A stretch of 64,000 bases of DNA. Origin: Candidatus Nanopelagicales bacterium. GTDB lineage: Bacteria; Actinomycetota; Actinomycetes; S36-B12. The stretch is taken from the NCBI GenBank assembly GCA_028687755.1, contig JAQTZL010000002.1, forward strand, positions 274,459-338,458, in the 5' to 3' direction. Position 1 is the first letter of the stretch, and each line of letters opens with the position of its first letter. Under the pieces are notes generated by a model. That model saw nothing but the letters and a program-made list of their open reading frames with translations, did no database searches and was not told the origin of the DNA. A program made the position numbers and the translations under genes. This document shows, in pieces, positions 1 to 64,000 of this stretch.

Positions 1-64
1 ACGGACATAACAGTCAGGCAATGCCTTTTCTGTTATTACCCATGTCTTTGAAAGGTTTCAAATA

Positions 65-1543
65 ATGATTGTCAACAAAAAAATCGCTCTACCCATTGCT
101 GTCATCGGTGCATCTGCTGCACTTATGCTTAGTGCCTGTTCAAGCCAGGATGCGGCATCAACTTCAGCCACAACTAGCGCAACTTTGCAACATTCCACTG
201 GGCAATTGGATGCACCCGTGATCGTCAGCGCGAATGGCACACTAGAAAGCACGTTAACTGCGCAGGAATCACAGATTCCTTATAACGGTTCTACCCGTTG
301 GGCTATGACCTACAACGGAAAGGTGAACGGACCGACCTTGCGTGTACGTCCAGGGGACAAAGTGACGGTTCATTTGATCAACAAGCTCAATGAACCAACA
401 AGTCTGCACACCCATGGACTACATGTGTCGCCGAAAGGCAAGTCCGACAATCCATTTGCAATCGTTGAGCCGGGTCAGAGTTACACGTACCAGTACTCAA
501 TCCCAGTAAATCAACGTGCTGGCACCTATTGGTATCACCCGCATCCCCATGGCCTGACCGCTGAACAGGTTTCTAGCGGACTTTCAGGTGCGATCATCGT
601 GGAAGACAACACAGATGATGCGCTGGCCAAGGTGAGTACTGATCGAGTGCTCGTGGTCACTGACCCCGCAATCGTCCAGACAAATCCAGTATCAAGTTCC
701 TCATCTTCATCTTCAGGTGGGATGGGTGGCATGGACATGGGCAATATGAATATGGGCTCGTCCGGTGTCGACATGATGACCCAAATGCGTGGACGTACAG
801 GTCCAAAGTTGCTGACCAATGGACTCGATGGGGTGGTGCTTACGGGAAGCAATGGCAAATTAGAACGTGTGCATATCGTGAATGCAACATCGTCTACACG
901 TATTCGATTCACGTTCACTGGCGATTCAATGATGCAACTTGCTACGTCTGGTGGACGCTTACAACGTGCGAAAAAGGTTTCAGGTATTGAACTTGCACCA
1001 GGCGAACGAAGCGAAGTTGTGCTTATCCCGAATTCATCGGGGGGAGAGCTGCAGGCTCAGCGATTGAGTAACGAAGGCAATGGTGGTCAAACAGGAGCTG
1101 TTGAGTTGATTGCAGAGGTGGAAGCAAGCGCTGGTTCCGACGCAGCAACCTTGCCTGCAACATTGACGAGTGATAAGCGAGATCTGTTCGCCAAAGATGT
1201 CACCGTTGCAAAGACGCGTGTTATCACCCTCATTGGTCATATGAATCCAACGATCGATGGGAAACCGTTTGATCCATCAATGGTGAACATCACTGCAAAA
1301 AAGGGAACTGTTGAAGAGTGGGTCATTGAAAACACCACTCCGATGCGCCACCCAATTCACTTGCATACCTGGGGCCTTCAAGTTCAGGGCACCCAAGGTT
1401 GGCAAGACATCGTTGATGTTCCGGCTCACTCAACGGCCGTGGTGCGCGTGGAATTTGACGACTTCACTGGGAAAACCGTGCTGCATTGCCACATTCTTGA
1501 TCACGAAGACACTGGAATGATGGCTGTCATAAAAGTTGTCTAA
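65..1543 (+). CDS. Lipoprotein multicopper oxidase (copper oxidase/laccase type)
   Basis: Exported multicopper oxidase, 492 aa, expected to couple oxidation of a substrate such as Cu(I) or a phenol to reduction of O2 to water outside the membrane. The N-terminus is a lipoprotein signal with lipobox LSAC and lipidated Cys25. The trinuclear copper motifs are HTHG (about residues 115-118), WYHPHPHG (about 156-163) and HPIHLH (about 428). The type-1 copper box HCHILDHEDTGMM sits near the C-terminus (about 474), so all four copper-binding segments are present. Between the cupredoxin domains lies a Ser run followed by a Met-rich stretch (GGMGGMDMGNMNM, about 220-233) like the copper-gathering loops of CueO-type oxidases. 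The start has an AAAGG ribosome site. The gene ends in a strong hairpin terminator. A copper-tolerance role is inference; the fold is clear. Confidence 0.9.
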   Translation: MIVNKKIALPIAVIGASAALMLSACSSQDAASTSATTSATLQHSTGQLDAPVIVSANGTLESTLTAQESQIPYNGSTRWAMTYNGKVNGPTLRVRPGDKVTVHLINKLNEPTSLHTHGLHVSPKGKSDNPFAIVEPGQSYTYQYSIPVNQRAGTYWYHPHPHGLTAEQVSSGLSGAIIVEDNTDDALAKVSTDRVLVVTDPAIVQTNPVSSSSSSSSGGMGGMDMGNMNMGSSGVDMMTQMRGRTGPKLLTNGLDGVVLTGSNGKLERVHIVNATSSTRIRFTFTGDSMMQLATSGGRLQRAKKVSGIELAPGERSEVVLIPNSSGGELQAQRLSNEGNGGQTGAVELIAEVEASAGSDAATLPATLTSDKRDLFAKDVTVAKTRVITLIGHMNPTIDGKPFDPSMVNITAKKGTVEEWVIENTTPMRHPIHLHTWGLQVQGTQGWQDIVDVPAHSTAVVRVEFDDFTGKTVLHCHILDHEDTGMMAVIKVV

Positions 1544-1564
1544 GTGATGCAGTTGAACCTGAAC

Positions 1565-1608
1565 AATGCGTTGGGGGTTTGCCTATCGAAGTTAACCCCC
1601 AACGCATT
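1565..1608 (+). terminator. Hairpin terminator after the multicopper oxidase
   Basis: Perfect 15-bp inverted repeat (arms 1565-1579 and 1594-1608) around a 14-nt loop, 22 bp past the oxidase stop and followed by a T-rich stretch. It separates the oxidase from the next promoter at 1642. Confidence 0.85.
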
Positions 1609-1641
1609 CTCATTTTCCTTATCGCAGCCGCGCGCAAAATA

Positions 1642-1647
1642 TAGGCT
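1642..1647 (+). promoter_or_regulatory. -10 hexamer TAGGCT of a leaderless promoter
   Basis: TAGGCT ends exactly 6 nt before the GTG at 1654, and no Shine-Dalgarno sequence precedes that start. This is the same spacing as at eight other genes in the window. No clear -35 is visible. Confidence 0.55.
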
Positions 1648-1653
1648 GCCGAG

Positions 1654-2571
1654 GTGAGTGAATTTACAGACGTTGAGCAATTCGAAACACACATTGCATC
1701 ACCTCGTGGCTTCGGACAGGCGTACGTGCGTGAGGGTGTTGGAGGAATGCCCCTGGTCTGTGTTCACGGCTGGCCGTACACAAAGTATCTGTATTGGAAA
1801 GCCATTCAGCCGTTGGTTGATGCTGGTTTTGAAGTCATCGTTCCTGACTTACGGGGATTCGGTGAAAGTGATTTCGCTCCCGATGGATTTTATGACGGAC
1901 CCTCACATGCAAAAGATTTGTATTCCCTAGTTCATGACGAGTTGGGTCATGAATCTGTGGTGTTGATGGGCGGTGATCTGGGAGGTTCAGTGATTCAGGA
2001 AATTGCAGCGAGATACCCAGATTGGGTTGACCGAATGGTGCTCTTCAACTCACCCTTGCCCTACCTCAAATCTGAGATGGCTGGAATTACTGGAACTCGC
2101 ACTGCTCCTGAAAATCTTGATTACTACGAGCGGCAAGGCAAAGACCCTGATGGTCTAGCCAATGAACTAGATACTGCGGAATTGCGTCGCCAATACATTG
2201 CTGAATTTTTCACAACGCGCAACTGGGCACATCCCGGTGCCTATAGCGCTGAAGAAGTTGCCTTCCATACGCAGCCATTTGGTGATGCTGATCGGTTGCG
2301 AGCGAGTTTCAATATTTATGTGGCCGTGTATGACGAAACAAAAAGAAGTGAAGCTGCTATTCGTGGCAAGAATGAGCGCACGAAAACGTTAATCCTGTTC
2401 GGTCCAAGTGATCAAGTGATGTATCCGGCATTCGATCTCATGGCTCAAGTCGTTTTTCCCAACCACGTAGGCCCAATAGTCCTGGAAGAGTGCGGACACT
2501 TCGTTCCTTGGGAAGCGCCAGAGGAATTAGTTCGTACCACTGTCGCGTTTTGTGACGACTTGTTGATGTAG
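1654..2571 (+). CDS. Alpha/beta hydrolase, epoxide hydrolase-like
   Basis: Soluble alpha/beta-hydrolase of 305 aa. The oxyanion segment HGWP (residues 38-41), typical of epoxide hydrolases, is followed by the nucleophile elbow GGDLGG with Asp at about 108. An Asp rather than Ser nucleophile marks the epoxide hydrolase/haloalkane dehalogenase branch. The probable acid is in FGPSDQ and the catalytic His in ECGHFVPWEAP near the C-terminus. Tyrosines in the lid region would fit epoxide opening. No signal peptide is seen, so it acts in the cytoplasm. The GTG start is fixed by the -10 hexamer 6 nt upstream. It converges on the decarboxylase gene with an 8-bp gap. The natural substrate cannot be read; haloalkane dehalogenase or fluoroacetate dehalogenase are less likely alternatives. 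Confidence 0.85.
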   Translation: MSEFTDVEQFETHIASPRGFGQAYVREGVGGMPLVCVHGWPYTKYLYWKAIQPLVDAGFEVIVPDLRGFGESDFAPDGFYDGPSHAKDLYSLVHDELGHESVVLMGGDLGGSVIQEIAARYPDWVDRMVLFNSPLPYLKSEMAGITGTRTAPENLDYYERQGKDPDGLANELDTAELRRQYIAEFFTTRNWAHPGAYSAEEVAFHTQPFGDADRLRASFNIYVAVYDETKRSEAAIRGKNERTKTLILFGPSDQVMYPAFDLMAQVVFPNHVGPIVLEECGHFVPWEAPEELVRTTVAFCDDLLM

Positions 2572-2579
2572 TGGAAAGG

Positions 2580-4040
2580 TTATTTCACAACCCGGTAGTG
2601 CTCCAGAGTTGGATCAGTTGCATAGGCAATTCGCACGCCGGCAAGCTGTGATGCTTTGAGACCGGTGATGATTTCCTCCGTAAGAATCTCCCCGGGTGCA
2701 ACCACTGCAACGCCTGGTGGATATGGCGCAATGAGATCAGCGGAAATTCTTCCTGCTGCATCGGCCCATTGCACGAGTTCAGTAGGCGCGAAGTACGCAT
2801 CGCGCATAGAAATGCCCACCTGTGGAACGACTGACCAGCTCAATGCCGTTGCGCTTGGTCGAGGTGTTGTGGCTAGTGTTTTGAGAATCGGAATCAGTAC
2901 ATCTGCTGCGTGATTGAAATCAGCTTCTTGATCAGCGAGCGTTGCAAGGAACACCAAGGTGTCGCGGTCAGCCATTTCTACCCGGATGCCTTGTTCGATG
3001 AGTGCTCGTTCGATGTCCACACCTGACGCGCCAAGTTGATTTGCGCGCAACACAATTTTGACCGGATCGAAACGACCAGCAGGGAAGTCATCAACATTCA
3101 AGAAAATTTGTGGATCAAACTCGGCTTGTACGCGAGCTTTGAAGGCATTGACGTTTGAGATGAGATAGCTGAGTAGTTCTTCACCGCGCGTTTCCAATAA
3201 CGCGCGACACCCGTCGATTGAGGCCAGTGGTGCACCTGCGGGCGAAGTCGTGTGAGTGGTTTCGAAACTCTGCTCTAGTCGATCAGCATTGAGAAATTCA
3301 GTGCGCGCAACAAGCAACGCAGATGCGCTGTAACCCGGAAGGGTTTTATGCGTGCTGGTGATGAGTGCATCCGCACCGAGTTGTATTGCGTGCGAAGGCA
3401 ATTGGGGATGGAAACCAAAGTGGCCGCCCCAAGCGGCATCCAAGATCACCGGAATGCCACGTTCATGTGCCCGGGCAATGAGCGGTGGCAGATCAGAGAT
3501 CGTGCCGAGATAGCCAGGCTCAGTCAGAAGCAGTGCAATCGGATCGCGATCGAGAGTCTTTTCAAATTCAGTAACCGAAATACCGATTGGCAAGCCTGTT
3601 GCTTCATCAATCTCTGGCGACATCCAAATTGGTTCTAATCCGGCCAGTACGAGCGCACTCAAGACCGAACGGTGAGCTGTGCGTGAGACGGCGATGCGGT
3701 CGCCTGGTTGGCCGAGCGCAAAGATGATTGCCTGATTGGCGTGGGTTGATCCGCCAGTTGAAAAACGAGCCCAGTCGCCGCCCCACGCAGCCGCAGCAAG
3801 GCTTTCGGCCTGCCGCAAAACCTGATTGGTCAGCTTGATTTCATCGAGTCCGCCATAAAGGGGAGTGTCAACATCGACGAGCTTGCCCAGGCCAGCATCA
3901 AGGTGTGCGGCCTGCTGCTTGTGGCCTGGAATGGTGAACGGAGTGCGAACAGTCTCAAAATACGAGAGGTACGCATCTAACAAAGGGGCGCTGTAACGCA
4001 ATTCACTCACGCTCCGAGGGTAACTTCTCGGCCGAAGCAC
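2580..4040 (-). CDS. Orn/Lys/Arg decarboxylase family PLP enzyme
   Basis: PLP-dependent fold-type I decarboxylase of 486 aa, short form, lacking the N-terminal receiver-like wing of enterobacterial SpeF/CadA/LdcC. It resembles the Gram-positive SpeA/YaaO-type enzymes. The probable PLP lysine is in STHKTLPG, and an active-site His/Asp region precedes it (DAAWGGHFGFHP). The C-terminal family domain includes APYPPGVAVVAPGE. The likely reaction is decarboxylation of ornithine, lysine or arginine to a polyamine precursor; the substrate cannot be told from sequence. The GTG start leaves only 26 bp to the divergent aminotransferase gene, so the two promoters must overlap. An internal start further downstream is possible. 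Confidence 0.85.
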   Translation of the reverse strand: MLRPRSYPRSVSELRYSAPLLDAYLSYFETVRTPFTIPGHKQQAAHLDAGLGKLVDVDTPLYGGLDEIKLTNQVLRQAESLAAAAWGGDWARFSTGGSTHANQAIIFALGQPGDRIAVSRTAHRSVLSALVLAGLEPIWMSPEIDEATGLPIGISVTEFEKTLDRDPIALLLTEPGYLGTISDLPPLIARAHERGIPVILDAAWGGHFGFHPQLPSHAIQLGADALITSTHKTLPGYSASALLVARTEFLNADRLEQSFETTHTTSPAGAPLASIDGCRALLETRGEELLSYLISNVNAFKARVQAEFDPQIFLNVDDFPAGRFDPVKIVLRANQLGASGVDIERALIEQGIRVEMADRDTLVFLATLADQEADFNHAADVLIPILKTLATTPRPSATALSWSVVPQVGISMRDAYFAPTELVQWADAAGRISADLIAPYPPGVAVVAPGEILTEEIITGLKASQLAGVRIAYATDPTLEHYRVVK

Positions 4041-4054
4041 TGCACAACAAGCCT

Positions 4055-4060
4055 TAGACT
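4055..4060 (+). promoter_or_regulatory. -10 hexamer TAGACT of the gabT leaderless promoter
   Basis: TAGACT ends 6 nt before the ATG at 4067, with no ribosome site in between. It sits in the 26-bp space between two divergent genes, so RNA polymerase bound here must also cover the decarboxylase start. Confidence 0.55.
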
Positions 4061-4066
4061 TTCCCC

Positions 4067-5410
4067 ATGACGGTTGAAACTTCCCTCGTCCAAGAGCGCC
4101 GGTTGGTGACTCCCATTCCTGGACCTAAGTCAGTGGAAGTTCTTAAACGTAGATCAGCAGCAACCTCAGCTGGGCTCGGCATGGCCATCCCAGTGGTCAT
4201 TGAGCGTGCCCACGACGCAATTCTCCAAGACATCGATGGCAACTGCATCATCGATCTTGGATCAGGCATCGGTGTGACAAACGTTGGTAACACGAACGAC
4301 CGAGTAGTTGCGCGCGTAATCGATCAGGTTCAAGCAATCACGCACACCTGCTTCACAGTTGCTCCATACGAGAGCTACATCGAAGTCTGCGAAATCTTGA
4401 ACGAGATCACTCCAGGTGATCATCCGAAAAAGTCGTTGCTGGTGAATTCAGGTGCTGAAGCCGTTGAGAATGCGGTCAAGGTCGCGCGTCATTACACCAA
4501 GCGTCCAGCTGTGGTGGTGTTCGAACATGCTTACCATGGCCGAACGAATCTCACGATGGCGCTCACGGCAAAAAATATTCCGTATAAGGAAGGCTTTGGC
4601 CCATTCGCAAACGAGATTTACCGCGTGCCTTTCCCTTACTTGTACCGCTGGTTAGGTAACCCTGCGACGATTACTGAAGATGCGTTGAATGAAATCACGC
4701 TGAAAATTGAAAAAGAAATTGGCGCACACAACGTGGCTGCCATTTTGATTGAACCGATTCTCGGCGAAGGTGGTTTCCTCGTTCCGCCGGTAGGTTTCTT
4801 GCCTGGTCTTGCACAATACGCAAAAGAAAACGGCATCGTGTTCATCGCAGATGAAGTGCAATCAGGCTTCGCTCGAACCGGTGACATGTTTGCTGTTGAT
4901 CATGAAGGCGTAGTTCCTGACATGATGACGATGGCCAAGGGCATTGCCGGTGGTCTCCCGCTTGCTGCAGTCACTGGCCGCGCTGAGATCATGGATTCGG
5001 TACATGCGGGTGGCTTAGGTGGCACGTACGGCGGCAATCCCGTTGCTTGCGCTGCAGCGTTGGGCACTCTTGAGAGTTACTCCCAAGACAATCTCATTGA
5101 GCGTGCACAGCACATTGGCCAGATTCTCAATGAGTCACTCACAATGTTGGCGAGCACGTACCCAATCATTGGCGAAGTGCGAGGGCGCGGAGCGATGCAA
5201 GCAATTGAACTCGTGCATGCAGGTTCGAAGGAACCAAATGCCCAAGCAGTTACTGATGTTGTCACGTACTGTCAAAGCAAGGGCGTACTTGTGCTCACTG
5301 CAGGCACCTACAACAACGTGATTCGCTTTCTTCCGCCATTGGTTATCACGGATGAACTTCTGCGTGACGCCCTTGGTGTGCTTGAAGAAGCATTCGCCTC
5401 ATTGAGCTGA
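4067..5410 (+). CDS. gabT: 4-aminobutyrate aminotransferase
   Basis: Class III PLP aminotransferase of 447 aa, predicted to convert 4-aminobutyrate plus 2-oxoglutarate to succinate semialdehyde plus glutamate in the cytoplasm. Visible signatures are the phosphate-binding NSGAEAVENAVKVAR, the FIADEVQSGFARTG segment with the PLP-pyridine Asp, and the Schiff-base lysine in MAKGIAGGLP. The C-terminal half carries GGTYGGNPVACAAAL. Length is usual for actinobacterial GabT. Its divergent neighbour is an amino-acid decarboxylase, so the pair may serve polyamine or GABA turnover. Related omega-aminotransferases (putrescine, ornithine) are the alternative. No succinate semialdehyde dehydrogenase lies nearby. 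Confidence 0.88.
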   Translation: MTVETSLVQERRLVTPIPGPKSVEVLKRRSAATSAGLGMAIPVVIERAHDAILQDIDGNCIIDLGSGIGVTNVGNTNDRVVARVIDQVQAITHTCFTVAPYESYIEVCEILNEITPGDHPKKSLLVNSGAEAVENAVKVARHYTKRPAVVVFEHAYHGRTNLTMALTAKNIPYKEGFGPFANEIYRVPFPYLYRWLGNPATITEDALNEITLKIEKEIGAHNVAAILIEPILGEGGFLVPPVGFLPGLAQYAKENGIVFIADEVQSGFARTGDMFAVDHEGVVPDMMTMAKGIAGGLPLAAVTGRAEIMDSVHAGGLGGTYGGNPVACAAALGTLESYSQDNLIERAQHIGQILNESLTMLASTYPIIGEVRGRGAMQAIELVHAGSKEPNAQAVTDVVTYCQSKGVLVLTAGTYNNVIRFLPPLVITDELLRDALGVLEEAFASLS

Positions 5411-5414
5411 GTGT

Positions 5415-6467
5415 TTACGCCTTGCTAGGTACTGAAGTTGGTTCTGGCAATATTTTCTTGTCAGGCCAAATCGCCAATGCCGCAATGGCGATGATCCCGG
5501 CAACGATAGTTTCACCTAGGCGTAGTGGCGCAGTGGACGAAAGTTTGTCGCCATCCATGTAGAGCACGGTGACAATCAACGTGGTGGTGCCAATTACGCT
5601 GATGAGGTAATTCGAGGTAATAAACAGCACTGCCAGTCCGCCGGCAATCGCAGTGAGCGGAACAAGCCACTGGCCTTGGGCGTGCACCCAGTCGATGTAA
5701 GCAATCACCACGATCAGGCCGGCAAAGGTGCCAAGAATCCGCGAGAGTACGCGCCGCACGGTTCCAAGTTGCCCGGATTGAGTCACCCAAGCAACGGTCA
5801 TTGGCAGCCAATATTGATGTTGAAGGCCGGAGACTTGGGCTATTGCTGTCGCTACTGTGACAGCAATTGATAATCGGATTGCATGATCAACATATTGATC
5901 ATGCCAACGCAGATGTTCGCGAACCCGTGGAATGAACGGTGGACGTCGCTTGAACTCACGGATGAAAATTCGTGGATCGGTGATCAAATATGGGCCAATC
6001 ATCACTAACGCCTGCGAAAGGCCGCCCACGGCAATCAGTGAAGCTGATAGCCATGGTGACATTGCGGTGTCTGGGCCACCGAAATAGACAGTGAAGTTCA
6101 CCAACGCGAAAAGGGCAATTAATCCGGCGCGAGGGCTGGCTGAACCTGCAAGTCCCGATCCGGCTGCAACGAGTGCAGTGGCGATGAGCCCGAGCCAAAA
6201 CACATCGGTCAAAAATCCGCCGAGCAATGTGGCCAGGAACAGCCACATGGTGGTCCAAAGCATGGTGCGCCAGCGATGGCCTGTTTGTTCGCCGGCCTCA
6301 GCCATGCCTGTGAACAGGGAACCCATGGCTAGTGGCAACGCGTAATGCACGTTGTCGGTGAAGAAACACCAACTCACCAAAGCGCCCACCACGATGCCCA
6401 CCCGAATGGCACCGATCCAGTTCAGGCTGCGCTCGAGCCGGAAAACATTGAGATCTTTGGTGTCCAC
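5415..6467 (-). CDS. FUSC family membrane protein (aromatic acid exporter-like)
   Basis: Integral membrane protein of 350 aa with about ten hydrophobic segments in two blocks (residues about 20-160 and 200-340) separated by a basic cytoplasmic stretch around [20 protein letters not shown]. The second block begins [17 protein letters not shown] and holds the FUSC-like pattern ([12 protein letters not shown], then [13 protein letters not shown]), as in YccS/AaeB-type transporters. The presumed role is export of small organic acids or other compounds; the substrate is unknown. The GTG start is preceded by CAGAAT 6 nt upstream, a weaker version of the leaderless pattern. The gene ends 4 bp from the end of gabT, tail to tail. 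Confidence 0.75.
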
Positions 6468-6533
6468 GGCTGCATTCTGACGGGTCCGTCGACCATCGGT
6501 AGGCTTAGGTCCCTTGAACTGCGAGAGGAAATC

Positions 6534-9002
6534 GTGAGCCAGTCCCCAATTGAGCCTGCTGTTTATGACTTCGAGGCAATCCAGGAGCGTTGGCTCCCGG
6601 TCTGGGATGACCTTGCTCCATTTCGCTCAGGTCGCGCTGATGACCCTCGCCCCAAGAAGTACGTCTTGGACATGTTTCCTTACCCATCAGGTGACCTCCA
6701 TATGGGGCACGCTGAGGCGTATGCCCTCGGCGATGTTGTCGCTCGCTACTGGGTTCAGCAGGGCTACAACGTCATGCACCCGATTGGTTGGGACGCCTTC
6801 GGTTTGCCGGCAGAAAACGCAGCAATCAAGCGCGCTTCAGACCCTATTGAGTGGACGTACGAAAACATCGAACAACAAAAAGTTTCAATGCGTCGCTACG
6901 CATGTTCCTTTGATTGGGATCGCGTACTCAACACTTGCGATCCTGAGTACTACAAGTGGACCCAGTGGTTCTTCTTGCAAATGTATGAGCGCGGCTTGGC
7001 CTATCGCAAAGACAGCGCAGTTAACTGGTGCCCAACCTGCCAAACGGTACTGGCTAACGAGCAGGTCGTCGGTGGATTGTGTGAGCGTTGCGACTCAACC
7101 GTCACCAAGAAGAAGTTGAACCAGTGGTACTTGCGTATCACTGACTATGCAGATCGTTTGCTTGATGACATGAAGCAGTTGGAAGGTAACTGGCCAGAAA
7201 AAGTGCTGCTCATGCAGCGCAACTGGATCGGCAAATCAACGGGTGCTGAAGTGCTGTTTGAAATTGAAGGTCGCGCAGAACCAGTAACGGTGTACACCAC
7301 GCGCCCCGACACTTTGTTTGGGGCAACCTTCTTTGTCGTTGCTGCTGACTCAGACTTGGCTGCAGAGCTTGCAGCTGGCACTACCGCTGAGGCTGCATTC
7401 ACTGAGTACCTTGCTGAAGTTCGCAAGAGCAGTGACATGGATCGTCTTGATTCAACACGAGCAAAAACGGGTGTGTTCCTTGAACGTTATGCGATTAACC
7501 CAGTTAATGGTGAGCGTATTCCTGTGTGGGCTTCGGATTACGTGCTCGCGGATTACGGAACTGGCGCAATCATGGCTGTTCCCGCCCATGACCAACGCGA
7601 CCTTGATTTCGCGAAGACCTTTGATCTTCCGATTCGCGTTGTGGTTGCAAGCGAAGAAGATCCTGCTATCACAGGGGTTGCCACCGCTGATGACGGTGCA
7701 CATGTGAACTCCGGCCCGCTTGATGGCTTAGGTAAAGAAGAAGCAATCGCGGCGATGATCGCAGTGCTTGCAGAGCGCAATACCGGCAAAGAAGCGGTGA
7801 ACTACCGCCTGCGTGACTGGCTGATTTCGCGCCAGCGTTACTGGGGCGCACCTATTCCGATCATCCACTGCCCATCTTGTGGTGAAGTTCCTGTTCCTCT
7901 TGAACAGCTTCCAGTGGTGCTTCCATCGGCTGAAGGCTTAGATCTCAAACCGAAAGGATCCTCTCCTCTTGGTGCAGCTACCGAGTGGTCGCATGTTGCA
8001 TGCCCAAAGTGTGCTGGCCCTGCTGTTCGCGATACCGACACGATGGACACGTTCGTAGATTCGTCTTGGTATTACCTGCGCTACCTCGACCCACATAATG
8101 AAACGGCAGCTTTTGATCCAGAGCTAGCCCGCGAATGGCTTCCTGTTGATCAATATGTTGGAGGCGTCACCCACGCGATCTTGCATTTGCTGTACAGCCG
8201 TTTCTTCACCAAGGTGTTGAACGACATGGGCTTGCTTGACTTTGATGAACCATTTACGCGCCTGTTGAACCAAGGCATGGTCGTGATGGACGGCTCAGCG
8301 ATGAGTAAGAGTCGCGGCAACTTGGTCCGTTTGTCAGATGAACTCAATGCCCATGGTGTTGATGCTGTTCGCTTGACGATGGTCTTCGCTGGTCCGCCAG
8401 AAGATGACGTCGACTGGGCCGATGTGTCGCCAAGTGGATCGAAGAAGTTCTTGGCACGCGCTTGGCGCTTATCTGGCGATGTCACAAGCGCTACTGATGT
8501 TGATTTCACCAAGGGTGATCTTGCTCTTCGCAAGGCAACGCATAAGGCAGTTCATGATGCACAGCAAGCAGTTGAAACCTTCCGTTTCAACGTAGCAATT
8601 GCTCGTGCAATGGAACTCGTGAATGTCACTCGTAAGGCGATCGACACTGGGGTTGGTGCCGCTGATCCTGCTGTTCGCGAAGCGGCGCAAGCTGTGGCAA
8701 TCATTCTTTCCTTGGTTGCGCCTTACACCGCGGAAGATATGTGGATGCGCCTTGGCCACGAGCCTGCAGTGGCACTGGCTGGTTGGCCAGTGGTTGATCC
8801 AGCTTTGTTGGTTGAAGACTCGGTTATCTGTGTTGTACAGGTTGCGGGCAAGGTGCGCGAGCGTCTTGAGGTTTCACCTGACATCAGTGAAGCTGACCTT
8901 CGTGAGCAGGCACTTGCTGCAGTTGCAGATGCAATAGCTGGCCAAGAATTGCGCACAGTGATTGTTCGGGCCCCAAAACTGGTCAATATCGTGCCTGCGT
9001 AA
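6534..9002 (+). CDS. leuS: Leucyl-tRNA synthetase
   Basis: Class Ia synthetase of 822 aa that charges tRNA-Leu. The HIGH-type motif is HMGH in [16 protein letters not shown] and the KMSKS loop is AMSKSRGN. The CP1 editing domain shows [12 protein letters not shown] with the Thr-rich editing signature, and the zinc-binding Cys pairs WCPTCQ and CERC are present. The frame is open well upstream, but GTG 6534 is chosen because GAGAGG lies at the right distance before it and homologous sequence begins just after. The 66-bp gap to the divergent FUSC gene is too short for a T-box. Only short, poorly matched inverted repeats are visible there. Confidence 0.95.
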
Positions 9003-9003
9003 T

Positions 9004-9044
9004 TCATCCACAGGCAAGCGACTTGCTGGATCTCATCCACAGGC
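9004..9044 (+). repeat. Two 12-bp direct repeats upstream of comEA
   Basis: The 12-mer TCATCCACAGGC occurs at 9004-9015 and again at 9033-9044, a 29-bp period of nearly three helical turns. Its core is one base from the DnaA box TTATCCACA. The repeats lie 37 bp or more upstream of the comEA -10 and may bind an activator or DnaA. Confidence 0.5.
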
Positions 9045-9063
9045 GGTGCGCGAGCACTGTGTT

Positions 9064-9090
9064 GCGCACGGTGAATTCCTTACCGTGCGC
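9064..9090 (+). promoter_or_regulatory. Palindromic operator over the comEA promoter
   Basis: Perfect 9-bp inverted repeat (9064-9072 and 9082-9090) with a 9-nt spacer, ending 2 nt before the comEA ATG. The right arm contains most of TACCGT (9081-9086), a -10 hexamer placed exactly 6 nt before the start. A repressor bound here would block polymerase. Read as RNA it would also form a hairpin, but a leaderless transcript would not include it. Confidence 0.5.
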
Positions 9091-9092
9091 GG

Positions 9093-9797
9093 ATGGCTCC
9101 TTCGATATCTGATCGCCTCGCTGGAATAGCTCAGCAGTGGTTACCGCCGGTACGAGCGGAACACTCTTTGCCACTTGTGATGCCCGATACTGCGGTATCG
9201 CATGACGGTGGTCAGAGCATTGATCGCAAATCGTGGAAGGTTTTAGGTGCAATCGCGGCCCTTGCCTTCGTTGCCATGGCATGGTTCTGGTTTCGGGGTC
9301 AGCCGCAACACGTAGATTCAATTCCTGTCACTCCAACTCCCTTATTTTCAGCAAGTGGTGCGGCCGGTGTGCCCAGTGCAACGGGTGAGGTTGTCGTCCA
9401 TGTTGCGGGAGCGGTGCGCAAGCCCGGGTTGAAACATCTCCCGATCGGCTCGCGCGTTGCCGACGCGGTGAGCGCTGCTGGGGGAGTAACCAATGCCAAG
9501 GCGCAAGATTCAGTCAATCTTGCGCGAACACTCATTGATGGTGAGCAAATTGTCGTTGGAGCAGATGGTGGATCAGCCAGTTCTGCCAACGGATCTCACA
9601 GTGGCGGCAAGATCAGCCTCAATAGCTCCAATCAGCAACAACTTGAATCCCTTCCTGGTGTTGGGCCTTCGCTTGCGCAACGCATCATGGAATACCGAAG
9701 TTCCCATGGAGGCTTTCGCGCGGTAGATGATCTCGACGATGTGCCCGGCATTGGGCCTGCAACCTTAAGTCGGCTCCGACCACTTGTTTCGATGTGA
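9093..9797 (+). CDS. comEA: Competence protein ComEA, DNA receptor
   Basis: Membrane-anchored DNA-binding protein of 234 aa that holds incoming double-stranded DNA at the cell surface for transformation. A cytoplasmic N-terminus is followed by one transmembrane helix (about residues 50-68) and a linker. An SLBB domain follows (about 100-165, VVVHVAGAVRKPGLKHLP). Two helix-hairpin-helix motifs close the protein (LESLPGVGPSLAQRI and LDDVPGIGPATLSRL). The order is that of Gram-positive ComEA. It overlaps comEC by 4 bp (GTGA), so the two are translationally coupled. Control by the palindrome and direct repeats upstream is inference. Confidence 0.92.
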   Translation: MAPSISDRLAGIAQQWLPPVRAEHSLPLVMPDTAVSHDGGQSIDRKSWKVLGAIAALAFVAMAWFWFRGQPQHVDSIPVTPTPLFSASGAAGVPSATGEVVVHVAGAVRKPGLKHLPIGSRVADAVSAAGGVTNAKAQDSVNLARTLIDGEQIVVGADGGSASSANGSHSGGKISLNSSNQQQLESLPGVGPSLAQRIMEYRSSHGGFRAVDDLDDVPGIGPATLSRLRPLVSM

Positions 9798-12145
9798 GAA
9801 TTTCTGGCATTGCGCTGCCATGTCTTGCATTGTGGGGCGGTGCCCTTGCGGTTGAACTCCTATGTATCAATACAGATCTGGTGCCATTCACCGCGTTGGA
9901 GATCTGTTTTGCAATCGTGCTTGCCGTTGGCGCACTGAGCGCGGTGCGAGCCTTACTACTCAAATTGTCTGTTCCAACGAAAACTATTGCTGTGACTCTT
10001 GGCGCTTTTGTCGGCGTGAGTGTGGCTGTTTTTCATCTGAATGCGCTGAAGAGCGAACCGTTGCGTACGTGGGTGAGCGAGCAGCAGTCAGTTGACCTCG
10101 TTGGGATTGTGCAAAGCGAAGGTAAGGAAGATCAATCAGCCAATGCGCGGTTGTGGAGTCAAGAGCCGCAGGTGAGTTGGAGTATTGCCAGCAGTTGGGT
10201 TGAATTTCGAGGCGAACAGTGGCGCATCGAATTACCAATATCGGTGAAGGGTCCGTGGCAACCGCCACCTATCGGGTCACTGGTCAAAGTGCATGGGAAA
10301 TTGACCACGGGTGAAGCACCGCAGACTGCAGCGCAGTTGCGAGCAAATAGGGACCCTGTTGTTTTGGCTCCGCCTGGAATCATCGATGCCAGCGCAAATT
10401 CCTTACGTGCTGGATTACAGCGGGCATTAGTTGGTCGACCGGTTGATAGTGGTGCGTTAGTAGCAGGTTTAGCAATCGGCGAGCAGTCGATGCAACCACA
10501 GGAACTCAAAGATGCAATGCGCACAGCGGGGCTGTCGCATCTCACTGCAGTTTCTGGAGGCAATTTAGCAATCGTCATTGTGATTGTCGTGGGTGCTACG
10601 CGACTACTGCGATTGAAGTTGCCCGTTCAAATCATCACCACCCTTGTGGCACTCACGTGGTTTGTGATCCTCGTGCGCCCTCAACCTAGCGTCTTACGTG
10701 CTGCAGTGATGGCGACAGTGGTACTCGTTGGAATGTTCAGCGGTGGGCAACGAAGAGGCATTGCTGTGCTTGCGGTTTCGATCGCGGTACTCATTGTCAT
10801 TGCGCCAGCTTTGGCGATTTCGTGGGGCTTTGCGTTATCGGTTGGTGCTACCGCAGGCCTCATTCTTTTTGCGCCGACCATGCTCGAATGGATCCAGCGG
10901 AAATTTCCAGCAATGCCTAAAACCCTTCAAGATGGTCTGGCTGTGACGTTAACTGCTCAAATTGCAACCCTGCCCATTGTTATCGCGATGGGAAGTTCTG
11001 TTGGCTTAGCCGGAGTTCCAGCAAACGTGCTGGCAATGCCCGTGGTTCCTGTTATTACGATTCTGGGACTACTTGCGGCAGTACTCAGTGTGGTGTTCAT
11101 GCCTGCAGCTGTATTCGTTGGCGTTGTTGCGAGTTGGCTGGCTTCATGGATTGCAAATGTTGCATTCTGGTGCGCGAATCTTCCGTTCGCTGTGGTGCCA
11201 TGGCCAAGCGGCATGGCAGGGGCTGCATTCTTTGCGGTGCTGATTGCTGTGGTGATGTTTGCGCGCAAGCGCGTACACCAATTCTTTCCCAGTGGCATTC
11301 CAGCGATCCTGCAATGGGGATCAGCAACAATTGTGCTTGCGCTCGTGCTGTTCATTGTGTTCTCAAGTTCAAGTCGACGGTGGCTGCCCGCCCAATGGGT
11401 ACTTGTTGCCTGCGATGTTGGTCAAGGTGACGGTGTTGTACTTCGCACGGGCGATCAAGCCGCGATGGTCATCGATGTGGGGCTACAAGGCGAGGTGATG
11501 GATCGCTGCCTTGATGATCTGGGGATCGCGGTGATCGATGCGTTAGTCATCACGCATTTCCACGCAGACCATGTCGGTGGTTTGCGCGGTGCATTGCGGG
11601 GTAGGGAGTTGAGAGCTGCATTCACTACATCACTCAATGAACCGGAAAGCCAGGCTCGCGAAGCACGAGCAATGGTGAATGAACGTGGTGTTCAACTGGC
11701 GGTGTTGCATTCGGGTGTCTCACAACAGTCCGGCTCAGTGATGTGGAAAGTTCTGTGGCCCAGTCGTCTCATCGATGATGAGCCAAATAACGCGAGCATT
11801 GTGTTAATCGCTGATGCGGGTGGGCTTCGTTTTGTGCTCCCCGGAGACATCGAGCCCGAAGCCCAGGCGGCGGTGATGGCTGAAAATCCTTCCCCGGGTG
11901 CGCAAGTTGCCAAGGTTCCCCACCACGGCAGTCGATATCAGGATCCAGCTTTTGCTCGTTGGACTGGGGCTTCGCTGGCCTTCGTCAGCGTGGGCGAAGG
12001 CAATAGCTACGGCCACCCTGCGGCGAGCACGGTAGCCAATTGGCAGGCTGCCGGAGCACAGGTTGTCCGCACTGATCAGCAGGGCAGTCTTGCCATTTGG
12101 CGCCAACCTGACGGCACAATCGGGCTCTTGGGCCAGCACGGATGA
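9794..12145 (+). CDS. comEC: ComEC/Rec2 DNA uptake channel
   Basis: Polytopic membrane protein of 783 aa that passes single-stranded DNA through the cytoplasmic membrane. It has N-terminal membrane segments and an OB-like soluble region (about 90-190). The Competence domain follows, with many helices (from about 210, SGALVAGLAIGEQS and LTAVSGGNLAIV). At the C-terminus is a metallo-beta-lactamase-type domain (about 540-783) with VGQGDGVVLRTG and the metal motif HFHADHVGG, usually read as the strand-degrading nuclease. Length matches full-length ComEC. The GTG start overlaps the comEA stop. With comF at 42807 it indicates a natural-transformation apparatus, although no pilus genes are in the window. 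Confidence 0.92.
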   Translation: MRISGIALPCLALWGGALAVELLCINTDLVPFTALEICFAIVLAVGALSAVRALLLKLSVPTKTIAVTLGAFVGVSVAVFHLNALKSEPLRTWVSEQQSVDLVGIVQSEGKEDQSANARLWSQEPQVSWSIASSWVEFRGEQWRIELPISVKGPWQPPPIGSLVKVHGKLTTGEAPQTAAQLRANRDPVVLAPPGIIDASANSLRAGLQRALVGRPVDSGALVAGLAIGEQSMQPQELKDAMRTAGLSHLTAVSGGNLAIVIVIVVGATRLLRLKLPVQIITTLVALTWFVILVRPQPSVLRAAVMATVVLVGMFSGGQRRGIAVLAVSIAVLIVIAPALAISWGFALSVGATAGLILFAPTMLEWIQRKFPAMPKTLQDGLAVTLTAQIATLPIVIAMGSSVGLAGVPANVLAMPVVPVITILGLLAAVLSVVFMPAAVFVGVVASWLASWIANVAFWCANLPFAVVPWPSGMAGAAFFAVLIAVVMFARKRVHQFFPSGIPAILQWGSATIVLALVLFIVFSSSSRRWLPAQWVLVACDVGQGDGVVLRTGDQAAMVIDVGLQGEVMDRCLDDLGIAVIDALVITHFHADHVGGLRGALRGRELRAAFTTSLNEPESQAREARAMVNERGVQLAVLHSGVSQQSGSVMWKVLWPSRLIDDEPNNASIVLIADAGGLRFVLPGDIEPEAQAAVMAENPSPGAQVAKVPHHGSRYQDPAFARWTGASLAFVSVGEGNSYGHPAASTVANWQAAGAQVVRTDQQGSLAIWRQPDGTIGLLGQHG

Positions 12146-12167
12146 GTCATGGCATGCTGTGATCACC

Positions 12168-13175
12168 ATGGCTAAAACTGCAGTTTCGATCCCGCGCATC
12201 ACCATCGCGATCGGAAATGAACCGCTGCTCATTGATCGAGTCGTTCGCACAACACTGAAGCAGCTGACTGCCAATGAGGGTGAACTGCAAATCACGACCT
12301 TGGCCGCCAATGGTGATGATGCTGCTGCGCTACTACGCGAGGCTTCAAGTCCGAATCTTTTTGGTGAGAACACCGCAGTTGTTGTGACCGGCATCGACCA
12401 AGCAACCGATGAACTTGATGGCGTGCTGCGTGCCTTCGCCGAAGATCCAGCCGATCACGCGTGGTTAATCCTGACTCACCCTGGTGGCGTTAAAGGCAAG
12501 AATCTGCTCGATACTTTGAAGAAGAGTGGTGCCGAACAGATTGCCTGCACACAACTCAAGGGTAAAGAGCTTCGCGGCTATCTCACGAAAGAAATCGCTT
12601 CATACAAGCGAGCGATGACCGACGAAGCCTTGTCGGCGCTCATTGATTCTGTCGGCACAGATCTACGCCTGCTCACTGGCGCTATTTCACAGCTCACGGC
12701 CGATGTTGAGAACAATCCCATCGGGCTTGATGATGTGCACGATTACTTTGCCGGCATCACAGGCGTCACTGGTTTCGCGGTAGCCGATGCAGTCTGGGAT
12801 CGCCGGCCAGCTGAAGCCCTGCGTTCCCTTCGTTGGGCTATGCGTGACTCCGGTGACATCTCGGTGCCAATGGTCATGGCTCTTGCTTCTGGATTGCGCT
12901 CCATTATTCGAGTGGCTGCAGCTGGGCCTGGAACTTCTGAAGCCGATGTTGCTCGGCAGGCGGGAGTGCCACCTTGGAAGGTCAAGGCATTGCGTCATCA
13001 ATGGGCGGCATGGAGTGGTGATCAGCGCCGGCTCGCAGCAGCTGCTGTTGCGTTAGCGGATGCTGATGGCGCTGCTAAAGGTGGCGTGGGTGAGGGAACA
13101 GCCCTTGATCCTGAGCAGAAATTACTTGCTCTGGAACGGCTCGTTTTACTGACATCGTCAAAGGGCGCGCTCTAG
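12168..13175 (+). CDS. holA: DNA polymerase III delta subunit
   Basis: Clamp-loader delta subunit of 335 aa, which opens the sliding clamp during replication. It shows the family layout: an N-terminal AAA+-like domain starting ITIAIGNEPLLIDRVVR, the DELDGVLRAFAEDPAD segment, and a helical C-terminal collar domain (PPWKVKALRHQ). Location directly after comEC is the common arrangement in actinobacteria and many other bacteria. ATG 12168 is chosen as it opens the conserved domain; the frame is open further upstream into comEC, and GTG 12159 is an alternative. Confidence 0.85.
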   Translation: MAKTAVSIPRITIAIGNEPLLIDRVVRTTLKQLTANEGELQITTLAANGDDAAALLREASSPNLFGENTAVVVTGIDQATDELDGVLRAFAEDPADHAWLILTHPGGVKGKNLLDTLKKSGAEQIACTQLKGKELRGYLTKEIASYKRAMTDEALSALIDSVGTDLRLLTGAISQLTADVENNPIGLDDVHDYFAGITGVTGFAVADAVWDRRPAEALRSLRWAMRDSGDISVPMVMALASGLRSIIRVAAAGPGTSEADVARQAGVPPWKVKALRHQWAAWSGDQRRLAAAAVALADADGAAKGGVGEGTALDPEQKLLALERLVLLTSSKGAL

Positions 13176-13178
13176 AGT
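13149..13178 (+). promoter_or_regulatory. Leaderless promoter of the SDR gene inside the holA end
   Basis: -35-like CTGACA (13149-13154), an 18-bp spacer, then -10 TAGAGT (13173-13178), ending 6 nt before ATG 13185. The -10 hexamer includes the holA stop codon TAG. No ribosome site is present. Confidence 0.55.
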
Positions 13179-13184
13179 CCAAAC

Positions 13185-13943
13185 ATGTTCAACCTTGCAG
13201 GGCATTGCGCGTTAGTCACTGGTGCTGGTCAAGGTGTGGGTGCGCAGATTGCTCGAGTGCTTGCTGAGCAAGGCGCGACTGTTCTTGTCAACGATCTTTT
13301 CCAAGACCGCGCCGAAGTCGTTGTTGAAGAGATTCGCAGGTCTGGCGGTAGCGCTGCACCGCTTGTTGCAGACATTACGAAACTCCATATCCTTCAAGAC
13401 CAGATTGATCAGGTAACCAGTGGCCTGGGTTGCGCGGTAGACATCTTGGTCAACAACGCAGGTATCCCAGCTGAAGGTATTGAATTAGCTCGCTTTGTTG
13501 ATTCTGATCCGGCGCAGTGGTCGCGACATATTGAACTCAATGGTTATGGCTTGCTGAACGCAACCTACGCAGTTCTCCCAAAGATGATTGAAGGAAAGTG
13601 GGGGCGCATCGTCACCATCACTTCTGATGGTGGGCGAGTAGGGGATGCGGGTGTTGCGGTGTACGGAGCAGCAAAGGCAATGGGTCCAGGGTTTATGCGC
13701 TCACTTGCGAAGGAAGTTGGATCAGCCGGTGTGACCTGCAATTCAATTTCTTTGGGTTCCATTGCGAATCCAAATCAACAACTTGATGCTGAGCGATTAG
13801 CAAAAATGAATAAGTTGTATGCAACCCGCAGACGCGGAACACCGGAAGACATTGCGCCAGCAGTGTTGTTGCTTGTGTCAGATGAAGGCAGCTGGATTAC
13901 TGGTCAAACCATTCCGGTCAACGGCGGATACGCAACCAGCTAG
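13185..13943 (+). CDS. Short-chain dehydrogenase/reductase
   Basis: Classical SDR of 252 aa that uses NAD(P)H. It has the Rossmann glycine motif TGAGQGVG (about 13-20), the NNAG motif (about 90-93), a Ser in TITSDGGRVGD and the catalytic pair Tyr/Lys in VYGAAKA. Asp in VNDLFQDR (about 37) after the second strand suggests NAD(H) preference. The C-terminal ITGQTIPVNGGYATS is typical of the FabG-like subgroup. The substrate cannot be deduced. It has its own leaderless promoter and ends directly against the convergent membrane-protein gene. Confidence 0.85.
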   Translation: MFNLAGHCALVTGAGQGVGAQIARVLAEQGATVLVNDLFQDRAEVVVEEIRRSGGSAAPLVADITKLHILQDQIDQVTSGLGCAVDILVNNAGIPAEGIELARFVDSDPAQWSRHIELNGYGLLNATYAVLPKMIEGKWGRIVTITSDGGRVGDAGVAVYGAAKAMGPGFMRSLAKEVGSAGVTCNSISLGSIANPNQQLDAERLAKMNKLYATRRRGTPEDIAPAVLLLVSDEGSWITGQTIPVNGGYATS

Positions 13944-14435
13944 TTACTTGGCAACAATTTTGAACACGATGATTGCAGTGACCACCACAATCAAAAATGC
14001 CACGTAGCCAATTGCGCGCAAAATTGATGCGCCACCCGATCGCGAAGCGATGAAGCCGATTGAGCAGACGAAGGCGAGCAGTAAGGCCTCTGAAAGCCAC
14101 AATCCATCGACGCCGAAGAACAGCACGGGCACGCTTGCTAGTGCCGCAGCTGTTGCAGCTCCCGCACCTTGCGCAAGGAGTAATCGCGAGAGATTGTGGT
14201 GGACCTCTCCGCGATTGACGAATTTACTGGAAAGGCGAAAGGCGACCTGATGGGCCAAAAGGAGTGCAATGGTTGTTGCCAAAATGAATACGACGAGCTG
14301 GACATGGCTTTGTTCTGAGTTTTCGGGAATCACCAGGAGCACGGCGAGCAATGAAAGATTGATGTAAATCGCCATCGTGACGCCCTCGTGCCATTCTTCG
14401 TGGCGACTCTTAGGTCCGTCAATGATCGAACTCAT
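13944..14435 (-). CDS. Small multi-pass membrane protein of unknown function
   Basis: 163 aa with about four to five hydrophobic helices (roughly 25-40, 50-70, 90-115, 118-135 and 140-160) after a charged N-terminus rich in Asp, Lys, Glu and His (GPKSRHEEWHEGV). I do not recognise a family. ATG 14435 is preferred because AAGGA precedes it; an upstream in-frame extension would run through the rpsT terminator. It lies downstream of rpsT on the same strand but behind that terminator, and meets the SDR gene tail to tail with no gap. Confidence 0.6.
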   Translation of the reverse strand: MSSIIDGPKSRHEEWHEGVTMAIYINLSLLAVLLVIPENSEQSHVQLVVFILATTIALLLAHQVAFRLSSKFVNRGEVHHNLSRLLLAQGAGAATAAALASVPVLFFGVDGLWLSEALLLAFVCSIGFIASRSGGASILRAIGYVAFLIVVVTAIIVFKIVAK

Positions 14436-14456
14436 GTTGATTCCTTGTCGTTCAAG

Positions 14457-14495
14457 CAAAAGACCCTCAGGTCTGCCAGTGCAGATCAGAGGGTC
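14457..14495 (-). terminator. Rho-independent terminator of rpsT
   Basis: A 7-bp outer stem (14462-14468 with 14489-14495) plus a 5-bp inner stem (14472-14476 with 14481-14485), followed on the minus strand by TTTTGCTT. It stands between rpsT and the membrane-protein gene, so limited read-through could supply that gene. Confidence 0.8.
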
Positions 14496-14524
14496 AGTGC
14501 AGATGGGAAACCCCATCAAAGGTT

Positions 14525-14782
14525 TTAGAGAGCAGCAGCGCGTGATGCGATTGCTGACTTGCGGTTTGCTGCTTGGTTCGCGTGGATAACGCCCTTGCTT
14601 GCAGCCTGGTCGAGCTCGCGGGTTGCAGCCTTTGCCAAATCCTTAGCTTCTGGCTTGCCTGCATCAGCAGCGTCACGGAACTTGCGAATGGCGGTCTTCA
14701 GGCCACTCTTCACAGCCTTGTTGCGCTGACGAGCCAACTCGTTGGTCCGGTTACGCTTAATCTGCGACTTGATGTTCGCCAC
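14525..14782 (-). CDS. rpsT: 30S ribosomal protein S20
   Basis: Primary 16S rRNA-binding protein of the small subunit, 85 aa, basic and helical. It starts [15 protein letters not shown] and carries the family pattern [17 protein letters not shown] and [13 protein letters not shown]. The GTG start at 14782 has AAAGG upstream and matches the usual first residues of S20; the frame is open further up but that part is not S20. Divergent from lepA, a common arrangement, with 135 bp between them. Confidence 0.95.
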
Positions 14783-14917
14783 GGTTCTACCTTTACTCGA
14801 ATCTGATGGATCCTTGAATCCGCAGGAGGCGGTCATCCAAGGGTGAAGCAGTCGCCTAGGCTACCGGCTAGGTGCCCAAAGCACCAAATGACCCCATAAC
14901 TACCCCGAAGGACCACA

Positions 14918-16750
14918 GTGCCAGGACCGCAGCCCGGAGCAACAGACCCTTCGGTCATCCGGAATTTCTGCATTATTGCCCATATTGACCACGGCAAATC
15001 CACCCTGGCCGACCGAATGCTCCAGGTCACGGGTGTGGTCGATGACCGCTCCATGCGGGCCCAGTACCTCGATCGCATGGACATCGAGCGTGAGCGGGGC
15101 ATCACGATCAAGTCTCAGGCCGTTCGCCTGCCCTTCAAGAGTGATGACGGCGTTGAGTACGTCTTGAACATGATCGACACCCCAGGTCACGTCGACTTCA
15201 CCTACGAGGTCTCTCGCTCCTTGGCTGCCTGCGAAGGCGCAATCTTGCTCGTTGACGCTGCCCAAGGCATCGAAGCCCAGACCCTGGCCAACCTGTACTT
15301 AGCCCTTGAGAATGATCTGACCATCGTCCCGGTGCTCAACAAGATTGATCTTCCGGCTGCGCAACCAGAGAAGTACGCCGCAGAGCTCGCCCGCATCATT
15401 GGTTGCGATCCTGCTGAAGTTCTCCTGACCTCGGCCAAGACTGGCTTGGGTGTGCGCGAGGTAATCGAGCGCGTAGTTCAGACGATCCCGGCGCCTGTTG
15501 GTGATGCGGATGCTCCTGCCAGGGCCATGATTTTCGACTCGGTGTATGACACCTACCGCGGTGTTGTCACGTATGTGCGTGTAGTTGACGGTCGCATTGG
15601 AACGCGCGACAAGGTTTCGATGATGTCGACCGGTGCGGTGCATGAACTTCTTGAAGTTGGTGTGATCAGCCCAGAGCCTGTTCTTTCCAAGGGTCTTGGT
15701 GTTGGTGAAGTGGGGTACCTCATTACTGGCGTGAAGGATGTTCGTCAGTCGCGTGTGGGTGACACGATCACCACTGCGCAAAAGGGTGCAACGCAATCGC
15801 TTGGTGGCTACCGCGATCCAAAGCCAATGGTGTACTCAGGTTTGTATCCAATTGACGGATCTGATTACCCAGAACTTCGCGATGCTCTAGACAAGTTGAA
15901 GTTGAATGACGCAGCGCTTGTGTATGAACCAGAGACCTCGTTGGCGCTTGGGTTCGGTTTCCGTTGCGGCTTCCTTGGACTCCTTCATATGGAAATCGTT
16001 CGCGAGCGCCTTGAACGCGAAGCAAATCTTGAATTGATTTCAACCGCACCTAACGTGATCTACCGCTTGGTGCGTGACGATGGTTCTGAATACATCGTCA
16101 CGAATCCAAGTGAATTCCCGGATCAGAAGATCGCCCATATTTACGAGCCCATCGTTAAGGCGACGGTTATTTTGCCAAGCGAATTCGTGGGCACAGTGAT
16201 GGAGCTATGTCAGCAACGTCGCGGAGTAATGCTTGGCATGGATTACTTGTCTGAAGATCGTGTGGAACTTCGTTACACCCTGCCAATGGCTGAGATTGTG
16301 TTCGACTTCTTCGATGCATTGAAATCGAAAACAAAGGGCTACGCCTCGCTTGATTACGAACTTAGTGGCGAACAAGATGCAGACCTGGTGAAGGTCGACA
16401 TCTTGCTGCAAGGTGAAGCTGTTGATGCTTTTAGTTCGATCGTTCACCGTGATAAGGCAATGAGCTACGGCACGATGATGACGGGCAAGTTGAAAGAACT
16501 CATTCCTCGTCAACAGTTTGAGGTGCCTATTCAGGCAGCGATTGGTTCACGAGTCATAACGCGTGAAACTATTCGAGCGATTCGTAAAGACGTGCTCGCG
16601 AAGTGCTACGGCGGTGACATCTCTCGTAAGCGCAAACTTCTGGAAAAGCAGAAGGAAGGCAAGAAGCGCATGAAGATGGTTGGCCGTGTGGAAGTTCCGC
16701 AAGAAGCCTTCATCGCGGCCCTTTCGACCTCTGACGCACCAAAGAAGTAG
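14918..16750 (+). CDS. lepA: Elongation factor 4 (LepA)
   Basis: Ribosome-binding translational GTPase of 610 aa that acts on stalled or misplaced elongation and initiation complexes. The G motifs are clear: AHIDHGKST, the switch II region [14 protein letters not shown] and TSAKTG. The C-terminal LepA-specific domain is present with [22 protein letters not shown] start, preceded by GAAGGA. It is followed 5 bp later by hemW, the usual gene pair in many bacteria. Confidence 0.96.
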
Positions 16751-16755
16751 TCATT

Positions 16756-17904
16756 GTGAGCGACACCAGCACGCTGTCGCTGTATGTGCACGTGCCTTTT
16801 TGTTCTAGTCGTTGTGGCTATTGTGATTTCAATACCTATACGGCAACAGAACTTGGCAATTCCGTTAGCAGAGATACGTTCCATGAGGTGCTAGCCAAGG
16901 AAGTGCGGCTTGCCGCTGAGCAACTTGGCGGCAGCCGAAAGGTCAGCACCGTGTTTGTCGGTGGTGGCACACCAACGCTGCTTGGATCGCAGGGTTTGAA
17001 TTTCGTGCTCAATGAAATCAAGCAGTCCTTTGGACTGGAAACAGATGCTGAAGTCACCACTGAAGCTAACCCCGATTCAGTTACTCCTCAAATGTTGAGT
17101 GAACTACGCGAAGGCGGATTCACTCGAATTTCCTTTGGCATGCAAAGCAGCGCACCGAAGGTGCTCCAAATTCTGGAGCGCACCCACACCCCTGGGGCAA
17201 GTGTGCAAGCTGCGAAGTGGGCGACTGATGCTGGTTTTGCGCACGTCAACCTTGATTTGATCTATGGAACTCCTGGCGAAAGCGATGATGAACTCATTGC
17301 GTCAGTTGAAGCAGCACTCGAAGCAGGCATTGACCACCTATCTGCTTACGCATTGATCGTTGAAGATGGAACAGCGCTGAGTCGCAAAATTCAACGTGGT
17401 GAACTGCCGATGCCTGATGATGATGTGTGTGCTGATCGATATGAAATCATCGATGCGCGCATGCAAGCTGCCGGTTTACCTTGGTATGAAGTGTCGAACT
17501 GGGCAAAGCCCGGTAGCGAATGCCAACACAACCTTGCCTACTGGCGTAGCCAAGACTGGTGGGGCATTGGCCCGGGTGCGCATAGCCATGTCAACGGCAA
17601 TCGTTGGTGGAATATCAAGCATCCAAGCCCGTATGCCGAGCGCATAGCGCAATGGGAAAGCCCAAGTGCGGGAACCGAAGTGCTCACCACTGATCAAGTG
17701 CAGATGGAAGAAGTGATGCTAGGTGTACGGCTTGCTGAAGGCATTGCGTTAGACACAGTGAGCATCGATCGCGTGAATGACCTCGTTACTGGCGGTCTGG
17801 TTGATCCAACTGGTGTTGCCAAGGGGCGAGTTCAACTCACGCTTGCGGGTCGATTGCTTGCTGACGCAGTTATTCGCGATCTGCTCAGTGACAAAGGAAA
17901 TTAG
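16756..17904 (+). CDS. hemW: Radical SAM protein HemW
   Basis: Radical SAM protein of 382 aa of the coproporphyrinogen III oxidase-like family, now regarded as a heme chaperone rather than an oxidase. The cluster motif is CSSRCGYCDF (CxxxCxxC, about residues 15-22). The glycine-rich SAM site is FVGGGTPT and the HemN-like C-terminal domain follows. The extra N-terminal Cys of true HemN is absent, in line with HemW. GTG start 5 bp after lepA, so co-transcribed. It ends 3 bp from the convergent acetolactate decarboxylase gene. Confidence 0.9.
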   Translation: MSDTSTLSLYVHVPFCSSRCGYCDFNTYTATELGNSVSRDTFHEVLAKEVRLAAEQLGGSRKVSTVFVGGGTPTLLGSQGLNFVLNEIKQSFGLETDAEVTTEANPDSVTPQMLSELREGGFTRISFGMQSSAPKVLQILERTHTPGASVQAAKWATDAGFAHVNLDLIYGTPGESDDELIASVEAALEAGIDHLSAYALIVEDGTALSRKIQRGELPMPDDDVCADRYEIIDARMQAAGLPWYEVSNWAKPGSECQHNLAYWRSQDWWGIGPGAHSHVNGNRWWNIKHPSPYAERIAQWESPSAGTEVLTTDQVQMEEVMLGVRLAEGIALDTVSIDRVNDLVTGGLVDPTGVAKGRVQLTLAGRLLADAVIRDLLSDKGN

Positions 17905-17907
17905 TGA

Positions 17908-18630
17908 CTAAGAAACATTGACGCCTGTTGCTCGCTGAATTGAAAGTTGCACGTCATTACCTGCAACGCATGAAATGACATGACCGCCAGCTTTGCGATC
18001 CGCAGTGACTCCATGCAGATGTAATCCAGGCGCGCCGACGCCTGCGAAGTCAGCCCCGGTACGGAAACCAACCAGCACAGCTTTGCGTGCACCAAGTGGG
18101 AAGAGCGTTTGCTTTGCAACAACATCAGCCAGTGGAAGGTAGGGCTTTGATTGAGCTGGAACACTGCGAGTAACAAGGTCAGTGAATGTGCCGCGCACCC
18201 GAACGGCAATCACGCCGCTAGTTGTGTTCGCCAATGTATTCACCGAGTTGACCAAGTTTGCGCAGGTTGTTCCCGGTGGAACTGGCCCTGATGTGTCGGG
18301 CTTAAAGGTGATGGCTTCGAAGAATGGTGTGGATTGCGAACCGTCGATCGTTTGTGGCAAGCCATCAGTGCTCACGCGATACATCTGTCCGCCAACAAGC
18401 ACTAACTCACCATCAAGTCGATCGAAGGTGCCAAGACCCAAGGTTTGACCATGCCAAACTGAGTTAATCGGAGCAACACCGTCGTAATTGGGTGCGATGA
18501 GCGAGTCGTAGGTGCCGATCTGGACCACCCGATTGGCATCGCCGGTTGCGGCGAAGGTCGCAGGAGCAAGCGCGGCACAACCAACGAGCCCAGCGATAGT
18601 TGCGATGACGCTTCGGCTGCGACGGTTCAT
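17908..18630 (-). CDS. Secreted alpha-acetolactate decarboxylase
   Basis: 240 aa, predicted to decarboxylate 2-acetolactate to acetoin (EC 4.1.1.5). A Sec signal peptide (RRSRSV, hydrophobic core, cleavage near ATFA-A) precedes the enzyme domain, as in exported Bacillus/Brevibacillus enzymes. Family marks are IGTYDSLIAPNYDG, then GLGTFDRLDGELVLVGG and YRVSTDG. The zinc ligands are the two His of HLHG and the His of AGGHV in the C-terminal part. ATG 18630 is chosen for its AAAGGAG ribosome site. No acetolactate synthase or butanediol dehydrogenase gene is near, so the pathway partner is unknown. It lies alone, convergent with hemW. Confidence 0.82.
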   Translation of the reverse strand: MNRRSRSVIATIAGLVGCAALAPATFAATGDANRVVQIGTYDSLIAPNYDGVAPINSVWHGQTLGLGTFDRLDGELVLVGGQMYRVSTDGLPQTIDGSQSTPFFEAITFKPDTSGPVPPGTTCANLVNSVNTLANTTSGVIAVRVRGTFTDLVTRSVPAQSKPYLPLADVVAKQTLFPLGARKAVLVGFRTGADFAGVGAPGLHLHGVTADRKAGGHVISCVAGNDVQLSIQRATGVNVS

Positions 18631-18678
18631 GCGGCTCCTTTGATAAGTCGATTCTGAACTTGTGGTCGTAGCGTAGAG

Positions 18679-18708
18679 GTGTACCAAAATTCATAAAAGT
18701 GGTACACT
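18679..18708 (+). promoter_or_regulatory. Operator palindrome and leaderless promoter of the VapBC-like pair
   Basis: Inverted repeat GTGTACC (18679-18685) and GGTACAC (18701-18707) with a 15-nt spacer. The right arm holds -10 TACACT (18703-18708), exactly 6 nt before ATG 18715; the left arm sits at the -35 position. This is the expected layout for autorepression by a toxin-antitoxin complex. Confidence 0.65.
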
Positions 18709-18714
18709 TTTCCC

Positions 18715-18969
18715 ATGCCAACGACCCGTCAGCGCTACCAAATCACTGAGACCGATGCGCTAGCTGAGTGCCTAGATAAGGCTGCAGAAAAGTGGCCAGA
18801 CGTTGCGCGTTCAAAGTTGCTTGTGCAGCTCGCACTTGCTGGCGCTCAGGTGTCTTTCGAGAGTCCAGTTGAGCGGGCACTGAAAGTACAAGTTGCTTTG
18901 ACAAAGCTCCACGAAAGCCTCGGGGATCTTTACAAAGGCGTCACGGTCGAAGAGATTCGGGGGGAGTAG
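18715..18969 (+). CDS. Antitoxin-like protein (VapB type)
   Basis: 84 aa, small and mildly acidic, directly upstream of a PIN-domain gene. The N-terminus TTRQRYQITETDALAECLDKAAEKW looks like a ribbon-helix-helix-type DNA-binding start. The C-terminal part ends KGVTVEEIRGE and would wrap the toxin. Family membership is inferred from position, size and the operator palindrome at its promoter rather than from a diagnostic motif. Leaderless ATG start. Confidence 0.65.
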   Translation: MPTTRQRYQITETDALAECLDKAAEKWPDVARSKLLVQLALAGAQVSFESPVERALKVQVALTKLHESLGDLYKGVTVEEIRGE

Positions 18970-18974
18970 TCGCA

Positions 18975-19361
18975 ATGATCACCTTGGACACCAGCACCTT
19001 ATTGGCGATCCTCAATGTCGATGATCCGCATTCGCGATTGGCACAGATCGTGCTCGTTGCTTATCAGCCGCCGTTTTATGCTCACGAAGTTAATGTCGCT
19101 GAAACGTTAGTTCGCGCGATTGGTCATGAAACTCAACTCAGTGACATCAAGGCCTTTTATGACGAGTTCGTGGCGATTGTTGGGTCAGATGGTTTCGAGG
19201 GTGCGCTGAGAATTGCTGAAATTAGGGCAGCAAGTTCTCTCAAGATTCCTGATTGCTTCCCAATTGATGTCGCCGCCGAAACATCGAGAGTATTGGCTAC
19301 CTTCGATCAAAAGATGGCCGCGGCCGCCCGAGGCCTCGGGCTTGAAGTAGTGCCCATCTAA
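18975..19361 (+). CDS. PIN-domain toxin (VapC type)
   Basis: Predicted Mg-dependent ribonuclease of 128 aa. The PIN acidic quartet is visible: Asp5 in ITLDTST, Glu in VNVAETL (about 43), Asp in LKIPDCFPIDVA (about 93-98) and Asp in ATFDQKM (about 110). VapC enzymes cut tRNA or rRNA; the target here is unknown. The ATG lies 5 bp after the antitoxin stop, with GGGGAG overlapping that stop as ribosome site, so the pair is coupled. It stands directly in front of the hrcA operon. Confidence 0.82.
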   Translation: MITLDTSTLLAILNVDDPHSRLAQIVLVAYQPPFYAHEVNVAETLVRAIGHETQLSDIKAFYDEFVAIVGSDGFEGALRIAEIRAASSLKIPDCFPIDVAAETSRVLATFDQKMAAAARGLGLEVVPI

Positions 19362-19371
19362 CGCCGTAGGA

Positions 19372-19398
19372 TTGGCACTCAAGATTGCTGAGTGCTAA
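19372..19398 (+). promoter_or_regulatory. CIRCE heat-shock operator
   Basis: TTGGCACTC, a 9-nt spacer, then GAGTGCTAA: a 17/18 match to the CIRCE inverted repeat bound by HrcA. It lies 14 bp before the hrcA start, so hrcA-dnaJ and probably the genes behind them are autoregulated by HrcA. Confidence 0.93.
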
Positions 19399-19412
19399 CG
19401 CTGGAGGTGAGC

Positions 19413-20426
19413 ATGCTGGAGGACCGTCGCCTAGCTGTGCTGCGCGCCATCGTCGAGGATTACGTCTCCACGCACGAGCCCGTTGGTTCAAAGGCGCTCG
19501 TGGAGCGCCACAGCCTCGGCGTATCGCCCGCAACCATTCGCAATGACATGGCCGCCCTTGAAGATGAGGGCTACATCGCTCAGCCACACACCAGCGCTGG
19601 TCGCATCCCAACCGATCTTGGTTACCGCCTCTTTGTTGATCGCATTTCAGATGTGAAGCCAATGTCTGTTGGTGAACGTCGCGCAATTGAGCAGTTTCTG
19701 ACCGGAGCTGTCGATCTTGACGATGTCATGGTGCGCACTGTGCGCCTGCTTGCCCAAGTCACGCGTCAGGTCGCGTTGGTGCAGTACCCATCGTTGACTC
19801 GCAGCGCCGTTCGTCACGTTGAATTAATCCCAACGAGCGCCACTCGCTTGTTGCTCATTTTGATAGCCGACTCTGGCCGTATTGAACAACGCCAGATTGA
19901 CGTAGCCATTCCGATAACTGAACAAAACCTCAGCGATATTCGCGCGCGTTTGTTGAACGATGTCATGGGTCAGTCGTTCTCTTCACTTGCTGACATTTTG
20001 GAAACTTTCACTGAGCGTTGTGATCCAGAACTTCGTCGTGTAGCGGCTGCGGTTGTTGCAACGCTCCTTGATGCGGCAACTGAACATGTTGATGAGCGCA
20101 TCGTTATTGGCGGCACCGCTCACCTTGCTCGCTACGGCGAAGAGTTCCCGATTGCAATTCAGCCAGTGCTTGAAGCCCTTGAAGAACAAGTGGTGTTGAT
20201 GCGCTTGATGGGTGAAGCTACCAGCGGTGTGAGTGTGCGCATTGGTCAAGAAACCGAAGTTGAAGGTCTTGCCTCCACATCCGTTGTGACCACGCGTTAC
20301 GGGCGCCATGGTCAAGAGCTCGCATCACTTGGCGTTGTTGGCCCCACACATATGGATTACCCGGGCGCTATGCGCTCAGTACAAGCCGTTGCGCAATATG
20401 TCACTCGAATCCTTGAAGAACAGTGA
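19413..20426 (+). CDS. hrcA: Heat-inducible transcription repressor HrcA
   Basis: Winged-helix repressor of CIRCE-controlled chaperone genes, 337 aa. The N-terminal DNA-binding domain reads [22 protein letters not shown] with the HTH in [19 protein letters not shown], followed by [16 protein letters not shown]. The C-terminal GAF-like domain ends with [17 protein letters not shown] 19413 is preferred since GGAGGT lies just upstream and the upstream GTG at 19392 falls inside CIRCE. First gene of the long operon to uppS. Confidence 0.95.
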
Positions 20427-20434
20427 GTTGAACC

Positions 20435-21565
20435 TTGAGTACTGATTACTACGCACTGCTTGGCGTAGAAAAGAGCGCGACTCCCGACGAGATCAAGAAG
20501 GCTTATCGCAAACTTGCTCGTGAGTTGCACCCTGACGTCAACCCTGATCCTGCCGCGCAGGAAAAGTTCAAGACTGTTACCGCTGCTTACGAAGTTTTAA
20601 GTGACGCTGAAAAGCGCCAGATGTATGACATGGGTGGAGATCCTCGCCAAGGCGGTGCTGGCGGATTCCAGGGCGGCTTTGATTTCGGCGACATCATGGA
20701 CGCGTTCTTTGGTGGAGGTGGCGGTGGGCAACGAGGTCCACGTACTCGCGCACGCCGCGGTCAAGATGCCTTAATTCGTTTGCAAATTGATCTACAAACA
20801 GCTGTCTTTGGCGCAACCCGCGATATCACGGTCGATACTGCAATTGCTTGCGGCGCATGCACAGGCACTGGCATGGATGGCGATAGCGAGCCAGTGGTGT
20901 GTGCCATGTGTAAAGGTCGAGGTGAGTTGCAGCAGATGCAGCGTTCCTTTATTGGCAATGTGATGACGTCACGTCAATGCCCGAACTGCGACGGCGTTGG
21001 CACCACCATTCCGCACCCATGCCATGAGTGTGCGGGTGCGGGTCGTGTGCGCTCACGATCAACGAAAACGATTCAGATCCCTGCAGGTGTTGATACGGGA
21101 ACACGTATCAAACTCACTGGAGAAGGTGAAGCCGGACCAAATGGTGGTCCAATTGCTGACCTTTACATCGAGATCATTCAAATTGAGCACCCAGTATTTG
21201 AACGTCACGGCGATGAGTTGCACTGTGCAGTCGAAGTTCCGATGACTTCGGCTGCGCTGGGGGCGACTATCACGTTGAACACTCTTGATGGCGAAGAGAA
21301 GCTGGATGTTCGCCCCGGCACTCAATCAGGGGAACAGCTCGTTCTTCGTGGCAAGGGCGCTGCGCGATTGCGCGGCGGGCAACGTGGCGATTTGCACGTG
21401 CACCTTGAAGTTCGCGTACCGACAAATCTTGATGCTGAACAAACCGAACTTCTCAAGAAACTTGCTGACCTGCGTTCTGAAGATGCAGTGCGAGTCAGCG
21501 GTGAGCAAGACGAAAATAGTGGCGGCCTGTTCTCGCGCTTAAAGGATGCGTTTAACCAAAAGTGA
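20435..21565 (+). CDS. dnaJ: Chaperone DnaJ
   Basis: Type I J-domain co-chaperone of DnaK, 376 aa. The J domain at the N-terminus has the HPD motif in [11 protein letters not shown] Gly/Phe-rich region ([11 protein letters not shown]) and four CxxCxGxG zinc repeats follow ([32 protein letters not shown]), then the C-terminal substrate domain. It starts with TTG; no better start is available. It sits next to hrcA and away from dnaK-grpE, as the second dnaJ paralogue does in many actinobacteria. Overlaps rsmE by 4 bp. Confidence 0.94.
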
Positions 21566-22323
21566 CACCACCACTGCTGTTTGTTTCTGACCTCGCTGGC
21601 GTAGCCGTTGGCGATCAGATTGCATTGCCAACTCAAGAGGCTCGACATGCTGCAGCGGCCTTGCGCATGAGCACGGGAGAAATTCTTTTCGTTGCTGACG
21701 GTCAAGGTCATCGTGCTCAAGGCCGAGCCATTGTCGAAGGCAACGATGTCACCGTTGATGTCACATCAGTTGAGGCAATCAAGCGCCCAAACCCAACCTT
21801 CACCGTGGTGCAGGCATTGGCGAAAGGTGATCATGGCGAGCTGGCGATCGATCTGATGACCCAGGTTGGCGTTGATCGGATCATCCCTTGGTCGGCCTCA
21901 CGGTCGATTGTTCAATGGAAGGGTGATCGCGCTGAGAAGTCGCTCACGAAATGGCAGCTGGCGGCTAAAGCTGCAACTAAGCAGTCACGTCAGGCTTGGA
22001 GTCCAGAGATTTCGCAAGCGCTGAGCACCAAGGAAATTCTTGCGCTTATTCCAAATTTCACTGCCACCTTCATTTTGCATGAAACGGCCAGACATCCGCT
22101 GGCTGGCGCTGCGTTGCCAAGTTCAGGCGAGATTTGCTTGATCGTTGGCCCGGAAGGCGGAATTTCAGACGAGGAAGTTGCAGCCTTTGAAGCCGCTGGC
22201 GCGCAGGTTGTCTCGTTAGGGGATTCAGTGCTGCGGGCATCCCTTGCTGGCGCCATTGGGGTGGGCGTTCTCAGCACTCGCCTTCGTTGGGCCCATGCAC
22301 CTTCACAAAACGTGGAAGGATGA
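21562..22323 (+). CDS. rsmE: 16S rRNA (uracil1498-N3)-methyltransferase
   Basis: SPOUT-class methyltransferase of 253 aa that methylates U1498 of 16S rRNA using SAM. An N-terminal PUA-like domain (to about 75) is followed by the trefoil-knot domain with the SAM segments [22 protein letters not shown] and [12 protein letters not shown] start overlaps the dnaJ stop. Adjacent to dnaJ as in many bacteria. Confidence 0.92.
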
Positions 22324-22670
22324 GGTTTGTGAGTGATTGCTTGTTCTGTCGCATCGTGGCTGGCGAAATACCGGCCGATGTCGTTATGCGAACCGACGAA
22401 GTTGTTGCCTTCCGAGATATCAACCCGCAGGCTCCAGTTCACGTTCTCGTGATTCCGGTTGATCACCATGCCAATGTGGCCGAACTTTCTGCCAATGCAC
22501 CACACCTCACCGCCAAGGTGCTAGATGCTGCAGCCGCAGTAGCCGCGCAAGAGGGTCTTGGCGATCAGTTCCGATTGGTCTTCAATACCGGAGCAGAAGT
22601 TGGGCAATCAGTTTTTCATGTGCATGGGCATGTGTTAGGCGGAAGGGATTTCACATGGCCACCGGGGTAA
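22320..22670 (+). CDS. HIT family protein (HINT-like)
   Basis: Histidine-triad nucleotide-binding protein of 116 aa, probably a purine nucleoside phosphoramidase. It has CLFCRIVAGEIPADVV near the N-terminus and the triad motif HVHGHVLGG near the C-terminus. The ATG overlaps the rsmE stop; GTG 22329 is an alternative start, leaving the conserved part intact. Within the hrcA-uppS operon. The natural substrate is not known. Confidence 0.9.
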   Translation: MRFVSDCLFCRIVAGEIPADVVMRTDEVVAFRDINPQAPVHVLVIPVDHHANVAELSANAPHLTAKVLDAAAAVAAQEGLGDQFRLVFNTGAEVGQSVFHVHGHVLGGRDFTWPPG

Positions 22671-22674
22671 GCGC

Positions 22675-23655
22675 ATGAGTATTCCAACACCGAAGCCTCG
22701 TTCAGAAGCACGCATCACCATTCCCAACTCGCAGCCAATGGTTGCTCTGCTTGGTACGAGTGACGCCTACCTACGTTTGATCGAAGCTGCATTTCCTGCT
22801 GTTGACATCTTGGTTCGCGGTAATGAAATTGTGATGGCCGGTGATCCCATTGAATTGGGAATTGCGGAAACATTGCTCGGCGAAATGATGGCCGTTTTGC
22901 GCACAGGTCAGTCGTTGACACCAGAAACCGTGGAACGCAGCATTGCACTCCTTCGTAGCGGTTCAAGCCCAACTGAAGTATTGACCCAAAATATTCTGAG
23001 TAATCGTGGTCGCACGATCCGTGCGAAAACCTTGAATCAGAAGCGTTACGTCGATGCGATCGATAACAACACCATTGTGTTTGGCATCGGGCCTGCGGGA
23101 ACTGGCAAGACTTACTTAGCTATGGCAAAGGCAGTCCAAGCTTTACAGGCAAAGAAAGTCACTCGCATTATTCTGACGCGCCCAGCTGTTGAAGCAGGCG
23201 AACGCCTTGGCTTCTTGCCGGGAACATTGTCGGAAAAGATTGATCCATACTTGCGCCCGCTCTACGACGCGCTGCACGACATGATTGACCCAGAATCAAT
23301 TCCACGGTTGATCACAACGGGCACCATTGAAGTTGCGCCCCTTGCATACATGCGAGGCCGCACACTCAACGATGCATTCATCATTCTCGATGAAGCTCAA
23401 AACACTTCAGCAGAGCAAATGAAGATGTTCCTGACGCGTCTTGGCTTTGGTTCCACCATGGTGATCACTGGTGACGTGACCCAGGTCGACTTACCTGGTG
23501 GCGTTACCAGTGGCTTGCGAGTCGTGAGCGAAATTCTTGAAGGCGTTGATGATGTTTCATTCTGTCGCTTGAGTGCCGGAGACGTAGTGCGCCATAAGTT
23601 GGTCGGTCGCATCGTTGAGGCCTATGACCGCTACGACCTGTATCGGCAAGCATGA
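22675..23655 (+). CDS. phoH: PhoH-like ATPase
   Basis: Predicted RNA-related P-loop ATPase of 326 aa. An N-terminal domain (about 20-100) precedes the PhoH core with Walker A GPAGTGKTYLA, the motif TRPAVEAGERLGFLPG and Walker B FIILDEAQN. Its position directly before ybeY is strongly conserved and suggests a role in RNA processing or ribosome maturation. It overlaps ybeY by 4 bp. Confidence 0.92.
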   Translation: MSIPTPKPRSEARITIPNSQPMVALLGTSDAYLRLIEAAFPAVDILVRGNEIVMAGDPIELGIAETLLGEMMAVLRTGQSLTPETVERSIALLRSGSSPTEVLTQNILSNRGRTIRAKTLNQKRYVDAIDNNTIVFGIGPAGTGKTYLAMAKAVQALQAKKVTRIILTRPAVEAGERLGFLPGTLSEKIDPYLRPLYDALHDMIDPESIPRLITTGTIEVAPLAYMRGRTLNDAFIILDEAQNTSAEQMKMFLTRLGFGSTMVITGDVTQVDLPGGVTSGLRVVSEILEGVDDVSFCRLSAGDVVRHKLVGRIVEAYDRYDLYRQA

Positions 23656-24113
23656 CCCTCACGCTTGAAAACGAGACCGACTACATCGTTGATCTCCAAA
23701 CCCTTGAACAGCAGGCACGATTCCTCATCGGTGCTCTTCGACTTCATCCAGAAGTTGAGTTATCGATCACCATGATCGATACAGATGAAATGGAATCCCT
23801 CCATGTCGAGTGGATGGACGAGCCTGGTGCCACTGACATTTTGTCGTTCCCTATGGATGAACTGCGTCCAGCTGATGAGCCAGTTGAAGGTGTGCTTGGC
23901 GACATCGTGATCTGCCCAGCATTCGTTGAGTCTGAAGTGCAATCCCATGGAATGGCCTTGCCTGAGCGCATTGAATTTCTCCTTGTGCACGGAATGTTGC
24001 ACCTGATCGGTTATGACCATGCCACCCAAGAGGAATACGACGCTATGTTTGCTTTTCAAGACGAACTTTTAGCGCAATGGAAATCAGTGAATCAGGGGAG
24101 CGAACGTGGCTAG
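23652..24113 (+). CDS. ybeY: Endoribonuclease YbeY
   Basis: Single-strand-specific metal-dependent RNase of 153 aa acting in 16S rRNA 3'-end maturation and rRNA quality control. The zinc motif is HGMLHLIGYDH, with three His. The conserved GATDILSFPMDE segment is present. The ATG overlaps the phoH stop. Overlaps the next gene by 8 bp. Confidence 0.93.
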   Translation: MTLTLENETDYIVDLQTLEQQARFLIGALRLHPEVELSITMIDTDEMESLHVEWMDEPGATDILSFPMDELRPADEPVEGVLGDIVICPAFVESEVQSHGMALPERIEFLLVHGMLHLIGYDHATQEEYDAMFAFQDELLAQWKSVNQGSERG

Positions 24114-25407
24114 TGCCTGGTTAATCGCTTTGGCGGTAGTGCTGGTGGTGTGTGCCGGTTTCTTAGTCAGCATGGAAACTGCGATTGGCCGCGTTTCGCG
24201 CTCCCGCATTGAAGAAATTCGCAAAGAAAAGCCGAAGGCGGCCGATCGACTCCTGCGTTTACTTGAAGACCGTGCTCGCTATGTGAACGTGCTGCTCTTC
24301 CTTTCCACTGTTGCGACAGTGGGAGCAACCGTTATCGCAAGTTACGTATGCGTTGACACCCTCGCTCTTGGGCACGGCTGGTCTGTTGGTGGCGCACTCC
24401 TTACTGCTCTGGTGATCATGGTGGTGGTTTCGTATGTAGCGCTGGGAGTGGCTCCGCGCACGCTCGGTCGACAACATGCTGATCGCATTGCCTTACGTTC
24501 TGCCGGACTCATTCGCGGGCTTGCCACAATTTTGGGGCCAATTACGACTTTGCTGATTGTTTTAGGTAATGCGCTCACCCCAGGCAAGGGATACCGAGAG
24601 GGTCCCTTCGCTTCGCAAGCCGAGCTGCGCGAGCTTGTTGACCTTGCTGAAGCCGATGACCTCATCGAAGACGATGAACGTCAAATGATTCATTCAGTGT
24701 TCGAGTTGGGTGACACTTTTGCTCGTGAAGTCATGGTGCCGCGCACTGAAATGGTCGTGATCGAGAGATCCAAAACCTTGCGGCAAGGTCTCTCGCTGGG
24801 TTTGCGTTCTGGTTTCAGCCGAATTCCGGTGATCGGCGAAAATGCAGATGACATTGTTGGTGTGATCTACCTGAAGGATCTCGTTCGCCGGGTATTTGAT
24901 CATCGCGAGGCTGAAGATGGCGAACGAGTTGAATCACTCATGCGCTCGGTGTTCTTTGTTCCGGACAGCAAGGCTGTTGATGAACTCCTCAAAGACATGC
25001 AAGCAGCGCGTGTTCACCTGGCGATTGCTGTTGATGAATATGGCGGCACTGCTGGTTTGGTAACCATTGAAGACATTCTGGAAGAAATTGTCGGAGAAAT
25101 CGCTGACGAGTACGACACCGAAATGCCTGAAGTCACTGAACTGGATAGCGGTAGTTACCGGATCAGTTCACGCATGCATGTTGACGATGTTGCGGAGTTG
25201 TTGTCAATCGAAATTGATGCAGACGAAGAAGGAATCGACACAGTTCTTGGCTTAATGGCCAAGCGTCTAGGGCGAGTTGCAATTTCTGGTTCCTCAATTA
25301 CTGAAGCTGGCTACACGTTCACCGCTGAAACCTCAGGTGGTCGACGAAATCGCGTGAGCTCAATTCGGGTTGACCCGGTGGTGGTCGAAGAGAGTGACGA
25401 AGCGTGA
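24106..25407 (+). CDS. CNNM/CorC-type membrane protein with CBS domains
   Basis: 433 aa hemolysin-C/CorC family protein, probably linked to Mg2+ or other divalent cation efflux. An N-terminal DUF21/CNNM membrane domain has about four helices (to about residue 160) and begins SAWLIALAVVLVVCAGFLVS. A CBS pair follows (about 205-330, with VMVPRTEMV and IAVDEYGGTAGLVTIEDILEEIVGEI). The C-terminal CorC_HlyC domain ends the protein. GTG start. Location between ybeY and era is common in Gram-positive bacteria. Confidence 0.88.
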   Translation: MASAWLIALAVVLVVCAGFLVSMETAIGRVSRSRIEEIRKEKPKAADRLLRLLEDRARYVNVLLFLSTVATVGATVIASYVCVDTLALGHGWSVGGALLTALVIMVVVSYVALGVAPRTLGRQHADRIALRSAGLIRGLATILGPITTLLIVLGNALTPGKGYREGPFASQAELRELVDLAEADDLIEDDERQMIHSVFELGDTFAREVMVPRTEMVVIERSKTLRQGLSLGLRSGFSRIPVIGENADDIVGVIYLKDLVRRVFDHREAEDGERVESLMRSVFFVPDSKAVDELLKDMQAARVHLAIAVDEYGGTAGLVTIEDILEEIVGEIADEYDTEMPEVTELDSGSYRISSRMHVDDVAELLSIEIDADEEGIDTVLGLMAKRLGRVAISGSSITEAGYTFTAETSGGRRNRVSSIRVDPVVVEESDEA

Positions 25408-25733
25408 GTGAGCTGAGTGCGGAAGATGCCAAGTTAGTGACCTTGGCTCGTGGTGCTCGCGGCCGCATTGGCGCAACCCAAGGCGCTGCTGTGCGCGATG
25501 AAATGGGTCGCACCTATGCAGGTGCCACTGTTGATCGTCCGAATCTGAAGCTCTCAGCCCTTGAGTTAGCAGTCGCACAGGCAATAGCCGCTGGCGCAAC
25601 TGGTCTGGAATGTGCGGTTGTTGTAGGCGGAACAGATATCGATGCGGCTTGTGTCGTTGATCTTGGTGGAAACGGAGTCCCGGTGTTGCTGTGTGCACCT
25701 GACGGCTCCGTTCAAGAGCGGCGGGAGTCGTAA
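25404..25733 (+). CDS. Cytidine-deaminase-fold protein lacking catalytic motifs
   Basis: 109 aa. Its pattern (KLVTLARGARGRIGATQGAAVRDEMGRTYAGATVD, then SALELAVAQAIAAGA) follows the cytidine deaminase fold. However, the zinc motif (H/C)AE is replaced by SALELAV and no PCxxC is present. Small proteins like this stand before era in other actinobacteria. It overlaps the upstream gene by 4 bp and era by 1 bp (TAATG). Function unknown; a catalytically dead partner or a changed enzyme are both possible. Confidence 0.65.
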   Translation: MSELSAEDAKLVTLARGARGRIGATQGAAVRDEMGRTYAGATVDRPNLKLSALELAVAQAIAAGATGLECAVVVGGTDIDAACVVDLGGNGVPVLLCAPDGSVQERRES

Positions 25734-26647
25734 TGGAGCATCACAGTGGGTTTGTTTCGATCGTTGGCCGCCCAAACGTAGGCAAGTCAACGCTGACCAA
25801 CCGCATCATTGGTCAAAAGATCGCGATCATGTCTTCGCGGCCGCAAACCACGCGTCGCATCATTCGAGGCATTCTCACTACTGAAGATGCGCAATTGATT
25901 TTGGTTGATACACCGGGCTTACATCGCCCGCGCACGCTTTTGGGCGAGCGCCTCAATGATCAGGTTCGCGAAACTTGGGCAACAGTTGATGCAATTGGTT
26001 TGTGCTTGCCAGCTGACGAACAGATTGGGCCGGGCGATCGATTCATTGCTGGCCAGATCGTGGAGCTTGGTAACAAGCCAATCGTGGTGATCGTGACCAA
26101 GGCGGACAAGGTCAATCGTGAAGCTTTGGCGGAGCGTTTATTGGATGCGCAACTCTTGGGTGAACAGCTCGGGGTTTCCTGGGCTTCGATTATTCCGGTG
26201 TCGTCAAATAATGGTGAAAACATTGACGAACTAGTGGCAGTTTTCACCAAACTGTTGCCGGTTGGGCCAGATCTTTATATCGACGGTGAAGTCACTGATG
26301 AGCCGCTAGAAATCATGATTGCCGAGCTCATTCGTGAAGCAGCACTTGAAGGTGTGGAAGACGAATTGCCACACTCCATTGCTGTCACGATTGAGGAAAT
26401 GAGTGAGCGCGAAGATCGCCCGGCGGATAAACCAATGATGGATATTCACGCGAATCTCTTCGTTGAGCGCGATAGTCAAAAGGGCATCATCATCGGTAAG
26501 GGTGGATCTCGTTTGAAGCATGTTGGTGCGAAGTCGCGACAAGGCATTGAGCATTTAGTAGGCATGCCCGTGTATCTCAATATTCGGGTGAAGGTGGCTA
26601 AGGATTGGCAAAAGAATCCAAAGCAGCTGCGAAAGCTTGGGTTCTAA
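25733..26647 (+). CDS. era: GTPase Era
   Basis: Essential ribosome assembly GTPase of 304 aa that binds 16S rRNA near its 3' end. The GTPase domain shows GRPNVGKSTL, DTPGLHRPRT and TKADKVN. The C-terminal KH domain is marked by GIIIGKGGSRLKHVGAKSR. Proximity to ybeY fits a shared role in 16S 3'-end maturation. ATG start overlaps the preceding stop by 1 bp. Confidence 0.96.
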   Translation: MEHHSGFVSIVGRPNVGKSTLTNRIIGQKIAIMSSRPQTTRRIIRGILTTEDAQLILVDTPGLHRPRTLLGERLNDQVRETWATVDAIGLCLPADEQIGPGDRFIAGQIVELGNKPIVVIVTKADKVNREALAERLLDAQLLGEQLGVSWASIIPVSSNNGENIDELVAVFTKLLPVGPDLYIDGEVTDEPLEIMIAELIREAALEGVEDELPHSIAVTIEEMSEREDRPADKPMMDIHANLFVERDSQKGIIIGKGGSRLKHVGAKSRQGIEHLVGMPVYLNIRVKVAKDWQKNPKQLRKLGF

Positions 26648-26702
26648 GAGCAACCTAGGCGTGGCAGCCCTGTGAGGGGAACTTGTCAGAACACAATGTC
26701 CT

Positions 26703-27452
26703 GTGCCGCTTTATCGTGACGAAGCCATCGTGCTGCGCACCCAAAAACTGGGTGAAGCCGATCGCATTGTCACGCTCTTAACCAGAAACAACGGTCGAGT
26801 CCGCGCAGTTGCGCGAGGAGTGCGTAAAACTTCAAGTCGAATTGGTGCTCGCCTTGAACCCTTTAGTCATGTTGACGTGCAGTTCTATGAAGGTCGCAAC
26901 CTCGACAATATTTCGCAGGTAGAAATCATCGATCCGCATGGAGCGCATCTCACCAGCGATTACGGGCGATGGACCACGGCCAATGCGATGGTGGAAACAG
27001 CAGAGCGCTTAACTCCTGTCGAACGAGAGCCGTCGGTGCAGCAATACGTGCTCTTGCTTTCAGGACTGCGATCCCTTGTTTCCGGTGAACACGATGCACC
27101 ATTGATCTTGGATGCCTACCTCCTTCGCTCGCTCTCAATTGCCGGTTGGTCACCATCCTTTGACGAATGCGCACGTTGTGGAACCGCTGGGCCGCATCGA
27201 GCCTTTTCGGTCACCGGCGGCGGCATGGTGTGTAGTGAGTGTCGCCCGCCAGGCTCGGCTACCCCTTCCATTGCTGCCGTGGCTCTTCTTGCTGCATTGC
27301 TGAGTGGAGACTGGTCCGTTGCTGATTCCAGCGAAGTGAGAGAACGTCGCGAAGCCAGCGGACTTGTGGCAGCCTTCCTGCAGTGGCACCTTGAGCGTGG
27401 CTTGAGATCATTGCCCCTTGTTGACCGTGACGATCGAAAGCTTGGTTCATGA
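26703..27452 (+). CDS. recO: DNA repair protein RecO
   Basis: Recombination mediator of 249 aa that loads RecA together with RecR. An N-terminal OB fold ([20 protein letters not shown] and [14 protein letters not shown]) is followed by a helical domain with a zinc finger (CARCG and CSEC). GTG start 55 bp after era, preceded by CACAAT 5 nt upstream, a weak version of the leaderless pattern. Overlaps uppS by 4 bp. Confidence 0.92.
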
Positions 27453-28237
27453 AGAAGCAGTTACGCCTGCCACCTGAGCATCCAACGGGTGTGAAGCCAC
27501 CGAAGTTGCAGTCAGAGTTAATTCCTAAGCACGTAGCGATTGTCATGGACGGCAATGGTCGTTGGGCTAAGGAGCGCGGATTGCCGCGCACGGCTGGGCA
27601 CGAACAAGGTGAAGCAGCGCTTCTTGATTGTGTGCATGGTGCTTTGGAACTTGGCATTGGTCATATTTCTGCCTATGCCTTCTCAACTGAGAATTGGAAG
27701 CGATCACCTGAAGAGGTGCGTTTCCTGATGGGCTTCAACCGTGATGTGATTCGCCGCCGTCGCGATGAAATGAATGAGATGGGCGTGCGTATTCGTTGGG
27801 CTGGGCGCCGGCCGAAACTGTGGGCCAGTGTGATCAAGGAACTTGAAGAAGCTGAAGCACTCACAGCAAAGAACAAGAAGTTGACGTTGACCATGTGTGT
27901 GAATTACGGCGGCCGTGCTGAAATAGCCGATGCTGCAGCCGCAATGGCGCGCGATGTGAAGTCAGGAAAACTCAATCCGGAAAAAATCGACGAGCGAATG
28001 TTTCATCGCTATCTAGATGAGCCGGATATGCCAGATGTTGATCTCTTCGTGAGATCTTCGGGTGAGCAACGCACCAGTAATTTCCTGTTGTGGCAATCTG
28101 CGTATGCAGAACTGGTATTCCTTGACACCCTGTGGCCTGATTTTGATCGGCGCCACCTGTGGCATGCGTGTGAAGTGTTTGCTTCACGTGACCGTCGTTA
28201 TGGCGGTGCAGTGCCAAATCACCTGCCGCCGAAGTAA
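27449..28237 (+). CDS. uppS: Isoprenyl transferase (undecaprenyl/decaprenyl diphosphate synthase)
   Basis: Cis-prenyltransferase of 262 aa making the long polyprenyl diphosphate carrier for cell-wall synthesis. Active-site segment [25 protein letters not shown] with the catalytic Asp; C-terminal [23 protein letters not shown] binds the IPP diphosphate. Chain length (C50 or C55) cannot be read. ATG overlaps the recO stop; last gene of the long operon and convergent with zur. Confidence 0.93.
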
Positions 28238-28248
28238 CAGCGGCAAAA

Positions 28249-28638
28249 CTAGCGCGAGCATTGGGCGCAGAGCCCAAAGAGTTCCATAGTGTGGCTTACT
28301 TCAGTAAATCCATGGGTAGATGCCACTTCGTCAGCCCAACGCTCAACTGTTGGTCCGGTAATTTCAACGGTTTTGCCACATTGACGGCACACTAAATGGT
28401 GGTGATGCACGTTGCTGCATTTGCGATACACCGCCTCGCCATCATCGCTCGTGATGGAATCAACCTCACCGGCATCGGCCAGTGATTGCAAGGCGCGATA
28501 CACGGTGGTTAAGCCAATAGATTCGCCGCGCCCTCGTAACTCATCGTGAATTTGTTGAGCAGATCGAAAGTCATCAAGGTCAGTGAGGAGTTCGGCAACT
28601 GCCGTGCGTTGCTTGGTTTGACGCTGCGGGACACTCAT
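28249..28638 (-). CDS. zur: Zinc uptake regulator, Fur family
   Basis: Fur-family repressor of 129 aa. An N-terminal winged helix (TKQRTAVAELLTDLDDFRSAQQIHDELR, then IGLTTVYRALQSL) precedes a metal-binding domain with the HHHHLVCRQC and LCAQC Cys pairs that hold structural zinc. Its place as last gene of znuA-znuC-znuB-zur, overlapping znuB by 4 bp, and the Zur-type box upstream of znuA identify it as Zur rather than an iron Fur. It therefore also controls itself. Confidence 0.92.
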   Translation of the reverse strand: MSVPQRQTKQRTAVAELLTDLDDFRSAQQIHDELRGRGESIGLTTVYRALQSLADAGEVDSITSDDGEAVYRKCSNVHHHHLVCRQCGKTVEITGPTVERWADEVASTHGFTEVSHTMELFGLCAQCSR

Positions 28639-29462
28639 GCCAATTCCTTACGGCGTCGACGAATAGGAACAGCAATGAGTGCCAACACTGCGAAGCAGGC
28701 AAGGGCCAAGATCACGATTGCTGGGCCTGGTGGCACTTCAATGTAGAAAGAGCCAGCAAGGCCGGCGATGCTGGCAATCAAGCCGATGACCACTGCGATC
28801 ACGGCAGTTGATCGAAATGATCGAGTCAGTTGCTGTGCTGCTGCAACCGGAACGATCATGATTGCGCTGACGAGCAGTAAGCCAACAACGCGCATACCAA
28901 CAACCACGACGATTGCAGCAAGCACAGCCATGAGTGTGCTCATCACGCGAACCTTGATGCCTTGCACTTGCGCAATATCTGGATCAAGGCTCACCGCGAA
29001 AAGTTCGCGACCAAAGATTGCCAAAATCACAAGGACTGTCACAGCAAGTGCAATCAACGCCCAGATGTCGCTGGCTGCAACCGTTGAAAGGGAGCCGAAG
29101 AGATAGGAGTTCAGTGACGAAGATGCTTTACCTGGAGCAAGGCTCGCGAACAACACGCCGCCGGCGATACCACCGTAGAAAAGCAGAGCGAGTGCAACGT
29201 CTCCGGCAGTGCGGCTGCGGTTGCGAATGAACTCAATGAGAAAGGCGCCAAGGGCTGCGGTGACCATTGCAGTGGGGACAGGTGCAGTGCCAAGCAAGAA
29301 CGCTAAGCCAACGCCCATGAGTGCGACGTGGCCCATGCCGTCACCAAGGAGTGCCAAGCGACGCTGCACGAGAAACACGCCAATGAGTGGCGCAATTAGG
29401 CCAACGAGTGCGGCTGCAATGAGCGCGCGCTGCATAAAGTCATATTCGAGAAATGAAATCAT
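28635..29462 (-). CDS. znuB: Zinc ABC transporter permease
   Basis: ABC-3 family permease of 275 aa with about eight membrane helices. N-terminal LEYDFMQRALIAAALVGLIAPLIGVFLVQRRLALLGDGMGHVALMGVG is typical of the family. It forms the membrane channel for zinc (possibly manganese). Overlaps znuC and zur by 4 bp each. Confidence 0.93.
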   Translation of the reverse strand: MISFLEYDFMQRALIAAALVGLIAPLIGVFLVQRRLALLGDGMGHVALMGVGLAFLLGTAPVPTAMVTAALGAFLIEFIRNRSRTAGDVALALLFYGGIAGGVLFASLAPGKASSSLNSYLFGSLSTVAASDIWALIALAVTVLVILAIFGRELFAVSLDPDIAQVQGIKVRVMSTLMAVLAAIVVVVGMRVVGLLLVSAIMIVPVAAAQQLTRSFRSTAVIAVVIGLIASIAGLAGSFYIEVPPGPAIVILALACFAVLALIAVPIRRRRKELA

Positions 29463-30235
29463 GGCTGCATTCCCACCACTGGCGGTGCTTGATCAATGAT
29501 CGCATCGTGATGATGGTGATGATCGTGCGCGAATGCATTTGGCACTGGGGGAGGGCCGTCGTAACCAACAGAGTGATGCTTGCTGGCACCTAACACGATT
29601 GCGCGGGTCACCAGGTGTTCGATGTCATCACATTCATGGGTCACGATGATGATGGTTTTCCCTGCAGCTTTGAGTGCAGCAAGTATCGCAATAAGTGCTG
29701 CGACGTTTGCTTTGTCCAAGCCTGCCGTTGGTTCATCCATCACTAACACATCGGCGTTTGTCGCCAAAGCTCGTGCGACAAGTACGCGACGTTGTTGACC
29801 ACCAGAAAGTGTGTCGAGTCGATCGTGTCGACGACTGAGAAGGTCGACCGCGGTGAGTGCATCAGTAGCCGCCTGCTTTTCAGTTCGTGAAAATGGGCGC
29901 CAGCGATTACGTGGGCGAATGTTGCCGCTCATCACGGTTTCCCAAACGGAAACCGGAATGCTGCTGGCCCCTGGCAGGCGCTGTGGAACTAACGCAAGGC
30001 GTTGCCAGTCTTTGAAGCGGCGCACCGGGATTCCGAACAGTGAAACTTTGCCGTGATCGATCTGCTGTAGGCCCAAGATGGTGCGCACCAAGGTGGTTTT
30101 GCCACTGCCGTTGGGGCCAAGCAATGCAATGAATTCGCCCGCATGGAAATCAAGGGTGACATCTTCAAGGACGTGCTCACCGTCGAATTCAACGCAGAGG
30201 CGCTCAATGGAAATGATGGGTTGATTCATGAACAC
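29459..30235 (-). CDS. znuC: Zinc ABC transporter ATP-binding protein
   Basis: ABC ATPase of 258 aa with Walker A GPNGSGKTTL, signature TLSGGQQRRVLVARAL and Walker B VLVMDEPTAGLD. The C-terminus has a His-rich tail (FAHDHHHHHD) that may sense or buffer zinc. Overlaps znuA by 10 bp and znuB by 4 bp. Confidence 0.93.
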   Translation of the reverse strand: MFMNQPIISIERLCVEFDGEHVLEDVTLDFHAGEFIALLGPNGSGKTTLVRTILGLQQIDHGKVSLFGIPVRRFKDWQRLALVPQRLPGASSIPVSVWETVMSGNIRPRNRWRPFSRTEKQAATDALTAVDLLSRRHDRLDTLSGGQQRRVLVARALATNADVLVMDEPTAGLDKANVAALIAILAALKAAGKTIIIVTHECDDIEHLVTRAIVLGASKHHSVGYDGPPPVPNAFAHDHHHHHDAIIDQAPPVVGMQP

Positions 30236-31116
30236 TGCTGCCCAACTTTGAGGGTGGCCAAGTTTTCCTTCATGACACTGACGTAATCGCCGGTGGCGCC
30301 AGCGACTAATCCTTCAAGTGGATCAAGCATTGCAGCTTTTGCGCCTGTTTCCGCGGCAATTGTTTCTGCGACCTTTGGGTCAACGAGTGTTTCGTAATAA
30401 ATGGTGGTGACCTTGTTATCGCGCACGGCCGCAGCAACTTCACGCATACGTGCAGGGCTTGGTTCTGCTTCAGGGTTCAGGCCTGAGATACCAATCTGGG
30501 TAAAGCCAAATGCTTTGGCCAAGTAACCGAAAGCATCATGTGACACCACGAGCTTGTCAGATGCACACTTGCCCAGTGCGGTCTTGTAATCACGAGTAAG
30601 TGCGGTCATTGCTGTGGTTAATGCCGCGGAACCTGAAGTGAAGGTGGAGGTAGCGGCCGGATCAATAGAGGTGAGTCGCGCTGCGATGGTCTTGCCAATT
30701 GCCGACATATTGGCGGGGTCTAACCACACGTGCGGGTCCGCGCCCTCATCGCCAGTCAACATCGCGATATCTGCTGTGACATCTATGGATCGATTTGCTG
30801 CTTGCTGCGCAACAGCGTCGTCAACTGCTGGTTGGAATCCTTTGACGTACAGCACGAGATCTGCCGATGAAATTTCAGCCACCTGTGCGGCGCTGAGTTC
30901 TAGATCGTGCGGTTCAACGCCGGGCGCGGTCAGGTTGGTAACGGAAACTGCTGAGCCACCAACCTGTGAGGCTGCGTATTGCAATGGATAAAAGGCGGCG
31001 ACAACGTTGACCTTGCCAGTCGTTGACGAGGCAGACGTATCTGATGAAGAGCAGGCGGCAACGAGGGGTAGACCTAGCAGTAGGGCACTGGCTCCAAGGA
31101 GGACGCGGTTTCGCAT
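30226..31116 (-). CDS. znuA: Zinc-binding lipoprotein of the ZnuABC transporter
   Basis: Cluster A-I solute-binding lipoprotein of 296 aa. Signal peptide with lipobox VAAC (Cys22). Metal-binding His residues are in GVEPHDLELSA, GADPHVWLDP and VVSHDAFGYLAKAFG, with the C-terminal acidic ligand likely in YETLVDPKVAE. The usual His-rich loop of Gram-negative ZnuA is missing, as in many Gram-positive members. First gene of the operon, with a TAAATT -10 6 nt before its ATG and a Zur box further up. Manganese specificity cannot be excluded from the protein alone. Confidence 0.92.
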   Translation of the reverse strand: MRNRVLLGASALLLGLPLVAACSSSDTSASSTTGKVNVVAAFYPLQYAASQVGGSAVSVTNLTAPGVEPHDLELSAAQVAEISSADLVLYVKGFQPAVDDAVAQQAANRSIDVTADIAMLTGDEGADPHVWLDPANMSAIGKTIAARLTSIDPAATSTFTSGSAALTTAMTALTRDYKTALGKCASDKLVVSHDAFGYLAKAFGFTQIGISGLNPEAEPSPARMREVAAAVRDNKVTTIYYETLVDPKVAETIAAETGAKAAMLDPLEGLVAGATGDYVSVMKENLATLKVGQQCS

Positions 31117-31122
31117 CCCGCC

Positions 31123-31128
31123 AATTTA
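31123..31128 (-). promoter_or_regulatory. -10 hexamer TAAATT of the znuA leaderless promoter
   Basis: On the minus strand TAAATT ends 6 nt before the znuA ATG (31116). The Zur box lies where the -35 would be, so a bound repressor excludes polymerase. Confidence 0.6.
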
Positions 31129-31136
31129 GGCCTTAA

Positions 31137-31151
31137 TGAAAACGATTGTCA
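31137..31151 (-). promoter_or_regulatory. Zur box upstream of znuA
   Basis: TGAAAACGATTGTCA (plus strand) is an imperfect palindrome close to the actinobacterial Zur consensus TGAAAATGATTTTCA. It is centred about 28 bp upstream of the znuA start and at the -35 position of its promoter. Confidence 0.75.
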
Positions 31152-31159
31152 ATTTCAGT

Positions 31160-31501
31160 TTAGAAGTTGCCCATGAATTTGAACACCGTGATGCCTGCGG
31201 CGGCAAGCACCACGACGAGGCGAATAAAACGTGCTTGCCCTGGCAACACCGGCCAAGCCAGCACGAGCAACCATGCCAAAAACAGTGTCACGATGGAAAG
31301 AAAGATTCCGCCGAGCCAAGCCAGATCGCCAGTCTGGATCAAGCCTAAGAAGAGGAAGGCCGCCATCAACACCACGATGATCCACTTGGGCATGCGGGTC
31401 AGCATGATCATCAGCGGTAAGGATTTGCGCTCCATCGCGGCGCGGCCTGGAGTACTTGGGCCACGAACACCCTTAGGCAGGTTGCTTGAAGGCTTGGCCA
31501 T
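31160..31501 (-). CDS. Small membrane protein, DUF6703-like
   Basis: 113 aa: a basic N-terminal tail (AKPSSNLPKGVRGPSTPGRAAMERKS) and three hydrophobic helices (about 38-55, 58-80 and 90-108). This resembles short actinobacterial proteins of the DUF6703 type; the assignment is tentative. ATG 31501 has GGAGG at good distance. It ends 8 bp before the Zur box and could read into the znu operon. Function unknown. Confidence 0.6.
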   Translation of the reverse strand: MAKPSSNLPKGVRGPSTPGRAAMERKSLPLMIMLTRMPKWIIVVLMAAFLFLGLIQTGDLAWLGGIFLSIVTLFLAWLLVLAWPVLPGQARFIRLVVVLAAAGITVFKFMGNF

Positions 31502-31528
31502 GATTCCTCCGATACATGCCCCACGCGA

Positions 31529-31534
31529 TAGCGT
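31529..31534 (+). promoter_or_regulatory. -10 hexamer TAGCGT of a leaderless promoter
   Basis: TAGCGT ends exactly 6 nt before GTG 31541 and decides that start over GTG 31553. Confidence 0.55.
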
Positions 31535-31540
31535 CGAGGG

Positions 31541-31963
31541 GTGGATCAATTCGTGAGTGACTCTAGTGCGCCCATTCTGGTGGTGATGAACCGCTTTCGG
31601 GTGGCAGAACACCAAGCTGAGCAATTTGCGCAGGACTCTCGAGTTGCACTGGCCACCCTGGCCGAAAGCGTGGGATTCATTGACGGGCTCATTGCCCAGT
31701 CCACCGATGAAGCTGAATTACGCATGATCACCACACGTTGGGTCAACGTGGGTTCCTACCGACGAGCACTTTCTCGTTTTGAAGTGAAGATGTCGGCCAT
31801 CCCGCTGTTGAGCACAGCAATAGACGAATCCTCTGCCTATGAAGCTGTGCAGGTAATTGCTAATGGTCAGACCAGTGATGTGACATCAGGGCGCGCTGCT
31901 GATGCTGATCAGATCGGGTTAGGACACGCATCAGCCCCGGTGGTTCCACCAATTCTTAGCTAG
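31541..31963 (+). CDS. Antibiotic biosynthesis monooxygenase (ABM) domain protein
   Basis: 140 aa with a dimeric alpha/beta-barrel-like ABM pattern: VVMNRFRVAEHQAEQFAQDSR, GFIDGLIAQSTDEAELRMITTRWVNVGSYRRAL. Relatives range from quinol monooxygenases to heme-degrading enzymes; no heme-binding residue set can be confirmed here. The C-terminal 30 residues look disordered. Soluble, 75 bp upstream of glyS. The function is open. Confidence 0.65.
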   Translation: MDQFVSDSSAPILVVMNRFRVAEHQAEQFAQDSRVALATLAESVGFIDGLIAQSTDEAELRMITTRWVNVGSYRRALSRFEVKMSAIPLLSTAIDESSAYEAVQVIANGQTSDVTSGRAADADQIGLGHASAPVVPPILS

Positions 31964-31968
31964 CCTCG

Positions 31969-32036
31969 TAGACTCGCCGCACCCGCCGACAACCAGCCGG
32001 ATTGGAGCGCCAAGGGCGCCCCGGATAAGGAGCGCC
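31969..32036 (+). promoter_or_regulatory. glyS promoter and leader with competing hairpins
   Basis: -10 hexamer TAGACT (31969-31974) predicts a leader of about 58 nt. In it GGCGC (32015-32019) can pair either with GCGCC at 32007-32011 or with GCGCC at 32032-32036. The second pairing places the AAGGAG ribosome site (32027-32032) in the hairpin. Both stems are only 5 bp. Confidence 0.35.
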
Positions 32037-32038
32037 TC

Positions 32039-33421
32039 ATGGCCGCCGATCGTGTAGATGCAGTAGTCAACCTTTGTAAGCGACGTGGATTCGTCTTCCC
32101 GTCCTCAGAAATTTATGGCGGCACCCGCTCCGCTTGGGATTACGGCCCCAATGGCGTTGAGCTCAAAGACAACGTGCGACGTCAGTGGTGGCAATACATG
32201 GTTCGCGGTCGCGAGGATGTTGTTGGTCTTGATTCCTCGATCATCTTGGCTCCTCAAGTGTGGGAAGCATCAGGTCACGTCAACGCTTTCGTTGATCCGC
32301 TGACCGAGTGCAAGAAGTGCAACCGCCGCTGGCGTGCCGATCAGTTGATCGAGCAATATGAAGACAAGCACGGCAAGTCACCAGCAAATGGCCTCGCCGA
32401 CATCACCTGTGCCAACTGTGGCAATAAGGGTGAGTTCACCGAACCTCGCGACTTCAACGGCATGCTGCGCACCGCTGTTGGCCCAGTTGAAGATGCGGGT
32501 GCAATTCACTACCTGCGCCCAGAAACCGCGCAAGGCATCTTCGTTAACTACTTGAACGTGATGAATGCAGCTCGCAAGAAGCCACCATTTGGCATTGGTC
32601 AAACTGGCAAGAGCTTCCGTAATGAAATTACGCCAGGCAACTTCATTTTCCGTACACGCGAATTCGAGCAGATGGAAATGGAATTCTTCGTCAAGCCAGG
32701 AACTGACGAAGAGTGGCAGGAATATTGGATGCAAGCGCGCTGGGATTGGTATGTCGATCTTGGTTTGAACCCAGAAAACATGCGCTTCTTTGAACATCCA
32801 AAGGAAAAGCTTTCGCATTACTCAAAGCGCACGGTGGATATTGAGTACCGCTTCCGTTTTGCAGGATCTGAATGGGCTGAACTTGAAGGCATTGCGAACC
32901 GCACTGACTTTGACCTCACCACCCATGGTCAGCATTCAGGCACTGATCTTTCTTACTTCGATCAAGAAGCTAACGAGCGCTGGACTCCGTACGTGATTGA
33001 ACCTGCCGCAGGTTTGACGCGTGCTGTGTTGGCGTTCTTGCTTGATGCCTACGACGAAGATCAGGCACCTAACTCAAAGGGTGGCGTTGATACCCGCACG
33101 GTGCTGCGTTTCGATCCGCGTCTTGCTCCAGTGAAGGTCGCGGTGTTGCCGCTCTCGCGTAACGCTGACCTTTCACCAAAGGCCAAGGATCTTGCAGCTG
33201 AATTGCGCAAGCGTTGGAATGTTGAGTTCGACGATGCTGGTGCCATTGGCCGCCGTTACCGCCGTCAAGATGAAATCGGAACGCCGTTCTGTGTAACGGT
33301 CGACTTCGACACCCTTGATGATCAGGCGGTTACTGTGCGTGAGCGCGACACCATGCAACAAGAGCGCATTGGGCTTGATGCAATCGTGGGTTGGTTGGCT
33401 ACGCGCCTTCCGTCTTGCTAA
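32039..33421 (+). CDS. glyS: Glycyl-tRNA synthetase
   Basis: Class II synthetase of 460 aa, homodimeric (alpha2) GlyRS type as in actinobacteria. Motif 2 region [26 protein letters not shown], motif 3 region [14 protein letters not shown], and the zinc-binding Cys pairs CKKC and CANC are visible. The C-terminal anticodon domain begins [18 protein letters not shown] start with AAGGAG upstream. The symbol glyQS/glyS is used for this single-chain form. Confidence 0.95.
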
Positions 33422-33491
33422 ACCTTCACACCGGCTAAATGCCGTGATAATCTGCTAATGCTGGGCTGGCCGTAAGGCCCTGGTCCACCCT

Positions 33492-33516
33492 TTAGGCGGG
33501 GATATCCCCCGCCTAA
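33492..33516 (+). terminator. Hairpin after glyS
   Basis: 10-bp stem (33492-33501 with 33507-33516) around 5 nt, 70 bp after the glyS stop. Only a weak T-rich tail follows, so termination efficiency is uncertain. Confidence 0.5.
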
Positions 33517-33536
33517 TTGCATTTGCGGGGGCGCTC

Positions 33537-34235
33537 ATGCGTGAACTGAGTATCTTCATTGACGAGTCGGGGGACTTCGGCGCGTTTCAGGTTCATTCGC
33601 CGTTTTACATTCTCAGTCTCGTGTTTCATGATCAAAGCGATGACATTTCAAGTCACCTAGCGGTTATTCATAAGGCACTGAAGGATCGCGGCTTTCCTGC
33701 GGACCATGCAATTCATACTGCTCCACTAATACGCAGGGAGCGTGACTATCGCTGGCTCGATGTGTCGGCTCGCAGATCTATCTTCCGTGTTCTTGTCGAC
33801 TTTGTGCGCTTATCGGAAGTAACTCACCATTCATTTGTGTTCTCAAAGCGAGAGTTGATGAACTCTGATGGTCTCATCAGTGCGATATCTCGCGAGTTGG
33901 GATCAATGATTCAAAGCCAACGCAAGTACTTCAGCGAATGGGACAGAGTCGTCATTTATTACGACAACGGTCAAAAGGAATTAACGAATATCGTCAACAG
34001 CGTCTTCAATGCTCATTTGACAAATGTTGAAGTGCGAAAGGTTGTTCCATCGCGTTACACCCTCTTCCAGGCAGCAGACTTGTGCTGCACACTCGCGTTG
34101 CTACACAAGAAGATCGAATCGATTGGGCTATCGAGTTCCGAGCGAGATTTCTTTTCAACAGCGACAAGCAGTGCTGAGCGAGCATTGAAAAAGGGATACT
34201 TCAAGACGATGAATCGAAGGCTATTTAGAGGCTAA
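33537..34235 (+). CDS. DUF3800 domain protein (RNase H-like fold)
   Basis: 232 aa. It begins IFIDESGDFG, the DUF3800 hallmark whose Asp and Glu form part of an RNase H-like active site. It has further acidic residues in VVIYYDNGQKELT and a C-terminal LFQAADLCC, also a family mark. Members are often found on mobile elements and defence islands and are suspected nucleases; activity is unproven. The ATG follows a purine-rich GCGGGGGCG. The gene stands alone between two housekeeping genes, with a Ser/Arg-rich composition slightly unlike its neighbours, which suggests recent acquisition. Confidence 0.8.
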   Translation: MRELSIFIDESGDFGAFQVHSPFYILSLVFHDQSDDISSHLAVIHKALKDRGFPADHAIHTAPLIRRERDYRWLDVSARRSIFRVLVDFVRLSEVTHHSFVFSKRELMNSDGLISAISRELGSMIQSQRKYFSEWDRVVIYYDNGQKELTNIVNSVFNAHLTNVEVRKVVPSRYTLFQAADLCCTLALLHKKIESIGLSSSERDFFSTATSSAERALKKGYFKTMNRRLFRG

Positions 34236-34393
34236 TTGCGGGCGTTATCCACGCGATGTGGGGTGTTTTGGGTTGAATTACGTGCGTCGGATTGGGAGGA
34301 ATGGGCCTTCGTCTGGCACAATTCTCTAGTCGAACCAACGAAGCCTCGTGACGTTCACAGCCCAATTTCCGAACCATTCACGAGGAGACATAG

Positions 34394-35851
34394 ATGTCTG
34401 TGTTCAAAGCCGATGGCACCCCTGATTTCAAGGTTGCCGATCTGAACTTGGCCGCATTTGGCCGCGACGAAATCCGCCTTGCTGAGCATGAAATGCCAGG
34501 CCTGATGGCAATGCGCAAGCAGTTCGGTGAAAGCAAGCCGCTGAAGGGCGCTCGCATCACCGGATCACTTCATATGACTATCCAGACCGCAGTATTGATC
34601 GAGACCCTTGTTGATCTCGGTGCTGACGTGCGCTGGGCTTCATGCAACATTTTCTCAACCCAAGATCACGCAGCCGCAGCAATCGTTGTTGGCCGCGATG
34701 GCACCGTTGATAAGCCAAACGGTGTTCCAGTGTTCGCCTGGAAGGGTGAATCACTCGAGGAATACTGGTGGTGCACTGAGCAGATCCTGATGTGGCCAGA
34801 TGGCAAGGGTCCAAACATGATCCTTGACGATGGTGGCGACGCAACGATGCTCGTGCATAAGGGCACAGAGTTCGAAGCAGCTGGCTTGGTTCCAACGCCC
34901 GATGCAAACACTTCAGAGGAATACGCAGTAGTTCTCGAAGTGCTTCGCCGTTCACTCACCGAAGATCCAACTCGCTGGACCGTCATTGGCGCAGGCATCA
35001 AGGGTGTAACCGAAGAAACCACCACCGGTGTGCATCGCTTGTACGAAATGATGCGCGAAGGCTCATTGATGTTCCCAGCGATCAACGTCAACGACTCTGT
35101 TACCAAGAGCAAGTTCGACAACAAGTACGGCTGCCGTCACTCATTGATCGACGGACTCAACCGCGCAACTGACGTCATGATCGGCGGCAAGGTTGCTGTT
35201 GTCTGTGGCTTCGGCGACGTCGGTAAGGGTTCTGCTGACTCACTTCGTGGTCAGGGTGCTCGCGTGATTGTGACTGAAGTTGATCCAATCTGTGCGCTTC
35301 AGGCTGCAATGGATGGCTACCAGGTTTCACGTCTTGAAGATGTAATCGGCCTTGCTGACATCTTCATCACTGCCACCGGTTGCTACGACGTGATCAACAA
35401 GGATCACATGGCAAACATGAAGCACCAGGCAATCGTTGCCAACATTGGTCACTTCGACAATGAAATCGACATCGCTGGCTTGACTGCAATCCCAGGCATC
35501 GTGCGCAAGACCATCAAGCCTCAGGTTGACGAGTGGACCTTCCCAGATGGTCACACCATCATCATGTTGTCTGAAGGTCGCTTGATGAACCTTGGTAACG
35601 CAACTGGTCACCCATCATTCGTGATGAGTAACTCGTTCACCAACCAGGTGCTTGCTCAGATCGAGCTCTTCACCAAGCTTGATCAGTACCCACTTGGTGT
35701 GTACGTGCTTCCTAAGCACCTAGATGAAATGGTTGCGCGCCTTCACCTTGATGCGCTCGGTGTTGGTTTGACTGAGCTCACCAAGCAGCAGGCCGAGTAC
35801 CTCGGTGTGGATGTTGCTGGCCCTTACAAGCCGGAGCATTACCGCTACTAA
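34394..35851 (+). CDS. ahcY: S-adenosylhomocysteinase
   Basis: NAD-dependent hydrolase of 485 aa that splits S-adenosylhomocysteine to adenosine and homocysteine, keeping the methyl cycle running. NAD-binding motif [20 protein letters not shown], substrate region [13 protein letters not shown] and [13 protein letters not shown]-terminal KPEHYRY. ATG with CGAGGAGA upstream. The 158-bp leader holds a possible promoter (TTGGGA 34292, CACAAT 34317) but no recognisable SAH riboswitch core. Ends in a strong terminator. Confidence 0.96.
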
Positions 35852-35864
35852 GCACTAAACGAAC

Positions 35865-35901
35865 AGTGTGGCCCGCCTCAGTTACTGAGGCGGGCCACAC
35901 T
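35865..35901 (+). terminator. Strong hairpin terminator of ahcY
   Basis: 16-bp perfect stem (35865-35880 with 35886-35901) and a 5-nt loop, 14 bp after the stop. The T tract is poor, but the stem is very stable. Confidence 0.85.
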
Positions 35902-35945
35902 CATGTTGCGGGCCTGAATGGCGTGAAGGAAAACCGCCATTTTGA

Positions 35946-36503
35946 GGTGGAAATTTTTCCCTGGATTGCCTGACGACCGGGCAACCTGCTGTCAACGTTA
36001 GCGCTAGTAGCGCTGTTGGAGGTACGTTCACCATCCTGAACTCAGGAGCGGGCACTTGCGCTGTCAGCTCATCGGGCACCGCAAGCGTGGTCACATGGAC
36101 GTCATCCAATGGTGCAGATTCACCTAGTTCAAACCCAACAACTCTGGCCGCTGGAGCAACACTCACGGTCACGATGGCCACAACGGGCAGTGAAACCATC
36201 ATCATCTCGAACAACCGTATTTACCGCTATGCATTTACTGTTACAAGCGGTGGTGGCGGCGGCGGATCTTCGTCAGTGCGCTCAACTGTCTCAGCACCAG
36301 CAGACGTTATGCAGCAGGTTGGCATGCCCGCAGACGGCAAGTGCTCTTCAATCGTCGATGCAACCTTGAACTGGGCCGGCGTTTCAAGCGGCGGTTGGGG
36401 AACTTCATGGGCACAGTGGATGAACGGTGGCAAAGGTGGCGCAGTGTGCAACCGTGCGCTCTTCTACGACCTTCGTTTAAGCAAGTGGGGCGTTCGCGCT
36501 TAA
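35946..36503 (+). pseudogene. 5'-truncated remnant of a secreted protein gene
   Basis: Open frame of 185 codons from the TGA at 35943 to the stop at 36501-36503 with no signal peptide. The only start codon is a mid-domain GTG at 36087. It begins within a domain (CLTTGQPAVNVSASSAVGGTFTI) and continues with beta-sandwich-like Ser/Thr-rich sequence, a GGGGGG linker and a Cys/Trp module (VGMPADGKC, LNWAGVSSGGWG, AQWMNGGKGG). I have the impression that such a module ends exported actinobacterial proteins. The 5' part is lost where the ahcY terminator region begins; the 3' terminator is intact. Alternatively an unusual start or an assembly error hides the real N-terminus. Confidence 0.6.
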
Positions 36504-36515
36504 TCGTTTTACTTC

Positions 36516-36560
36516 AAGGATCGCGCGCTCACTTCCAACGGGCGCGCGATCCTTCTTTTT
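36516..36560 (+). terminator. Rho-independent terminator overlapping a convergent gene
   Basis: 13-bp stem (36516-36528 with 36542-36554) followed by CTTTTTT. It ends the gene remnant at 36503, and its right half encodes the last residues of the small secreted protein on the other strand. Confidence 0.85.
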
Positions 36561-36729
36561 TGCACACGACAATCCCGTACTTAGTTGTGTTGATCTTCTT
36601 ACCTACGTCAGCAACCTTGCAGAACCTGCCCGGGACTGGGCTTGATGCTGCGTGAGCGGGCGCTGCTGCAAGTGAAGTCACAGAAAGTGCGAGAAGTGCT
36701 GCAATTGCTGCGCTAGAGATGCGCTTCAT
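36529..36729 (-). CDS. Small secreted Cys-containing protein
   Basis: 66 aa: a clear Sec signal peptide (MKRISSAAIAALLALSVTSLA, cleavage near AHA) and a mature part of about 37 residues with two Cys (FCKVADVGKKINTTKYGIVVCKKEGSRARWK), likely disulfide-bonded. The pattern KYGxxVCKK looks like short wall-exposed modules of actinobacterial exported proteins. Its start overlaps the stop of the upstream PAS sensor gene by 4 bp (ATGA), so the two are translationally coupled. Function unknown. Confidence 0.7.
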   Translation of the reverse strand: MKRISSAAIAALLALSVTSLAAAPAHAASSPVPGRFCKVADVGKKINTTKYGIVVCKKEGSRARWK

Positions 36730-37655
36730 GATTCTTTTATCGTCACGATGGATACGTTCTTCCCGCCAGCTTTCGCCTTGGCAGTGGTGATGCTCTTGCC
36801 TGGGATGTTTTGATTCGCATCAAAAGTCGAACCGATGCGTGCTTCCATGCCCAGCATGGCCTGAGCCGCAGGGTTGGCCATCACGATTGCGTTTTCGTTC
36901 GACACAATCATGATGCCTTCATCCATTGAGGATGCGATCTGGGTAAACGGTTCAGTATCAAGATTATTGCGATCTTGTTTACGAGCTTTTTCGCTGGCAT
37001 TGGCGCGGTTTATAGCCCGTTCGGTCATTAATGAGAATGTACCGATCAAGATCGTGACAAAGATGGTGATCGCAAGTTCAGCAACAACGAGAACCTTCCA
37101 GTTGTCATTAGCTTTTTTGGTCGAGAGGTCTCCACCAAGGTGAGCTGCAGCAATTGAATTACCAAAGTCAGTGTCAGCTAGTTTGTATTCCTTGGTGTTG
37201 AGCACTGCTGTCACTGCGCTGCCGTTGTTTGGGCGGGCGAGCGCCGCATTGACCGCCTTCTGAGCAACGTTGGTATAGATCAACATCGCTGCTTGCATCT
37301 CTTCAAAGCCCGCTGCATGCTGCGTTGTGATCTTTCCGAAGGCTTCAGTGAATCCTGGATCCAAGTTATCGAGGGATGACTGTAAGTGCTGTCCGGCATC
37401 GGGAACGTAGTTCGCTTCGGCAGCAGTGAGTTGGAAGCGAAGCGCATCGCGATTGGCCTCAACGTCCTTCAGGAGCAGGCTTTGCTTTTCATAGCCATGG
37501 ATAGTGTCGATGGTCTTATTGGACTGGGCAAACCAGAACATTCCAATAATTAAGGGGAGAACAGTGAGCACCACAAAGGTGATGCGTCGACGCACCTGAT
37601 TGCGTTGGTTGCGTGACGCTGCGTTGCGATCTCGTTTAGCTGCCATCCGACTCAC
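36726..37655 (-). CDS. Membrane sensor with PAS domain and no kinase
   Basis: 309 aa. The cytoplasmic basic N-terminus is followed by helix TM1 (about 26-44) and a helical extracytoplasmic region (about 45-185), reminiscent of four-helix-bundle sensor domains. TM2 (about 188-212) and a PAS-like domain follow (about 235-290, FTQIASSMDEGIMIVSNENAIVMANPAAQAMLG). The protein then stops: no histidine kinase, GGDEF or methyl-accepting module follows. GTG 37655 is chosen for GAGGG upstream; ATG 37646 is an alternative. Coupled to a small secreted protein downstream and divergent from mtrA, 136 bp apart. It may modulate another sensor by heterodimerisation. Confidence 0.7.
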   Translation of the reverse strand: MSRMAAKRDRNAASRNQRNQVRRRITFVVLTVLPLIIGMFWFAQSNKTIDTIHGYEKQSLLLKDVEANRDALRFQLTAAEANYVPDAGQHLQSSLDNLDPGFTEAFGKITTQHAAGFEEMQAAMLIYTNVAQKAVNAALARPNNGSAVTAVLNTKEYKLADTDFGNSIAAAHLGGDLSTKKANDNWKVLVVAELAITIFVTILIGTFSLMTERAINRANASEKARKQDRNNLDTEPFTQIASSMDEGIMIVSNENAIVMANPAAQAMLGMEARIGSTFDANQNIPGKSITTAKAKAGGKNVSIVTIKES

Positions 37656-37791
37656 GTGCCTCCCTCGTGGATTTCGGCAGGTTATCCGCTTGAGAGGGCA
37701 AGTGGGGCAGTTTTGGGGTGATCCGTAACGATTCGGGAGCAGTCAGCCCCTAGCTCTGGGCTTGGTTGAGTTGAGGTGGCACGATGGAGTC

Positions 37792-38493
37792 ATGACTCCT
37801 GTCGCACCACAAGGCTCGCTCGGGAAAGTGCTCGTTGTTGATGACGATGCAGCACTTGCCGAGATGTTGGGCATCGTGTTGCGCCAAGAGGGCTTCACGC
37901 CTTACTTCTGCGGTGATGGAGCAAAGGCACTTGACGCATTTCACGCGGTTGCGCCAGATGTGGTGCTGCTCGATGTGATGCTGCCAGGCATGAATGGCAT
38001 TGCGATTTGTCGAGCAATTCGCAAAGAATCCGGCGTTCCAATTGTGATGCTTACTGCGCGTACCGACACGACTGAAGTTGTTGAGGGCTTGGAATCTGGA
38101 GCCGATGATTACATTGTCAAGCCATTCAAGCCCAAGGAACTCGTAGCTCGTTTACGCGTGCGCGTGCGCCATGTTGAAGTCATTCCGGCAGCAGAGCTAG
38201 CTATTGGCGATTTGGTGATTGATGTCAAAGCGCACAAAGTCACCCGTGCAGGCGAAGTGTTGTCACTGACGCCACTTGAATTTGATCTTCTTGCCTGCAT
38301 GGCACGCAAGCCAGATCAGGTGTTCACCCGTCAAGAGTTACTTCATGATGTTTGGGGATATCAGAATGCAGCCGATACTCGCTTAGTGAATGTTCACGTT
38401 CAGCGTTTGCGATCAAAGGTTGAGCATGATCCGGAAAATCCGGTGTATGTGCTGACGATCCGTGGCATTGGTTATAAAGCAGGGCCGGCTTGA
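37792..38493 (+). CDS. mtrA: Response regulator MtrA
   Basis: OmpR-family response regulator of 233 aa controlling cell-wall and replication-linked genes in actinobacteria. Receiver: VLVVDDDAALAEML, phospho-Asp in VVLLDVMLPGMNG, switch Thr in MLTARTDT, Lys in DDYIVKPFKPKEL. The C-terminal winged helix has LTPLEFDLLACMARKPDQVFTRQELL and VNVHVQRLRSKVE. ATG 37792 has GGAG nearby and also CACGAT exactly 6 nt upstream. The following TTGA overlap joins it to mtrB. Confidence 0.94.
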   Translation: MTPVAPQGSLGKVLVVDDDAALAEMLGIVLRQEGFTPYFCGDGAKALDAFHAVAPDVVLLDVMLPGMNGIAICRAIRKESGVPIVMLTARTDTTEVVEGLESGADDYIVKPFKPKELVARLRVRVRHVEVIPAAELAIGDLVIDVKAHKVTRAGEVLSLTPLEFDLLACMARKPDQVFTRQELLHDVWGYQNAADTRLVNVHVQRLRSKVEHDPENPVYVLTIRGIGYKAGPA

Positions 38494-40199
38494 TCTCGCA
38501 CTTTGATGTGTGGCATCGCATTACCGGTCATCTGCAATGGGCCGCACCGCCATTTCGATGGATGCGAAGCCGGTGGCGCAAGTCATTGCTGTTGCGCATC
38601 ACCGCACTCACCTTCGCGGCTTCGGTCATCGTGCTCACTGTTTTAGGTTTCTCCCTGCTCAGCAAGGTTTCAACGGGATTGATGAGTACCAAAGAACAGT
38701 CATCGCTTTCAGAAGCCTCAGCTGGGCATATTGAGGCGCAGCGGGTAGTTGAAGCAGCCGATGCTGCTCCAACTGCGCCATCACCTGCACGGCTTGTCGA
38801 TGCGGTGGTGGCAAACCTCGCCTCGCGCAGCGGTTCACCAGCGCAATTCGATGTGTTGTTACTTGCCGCTGTTCCTGGTCAGCTACTTCCAGAGCGTGGC
38901 ACCAACCTTGTTTCCACTTCAAGTATTGATCCAGGCCTACGAATAGCAATTGCAGAAACCCGTACTCAATCGTGGGCTTATGCACCCATCAACTACATCG
39001 ATGGCACCACTGTTCCTGGATTAATCGTGGGGTCGCCGCTGCGCATCCCATCGTTGGGAGAGTACGACCTCTTCTATCTCTTCCCACTGACGCAAGAACA
39101 ACAAACCCTTGATCTTGTTCGTTCATCGGTATTAGTCACAGGCGCCTTGCTGCTGTTGTTGCTCACCATCATCGCGCGAATCGTCACACGGGTTGTAGTG
39201 AACCCAGTTCGGCGAGCAGCGCACACCGCGACATTGCTCGCAGATGGCCATTTATCAGAGCGAATGCCGGTGCGCGGTGAGGATGACCTTGCTCAGTTAG
39301 CGACAACCTTCAATGACATGGCTGCCAGTTTGCAGCAGCAGATTGGCCAACTCGAAGAGCTATCACGAGTGCAGCAGCGCTTCGTGTCTGACGTATCGCA
39401 TGAACTGCGTACGCCACTGACCACTATCCGCATGGCTGCGGACCTGATGTTCGAGAATCGCGAGGATTTCGATCCCACGACCGCTCGCGCGGCAGAACTT
39501 TTGCAAACTCAGCTCGATCGATTCGAAGAAATGCTGACTGACCTTCTTGAAATTTCACGTTTCGATGCAGGTGTTGCAGTTCTTGAGCTTGAAACTTTTG
39601 AACTTGAAGATTTGATTACTCGCGCAATTGAAATTGCTGAACCACTTGCATCGCGAGCGGGAACTCCAATGGAGTTGCTGATCAAATCTGAAACCACTGC
39701 AATGACTGGTGATCGACGGCGTATCTATCGTGTGGTCCGCAACTTGCTTGAAAATGCGATCGAGCATGGTGAAGGCAAAAGCATTGAAGTGTCCATTGCC
39801 GTGGATGCGGAAGCTGCTGCGATCACTGTTCGCGATCACGGAGTTGGGCTACGCCCAGGCGAAGCAACACTTGTGTTCAATCGATTCTGGCGCGCTGATG
39901 CTGCGCGTGCTCGCACGACCGGCGGCACAGGCCTTGGGCTCTCCATTGCTTTCGAAGATGCCCGACTTCATGGCGGTTGGCTGGAGGCCTGGGGTCAGCC
40001 AGGTCAGGGAACCTGCTTCCGCTTGACCATTCCTTTGGTGCCAAATGAACCGCTGTCGCATTCGCCACTGCCACTCATTCCTGCGGGATTTGAGGATGAC
40101 GACTCAGTAAGCGCAACGACGACTACTGGTGTTCGCCTTGAAGAAGTGCGCCTGCCACCTGCAGATGCGTATCGCTTCGGCCCTAAGGCAGGTCAGTGA
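38490..40199 (+). CDS. mtrB: Sensor histidine kinase MtrB
   Basis: Membrane histidine kinase of 569 aa, partner of MtrA. TM1 (about 32-55), an extracytoplasmic domain (about 56-205), TM2 (about 212-235), HAMP, then the phospho-acceptor His in RFVSDVSHELRTPLTTIR. ATP-binding boxes are N (RVVRNLLENAIEHGEG), G1 (VRDHGVGLRP) and G2 (GGTGLGLSIAFEDARLHGG). The start is TTG, overlapping the mtrA stop. Confidence 0.94.
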   Translation: MISHFDVWHRITGHLQWAAPPFRWMRSRWRKSLLLRITALTFAASVIVLTVLGFSLLSKVSTGLMSTKEQSSLSEASAGHIEAQRVVEAADAAPTAPSPARLVDAVVANLASRSGSPAQFDVLLLAAVPGQLLPERGTNLVSTSSIDPGLRIAIAETRTQSWAYAPINYIDGTTVPGLIVGSPLRIPSLGEYDLFYLFPLTQEQQTLDLVRSSVLVTGALLLLLLTIIARIVTRVVVNPVRRAAHTATLLADGHLSERMPVRGEDDLAQLATTFNDMAASLQQQIGQLEELSRVQQRFVSDVSHELRTPLTTIRMAADLMFENREDFDPTTARAAELLQTQLDRFEEMLTDLLEISRFDAGVAVLELETFELEDLITRAIEIAEPLASRAGTPMELLIKSETTAMTGDRRRIYRVVRNLLENAIEHGEGKSIEVSIAVDAEAAAITVRDHGVGLRPGEATLVFNRFWRADAARARTTGGTGLGLSIAFEDARLHGGWLEAWGQPGQGTCFRLTIPLVPNEPLSHSPLPLIPAGFEDDDSVSATTTTGVRLEEVRLPPADAYRFGPKAGQ

Positions 40200-41920
40200 T
40201 GCGTAAACAACTTCTGATTGTGGGTGCATTCGCGAGTTCATTGCTGCTGTCCGGCTGTGGCCTGCTGCCGTGGTCGTTAACTGCGCAGGTTCCGACCTCC
40301 AGTTCCGTGCAACAGGGCAATGCCAGCGGCGCAGACTCAGATGATCAATTCATTCGTGTCATTCCTCAAGCGCCACGGCGAAATATGACCGCTACGCAAC
40401 TTGTGCAAGGTTTTTTGGATGCCTCAGCTGCTTCAGAGTCGGATCACTCCGTTGCTCGGATGTATTTGACGTCAGAAGCTGCAGCGGCGTGGGAACCAAA
40501 GTCCGGAGTTCAAGTGTTTAAGGGCACCCCAGAGCTCACGTCGGTTGGCACAACAGTCGTCTTCAATGCCCAACTAGAAGGTCAAATCTCCAAGAGTGGC
40601 AACTACTCGATTAACCAAAATGGAAAGCAGCTCAATGCAAAGTTCTCACTTGTTCGCGACAATGGCGAATGGCGCATTGCCGCACTGCCTCAAGGGTTAG
40701 AGCTTTCAACGGTAGACGTGCAGCGTGCCTATCGCGATCTTTCTGTCTACTTCTTTAATCCTCAGTTCAGCACCTTGGTTCCGGATTCGCGCATGATCGC
40801 CGTTCCGGGTGATGGTTTGGCTGCAGGTCTCATGCAGGCGTTGCTTGCTGGGCCAAGTGAGTGGTTGGCGCCAGCGGTCAAGGATGCATTTCCTTTTGGT
40901 GTGGGCCTGAATTTTAATCGAGTACCGATTGAAAATGGTGTGGCAACGGTGGATCTCACTGCTGATGCGAGCTTCGCAAATGATGCAGTTCGCCGTGAGA
41001 TGGCTCAACAGATTGTTTGGACTCTTCGCCAAGTGCCTGAGATCCGTGCAGTCACGATCACTGCAGGTGGTCAGGCGCTGTCCGTCCAAGGTGTGCCCAA
41101 TCCAATACCTCGCGATCAATGGCCTGAAATTGATCCGTCTGGTCTTGCACAAGGAACGCAAGCGATCGTTTCGAAATGGACGGGTGTTTACCAACTCACT
41201 CGCATTGGCACGAGTCGCTTGGCGGGTGTTCCACCAGTTGCGAACTCTGCATTCACTCAAGTAGTCACAAATAAGAGTTCGGGGATGCTTGCAGGGCTCG
41301 ATGTGCTCGGCCGTGTGTGGAGTACTCCGTTGGATTCAAATCCAACATGGTCAAAGTTGCCCATCACTCAGGTGATTCAGTGGATTGAATTTGACCCTCT
41401 TGGTGGTTTGTGGATGCGCGATGTCAATGGTGGCTTACAGGTGTGGGATGCGCCAGGTCCATTGAAATCAATTCGCACAATTGGTCTGCCTGTTGGAGCC
41501 AGTGTGGTGAAGGCAGTGCCTTCTCGTGATGGCACGCGAGTCGCGCTTATCGTCCAACGTGGCAAGACAAGCGCGCTGTATTTAGCACGCATTGAACAAG
41601 CCATTGATACAGGTAAGCGAGCACTTACTGGGCCTATCCGGATTGCCGGGTCAGTGGGCTCAGTTATTGATGTGGATTGGTCGAGCGCGAATTCCTTGGC
41701 GTTCATCGGGCGCAATGGTCCAGGTGCGCTACAAGCCTTCGACGTGGACTTAGCTCTGGGCACACTCGTACCCCAAGGAGGCCCAGATAAGCCGGACGCT
41801 ATTGCTGCTGCACCTGGTTTACCAGTGTTGGTCTCGGCTAAGGACGGCCTGATCTATCAGTTTGATGCGGGTGCTTGGTCTTCTCGGTTAAACGCTTGGT
41901 CGCCGTCTTACCCGAGCTAA
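40196..41920 (+). CDS. lpqB: Lipoprotein LpqB
   Basis: 574 aa lipoprotein that interacts with the MtrB extracytoplasmic domain and tunes MtrA signalling. Signal peptide with lipobox LSGC; a GerMN domain (about 200-300, VQRAYRDLSVYFFNPQFSTLVPDSR and VATVDLTADASFA); then a beta-propeller-like C-terminal half with repeated blades (GRVWSTPLDSN, VVKAVPSRDGTRVALIV). Start GTG 40196 or ATG 40199, both overlapping the mtrB stop. mtrA-mtrB-lpqB is the conserved order. Confidence 0.93.
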   Translation: MMRKQLLIVGAFASSLLLSGCGLLPWSLTAQVPTSSSVQQGNASGADSDDQFIRVIPQAPRRNMTATQLVQGFLDASAASESDHSVARMYLTSEAAAAWEPKSGVQVFKGTPELTSVGTTVVFNAQLEGQISKSGNYSINQNGKQLNAKFSLVRDNGEWRIAALPQGLELSTVDVQRAYRDLSVYFFNPQFSTLVPDSRMIAVPGDGLAAGLMQALLAGPSEWLAPAVKDAFPFGVGLNFNRVPIENGVATVDLTADASFANDAVRREMAQQIVWTLRQVPEIRAVTITAGGQALSVQGVPNPIPRDQWPEIDPSGLAQGTQAIVSKWTGVYQLTRIGTSRLAGVPPVANSAFTQVVTNKSSGMLAGLDVLGRVWSTPLDSNPTWSKLPITQVIQWIEFDPLGGLWMRDVNGGLQVWDAPGPLKSIRTIGLPVGASVVKAVPSRDGTRVALIVQRGKTSALYLARIEQAIDTGKRALTGPIRIAGSVGSVIDVDWSSANSLAFIGRNGPGALQAFDVDLALGTLVPQGGPDKPDAIAAAPGLPVLVSAKDGLIYQFDAGAWSSRLNAWSPSYPS

Positions 41921-41936
41921 TTCAGCACTTCCGATG

Positions 41937-41956
41937 CCGTAATAAATATGTTACGG
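41937..41956 (+). promoter_or_regulatory. Operator-like palindrome before the HTH gene
   Basis: CCGTAA (41937-41942) and TTACGG (41951-41956), 8-nt AT-rich spacer, 17 bp before the HTH-gene ATG. Suits binding by the HTH protein as an autoregulator. Confidence 0.5.
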
Positions 41957-41973
41957 TTTATGAGGAGGAAGTG

Positions 41974-42390
41974 ATGACTAATAGTCGAGTTTTCTGGAAA
42001 GACTTAGAGCAAGACCTGCAAGATCCAGAGTTTGTGCGTGAGTACGTTGCGGAAACCATTCGGATCGCCACTATCGATTCTGTTATGAACGCACTCGAAT
42101 CCGCGCGCACTACTCTTGGACTGTCCAAGGCAGAGCTCGCTCGAGCCGTGCAAGTGGAGCCGGCAGCGATGCGTCGGATGTTTTCAGTTGAACAACCAAA
42201 TCCGACGCTTGCAACGCTGTCACAAATTGCTGCGGCACTTGGGATGAGGGTGACTCTCGAACCATTCGATACCGCAGATGAGCGCGCGATCGCTGAACCT
42301 TTGAGGAGCGGGCAAGTGAGAGATGTTAAAAGACTGGTTCGTCAACTTGAGGTTTTTCAAAACCGATCACTTTCGCCTTTGCATTCCTAA
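41974..42390 (+). CDS. XRE-type HTH protein, probable antitoxin
   Basis: 138 aa. The N-terminus resembles HigA/addiction-module antitoxins (FWKDLEQDLQDPEFVREYVAETIRIATIDSVMNALESAR). The helix-turn-helix LSKAELARAVQVEPAAMRRMFSVEQPNPTLATLSQIAAALGMRVTLEP follows. ATG 41974 has GAGGAGG upstream. It converges on the RelE/HigB-like gene and overlaps its end by 4 bp. A classical pair would be co-directional, so the pairing is inference from family types and contact. Inserted between lpqB and comF, where most actinobacteria have nothing. Confidence 0.72.
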   Translation: MTNSRVFWKDLEQDLQDPEFVREYVAETIRIATIDSVMNALESARTTLGLSKAELARAVQVEPAAMRRMFSVEQPNPTLATLSQIAAALGMRVTLEPFDTADERAIAEPLRSGQVRDVKRLVRQLEVFQNRSLSPLHS

Positions 42391-42767
42391 ATAATCGAGC
42401 GTGGGTTTTGGTTGAAATATTCCACGCCAAGGTTGCGGATCTGGCGATACTCTCTTTCACTCAGTTTCGTCCGAAACGGTTTGTCTCGCCCATCGATAAC
42501 AACGAGTAAAGGCATTGTCTGCCCTATGCCTTCGTAATCAAGCAAGCAAAATAGTCTGTAGTGATGTCTCTTTGGGCCACTGAGGCGAATCTCGAACCAT
42601 CCGCTCATTGATCCTCGCATCGCCTCCCAGTAACCACCTCCTGAAAATTGGTTCGGAGGAGCAGATGCAACTGCGATGAGCACAGCGCGGTTAACTCCAT
42701 GCAATGGCAATTGAATTTCTGTGTATAACTCCTTGGCAAGCTGCAAGTTTTCCACAGGCAAAAGCAA
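42387..42767 (-). CDS. RelE/HigB-like putative toxin
   Basis: 126 aa. The core GWFEIRLSGPKRHHYRLFCLLDYEG, then LLVVIDGRDKPFRTKLSEREYRQIRNLGVEYF follows the phage-type Gp49/HigB toxin layout (strand with Arg pairs, a short-lived hydrophobic strand, Lys/Arg-rich end). These are usually ribosome-dependent mRNA nucleases. The N-terminal 40 residues are less typical. The start is uncertain: TTG 42767 or GTG 42755, both without ribosome site. It reads toward the HTH gene and shares its last bases with it. Confidence 0.6.
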   Translation of the reverse strand: MLLPVENLQLAKELYTEIQLPLHGVNRAVLIAVASAPPNQFSGGGYWEAMRGSMSGWFEIRLSGPKRHHYRLFCLLDYEGIGQTMPLLVVIDGRDKPFRTKLSEREYRQIRNLGVEYFNQNPRSII

Positions 42768-42806
42768 GTGAATTGAATTTACTGTTGTGATATCTGATCA
42801 TCGTTC

Positions 42807-43496
42807 ATGCTTGTTCGCACCCATGAGTTAGTACGCAACTTTGCAAATGACTGCCTCGATGTCGTGCTCTCACGCGCATGCGTGCATTGCGATCGACCAG
42901 GTTCGTTGATCTGCGAACCGTGTGCGTTATTGATTCCTCCGACTGCCGAACAGCGTGAGTTTCATCATGAGCTTTGGTTTGGCGCTTCATATGAAACAAC
43001 CGTGCGAGAAATGATTAATGCGCACAAGGATCATGGTGCTCGGGCACTCACTTCAGATCTTGGATTGCTTCTTGCGCGTGCAGTGTGGTCAGCATCTGTT
43101 TCAAGTTCTTGTGCGCGTCCAGTCGTTCTTGTTCCCATTCCTGCTCATCGATCGTCCTTACGCAAGCGAGGCCGTGACACAGTTATGGAGATTGCTGCAG
43201 ATGCAGCTGCTCAGGTTTCTGTGCGCGGAATTCCTTGCGTTGCTCGGTCATTGCTTATTCGGGAGATTGAAACCAAGCGCAATGCAGGGCGCTCTCTTCG
43301 AGAACGGCGAGACATCGCTGGAACCTTCGGTGTTCGTGATTCGAGGGTGATGCCTTCGCGAGTGATCGTTGTTGACGACATTGTCACCACTGGTGCAACA
43401 GTCAATGAGGGAGTTCGCGCACTAATTCAGTCAGGAATTGGTGTGGATGCAATTGCTTGCGTAGCCAGCACGCCATTGTCTGATCAGGTCGCTTAG
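42807..43496 (+). CDS. comF: Competence protein ComF (phosphoribosyltransferase family)
   Basis: 229 aa. N-terminal zinc-ribbon Cys residues (CVHCDRPGSLICEPC), then a PRTase fold with LVPIPAHRSSLRKRGRDTV and the PRPP loop VIVVDDIVTTGATVNEG. ComF is needed for internalising or handling of transforming DNA. Its location after mtrAB-lpqB and before secA is conserved. Goes with comEA/comEC earlier in the window. Confidence 0.88.
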   Translation: MLVRTHELVRNFANDCLDVVLSRACVHCDRPGSLICEPCALLIPPTAEQREFHHELWFGASYETTVREMINAHKDHGARALTSDLGLLLARAVWSASVSSSCARPVVLVPIPAHRSSLRKRGRDTVMEIAADAAAQVSVRGIPCVARSLLIREIETKRNAGRSLRERRDIAGTFGVRDSRVMPSRVIVVDDIVTTGATVNEGVRALIQSGIGVDAIACVASTPLSDQVA

Positions 43497-44284
43497 GTAA
43501 GACGGGTAATTCCCTCTTGAACGCCCTTAACCACGGCTTCCATGCGTGATTTCGCTGGCAGCTTTTCCAGAATGCTGCGCACATGATTCTTTACGGTGTT
43601 CTCACTGATGTTCAAAGTCTCAGCAATGTCGCGATTGGAAAGCCCAGCAGCCATTGCATGCAGCACTTCGCGCTCGCGCTTGGTCAGCTGCGGTCCGCTC
43701 CACACTGGCCCTGAAGTTGCTTCGATGAGATCTTCGGGAACAAGATCGGCAAACCAGCAGTCCATTAATTGACCGCGGTGGCTCAAGCCTCGACGCATGA
43801 TCTGATTGTGAACCGAGAAGCCAGAGGCTTGGGCAACGGCTCGGGCCGCTTCATTTCCGATGAGTGCTCGCCAAGTAATCACGTTGAGCCGAAGGGAACT
43901 AAATCCCCATCGGCAGGCCAGGCGCACCGCTCGGGTCGCAATCCCTCGCCCACGAAGTTCTGGGGCAACCAGGAACCGAACTCGGGCCGAGCCTTCTGTC
44001 TCACGTTCTAGGTGAACTGACCCACACCAGCGGTCATCGGTATCGGCAATCACCCAGGTCGGCTCATCCCACCAGTGAACAAGGTTGGTCACTTTCATGA
44101 TCCAGGCACGAGCATCTTGCTCGGTGTAGGGGCTTGGCAGGTTGGTCCAGCGGGCCACTTCTGGGTCCTGGCCGCCCAAGGTCATCGTGGGGATGTCGTG
44201 GGCCTCTGGTAGGCGCAGGAGCACCAAGCCGTCAGTCAGGGTCGGCGCATTCCGGCTAATCGAAGGTCGCGACGAGGAGGACAC
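43493..44284 (-). CDS. GNAT acetyltransferase fused to LuxR-type HTH
   Basis: 263 aa from GTG 44284; GTG 44371 is also in frame but would crowd the secA ribosome site. Residues about 15-165 form a RimJ/RimL-type GNAT domain, with acetyl-CoA loop [15 protein letters not shown] and [13 protein letters not shown]. The last 65 residues are a LuxR/Fix[47 protein letters not shown]. Each half is unmistakable, their union is uncommon. It may be a transcription factor that senses acetyl-CoA or an acetylatable ligand, or a regulator that acetylates a protein. It stands where hpf usually lies, convergent with comF (4-bp overlap) and divergent from secA. Confidence 0.82.
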
Positions 44285-44391
44285 AGCGGGCAGTCTTGCA
44301 GGCAGGAGGTCCCGGCTGGGCAGGTCCCCTACGATGGAGTGCCCAGCAGGCTTCCTTGCTTGGGGCTCCACGAAGGAAAGGTCGCATCACC

Positions 44392-47127
44392 GTGCGAATG
44401 CTCGACAAGCTTCTGCGTGCCGGCGAGGGCAAGACCCTGCGCCGTTTGCATGCCATTGCCGATGCCGTCAACGCGATTGAAGAGAACTACATCGCATTGA
44501 GCGATGCGGAACTTCGCGCCCTGACCGACGAATACAAAGAGCGCTACGCCCAGGGCGAGAGTCTTGATGACCTCCTTCCAGAAGCGTTCGCAACCGTTCG
44601 TGAAGCGGCCAAGCGCACCTTGGGTCAGCGTCACTTCGATGTTCAGATCATGGGTGGCGCTGCGCTACACATGGGCAACATTGCTGAGATGAAGACCGGT
44701 GAAGGTAAAACTTTGGTTGCAACCCTTCCTTCTTATCTCAACGCACTCGCTGGCAAGGGTGTGCACGTTGTAACCGTCAACGATTATCTCGCTGAGCGTG
44801 ACTCAGAGCGCATGGGTCGCATCCATAAGTTCCTTGGGCTTGACGTCGGCGTAATCCTTTCTCACATGACGCCAGTTGAGCGTCGCATTCAATACAACTG
44901 CGACATCACCTACGGTACGAATAACGAATTCGGTTTCGACTACCTGCGCGACAATATGGCTTGGAGCAGCGAAGAACTCGTGCAACGCGGTCATCACTTC
45001 GCAGTAGTTGACGAAGTTGACTCCATTCTCATTGACGAAGCTCGCACCCCGTTGATCATTAGCGGTCCTGCTGATCAAGCAACAACTTGGTACGCAGAGT
45101 TTGCTCGGATCGCCAACATTTTGAAGCCTGATGTTGACTATGAAATCGACGAGAAGAAAAAGACCGTTGGCGTTCATGAGTCAGCGATTGATGTCGTTGA
45201 AGACCAAATCGGTATCGACAATCTTTATGACACGGTCAATACACCTCTCGTGGGCTACTTGAATAACGCGATCCGCGCCAAGGAACTCTTCAAGAAAGAC
45301 CGCGATTACGTGGTGATGGACGGCGAAGTGTTGATCGTTGACGAACACACTGGCCGTATCTTGGCTGGTCGTCGCTATAACGAAGGCTTGCACCAATCAA
45401 TCGAGGCCAAAGAAGGCGTCGAAATCAAGGCAGAGAACCAGACTCTGGCTACGGTGACCTTGCAGAACTTCTTCCGTCTCTACGGGCGCCTCTCAGGTAT
45501 GACTGGCACAGCAATGACCGAAGCCAACGAGTTCTCACAGATTTACAACCTTGGCGTGGTCCCTATTCCTACGAACCGCGACATGGTTCGTCTTGATAAG
45601 GCCGACGTTATTTACCGCACAAATGAAGCCAAGCTTCAGGCAGTGATTGCTGACATCGTTCAGCGTCACGCAAAGGGTCAGCCAGTTCTTGTTGGTACGA
45701 CTTCGGTTGATAAGTCAGAGCACTTGAGCAAGTTGCTTCGCCAAAATGGTGTTCCTCATGAGGTGTTGAACGCGAAGCATCACGATCGCGAAGCCCAGAT
45801 TGTTGCGCAAGCAGGTCGTAAGGGTGCTGTCACGGTTTCCACCAATATGGCAGGCCGCGGCACCGACATCATGCTCGGTGGTAACCCAGAAACGATGGCT
45901 GCTGCAGCTCTGGCTCAGCGTGGTCTTTCACCAATTGACGATCCCGATGCTTACAACGCCGCTTGGGGTGGGGCGCTTGAGCAAGCCACCGCGGCAGTTG
46001 CAACTGAGCATGATGAAGTGATCGCTGCCGGTGGTTTGTATGTACTGGGAACAGAGCGTCACGAATCACGCCGTATTGACAACCAGTTACGTGGTCGCGC
46101 CGGACGTCAGGGTGACCCAGGCGAATCACAGTTCTACCTGTCACTTGAAGACGACCTCATGCGCTTATTCAAGGCAGACATGGTTGACGCATTCCTGCGT
46201 CGCTTCAATGTGCCAGACGATGTGCCAATTGAGGCAAGCATGGTCAGCAATGCAATTCGCAGTGCTCAAGGCCAGGTTGAAGCGCGTAACTTCGAAATCC
46301 GTAAGGATGTGTTGAAGTACGACGATGTGTTGAATCGCCAACGTTTGGTGATTTATGCAGAACGTCGCCGGGTGCTTGAAGGCGAAGATATTGAAGAGCA
46401 GGTGCGCTCGTTCATCAGTGACACCACTGAGGGCTATGTTCGTGGAGCAACTGAAGTGGGCTACCCAGAGGATTGGGATCTTGAACAGTTGTGGACGGCG
46501 CTGAAGACTCTTTACCCAATTCAGGTCAGCATCGATGAAATCATTGAAGCCAGTGGCGGAGATCGCAATAGCCTCACCACTGAGTTCTTAGTGCGTGAGC
46601 TCGTCGAAGATGCCGAAGCCTCATATGACGAGCGCGAAGAATCCTTAGGCGAAGAAGTCACGCGCGAACTTGAACGTCGCGTAATTCTCTCGGTTCTTGA
46701 CCGCAAGTGGCGTGAGCATCTTTACGAGATGGATTACCTGCGCGACGGTATTGGTCTTCGTGCCATGGCTCAAAAGGACCCATTGATCGAATACCAGCGC
46801 GAAGGTTTCGATCTGTTCAACGCGATGATGGACAGCATCAAGGAAGAGACCGTTGGTTACCTCTTCAATGTTGAGGTTGAAGTTCAAGAAGCCGGCGAAG
46901 GCATGGTTGAGGTCACCACCGACGGCGCCGAAGTTGTGTTGGAATCACATCCTGAAGTGATTGCACCAGGGCTTGCACCGGCTCGCCCAACGCATTTGGA
47001 ATACACCGCTCCAAGTGAAGATGGTGGCGTGGAGCATGAATCGATTGATCTGCCAGTTGAGATTGATCCAAATGCATCACGCGCAGAGCGTCGTCGCCTC
47101 GAGCGCGAAAACCGCAAGCGCACGTAA
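44392..47127 (+). CDS. secA: Preprotein translocase ATPase SecA
   Basis: Motor of Sec protein export, 911 aa. Walker [19 protein letters not shown]-like motif [17 protein letters not shown], and the region [15 protein letters not shown] (read [16 protein letters not shown]) with [23 protein letters not shown]. The C-terminal Cys zinc-binding tail of Gram-negative SecA is missing; instead the chain ends [17 protein letters not shown], usual for actinobacterial SecA1. GTG 44392 is chosen, with AAGGAAAGG 10 nt upstream; ATG 44398 is possible. Confidence 0.95.
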
Positions 47128-47134
47128 TTCGCGT

Positions 47135-47165
47135 CGATTGCCTTGGGGTTAACCCAAGGCAATCG
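47135..47165 (+). terminator. Bidirectional terminator of secA in a convergent gene's end
   Basis: 13-bp perfect stem (47135-47147 with 47153-47165) and a 5-nt loop, 7 bp after the secA stop. Its right half carries the final codons and stop of the convergent Rv3235-family gene. Confidence 0.75.
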
Positions 47166-47889
47166 CGGTTACCTGCCAAGCATTATTGGCTGACTCAAAA
47201 CGCATGGCTACCGCTTTGCCGCGCCCTTCACCAACCAACACTGCTGAAGTTTCAGCAACGCCTGGCGCTACTGGACACACTCGTATGGCACGTACCTGTT
47301 GAAGGGAACGAGCTGCAGCTCGCGCATTTCTGCCGTGAATGGCGCTGGGATGCAATTGTGCTGCCTTGCCTCGCGCTGCAAGCACAGCGAGTTCGCGCTT
47401 TTCCACCCAACGTGACAGTTGTTGAGCCGGGCGATCACCGGAGGCAACTTCCGCGATTGCTCGTGCCATGCGTGCCACCCACATTGGTGGAGGAACGGGC
47501 GGCCCACCTGGCAGTGCTTTGGGATCCGAACCCGTTACGTCGCTGGGTGCATCAGACCCAACCAAGCGCAGATGCCGAGGAATAGGTGGCACGGCTGTGA
47601 TTCCTGGCGCTACTTCCCACACCAGTGGCAATGCGAGTTGCTCACCCTCGTAGCGCATGTCAGCAACACGTGGCATGGGTAAGCGATCCAACAACGTCGA
47701 CACGGCGGGCTCCTTGCCGCTCGGCCGCGGTCGGGGGTTCGCGGGTACCTGATCTTTGAGTTTGCTTGCGTTTGGTGCTGTTTGTAGTTCTACGTTGTTG
47801 ATGCACGCACTGTCAATGGGGTGTGGATGACGACGAACCCCTGTGGACAAAGGATTTGCCAAACCATGCACCTGCTCTTCACTGTTCAT
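47149..47889 (-). CDS. Rv3235 family protein
   Basis: 246 aa. A low-complexity Pro-rich N-terminal half leads to the conserved C-terminal domain: PPMWVARMARAIAEVASGDRPAQQLSRWV, then VRAIRVCPVAPGVAETSAVLVGEGRGKAVAMRFESANNAWQVTAIALG. This matches the Rv3235 family found near secA in actinobacteria; function unknown. ATG 47889 has AAGGGA at a long distance; later starts are possible without touching the domain. A perfect TTGTCCACA DnaA-type box lies inside its 5' part (47842-47850). Confidence 0.75.
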   Translation of the reverse strand: MNSEEQVHGLANPLSTGVRRHPHPIDSACINNVELQTAPNASKLKDQVPANPRPRPSGKEPAVSTLLDRLPMPRVADMRYEGEQLALPLVWEVAPGITAVPPIPRHLRLVGSDAPSDVTGSDPKALPGGPPVPPPMWVARMARAIAEVASGDRPAQQLSRWVEKRELAVLAARGKAAQLHPSAIHGRNARAAARSLQQVRAIRVCPVAPGVAETSAVLVGEGRGKAVAMRFESANNAWQVTAIALG

Positions 47890-47968
47890 GATTGTGGTGT
47901 TCCCTTGGCAGCGATCGGCTAAACCGATGCATGGTTTTCTTGACACAACCCAAACATTTCCCGGGGAT

Positions 47969-48466
47969 ATGTGGCAGGAGGCCCAAGCTGCGTTGCAAGT
48001 AGAACAGACATGGGCATTACTGGCGGACGCTGATGCTGTTGCACAATCAGAGTTATCTCAAATTTCTTTACTCGATGGTTTGCAGCCTTCATCGCACCAG
48101 ATCACGATTGTGTGTCTCGGTGGGGAAGTGGTCAAAGGAAATGTCGTCGAAATTGGCAGTGATTTCATTGCATTAACAAATATCGATCGCCAAGAAATCG
48201 CAATCAGCTTCAACGCGATAATTCGCGTAAGTGGCTTACCTACTCGCTTAATTGCAGAGACGCAGATAAAGCCCGCTTTAAGCTCGCGAACCTTGCGCAT
48301 GTGGTTGCGTGACAGCTTGAATCAAGAAATCGAGTGCACCACCAGTGATCGATGGAAGTTGCGAGGTCGAATTTCTTACGTGGGTGCAGATTTTGTGCGA
48401 ATGGCAGATCGTGAAGGTGACGCATGCAATATCGCAATGCAAGGGATCGCTGCTATTCGTCGGTGA
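47969..48466 (+). CDS. Protein with duplicated Sm/SH3-like barrel
   Basis: 165 aa, unknown function. Two halves resemble each other: HQITIVCLGGEVVKGNVVEIGSDFIALTNIDRQEIAISFNAIIRV and EIECTTSDRWKLRGRISYVGADFVRMADREGDACNIAMQGIAAIRR. Each reads as a small beta-barrel with a G-x-V/I-x-x-x-G-x-D-F core, like an RNA- or ligand-binding Sm-type fold. Start uncertain: ATG 47969 or ATG 47927, neither with a good ribosome site. Divergent from the Rv3235-family gene; actinobacterial homologues are often labelled fis-family regulators without support. Confidence 0.55.
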   Translation: MWQEAQAALQVEQTWALLADADAVAQSELSQISLLDGLQPSSHQITIVCLGGEVVKGNVVEIGSDFIALTNIDRQEIAISFNAIIRVSGLPTRLIAETQIKPALSSRTLRMWLRDSLNQEIECTTSDRWKLRGRISYVGADFVRMADREGDACNIAMQGIAAIRR

Positions 48467-48698
48467 ATGCAACTTCTGCTGTAAACGGATGCTCGCAAAC
48501 AAAGGCTTGGGTTTGGTCATACATGCGGGCGATGTAAGCATCCAGTTGCGACATCTCAATCCGCCACTGGCCTCGCCCGCCAACCTTGATGGCCGCAAGC
48601 TCACCATTGCGCACGAGTGCATAGCTTTGTGCAGCAGAAATATTCAAGATCTCGGCAACGTCGGCCAAGGTAATGAATCGCGCTCGCGAAGTAGTCAC
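48453..48698 (-). CDS. Excisionase-type HTH protein (MerR-like fold)
   Basis: 81 aa with the HTH_17 pattern: FITLADVAEILNISAAQSYALVRNGELAAIKVGGRGQWRIEMSQLDAYIARMY. Short regulators like this are chromosomal and conserved in actinobacteria near secA and are not necessarily phage excisionases. GTG 48698 begins the conserved part, with CACAAT 6 nt upstream; TTG 48722 is also open. Convergent with the duplicated-barrel gene, overlapping by 14 bp. Confidence 0.75.
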   Translation of the reverse strand: MTTSRARFITLADVAEILNISAAQSYALVRNGELAAIKVGGRGQWRIEMSQLDAYIARMYDQTQAFVCEHPFTAEVAFTDE

Positions 48699-48736
48699 GT
48701 CGGCATTGTGCCAAGAATCCAATAAAACAAAAGTCG

Positions 48737-48765
48737 TTATCCACAGACCATTTCGCTGTGGATAT
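48737..48765 (+). promoter_or_regulatory. Inverted pair of DnaA boxes
   Basis: TTATCCACA (48737-48745, a perfect consensus DnaA box) faces TGTGGATAT (48757-48765, one mismatch) across 11 bp in the 125-bp gap between two divergent genes. The full symmetry is TATCCACAG and CTGTGGATA. Confidence 0.55.
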
Positions 48766-48823
48766 CCATTCGCGGATCTCCTTGTTTTGACTCATCGTTA
48801 GGTATCGATGAAGGAGAGAAGTC

Positions 48824-49495
48824 ATGACAAGCTTTGCAATCAGGCGGTCAGGGTCTGCAAATGATTTTCAGCACGGGGTGGTGGCCTCGCACAAGAAATG
48901 GCGAGATACCCGCATCTGGGTTGGCCTAGGGTTCATCATCGCGGCAATGTTCATTGGTGCCTTCGTGATGTCTTCAGGTGGATCAACCAGCACCGTTTGG
49001 CGCGCCACTCGCGATCTACCTGTTGGCGCCGTGCCTGAAGTTGAAGCAGTGACAGTCGCGCTAGGTGAAGCTGCGACAACGTATTTGCCGACTACTGAAT
49101 TGCCGCAGGGGCGAATGAAACTGCCTGTTGCTGATGGTGGATTCTTGCCCCGCAATGCCGTTGGTGCGGCAGTACCGTCAAATTCCAGGCTCGTCACGAT
49201 CCCGGTTGATCCCATGCGGGTGCCTGTAGGGCTTGCTGCGGGAGATGTTGTTGATGTGTGGGCAAGTGCTCCGAAGGTCAATGAAGCATCCTCGTCAATT
49301 CCTACCCAAGTGTTGAGCAATGTTCTCGTGGCAGATGTTGATCGCGAGGCAAGCGGTATGGGTGGTGAATTGCCAGTGGTGCTCGATATTGCTGACTCGC
49401 AGGCAGCGCAACTTATTGGTGCAACCCGTGCAGATATTTCACTCGTACTTGTACCGCTACCTTCGCAATCCTTTTACGGCGAAATATCGCAATGA
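48824..49495 (+). CDS. SAF-domain membrane protein (CpaB-like)
   Basis: 223 aa. Cytoplasmic basic N-terminus, one transmembrane helix (about 30-50), then an extracytoplasmic SAF domain (about 60-125, VWRATRDLPVGAVPEVEAVTVALGEAA) and a CpaB/RcpC-like region (LVTIPVDPMRVPVGLAAGDVVDVWAS and LVLVPLPSQSF). In Tad/Flp pilus systems CpaB is an assembly protein. Here only a CpaE-like ATPase follows (4-bp overlap). ATG with AGGAGAG upstream. Confidence 0.75.
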   Translation: MTSFAIRRSGSANDFQHGVVASHKKWRDTRIWVGLGFIIAAMFIGAFVMSSGGSTSTVWRATRDLPVGAVPEVEAVTVALGEAATTYLPTTELPQGRMKLPVADGGFLPRNAVGAAVPSNSRLVTIPVDPMRVPVGLAAGDVVDVWASAPKVNEASSSIPTQVLSNVLVADVDREASGMGGELPVVLDIADSQAAQLIGATRADISLVLVPLPSQSFYGEISQ

Positions 49496-50778
49496 GTGAG
49501 ATTCCGATCATCGTTGCTGCACCTACGTGCGTGCATGAATCAGAGCTTGTACGCAAGGCTCCTCAGTTTGGGATGCGAGTAATTCGCCGACCACTAGATG
49601 CCGCTGAACTCCTAGGTATTGCATCGATTGAAGTGTCCACTCCAGTGCTGATTGGTGTTGCTCTTCCACGGTTGGATCCCGCGGTTGTTGAGCTCTTACT
49701 GCGTGGGAACAGAAGGGTGATAGGCATTGCCTCCAGTGTTGAAGAAAGACAAGAGTGCATTCGCCTAGGTATCCCCGCGGTGGTACAGGCGGAAAATTCA
49801 TTGGATATTTGGCCAGAAATAGCAGGACATCTCGGTGTGACCTCAACCAACAGCAATCAGGCCCAGGAGATTGAATCGTCTGGTTCTGGGGTGTGGTCAA
49901 CGGGGGCGTGGGCGTACGAGACCCCAATGCTTCAGGAGCCTGCACCGCTGAATGCATATGTACGATCGGGAACAGTGGTGGCGGTGTGGGGTCCGCAAGG
50001 CGCACCTGGGCGCACGCTGACAGCGCTTGCAATCGCACGAATCCTGGCCGCACAGGGCAATCGCGTCTGTGTCATCGACGCCGACACTGTTGCCCCCGCG
50101 ATGACTTTGCTCTCAGGCATTGTTGAAGATGCAAGCGGCATTGTTGTCGCTTCTAGGTATGCGCAGCGCGGATCGCTCACGCATCAAACGTTCATGCAAT
50201 TAGCGCGTCCCATTGACGCAAACTTTTGGCTTGTCGGTGGGATTAGTCATCCTGATCGCTGGGAAGAGCTTGATGCACGGGCTCTGCGCGATGTTCTCGA
50301 GGTTGCTCGATCAGTTGTTGATTTCATCGTGGTTGATATTGGCTTCGGTCTGGATGCTCCATCACAAAGTGCTGGTTTGCTCGATATTCCTCGCTATGCG
50401 AGCGCAACATCGGTACTGCAACAAGCCGATGCTGTTCTTGCAGTGACCCAGTCATCGCCGCTTGGTATCGCGCGATTCTTGCAACATCTCCCTACCGCAC
50501 AAGGTCTGTCGAGTGGAACGCTCACGTTAGGCGTGCGTGCTGCTGAGAACCACAGTGTGCCGTCAACGGTGAAAAGTTTGCGAACCTACGGATTGCAGCA
50601 TCAGATTCTGGGGCTGCCATCAATCGCTACCGCGGATGCTGGGCATTGGTTTGCGTCAAAGGGCGGTTTCTTGCGCAGGAAGAAGGATCAATGGCGTCAA
50701 TTAGAACGCTGGTGTGCAACCGTAAATCAAGGGGAAGGAAGCACAACAATCAAAGTCCCGACTCTGGCAAACTTGTAG
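49492..50778 (+). CDS. CpaE-like MinD/ParA-type ATPase
   Basis: 428 aa. N-terminal receiver-like domain (about 1-115, IPAVVQAENSLDIWPEI) then a ParA/MinD fold with a deviant P-loop VWGPQGAPGRTLTALAIARIL: the usual signature Lys is Gln/Ala and the GKT lysine is Arg. Walker A' is VVDIGFGLDAPS. The C-terminal helices follow. Actinobacterial CpaE-like proteins share this GAPGRT variant, which casts doubt on ATP hydrolysis. Coupled to the SAF gene. Its last 52 bp overlap the end of the L,D-transpeptidase gene on the other strand. Confidence 0.75.
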   Translation: MSEIPIIVAAPTCVHESELVRKAPQFGMRVIRRPLDAAELLGIASIEVSTPVLIGVALPRLDPAVVELLLRGNRRVIGIASSVEERQECIRLGIPAVVQAENSLDIWPEIAGHLGVTSTNSNQAQEIESSGSGVWSTGAWAYETPMLQEPAPLNAYVRSGTVVAVWGPQGAPGRTLTALAIARILAAQGNRVCVIDADTVAPAMTLLSGIVEDASGIVVASRYAQRGSLTHQTFMQLARPIDANFWLVGGISHPDRWEELDARALRDVLEVARSVVDFIVVDIGFGLDAPSQSAGLLDIPRYASATSVLQQADAVLAVTQSSPLGIARFLQHLPTAQGLSSGTLTLGVRAAENHSVPSTVKSLRTYGLQHQILGLPSIATADAGHWFASKGGFLRRKKDQWRQLERWCATVNQGEGSTTIKVPTLANL

Positions 50779-51380
50779 ACAGCTGCGGCAGCTTCTTCTG
50801 AAAGCCGTACGCACCCGCCTGCAGCAATTGGCAAGCCTAATTGTTTGACTGAATGCATCATGGTGCCGTCGTAATACTTAGGGATTGCATGCAAGCCAAT
50901 CGGCGACTTCGTGTCGGGTCCGTACGTGAAGCGCACCATGTGATTGAAGGTCACTTTGGAATTTGGATTGAAGGCTTTCGTGCTCTTTGAAAACACGTGG
51001 TACGTGCCAGCCTTTGGGCGATCCCAACGACCAACGACGGGGTAGCGCGCAACCACCGTGTTGTCAGCTTTAATCAGCCACACAGTCATCAACGCCTTGT
51101 CGTAGACAACTCGCTTGGTACCGGCATGCAGCAAATCATTGGGATATGTAGGAACCCATTTGGCCTTCTTGGTGCGCGACGCAGGCCGCGGCTTATGAGT
51201 GGGGCCTGCAGTTGGCGTTGCTGATGGTGTGGAGTTCGTCGCAACGGCTGTGGACGGGGCTGGGCTGGCATTCGTGGCATTTGCTGAATTCGCGGCCACC
51301 ATCACGACGCCTGCGCCGAGCACTGCAGCGCTAGCAATCAGTGCAGCGCTGATTTTGACCGTGCGCCGTGGGGAAGTCAT
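50727..51380 (-). CDS. L,D-transpeptidase (YkuD domain)
   Basis: 217 aa. A signal/anchor helix (about 8-30), a Ser/Thr/Pro/Ala linker (about 35-75), and a YkuD domain beginning RVVYDKALMTVWLIKADNTVVARYPVVGRWD. The catalytic region is IGLHAIP (His) and LPIAAGGCVRLSEE with nucleophile Cys in GGCVR. The residue before GC is Gly rather than the more common His. Such enzymes form 3-3 crosslinks in peptidoglycan. The ATG is preceded 6 nt upstream by TACAAA. Its C-terminal 17 codons overlap the CpaE-like gene. Confidence 0.85.
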   Translation of the reverse strand: MTSPRRTVKISAALIASAAVLGAGVVMVAANSANATNASPAPSTAVATNSTPSATPTAGPTHKPRPASRTKKAKWVPTYPNDLLHAGTKRVVYDKALMTVWLIKADNTVVARYPVVGRWDRPKAGTYHVFSKSTKAFNPNSKVTFNHMVRFTYGPDTKSPIGLHAIPKYYDGTMMHSVKQLGLPIAAGGCVRLSEEAAAAVYKFARVGTLIVVLPSP

Positions 51381-51386
51381 AGCTCT

Positions 51387-51392
51387 TTTGTA
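51387..51392 (-). promoter_or_regulatory. -10-like hexamer TACAAA of the L,D-transpeptidase gene
   Basis: TACAAA on the minus strand ends 6 nt before ATG 51380, five of six consensus positions with A in place of the last T. Confidence 0.4.
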
Positions 51393-51438
51393 CCTCGAGT
51401 ACGGGTGAAAAATTGTCTCCCACGCTCAATGGGTGTGG

Positions 51439-51933
51439 TCAATGCTCGCGTAACCACGTCTGGGCGAACTCTTGCTCTTTGCGCAGATAGCGCTCAGTCT
51501 GTTCCTTCGCGAGGTTTTCTACCTTGCCGCCCATGAATGGAATCGCAGCCTTGAACTCACCTTCGGTGGTCACAATCGTGTGATCTGCTTGCGTGGTGAT
51601 TGCTGCCGAACCGACAAAGGTCAGGGGCGCGCTGAACGAAACTGAGAAATCGCCAAGACATTGACCTAGGAATTCGGGTTGCCATATTTGGGTCTCAGTG
51701 ACGGTCAGTGTTTGACCCACAATGGCAAGCGCGAATGCGGGCATTTCTGAGGGAAGTGTTCGTGTGATTGTTGCTGTTACCTGGCCGTTGGGTTCAGCGA
51801 CGATGGAGTGTTCAACCGAGATGGCTCCAGTTGCCAGCGCCCGAGCCTGAATGTATTCAGGGTCAAGGATCATCGCTCGGACGGTAGCAAGGTCTGCCTC
51901 GTACATTTGCGTGTAGTTCATCTTTGTCGCCAT
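51439..51933 (-). CDS. DUF2505 family protein
   Basis: 164 aa with a START/SRPBCC-like pattern: ATKMNYTQMYEADLATVRAMILDPEYIQARALATGA, then a C-terminal FMGGKVENLAKEQTERYLRKEQEFAQTWL helix. DUF2505 is an actinobacterial family of unknown role, possibly lipid or ligand binding. ATG with AGAGGTGG upstream. Divergent from the GDH gene 33 bp away. Confidence 0.82.
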   Translation of the reverse strand: MATKMNYTQMYEADLATVRAMILDPEYIQARALATGAISVEHSIVAEPNGQVTATITRTLPSEMPAFALAIVGQTLTVTETQIWQPEFLGQCLGDFSVSFSAPLTFVGSAAITTQADHTIVTTEGEFKAAIPFMGGKVENLAKEQTERYLRKEQEFAQTWLREH

Positions 51934-51954
51934 GCGATTCCACCTCTCAGCGGT

Positions 51955-51960
51955 TAGCCT
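51955..51960 (+). promoter_or_regulatory. -10 hexamer TAGCCT of the GDH leaderless promoter
   Basis: TAGCCT ends 6 nt before the ATG at 51967; no ribosome site precedes the start. Confidence 0.55.
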
Positions 51961-51966
51961 AGACGA

Positions 51967-54900
51967 ATGAATGACATCGTTACTGAAGCACTAGCCAGTC
52001 TTGATTCAGATACGGATTCTTCCCAGAGGAGTCTTGTTCGTCATTCATTGAAATATCTATCTTGGGAAGATTCGCAAGGCCTCACTCCTGCGCAATTTGT
52101 CAAACACCTCGAGCATCTGCGTGCTGTCGGTGATATCCGTCAAGCAGATCGTGCTGTTGTGGATGTGCGCGAGTTGGGTGATGCGGAAATCACGGTTGTC
52201 TGTGTGATTACTGATGACATGCCTTTTGTTGTCGATTCGGTCATTAGTGCGCTCACGTTAGAAGGAAAGAGCCCACGACTTGCTCTCCATCCCCAATTGT
52301 GGGTTCGACGCGATGCAGCCGGGCAGCTCCTTGAAATTCTCGATGCCGACCCAATGGGTGTGGCTCCAGCTGATGCACAACTTGAATCCTGGACTCTCGT
52401 AGAACTACAGCGCGATTTCGTACACGAAGACAACACGCGAACAGCGAATCATTTGCGAGAGGTAATGCGTGATGTCCGTGTCGCATCGCGTGACTGGCAG
52501 GCAATGCGAAGTAAGGCTGTGGAGCTGTCGCAGGAATTGCGCAACTACCCAAACCAGGCATGGACGCAGCTGGATACTCGTGAGGCAGCAGATTTTCTTG
52601 AGTGGCTGACCGACGAACATTTCCTTTTTCTGGGCTATCAAGAAAATGATCTGATCCAACTCGGCTCAGGTGAAGCCTTACTACCTGAACCAGGTAGTGG
52701 ATTGGGCATTCTTGGCGATGCTCACGCTGGCACGAACACTGAACCAGTCACGTTATCTCCGGTGGCTCAAATTCACGCGCATGACCCTGTTCCGCTGGTG
52801 CTCACCAAAGCAAACTCGCGTTCAACAGTGCATCGATCTGCCTATTTAGATTACGTCAGCGTGCGCAAAACATCTCCCGATGGAACTGTTACAGGGGAAC
52901 GCCGATTCCTTGGCCTGTACACCGGCCGTGCATACGCCGCAAACGTCACTGATATTCCAGTGTTACGCGCTCGCATCGCTGAAGTGCTCATTGCACTTGG
53001 ATTAGCGCCCAAATCACACAGTGCTCGCGATATTGGGCAGATGATTGAGACGCTCCCACGCGATGAACTGTTTGCGACAAACACTGAACAACTTGTTGAG
53101 TTTGCCTCAACCACGATGCATCTCACCGAGCAACGCAAAGTTAAAACTTATTTTCGGATCGATGATTTTGGTCGCTACATTTCTGCCTTCGTATTCTTAC
53201 CCAAGGATCGATACAGCACGGATGTGCGAATCCGAATCCAAGAATTAGTACAGGAGTTCTATCAGGCGTCCTCTGTAGATTTTTCGGCCCTCGTTGGAGA
53301 TGAGTCGCATGCGCGACTGCATTTCATTGCGCATGTGCGCGATGAAGTTCAGTCAGATGCACTGGATGTGCAGGCCCTTAATCGTTCGATAAGACTTGCT
53401 GTGCGCACGTGGACAGATGACTTCACTGAGATTGCGGTGGCAAGGCTTGGCTCCCGCGAAGTCTCATCGTTTCTTCAGCAGTTTGTTGACGCATTTCCTG
53501 AAAGCTACCGATCAAGCACGCCTGCATCCGTTGGAGTATCGGATGCATTGTCGATAGCTGAACTTGAGTCTGGCGACATTGCGATTGAAGTCAATAGTTT
53601 TGGCAATGCTGGCCAACTTGAAGTGAAGTTCATTCGCACAGGTGATTCGGTTTCCCTGTCGGAAGTGTTGCCACTATTACAAAATTTTGGCATGACAGTT
53701 CTTGATGAGCATCCCTTCGAAATCAAGCGCAAGGGCTCGAGTTCAAGTTGGATCTTGCGCTTTGGTGTGCAGCCTCCGATTTTGAGTGAAGGATCAACCT
53801 CAAGTACTGACCAGAATTTGGTTGAAGCGATTCGAGCTGTCTGGTTTGGCCAGGCGGAATCAGATTCATTCAATGCCTTGGTGCTATCAGCCGGCCTCAC
53901 CTGGTCTCAAGTTGCTGTGATCCGGGCATATTCAAAATACGTGCGTCAAATCGGTTCAGCCTTTGGTCAGGATTACATTCAAAGTGTGGTGCGCGCATAT
54001 CCACACATTGCTCGCATGCTCATCGAGCTCTTTGCATCGCAATTTGATCCGGCATTGACCATCGACCGAGATCAACAGCGCGTACTTCGTAGTCTTGAGT
54101 TAGAACAAGCTTTTGATGATGTACCGATTCTTGATCACGACCGCATTCTGCGAAGGTTTCTCTCACTGATTTTGGCCACGTTACGCACTTCTGTGTATAT
54201 GCCAGCATCAACCAATGCCATTCCTCGTGCTTTTGCATTCAAACTCAACTCACGTGACATTCCTGAATTGCCATTGCCTGCCCCGCTCGTAGAGATTTGG
54301 GTGTATTCGCCTCGGGTAGAAGGAGTACACCTTCGGTTTGGTCGGGTTGCTCGCGGAGGGTTGCGATGGAGCGATCGGCGTGAGGATTTTCGAACTGAAG
54401 TGCTCGGATTAGTCAAGGCACAAGAGGTCAAGAATGCAGTGATCGTTCCTGTCGGTGCCAAGGGTGGGTTCGTTCCTGCAATGCTGCCCGATCCTCAAAA
54501 AGATCGCGAGGGATGGCTTGCTGCCGGCAAGGCTGCCTATCAGGAGTTCATTTCTGCGCTTCTTGACCTTACGGATAACTATCGCGATGGACAGGTGGTG
54601 AACCCGAGCAATGTGGTGAGTTTGGACCAAGCAGACCCATATCTTGTTGTTGCAGCTGATAAGGGAACCGCAACATTCTCAGATATTGCCAATGCCATCG
54701 CGTTGGAACGCGGTTTTTGGCTTGGTGATGCCTTTGCAAGTGGTGGATCTGTGGGTTATGACCACAAGGCCATGGGCATTACTGCACGTGGAGCCTGGGT
54801 ATCTGTGCAACGTCATTTCCGTGAACTGGGAATCAATACGCAAACGGATCCAATCACGGTGGTGGGCATCGGTGACATGAGCGGCGATGTATTCGGCAAT

Positions 54901-56757
54901 GGATTAATGCTCAGTGACCAAGTGCGACTCATCGCTGCGTTCGATCACCGCGATATCTTCATTGACCCAAATCCGGATGCATCCGCGTCATTTCGTGAAC
55001 GCACCCGGTTGTTTGCTCTTCCACGATCGAGTTGGGCAGATTTTGACAGTCAAGTGATCTCCGCTGGGGGAGGAGTCTTCTCACGTAGCGCAAAGTCCAT
55101 TGAACTGTCTGATGTTGCTTGTCAATCACTTGGATTGGTAGGCGATCGTCGCACGTTTACTCCTCATGAAATTATTCAAAGCATTCTTCAAGCGCCCGTA
55201 GATCTCTTGTGGAACGGCGGTATTGGCACCTATGTAAAGGCTGCATCGGAATCCAGTCTCATGGTTGGCGATAAAGCCAATGATGCGATCCGCATCGATG
55301 GCTCGCAGCTTCGATGCAAGGTTGTAGGCGAAGGCGGTAACTTAGGTTTCACACAGTTAGGGCGTATAGAAGCGGCATTGAATGGTGTTCGCCTCAACAC
55401 CGATGCAATTGATAACTCTGCCGGTGTGGACACTTCGGACCACGAAGTGAATCTTAAAATCTTGCTGGACACATTAGTTCGATCATCCTCGATGAGCGAG
55501 GATCAGCGAAATAGTGTGCTGCGTTCACTGACGAATGATGTTGCGGCTGCAGTTCTTGAAGATAACTACGGGCAAAATGTTGTGCTGGGCAATGCTCGGG
55601 CGGCTTCAAGCACTCTCATCAATGTTCATCAGCGCTTTATTCGCGATCTTGAACGACGAGGGCTACTTGATCGCACAGTTGAATTTCTGCCAACTGACGA
55701 AGCTATTGAAGCTCGACGCCTTGCCGGTATTGGGTTGACCTCACCTGAACTTGCAGTGTTGTTGGCATATTCGAAAATTGCATTAGCGGCGGATTTGAAT
55801 GCTGGAGATATTGCTGCAGACCCTTGGTATGAGTCTGCATTACTTTCTTATTTTCCCGAAACTATCACCAACCAGTTCCGCGATGCCGTGTTGACTCATC
55901 AATTACGTAGCCAAATCATCACTACTGTGGTGTGCAACTCAATCGTGAACACCGGTGGAATCACGTTCGTGTATCGCGTGATGGAAGAAACTGGGGCGTC
56001 AGCAATTGAGACAGTTCATGCTGCGCGTGCAGCTTTGGAAATCTTCGACATCCCACGGTTGATCTCCAGCATCGATGCGCTCGACAATCAGATTCCAACC
56101 AACGCACAGGATGCCTTGCATTTAGAACTGCGCCGACTTCTTGATCGCGCTACCCGTTGGATCCTCAATTCACGCAGCAGTCGTTTAGCGCCTCAGAGCA
56201 TTGTCGAAACCTATCGACCTTTGGTGGAGGAATTTGCCGGGTACGTGCGCGGACACCTGCCATCGGGGATGGTGGAAGAGGTGGGCACACGTGCCCAAGC
56301 ACTGATGAACGTCGGTGCTCCTGCAGCATTAGCAATTGAAGTGAGTTCGGCACTGGATTTATTCGTATTGCTCGACATCGCACATATTGCGCAACGCAGC
56401 TCCATCAGTCCTGACCGAGTGATTCCCGTGTACTTGGCAGTCACTGAGGCCTACGGAATTGATCCGTTGCTGACGGCAATATCAGCGCTTCCTCGTGATG
56501 ATCGTTGGTCGTCCTTGGCTCGACATGCCTTGCGGGCCGATCTTTATCAAGCGACTGCGACCTTGACCGAGCACGTCTTAACCATGGATCAAGGATCGCC
56601 GGCACTCACGATTGCATCGTGGGAGGGGCATTACGGCGCGAGCTGCGATCGGGCAAAGGCCACGCTGATTGAAATCGCTTCTGTGGAGCGACCAGATATC
56701 GCCACGTTATCTGTGGCGCTTCGGGTATTGCGTACCTTGATAAGTCAGACCTCATAA
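51967..56757 (+). CDS. gdh: NAD-specific glutamate dehydrogenase, large (180-kDa class)
   Basis: 1596 aa, the large bacterial NAD-GDH that deaminates glutamate to 2-oxoglutarate. The long N-terminal part (about 1-650) holds regulatory ACT-like modules (VVCVITDDMPFVVDSVISAL). The catalytic core has FGRVARGGLRWSDRREDFRTEVLGLVKAQEVKNAVIVPVGAKGGFVP with the active-site Lys. It continues ADKGTATFSDIAN, GGSVGYDHKAMGITARGAW and VVGIGDMSGDVFGNG, then GEGGNLGFTQLGR. The long helical C-terminus is typical. It starts 33 bp from a divergent gene. With gabT it points to glutamate as a carbon source. Confidence 0.93.
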   Translation: MNDIVTEALASLDSDTDSSQRSLVRHSLKYLSWEDSQGLTPAQFVKHLEHLRAVGDIRQADRAVVDVRELGDAEITVVCVITDDMPFVVDSVISALTLEGKSPRLALHPQLWVRRDAAGQLLEILDADPMGVAPADAQLESWTLVELQRDFVHEDNTRTANHLREVMRDVRVASRDWQAMRSKAVELSQELRNYPNQAWTQLDTREAADFLEWLTDEHFLFLGYQENDLIQLGSGEALLPEPGSGLGILGDAHAGTNTEPVTLSPVAQIHAHDPVPLVLTKANSRSTVHRSAYLDYVSVRKTSPDGTVTGERRFLGLYTGRAYAANVTDIPVLRARIAEVLIALGLAPKSHSARDIGQMIETLPRDELFATNTEQLVEFASTTMHLTEQRKVKTYFRIDDFGRYISAFVFLPKDRYSTDVRIRIQELVQEFYQASSVDFSALVGDESHARLHFIAHVRDEVQSDALDVQALNRSIRLAVRTWTDDFTEIAVARLGSREVSSFLQQFVDAFPESYRSSTPASVGVSDALSIAELESGDIAIEVNSFGNAGQLEVKFIRTGDSVSLSEVLPLLQNFGMTVLDEHPFEIKRKGSSSSWILRFGVQPPILSEGSTSSTDQNLVEAIRAVWFGQAESDSFNALVLSAGLTWSQVAVIRAYSKYVRQIGSAFGQDYIQSVVRAYPHIARMLIELFASQFDPALTIDRDQQRVLRSLELEQAFDDVPILDHDRILRRFLSLILATLRTSVYMPASTNAIPRAFAFKLNSRDIPELPLPAPLVEIWVYSPRVEGVHLRFGRVARGGLRWSDRREDFRTEVLGLVKAQEVKNAVIVPVGAKGGFVPAMLPDPQKDREGWLAAGKAAYQEFISALLDLTDNYRDGQVVNPSNVVSLDQADPYLVVAADKGTATFSDIANAIALERGFWLGDAFASGGSVGYDHKAMGITARGAWVSVQRHFRELGINTQTDPITVVGIGDMSGDVFGNGLMLSDQVRLIAAFDHRDIFIDPNPDASASFRERTRLFALPRSSWADFDSQVISAGGGVFSRSAKSIELSDVACQSLGLVGDRRTFTPHEIIQSILQAPVDLLWNGGIGTYVKAASESSLMVGDKANDAIRIDGSQLRCKVVGEGGNLGFTQLGRIEAALNGVRLNTDAIDNSAGVDTSDHEVNLKILLDTLVRSSSMSEDQRNSVLRSLTNDVAAAVLEDNYGQNVVLGNARAASSTLINVHQRFIRDLERRGLLDRTVEFLPTDEAIEARRLAGIGLTSPELAVLLAYSKIALAADLNAGDIAADPWYESALLSYFPETITNQFRDAVLTHQLRSQIITTVVCNSIVNTGGITFVYRVMEETGASAIETVHAARAALEIFDIPRLISSIDALDNQIPTNAQDALHLELRRLLDRATRWILNSRSSRLAPQSIVETYRPLVEEFAGYVRGHLPSGMVEEVGTRAQALMNVGAPAALAIEVSSALDLFVLLDIAHIAQRSSISPDRVIPVYLAVTEAYGIDPLLTAISALPRDDRWSSLARHALRADLYQATATLTEHVLTMDQGSPALTIASWEGHYGASCDRAKATLIEIASVERPDIATLSVALRVLRTLISQTS

Positions 56758-56802
56758 TTTTTCAGTGATTCTGCAGATCCTTTGCAGATACCGCGGCTGC
56801 CC

Positions 56803-56830
56803 TTGGCTTTCAGGGTCAGAGAGTTACGAT
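56803..56830 (+). promoter_or_regulatory. Promoter of moeZ
   Basis: -35-like TTGGCT (56803-56808), 16-bp spacer, -10 TACGAT (56825-56830). The predicted start of transcription near 56837 leaves a 55-nt leader to the GTG at 56892. Confidence 0.45.
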
Positions 56831-56891
56831 TGACGAATTGCTTGAAGTTTCATCTATCTACCCCGTTCCGCCTACCCCCAATGGAGTCATC

Positions 56892-58082
56892 GTGAGCCTG
56901 CCGCCCCTGGTGGATGCCAATGTCGATCTCAGCGTCGACGAAGTGCGTCGCTACAGCCGCCACTTGATCATTCCCGATGTCGGCATGGCCGGCCAGAAGC
57001 GTTTAAAGAATGCCAAGGTGCTGTGTGTTGGTGCAGGTGGTCTTGGTTCACCCTCACTGATGTATTTGGCAGCCGCGGGCGTGGGCACTTTGGGCATCGT
57101 CGAATTCGACGTGGTCGATGAATCCAACCTGCAGCGCCAGATCATTCACGGTCAAAGCGATATCGGGCGCTCGAAGGCTGAAAGCGCTCGCGACTCCGTT
57201 AAGGAAATTAATCCTCTGGTCACCGTGAACTTGCACGAAGAGCGTCTTGATTCATCTAACGTGATGGAGCTGTTCGCTCAATACGACCTCATCGTTGATG
57301 GCACTGACAACTTTGCAACGCGTTATCTGGTCAACGACGCATGTGTACTGCTGGAAAAGCCATACGTATGGGGCTCGATCTACCGCTTCGATGGCCAAGC
57401 CTCCGTGTTCTGGGCCGAACATGGTCCTTGCTACCGCTGCTTGTACCCAGAGCCACCTCCACCAGGCATGGTTCCTTCATGCGCTGAAGGCGGCGTGCTT
57501 GGCGTGCTGTGTGCATCCATTGGTTCGATCCAGGTCACTGAAGCAATCAAGTTGATCACTGGCATTGGCGAAACCCTGCTCGGTAAATTGATGATTTACG
57601 ACGCACTTGAGATGAGCTACCGCAAGGTGAAGATCCGCAAGGATCCAAACTGCGCAATCTGTGGCGACAACCCAACGGTCACTGAACTCATCGACTACGA
57701 AGCCTTCTGTGGTGCGATTTCTGACGAAGCTGCTGAAGCCGCAATGGATTCCACGATTTCAGTGAAAGATCTCAAAGGCATGCTGGATGCGCGCGAACGC
57801 GGTGAAGCTGACTTCGTGTTAATTGATGTGCGCGAACCAGGTGAATATGAAATCGTTTCGATTCCAGGTTCAATTCTGATTCCTAAGGGTGCATTCCTTG
57901 ATGGTTCAGCACTGTCAGAGTTGCCGACAGACAAGCAGATCGTGCTGCATTGCAAGCTTGGCGGTCGGTCGGCTGAATGTCTTGCAGTGGTGAAGGGCGC
58001 AGGGTTCTCTGACGCCGTTCACGTCGGTGGCGGCGTGCTTGCTTGGGTCAATCAGATTGAGCCAGACAAACCTTCGTACTAA
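56892..58082 (+). CDS. moeZ: Adenylyltransferase/sulfurtransferase MoeZ
   Basis: 396 aa: an E1-like adenylating domain fused to a rhodanese domain, which activates and thiolates small sulfur-carrier proteins (MoaD/ThiS/CysO type) for molybdopterin, thiamine or cysteine synthesis. ATP site VLCVGAGGLGSPSLMYLAAAGVGTLGIVEFD; DGTDNFATRYLVND; zinc Cys pairs in CYRCLYPEP and CAICG. The rhodanese loop is HCKLGGRSAECL with catalytic Cys. GTG 56892 has GGAG upstream and gives the usual start SLPPLVDAN; a TTG at 56838 is also open. No carrier gene is nearby. Confidence 0.93.
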   Translation: MSLPPLVDANVDLSVDEVRRYSRHLIIPDVGMAGQKRLKNAKVLCVGAGGLGSPSLMYLAAAGVGTLGIVEFDVVDESNLQRQIIHGQSDIGRSKAESARDSVKEINPLVTVNLHEERLDSSNVMELFAQYDLIVDGTDNFATRYLVNDACVLLEKPYVWGSIYRFDGQASVFWAEHGPCYRCLYPEPPPPGMVPSCAEGGVLGVLCASIGSIQVTEAIKLITGIGETLLGKLMIYDALEMSYRKVKIRKDPNCAICGDNPTVTELIDYEAFCGAISDEAAEAAMDSTISVKDLKGMLDARERGEADFVLIDVREPGEYEIVSIPGSILIPKGAFLDGSALSELPTDKQIVLHCKLGGRSAECLAVVKGAGFSDAVHVGGGVLAWVNQIEPDKPSY

Positions 58083-58100
58083 CCTTTCACAACAGACAAC

Positions 58101-58135
58101 AACGGCGGGTTCCTCGTGGTGAGGAACCCGCCGTT
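58101..58135 (+). terminator. Bidirectional hairpin terminator
   Basis: 15-bp perfect stem (58101-58115 with 58121-58135), 5-nt loop, between the convergent moeZ and CDGSH genes. It could serve both; T tracts are weak on either side. Confidence 0.8.
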
Positions 58136-58142
58136 TGTCATG

Positions 58143-58355
58143 TTATTGGGGTGCTAAGCCGGCATCTTGGAAATCAAACTTCTTATGTGAGCCATCGCAA
58201 TACGGCTTCTTTGCCGAATGCCCACAGCGGCACAGGAAGGTTTTTGTGGTCTGGCGTATGAGCTCGCCGTTGGCATCAAGAAGGTCAACTTCGCCCACTA
58301 CTTCGTATGGTCCGTTTTCGCACACCGTGACGGTGACGTTGGTTGCATCAGTCAT
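58143..58355 (-). CDS. CDGSH iron-sulfur protein
   Basis: 70 aa with the 2Fe-2S motif CRCGHSAKKPYCDGSH (CxCx2Sx3PxCDGSH, three Cys and one His ligands). Redox or cluster-transfer role, soluble. ATG 58355 is chosen (CACAAT 6 nt upstream); GTG 58361 is possible. Next to the NIL gene on the same strand. Confidence 0.88.
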   Translation of the reverse strand: MTDATNVTVTVCENGPYEVVGEVDLLDANGELIRQTTKTFLCRCGHSAKKPYCDGSHKKFDFQDAGLAPQ

Positions 58356-58382
58356 AGCCACATTGTGGCCTACGAGCCGGCC

Positions 58383-58628
58383 TTAGCCGGCAACAATGTC
58401 ACCTTCGGCTGAAGAAACTTCAATACCCAAACCCTTGAGGTACTCGGTGGCGGCATCGAGATCTGACGCTTCACCTTCAAGATCAAGAATCATCCAGCCC
58501 ACATGCTGCTCAATATTGGCCCGACGAATGTTGGGAATCACCTGATGCTGCTTGACCATCGTGTAGACGATTGGTTCGGTCACGGTTTCTGGACCAAAGG
58601 TGAGCTGCAAGTGGCGATGAGTCGTCAT
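58383..58628 (-). CDS. NIL-domain protein
   Basis: 81 aa, made up almost entirely of one NIL domain (LQLTFGPETVTEPIVYTMVKQHQVIPNIRRANIEQHVGWMILDLEGEASDL), the ferredoxin-like ligand-binding unit also found at the end of the methionine ABC ATPase MetN. Stand-alone versions occur next to Fe-S proteins or sulfur metabolism genes. Leaderless: TAAGAT 6 nt before ATG. The ligand is unknown. Confidence 0.82.
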   Translation of the reverse strand: MTTHRHLQLTFGPETVTEPIVYTMVKQHQVIPNIRRANIEQHVGWMILDLEGEASDLDAATEYLKGLGIEVSSAEGDIVAG

Positions 58629-58634
58629 GAGGCC

Positions 58635-58640
58635 ATCTTA
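58635..58640 (-). promoter_or_regulatory. -10 hexamer TAAGAT of the NIL gene
   Basis: TAAGAT on the minus strand ends 6 nt before ATG 58628. It may drive both the NIL and CDGSH genes. Confidence 0.55.
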
Positions 58641-58651
58641 TTAGGCCAGTA

Positions 58652-61075
58652 CTAGAGCGCGCCACGCTTCGTGAGGTAGCTAAAGGCCCAGTAGCCCGGA
58701 ACCGTGGGAATCCAGAAGGTGACCAATCGGTACAGCAATACTGCGGAGAGAGCAATGCCACCATCAAGGCCAGCCGCGGTCAGGCCCGCGGTGAGTGCGG
58801 CTTCAACGGCGCCCAAGCCGCCAGGGGTTGGAGCAGCCTGTCCAACAGTTGCACCAACGAGGTACACCACGGCAACCATGGCGATACTCATATCGCCGCC
58901 GAACGCTTGGATGCTGGTGTAGAGAACCCCGATGTAGGCGAGGTTCAAAATGATGATGCCGCCGACACCTTCAAGAAGTTTCTCTGGGCGTTGCGCAACT
59001 GTCAGCAAGCGCGGGCCAACCTCGCGAAGCATCGGTGCAACGCGGTCATTGGCAATGCGACGCACCTGTGGAATCGCAAAGAGGGACACCACCACCACAG
59101 CGATGATGACTACAGCGATCACGACAATGCGTGACGGCTTAAAGGTGAAGTCCGCTTGTGTGCCGGCAGCAAAACCAAACCCGAGCAATAAGAGCATGTG
59201 CATGACAAACGCCATCACCTGTGACACAGCAACACTGGCGCCAGCAAGAGCGGGATTCAAGCCAGCTCGCTGCAAGAAGCGCATGTTCACTGCAACTGCG
59301 CCAAGGGTTGGAGGGGACACCAACGTGGCAAAATCGCCAGCAAGTTGGGCCATCGTGGTGCGCACTAACGGGATGCTTTCTGGAACAAAGCCGGCCAGAG
59401 ACCATGCGGCACCAACATAGGTAACCAAGCTGAACAGAAGTGCCCCAAGGGCCCAACGCCAGTCGGCAGTTTTGAACAGTTGCACAAGATCAACGTCAGC
59501 AAGTTGGGTCAGAAGTACGTAACCGGCAACAGTGCCAACAACAGCAAGGACCAAAGTCTTTGGTTTAACGCGTTCAAGTTGAATCTGTTCAACAACTTCA
59601 TTATCTGGGCCGATCTCAATCAGCAGATCACGAAGTTGAACCATGAGGCCCTTGTGCTTACGCACTGCCTTGCGCGTAGGTGCCGATAGTGCCACCGGTT
59701 GCAACGCAGGGAGTGCCCGCGAAAGCCCAGCGGTACCAAGCACTGTCCGCCCAGTGCTGACCGCACGCTCGGGGCTGGTGAGCATGGCCAAGGTCACCAA
59801 AAGTTCGGCTAGGTCAATGCGCATGGAGACGTCTCCAGCAGCAACTGAACCACCATCGTGACCAACGAGCCAAAGAGTGTCGTCATCTCCACGAACTAAA
59901 TGACTGGCGTCAAGGGCGCGATGACTGACCTGATGTTCATGCAGGGTGCGAATTGCGCGCCAGGCTTGTTCGAGATCACTGTCGGTAACCGTGTCAACTT
60001 CTGAAAGAGGTTGGCCTTCAATGTATTCGTAGGCAAGCAGGTACGAGTCTTCATTAATTTCTGAAGTGACAAGTAAGCGTGGTTCAGGGGCGCCAGCAGC
60101 TTGGGCTGCGTAAGACGTCAGTGCTGCGTGATCAACTGCGCGACGCATATTGAACCGACGACTTGATTGATCCTCGCGCAAACGCACCGCTGTCCAGGCA
60201 GCCTTTGCGATACCTGCGCCTTCCATGTCGCGGTCAAATACGGTTACGCGCATTACTGCACCATTGCGGGTAACTGCCTGGTAGCGACGGCCGCGACGAG
60301 TGGTCTCTTGAGCCATCAGGGAAATCACTGGGAACCCGCCGCGTTCCAAGGTTTGCGCGATGGCAACACCTGATGGGCGCGAGGTTGGTGTACCTAGGGC
60401 ATAGCGCAGGATTAGGCCGATTCCCCAGCCAATTGCGATTGACATGATCAAACCGGCAATGGCAATGGCAGAACTCAATACCGTGACGATCGTGACTGAA
60501 CCAATCACGATGATGCTCAGCACGCTCCATGGCCGTCGATTCATCAGACGTGCCACGGTGATGAAAGCGATCAAGCCGCCAAGGATTGGCGCCGTTGATG
60601 CGCCGCCGGCACTTGCGGAACCGGTGAGAGCAGTGAGCAAGCGAGGTGAATCAATTGCCGAGATGGCACTGGAAAGGGCTGTCAAAAAAATGATCGTGAC
60701 GAGTAGGGCCAACAGTGAGTCAAAGAGTTGGCGCATGCGTTTGCGAGCGACCAAGGAAATCGATGCAGCAATGGGCAAGCCAAGGGTGCCAATGCCACCA
60801 ATCACATTGAGGACAAGCACCACGAAACCTGGCAACAAACTCGCTGTGCTGGCAAGGTCTGAATCCAAACCAGCGCTCGTGCTCGAGGCAAACCAGGCGA
60901 TCAGAACAATGCCTACGGTGACCGCCAAAGCCAGCACAAATCGAGCTAAATCCAATGGGCGATGCACGCGAAGAGGGATGACACCATCTTCAATAATCAA
61001 CGTTTGCGACGCTCCGCCGTCAAGGCTGAGGGGATCGTTTGGCCCGTCGTCGAAACGTACGGGCGCGTCGGTCAC
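58652..61075 (-). CDS. UPF0104/LPG-synthase-type membrane protein with pseudokinase domain
   Basis: 807 aa. An N-terminal membrane block (about 45-230, six to seven helices) is followed by a kinase-like soluble domain (about 240-470) and a C-terminal UPF0104/YbhN-type block of about eight helices (500-807) ending APTPGGLGAVEAALTAGLTAAGLDGG. In the kinase-like part the catalytic loop is HRALDASHLV rather than HxDxxxxN, and the DFG site is HDGG, so phosphotransfer looks lost or altered. YbhN-type proteins move or make lipids; MprF is the best known. GTG start, with CACCAT 6 nt upstream. Confidence 0.78.
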   Translation of the reverse strand: MTDAPVRFDDGPNDPLSLDGGASQTLIIEDGVIPLRVHRPLDLARFVLALAVTVGIVLIAWFASSTSAGLDSDLASTASLLPGFVVLVLNVIGGIGTLGLPIAASISLVARKRMRQLFDSLLALLVTIIFLTALSSAISAIDSPRLLTALTGSASAGGASTAPILGGLIAFITVARLMNRRPWSVLSIIVIGSVTIVTVLSSAIAIAGLIMSIAIGWGIGLILRYALGTPTSRPSGVAIAQTLERGGFPVISLMAQETTRRGRRYQAVTRNGAVMRVTVFDRDMEGAGIAKAAWTAVRLREDQSSRRFNMRRAVDHAALTSYAAQAAGAPEPRLLVTSEINEDSYLLAYEYIEGQPLSEVDTVTDSDLEQAWRAIRTLHEHQVSHRALDASHLVRGDDDTLWLVGHDGGSVAAGDVSMRIDLAELLVTLAMLTSPERAVSTGRTVLGTAGLSRALPALQPVALSAPTRKAVRKHKGLMVQLRDLLIEIGPDNEVVEQIQLERVKPKTLVLAVVGTVAGYVLLTQLADVDLVQLFKTADWRWALGALLFSLVTYVGAAWSLAGFVPESIPLVRTTMAQLAGDFATLVSPPTLGAVAVNMRFLQRAGLNPALAGASVAVSQVMAFVMHMLLLLGFGFAAGTQADFTFKPSRIVVIAVVIIAVVVVSLFAIPQVRRIANDRVAPMLREVGPRLLTVAQRPEKLLEGVGGIIILNLAYIGVLYTSIQAFGGDMSIAMVAVVYLVGATVGQAAPTPGGLGAVEAALTAGLTAAGLDGGIALSAVLLYRLVTFWIPTVPGYWAFSYLTKRGAL

Positions 61076-61152
61076 GGCACCATGGTGTCAGATGGGCCCA
61101 AATGCCGGTGGGGAACCCGTTCGGCGGCGTCACGGAAGTCAGACCGAAGTGG

Positions 61153-61158
61153 TACGAA
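61153..61158 (+). promoter_or_regulatory. -10-like hexamer TACGAA before the helicase gene
   Basis: TACGAA ends exactly 6 nt before ATG 61165; the last position departs from consensus. No ribosome site. Confidence 0.4.
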
Positions 61159-61164
61159 TGCCTC

Positions 61165-64000
61165 ATGGCAGTCATGGGGCGGGATCGAGGGCGAACGGCC
61201 TGGCATCTGGATCTTGAGCCTTTGCCGCCCGCCGTTGTTCCTGTTCTTGATGAGCAGCAGCAAGCGGTGGTCGACCATCGTCACGGGGCACTGCTTGTGC
61301 TTGCGGGGCCTGGCACAGGCAAAACCACCACGATCGTTGAAGCCATCGTTGCTCGCCTGACTGATCCTGTTGAGCCCATTGCTCCCGAGCAGGTCTTGGC
61401 CCTGACGTTTGGTAAGCGTGCCGCCAGTGATCTGCGCGATCGCCTCGTTGGTCGGTTAGGTGGCGGAGTGCTGCCAGCCGTTGCCACGTTCCACTCCTTT
61501 GCTTTTGGCTTGCTTCAACAAACGGCAACTGCGCAGGATTACCGCGAACCACCTCAGTTGCTCTCCGGTGCTGAAGAGGATGTGCGCATTCGTGAGTTGC
61601 TGATGGGAGCCGTAGAAGACGGCACGATCGATTGGCCCGATGATTTGGCTGGCGCAGTGTCAACCATTGGTTTGGCTAATGAAGTTCGCGCCGTGCTGGC
61701 AAAAGCCAAGGTGCTGGGTATCACTCCCGAACATCTCGAACGTTTAGGCCTTGAATCACAACGCCCTGCCTGGGCTGCGGTTGGTCGGTTAGCTGCACAA
61801 GAAGCCGATGTCATGGAATGGCAAAACGTACTTGACTATGTCGAACTCTTAAGTGCAGCTGTTGCTCGCGCACGCAGCGAACATGTTGCGCCGACCTTGC
61901 AGCAGCAATACCGATTGATTTGTGTTGACGAATATCAAGACACTGATCCACTCCAGGTTGAACTCCTTCGTGCGTTGGTCGGCCCAAACACCGCAGTGAT
62001 TGCGGTTGGGGATCCTGATCAATCGATTTATGGATTTCGTGGCGCCGACCTTGGTGGCATCTTGCGCTTCCCAGAAGAATTCGGCAGCGCGAATGCACCG
62101 GCACCGATTGTGGTGTTGCGTCATACCCGACGGTTCGGTCCGCAAATCCGTGATGCAGCAACGCGCATCATTGAAAAGGTTCGTCTGACGCACATTGATC
62201 CGCAATTACTCGCGGCGCATCGCAATCCGGTTTGTGAAGGTGAATCAACGCCTGATGCAATCCGTGTTGAAGCCTTTGATAGTGATTTAATGCGATCAGC
62301 CGGAATTGCGGCTCAGATGCGCACGATGCATTTACATCAGGGTGTGCCGTGGTCACAGATGGCTGTGTTAGTTCGCAACAGTCAAGACATCGCTGGAATA
62401 CAACGAGCACTCGTGCAGGCCGGTGTTCCGGCTGCTATTGCAACGGATGAAATTCCATTGCGAGCCGAGCCAGCAATTGCGGTGCTGTTGCGAGCCTTGG
62501 AAGTTGCCGTGCGCCCAAGTGCGGTATCTAGCGCTGATGCACTCGAGCTGGTGAGCGGCCCGCTCTGCGGCGTAGATCCAACGCGGTTACGTGCGCTGGG
62601 TCGCGCTTTGCGTTTACAGGCGCGTAAGGATGACCCAACTGTCACGCCGGCTCCCGCCGATGAATTGCTTCGTGACGTATTACGAGGAACTAGGTCACTT
62701 CCTGACGATGAAAAACTCGTTGACATCAACGCAACCTTGCAGCAATTCATGAAATTGATGAGCGATGCACATCAGATGATCGAACGCGGTGCGGCGCCCG
62801 CAGAAGTGCTGTGGTTGTTGTGGTCAGGTCAATGTGCTGATCGCACGCGCGCGCATGGGTGGCCAGATCGCTTGCGCAGACAAGCCCTTGATGGTTCCCG
62901 GTCTGCTGATCACGATGTTGATGCAGTGATGGCGCTATTCGATGCTGCTGAACGTGCTCAACAGCGCTATCGCGGTGTGGTTGGCGTTCGCAACTTCGTC
63001 CTTTCACTTCAAGAGCAGCATCTTGCGGCTGAGCCTGTGTCTGAACGAGGTGTGCATGGAGATGTGGTGCGTGTGCTCACCGCTCACCGTGCCAAGGGTC
63101 AAGAGTGGGATGCGGTGTGGATTGCTGGCACCCAAGAAGGGCAATGGCCAGATCTTCGCCCACGTGGCAGCGTGTTGGAATCTGATCGCTTAACTGCGCA
63201 AGGAGTTGGTCCTGCTTTGAGTGCCAGTGCATTGCTGGCTGAAGAACGGCGCTTGATGTATGTGGCCCTCACGAGAGCGCGACGCCAATGTGTGATCACC
63301 ACATTGCAAGTTGCTGAAGATTCTGGAACGCAACCAAGTCGTTTCTTGAATGAACTTGAAGTGCCATGGGTGCAGCCGGATCGACGCCCTCGTTACACAA
63401 CCTCACTGGCAGCGCTTGTCGGTCAGTTGCGAGAGATTGCAGCCGACCCACAGCGCTCGCCGGCAATTCGCCATGCAGCGCTGCGTAAGTTGGCCGATTT
63501 GGCTGACGTCTTTGACGATGAAGGCAGCTCGCTTGTTCCTGCCGCCGATGTAACTCGATGGTGGGGCATGCGGGAAGTGAGTCATCGCGATGCACCTATG
63601 CGTGATGAAGCCAAACCCGTGCATTTGTCAGGAAGCGCGATTGACTCCATTGAAGCCTGCCCACTGAAGTGGTTCTTGGAGCATGATGTGCATGCTGAAG
63701 TGCCGCGTGGTGAAGCGACGAAATTTGGCAGCGTGATTCACGCGGTTGCCGATTACGTAGCAAAAGGTGAGGTACCCCAAGATCTCGATGCGGCTGATGC
63801 CTGGATTGATCGTGTCTGGCGTGACTTGCGATTTGAAGCACCCTGGCAAAGTGCGGCGGAACGAGCCATTGCTCGTGAGGCCATTGCTCGTTTCTTGAAC
63901 TATCACTTGGCGGCATCGCGCACGCTCATAGCTACAGAAGGCGAATACACCGCTGTCATCGAAGTACCAACACCTGATGGTGGAACTGCTGAAGTGCAGC
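61165..64000 (+). CDS. adnA: UvrD-like helicase with RecB-type nuclease domain (AdnA-like), partial
   Basis: 945 codons before the window ends, no stop reached. Superfamily 1 motifs: Walker A LAGPGTGKTTTIV, ALTFGKRAASDLRDRL, ATFHSFAFGLL, DEAD-like ICVDEYQDTDPLQVELL, GDPDQSIYGFRGAD, RVLTAHRAKGQEWDAVW and YVALTRARRQCVITT. After about residue 810 a RecB-type nuclease domain opens (SGSAIDSIEACPLKWFLEHDV and TKFGSVIHAVADYV). This architecture and the location after moeZ fit AdnA, one half of the AdnAB end-resection machine; adnB should follow outside the window. ATG 61165 is supported by the -10-like TACGAA; ATG 61174 is an alternative. Confidence 0.85.
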   Translation, partial: MAVMGRDRGRTAWHLDLEPLPPAVVPVLDEQQQAVVDHRHGALLVLAGPGTGKTTTIVEAIVARLTDPVEPIAPEQVLALTFGKRAASDLRDRLVGRLGGGVLPAVATFHSFAFGLLQQTATAQDYREPPQLLSGAEEDVRIRELLMGAVEDGTIDWPDDLAGAVSTIGLANEVRAVLAKAKVLGITPEHLERLGLESQRPAWAAVGRLAAQEADVMEWQNVLDYVELLSAAVARARSEHVAPTLQQQYRLICVDEYQDTDPLQVELLRALVGPNTAVIAVGDPDQSIYGFRGADLGGILRFPEEFGSANAPAPIVVLRHTRRFGPQIRDAATRIIEKVRLTHIDPQLLAAHRNPVCEGESTPDAIRVEAFDSDLMRSAGIAAQMRTMHLHQGVPWSQMAVLVRNSQDIAGIQRALVQAGVPAAIATDEIPLRAEPAIAVLLRALEVAVRPSAVSSADALELVSGPLCGVDPTRLRALGRALRLQARKDDPTVTPAPADELLRDVLRGTRSLPDDEKLVDINATLQQFMKLMSDAHQMIERGAAPAEVLWLLWSGQCADRTRAHGWPDRLRRQALDGSRSADHDVDAVMALFDAAERAQQRYRGVVGVRNFVLSLQEQHLAAEPVSERGVHGDVVRVLTAHRAKGQEWDAVWIAGTQEGQWPDLRPRGSVLESDRLTAQGVGPALSASALLAEERRLMYVALTRARRQCVITTLQVAEDSGTQPSRFLNELEVPWVQPDRRPRYTTSLAALVGQLREIAADPQRSPAIRHAALRKLADLADVFDDEGSSLVPAADVTRWWGMREVSHRDAPMRDEAKPVHLSGSAIDSIEACPLKWFLEHDVHAEVPRGEATKFGSVIHAVADYVAKGEVPQDLDAADAWIDRVWRDLRFEAPWQSAAERAIAREAIARFLNYHLAASRTLIATEGEYTAVIEVPTPDGGTAEVQ

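Follow-up and report, generated by a model that had tools for sequence, protein, structure and literature searches.

The closest described relatives of the gene pair analysed here are HigBA modules, such as those of S. pneumoniae (PDB 6af3/6af4) and M. tuberculosis (HigB1, Rv1955), with which the pair shares the predicted toxin fold, an XRE antitoxin and a palindromic operator. However, HigBA genes form a co-directional operon, while the pair in our window (the whole stretch of 64,000 nucleotides from a Candidatus Nanopelagicales bacterium that was analysed) does not, and in the family to which it belongs the two genes are convergent in 79 of 98 loci. Moreover, the family toxin differs from that of HigBA in that it seems to have its own promoter, lacks an operator and carries an extra basic N-terminal tail, and in that it has no NCBIfam model and gives weak matches to Gp49. 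A second related arrangement is the operon of a Gp49-like toxin (PF05973) and an XRE protein, in which relatives of the window HTH protein are encoded directly behind the toxin gene. In contrast to the present family, these operons have both genes on the same strand with the toxin first, and their toxins are about 112-147 aa long and match Gp49 with E values of 3e-23 to 5e-25, as opposed to 3.4e-4 at best.

Facing genes are known from other contexts, and control through the overlapping 3' ends of convergent genes is an established principle (PMC7154746). For instance, in the type I toxin-antitoxin (TA) systems txpA/RatA, fst/RNAII and bsrG/SR4, the genes converge and their 3' ends overlap (PMC8167048 and PMC3874152). 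There, however, an untranslated RNA serves as the antitoxin and the toxin is a short and often hydrophobic peptide, whereas in the present family the gene facing the toxin encodes a conserved HTH protein and the pair consists of two conserved folded proteins. The relBE2-asrelE2 system of M. tuberculosis, classified as type IIb, combines type II proteins with convergent transcription over the toxin gene, and relE2 is controlled by RelB2 together with an antisense RNA through RNase III (PMC9325379). In that case, an ordinary operon is supplemented with a non-coding antisense RNA, whereas here, speculatively, the mRNA of the antitoxin would itself take the role of the facing transcript. Similarly, convergent restriction-modification systems with a C regulator, exemplified by Csp231I (PMC4824078), have separately promoted toxic and protective genes, an HTH autoregulator and a leaderless transcript, but consist of a restriction enzyme, a methyltransferase and a third regulator gene. 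In the open-licence literature (including PMC2701414, PMC8191103, PMC6504116, PMC10767807 and PMC5481352), we encountered no account of a type II TA family with a convergent layout.

Based on the analysis reported here, we suggest, with a probability of about 0.68, that the window contains a decayed copy of a type II TA module that derives from HigBA and is normally convergent. We consider the module a HigBA-derived variant rather than a plain member because it resembles HigBA in fold, partner and operator but lacks the operon arrangement.

The gene pair between lpqB and comF

In the window, an XRE/HigA-like HTH gene for a putative antitoxin and autorepressor (138 aa, plus strand, 41974..42390, ATG at 41974 and stop codon TAA at 42388-42390) faces a RelE/HigB-like ORF of 126 aa (minus strand, 42387..42767), which starts with TTG, ends with TAG (42389-42387) and represents a 5'-truncated toxin gene. 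As the first-pass annotation had proposed, and as the stop codons read directly from the sequence show, the two genes converge with an overlap of 4 bp, CTAA (42387..42390), which holds both stop codons; the corresponding distance of -4 recurs at other loci. The 20-bp operator palindrome of the HTH gene, CCGTAA-N8-TTACGG (plus strand, 41937..41956), has its 3' edge 17 nt from the HTH start codon. No Rfam family matched the region 41700-43000, and a terminator and promoter scan of 41850-42900 returned one terminator-like site, inside the HTH gene, and no promoters, which is no more than was obtained with shuffled sequences.

The proposal that the pair is an insertion between lpqB and comF is borne out by seven congeneric genomes. 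The lpqB stop codon (41918-41920) and the comF ATG (42807) are separated by 886 bp in the window and by 66-112 bp in the seven congeners (L076-L082), all of which have an empty site. A TTATCCACA-type motif, which presumably resembles a DnaA box, lies close behind lpqB in L076-L082 and beside comF in the window (42747-42757), and its start precedes that of comF by 60 nt in the window as well as in L076, L078 and L079. Together, the empty sites and the displaced motif indicate that a segment of about 823 bp net (41921..42746) was inserted between the lpqB stop codon and the motif. By comparison with L076-L079, the adjoining DNA (42747..42806) is native lpqB-comF intergenic DNA, and it is the source of the first seven codons of the toxin ORF. 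The motif is conserved in this genus.

A family of mostly facing gene pairs

When the window protein was used as the query against 84,980 species genomes, 70 loci were recovered, and further searches of this kind found the toxin in four of 85 genomes of the same taxonomic family and in eight plasmid records. With a profile as the query, 14 of 396 genomes of the phylum were positive, as were 10 of 299 genomes from one class and 3 of 24 from another. Over the resulting 98 toxin loci, which contain at least two repeated rows (L035/L072 and L064/L125), the pair is convergent in 79, co-directional with the antitoxin first in 11 and divergent in one. At the remaining seven loci no HTH gene was seen; four of these (L035, L052, L063 and L072) are at contig ends and three (L069, L116 and L130) are toxin fragments. 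Most loci were retrieved with the window protein, which biases the set toward close relatives; in an evenly drawn sample of the phylum, nine of the 14 loci, the window included, are convergent, three are antitoxin-first, one is divergent and one is without an HTH gene. Convergent members were found in Actinomycetota and in some Myxococcota. In an unrooted toxin tree of 90 rows, the antitoxin-first and divergent members are grouped in a single supported branch (SH-aLRT 97), with only about two changes of orientation over the tree. In other words, the tail-to-tail layout, which had initially been treated as a one-off, is a family trait and not a product of chance. A strict rule of invariable convergence is rejected by the co-directional and divergent members.

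The spacing of the two genes is also conserved. Among the 67 pairs for which both stop codons are known, the stop-to-stop distance is at most 13 nt in 62 and between -10 and 13 nt in 55, as opposed to 14 and 7, respectively, of the 46 background convergent pairs called in the same loci by a simple GC3-based gene caller (Fisher p 7.5e-13 for the -10 to 13 range, a statistic that ignores kinship). Tight spacing is also frequent among the background pairs. In L054 and L057, the coding regions overlap deeply, with distances of -80 and -113. Because the stop codons nearly touch, most members leave no space for an intrinsic terminator between the genes, and as a consequence the 3' ends of the transcripts would overlap except where trimming, or Rho-dependent termination within the opposing gene, shortens them.

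The HTH protein of the window matches HTH_31 and HTH_3, and its gene is apparently intact; at E <= 0.1, HTH_31 is matched by all 46 aligned HTH members and HTH_3 by 45 of them. By profile, the protein is similar to HipB/HigA proteins in the PDB, including the HigA of 6af3, while its AlphaFold model (pLDDT 90) gave no Foldseek match in the PDB at E <= 0.001. The operator motif GTAACATATATGNTAC is present within 80 nt of the HTH start at 61 of 66 loci when up to four mismatches are allowed, and the window palindrome is a site of this family operator, with two mismatches to the family 16-mer by inspection. Thus, the profile matches and the recurring palindrome sustain the earlier description of a HigA-like gene with its operator. 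At its right end, GTAACATATATGNTAC reads TACGNT, which is TANNNT-like and overlaps the -10 element of the HTH gene; in this putative autoregulatory operator at the antitoxin promoter, the family agrees with HigBA.

A weight matrix built from the sites upstream of HTH genes detected 60 distinct strong sites in 656 kb, distributed across 59 of 74 loci, and no site in random sequence of equal length. Of these, 59 are just upstream of an HTH match and the last (L068) is upstream of an HTH gene found by profile, and none of the 60 sites in the 74 loci, including all convergent loci scanned, is before the toxin gene. With at most one mismatch, a single operator is present in nine of 12 whole genomes and none in the other three, and the nine single positions coincide with the loci's own sites; the window genome is without a site at this threshold because the window operator carries two changes. 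In the antitoxin-first operons, motif-like sites precede the operon, although they are weak in L064, L124, L125 and L128. In L110, the sole divergent member, the operator is between both genes and could control both. From this placement, the toxin gene can come under the control of the operator in the antitoxin-first and divergent layouts, and not directly in the convergent layout.

As a representative of the intact toxins, we modelled the 165-aa protein of Nocardioides glacieisoli (L020; pLDDT 88.5). Its best structural alignment is to S. pneumoniae HigB (Z 12.5, 108 residues, rmsd 2.1), followed by M. tuberculosis HigB1 (Z 12.2) and then by RelE (Z 8.9) and YoeB. The assignment of a HigB-like fold is based on these VIA alignments and not on Foldseek, which found no PDB match for the model at E <= 0.001 (best E 0.014, to M. 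tuberculosis RelK). Sequence profiles reach less far: ten of 38 toxin members match Pfam Gp49 at E <= 0.1 (best 3.4e-4), L020 has no match at E <= 0.01 and the window ORF none at E <= 1; NCBIfam has no match for the toxin members or the window ORF; and the PDB profile matches of the toxin are weak (E 0.008 and 0.14). For the window ORF, the only curated candidates were BglI in Pfam (E 0.19) and a PHROGs entry (E 0.13), both rejected as chance-level. Thus, the intact toxin is HigB-like by predicted fold and has at best weak matches to curated families, and the view of the window ORF as RelE/HigB-like holds by way of its intact relatives. The L020 model has the fold of the RelE/ParE superfamily, while the window copy is without the first strand. 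In intact toxins, the basic N-terminal tail is probably disordered.

A TANNNT sequence is present 5-10 nt before the start codon in 14 of 34 toxin genes with a confident start and in 0-2 at fifteen control offsets, while the leaderless -10 element is absent at the tested spacing from the remaining 20 of the 34. A Shine-Dalgarno-like sequence precedes 7 of the 34 toxin starts as opposed to 28 of 35 HTH starts. These sequence features suggest that the toxin mRNA is leaderless in many, though not all, members, and the toxin gene appears to be served by a promoter separate from that of the HTH gene. In the plasmid records L120, L121 and L122, the toxin is annotated as “hypothetical protein”, and in L120 and L122 the annotated start is inside the N-terminal region of the family; these starts omit the basic tail, as would be expected if the true starts are leaderless.

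Toxin and HTH proteins have diverged together (distance-matrix r 0.84 over 86 pairs, 0 of 999 permutations). The eight best genomic matches of the HTH protein (E <= 1.8e-27) all have the toxin alongside, while the partners of weaker matches vary or are missing, by which a general rule that the HTH protein is always paired with this toxin is rejected beyond the closest matches. For close relatives, the 86 co-diverging and mostly convergent pairs also speak against the possibility, raised at the outset, that homologues of each protein are always found with other partners. Where only one gene of the pair is not full length, it is the toxin gene at 11 of 91 loci, of which L064, L068 and L128 are perhaps merely divergent and L071 has an assembly gap, and the HTH gene at one, which is at a contig end. 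Such toxin-biased loss is the pattern that a harmful toxin would give.

At six loci (L002, L004, L011, L017, L020 and L024), the toxin gene directly follows a tyrosine recombinase gene on the same strand, which ends about 180-200 nt ahead of the start of the toxin match. The module is there at the edge of integrative elements, and the pair is present in three annotated plasmid regions. We also considered a phage origin of the toxin and rejected it, as no relative was found in viral contigs or phage records.

Working model and meaning of the convergent layout

In our working model, a HigB/RelE-fold toxin of about 165 aa would be made from its own, often leaderless promoter at a separate and probably low level. 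The facing XRE antitoxin would be expressed from a promoter whose -10 element is covered by its own operator and would, thus, repress only itself, and by analogy to HigA it would bind the toxin and thereby neutralise it. When the antitoxin level falls, the antitoxin promoter would open. Since no terminator separates the genes, the resulting transcript may extend across the toxin gene as well, and the overlapping transcripts may give rise to an additional antisense or interference control. In the window, where the toxin has lost its 5' end, the HTH gene has probably been retained as a repressor on its own.

The layout itself could be a frozen accident, i.e. one inversion in an ancestral HigBA-type operon that was spread horizontally and has no regulatory meaning, with the two promoters acting separately, and we judge the chances of this to be even. 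It agrees with the about two changes of orientation on the toxin tree, and a plausible starting point exists in the co-directional, Gp49-toxin-first operons at the edge of the family, in which HTH relatives are directly behind the toxin (L149, L150, L152 and L156) and from which the convergent form may derive by inversion of one gene. Mobility could have spread the frozen form, given the six loci with the toxin directly behind a tyrosine recombinase. However, the spacing has remained near zero over great divergence, which the proteins do not demand, and the toxin side is without an operator in all convergent loci scanned.

Alternatively, and more tentatively, the layout may be a control device in which the antitoxin mRNA or the read-through polymerase acts antisense to the toxin, such that relieved autorepression would raise the antitoxin and lower the toxin mRNA. 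The tight stop-to-stop spacing is kept across Actinomycetota and Myxococcota, and the deep coding overlaps (e.g. L054 and L057) go further in the same direction. The operator is on the HTH side only when the genes are convergent, whereas it is before both genes in the antitoxin-first operons and between the genes in L110, and relE2 of M. tuberculosis provides a “type IIb” precedent (PMC9325379). Nevertheless, compact genomes favor short spacers anyway, both transcripts could be terminated early by Rho, and the survival of operon and divergent members implies that antisense control is not obligatory.

Somewhat doubtful is the most far-reaching version of this idea, namely that the family is a widespread class of facing protein TA systems in which the transcription or mRNA of the antitoxin doubles as an antisense silencer of the toxin; as such, an antisense effect of the antitoxin transcript on the toxin is speculative, if plausible. 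If true, a single operator would steer both genes in opposite directions, with low antitoxin leading to more antitoxin while toxin mRNA is cut, and type I and type II logic would be combined in a hybrid that is fixed by gene layout. The antitoxin-first operons and the divergent member would then be natural controls without a facing transcript.

The incomplete toxin in the window and the significance of the family

Where the start is confident, family toxins usually have a length of 157-173 aa and consist of a basic tail (often M[ST]PD..R.RR), then HDVVYFRRH.. and then the conserved core. By contrast, the family profile matches the window ORF only over model positions 50 to 164 of 165, i.e. from alpha1 to the C-terminus (minus strand, 42393..42737; profile match G000:C2:316851-317195, alignment A1), and family toxins begin about 38-40 residues upstream of the window start. 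The window ORF lacks the basic tail and the first beta strand with its loop (model positions 1 to ~49; the strand comprises residues 32-36 in the L020 model). It has no ATG, its codons 1-7 (42767-42747) are native lpqB-comF intergenic DNA, and the missing N-terminus was not found in the three frames read upstream. Thus, the window ORF is an incomplete gene that is 5'-truncated at the edge of the insertion, and the first-pass view of a working pair is not supported for this copy. At the same time, the frame is open and the ORF retains each of the 19 columns given as invariant in A1, an alignment in which the window row is included, which makes the 5' loss look recent or only partly relaxed. The window toxin may, therefore, have decayed recently or may still do something, but it is probably dead, with the HTH gene left as a solo remnant repressor. 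Elsewhere, genome G267 has three HTH copies at E <= 1e-12, and beside two of its HTH copies (L154 and L157) there are just C-terminal remnants of the convergent toxin, as in the window.

It is improbable that the window pair is still a functional TA system in which the toxin is translated from TTG 42767 and the seven native codons replace the missing strand. Such a product would draw on the stop-free frame of 136 codons and the retained invariant residues, and a TAAATT sequence 8 nt before TTG 42767 matches the leaderless spacing of the family, although AT-rich DNA gives nearly the same by chance. The tail, strand and loop would still be missing and there would be no ATG; in addition, the gene is present in only one of nine genomes of the genus, and decayed toxins are found beside intact HTH genes at further loci. 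Least probable is that the HTH gene is an ordinary mobile-element repressor next to an unrelated small non-toxin protein, for although the PHROGs matches of the HTH protein are phage repressors and regulators and the partner is a “hypothetical protein” in three annotated plasmid records, the modelled RelE/HigB fold of the partner, the constant partnership and co-divergence, the toxin-biased decay and the single operator per genome, at this locus, all argue against it.

Type II TA pairs are defined and sought as same-strand operons: for non-RNA types, TADB 3.0 looks for two genes on one strand that are -20 to 150 bp apart, TAfinder needs same-strand pairs and TASmania works on two-gene pseudo-operons. 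A module that is mostly convergent escapes such searches, and the one overlooked here spans two phyla, plasmids and integrase neighbourhoods. Since other members combine the same proteins and the same operator in an operon or in a divergent pair, the family allows the effect of gene orientation on TA control to be tested.
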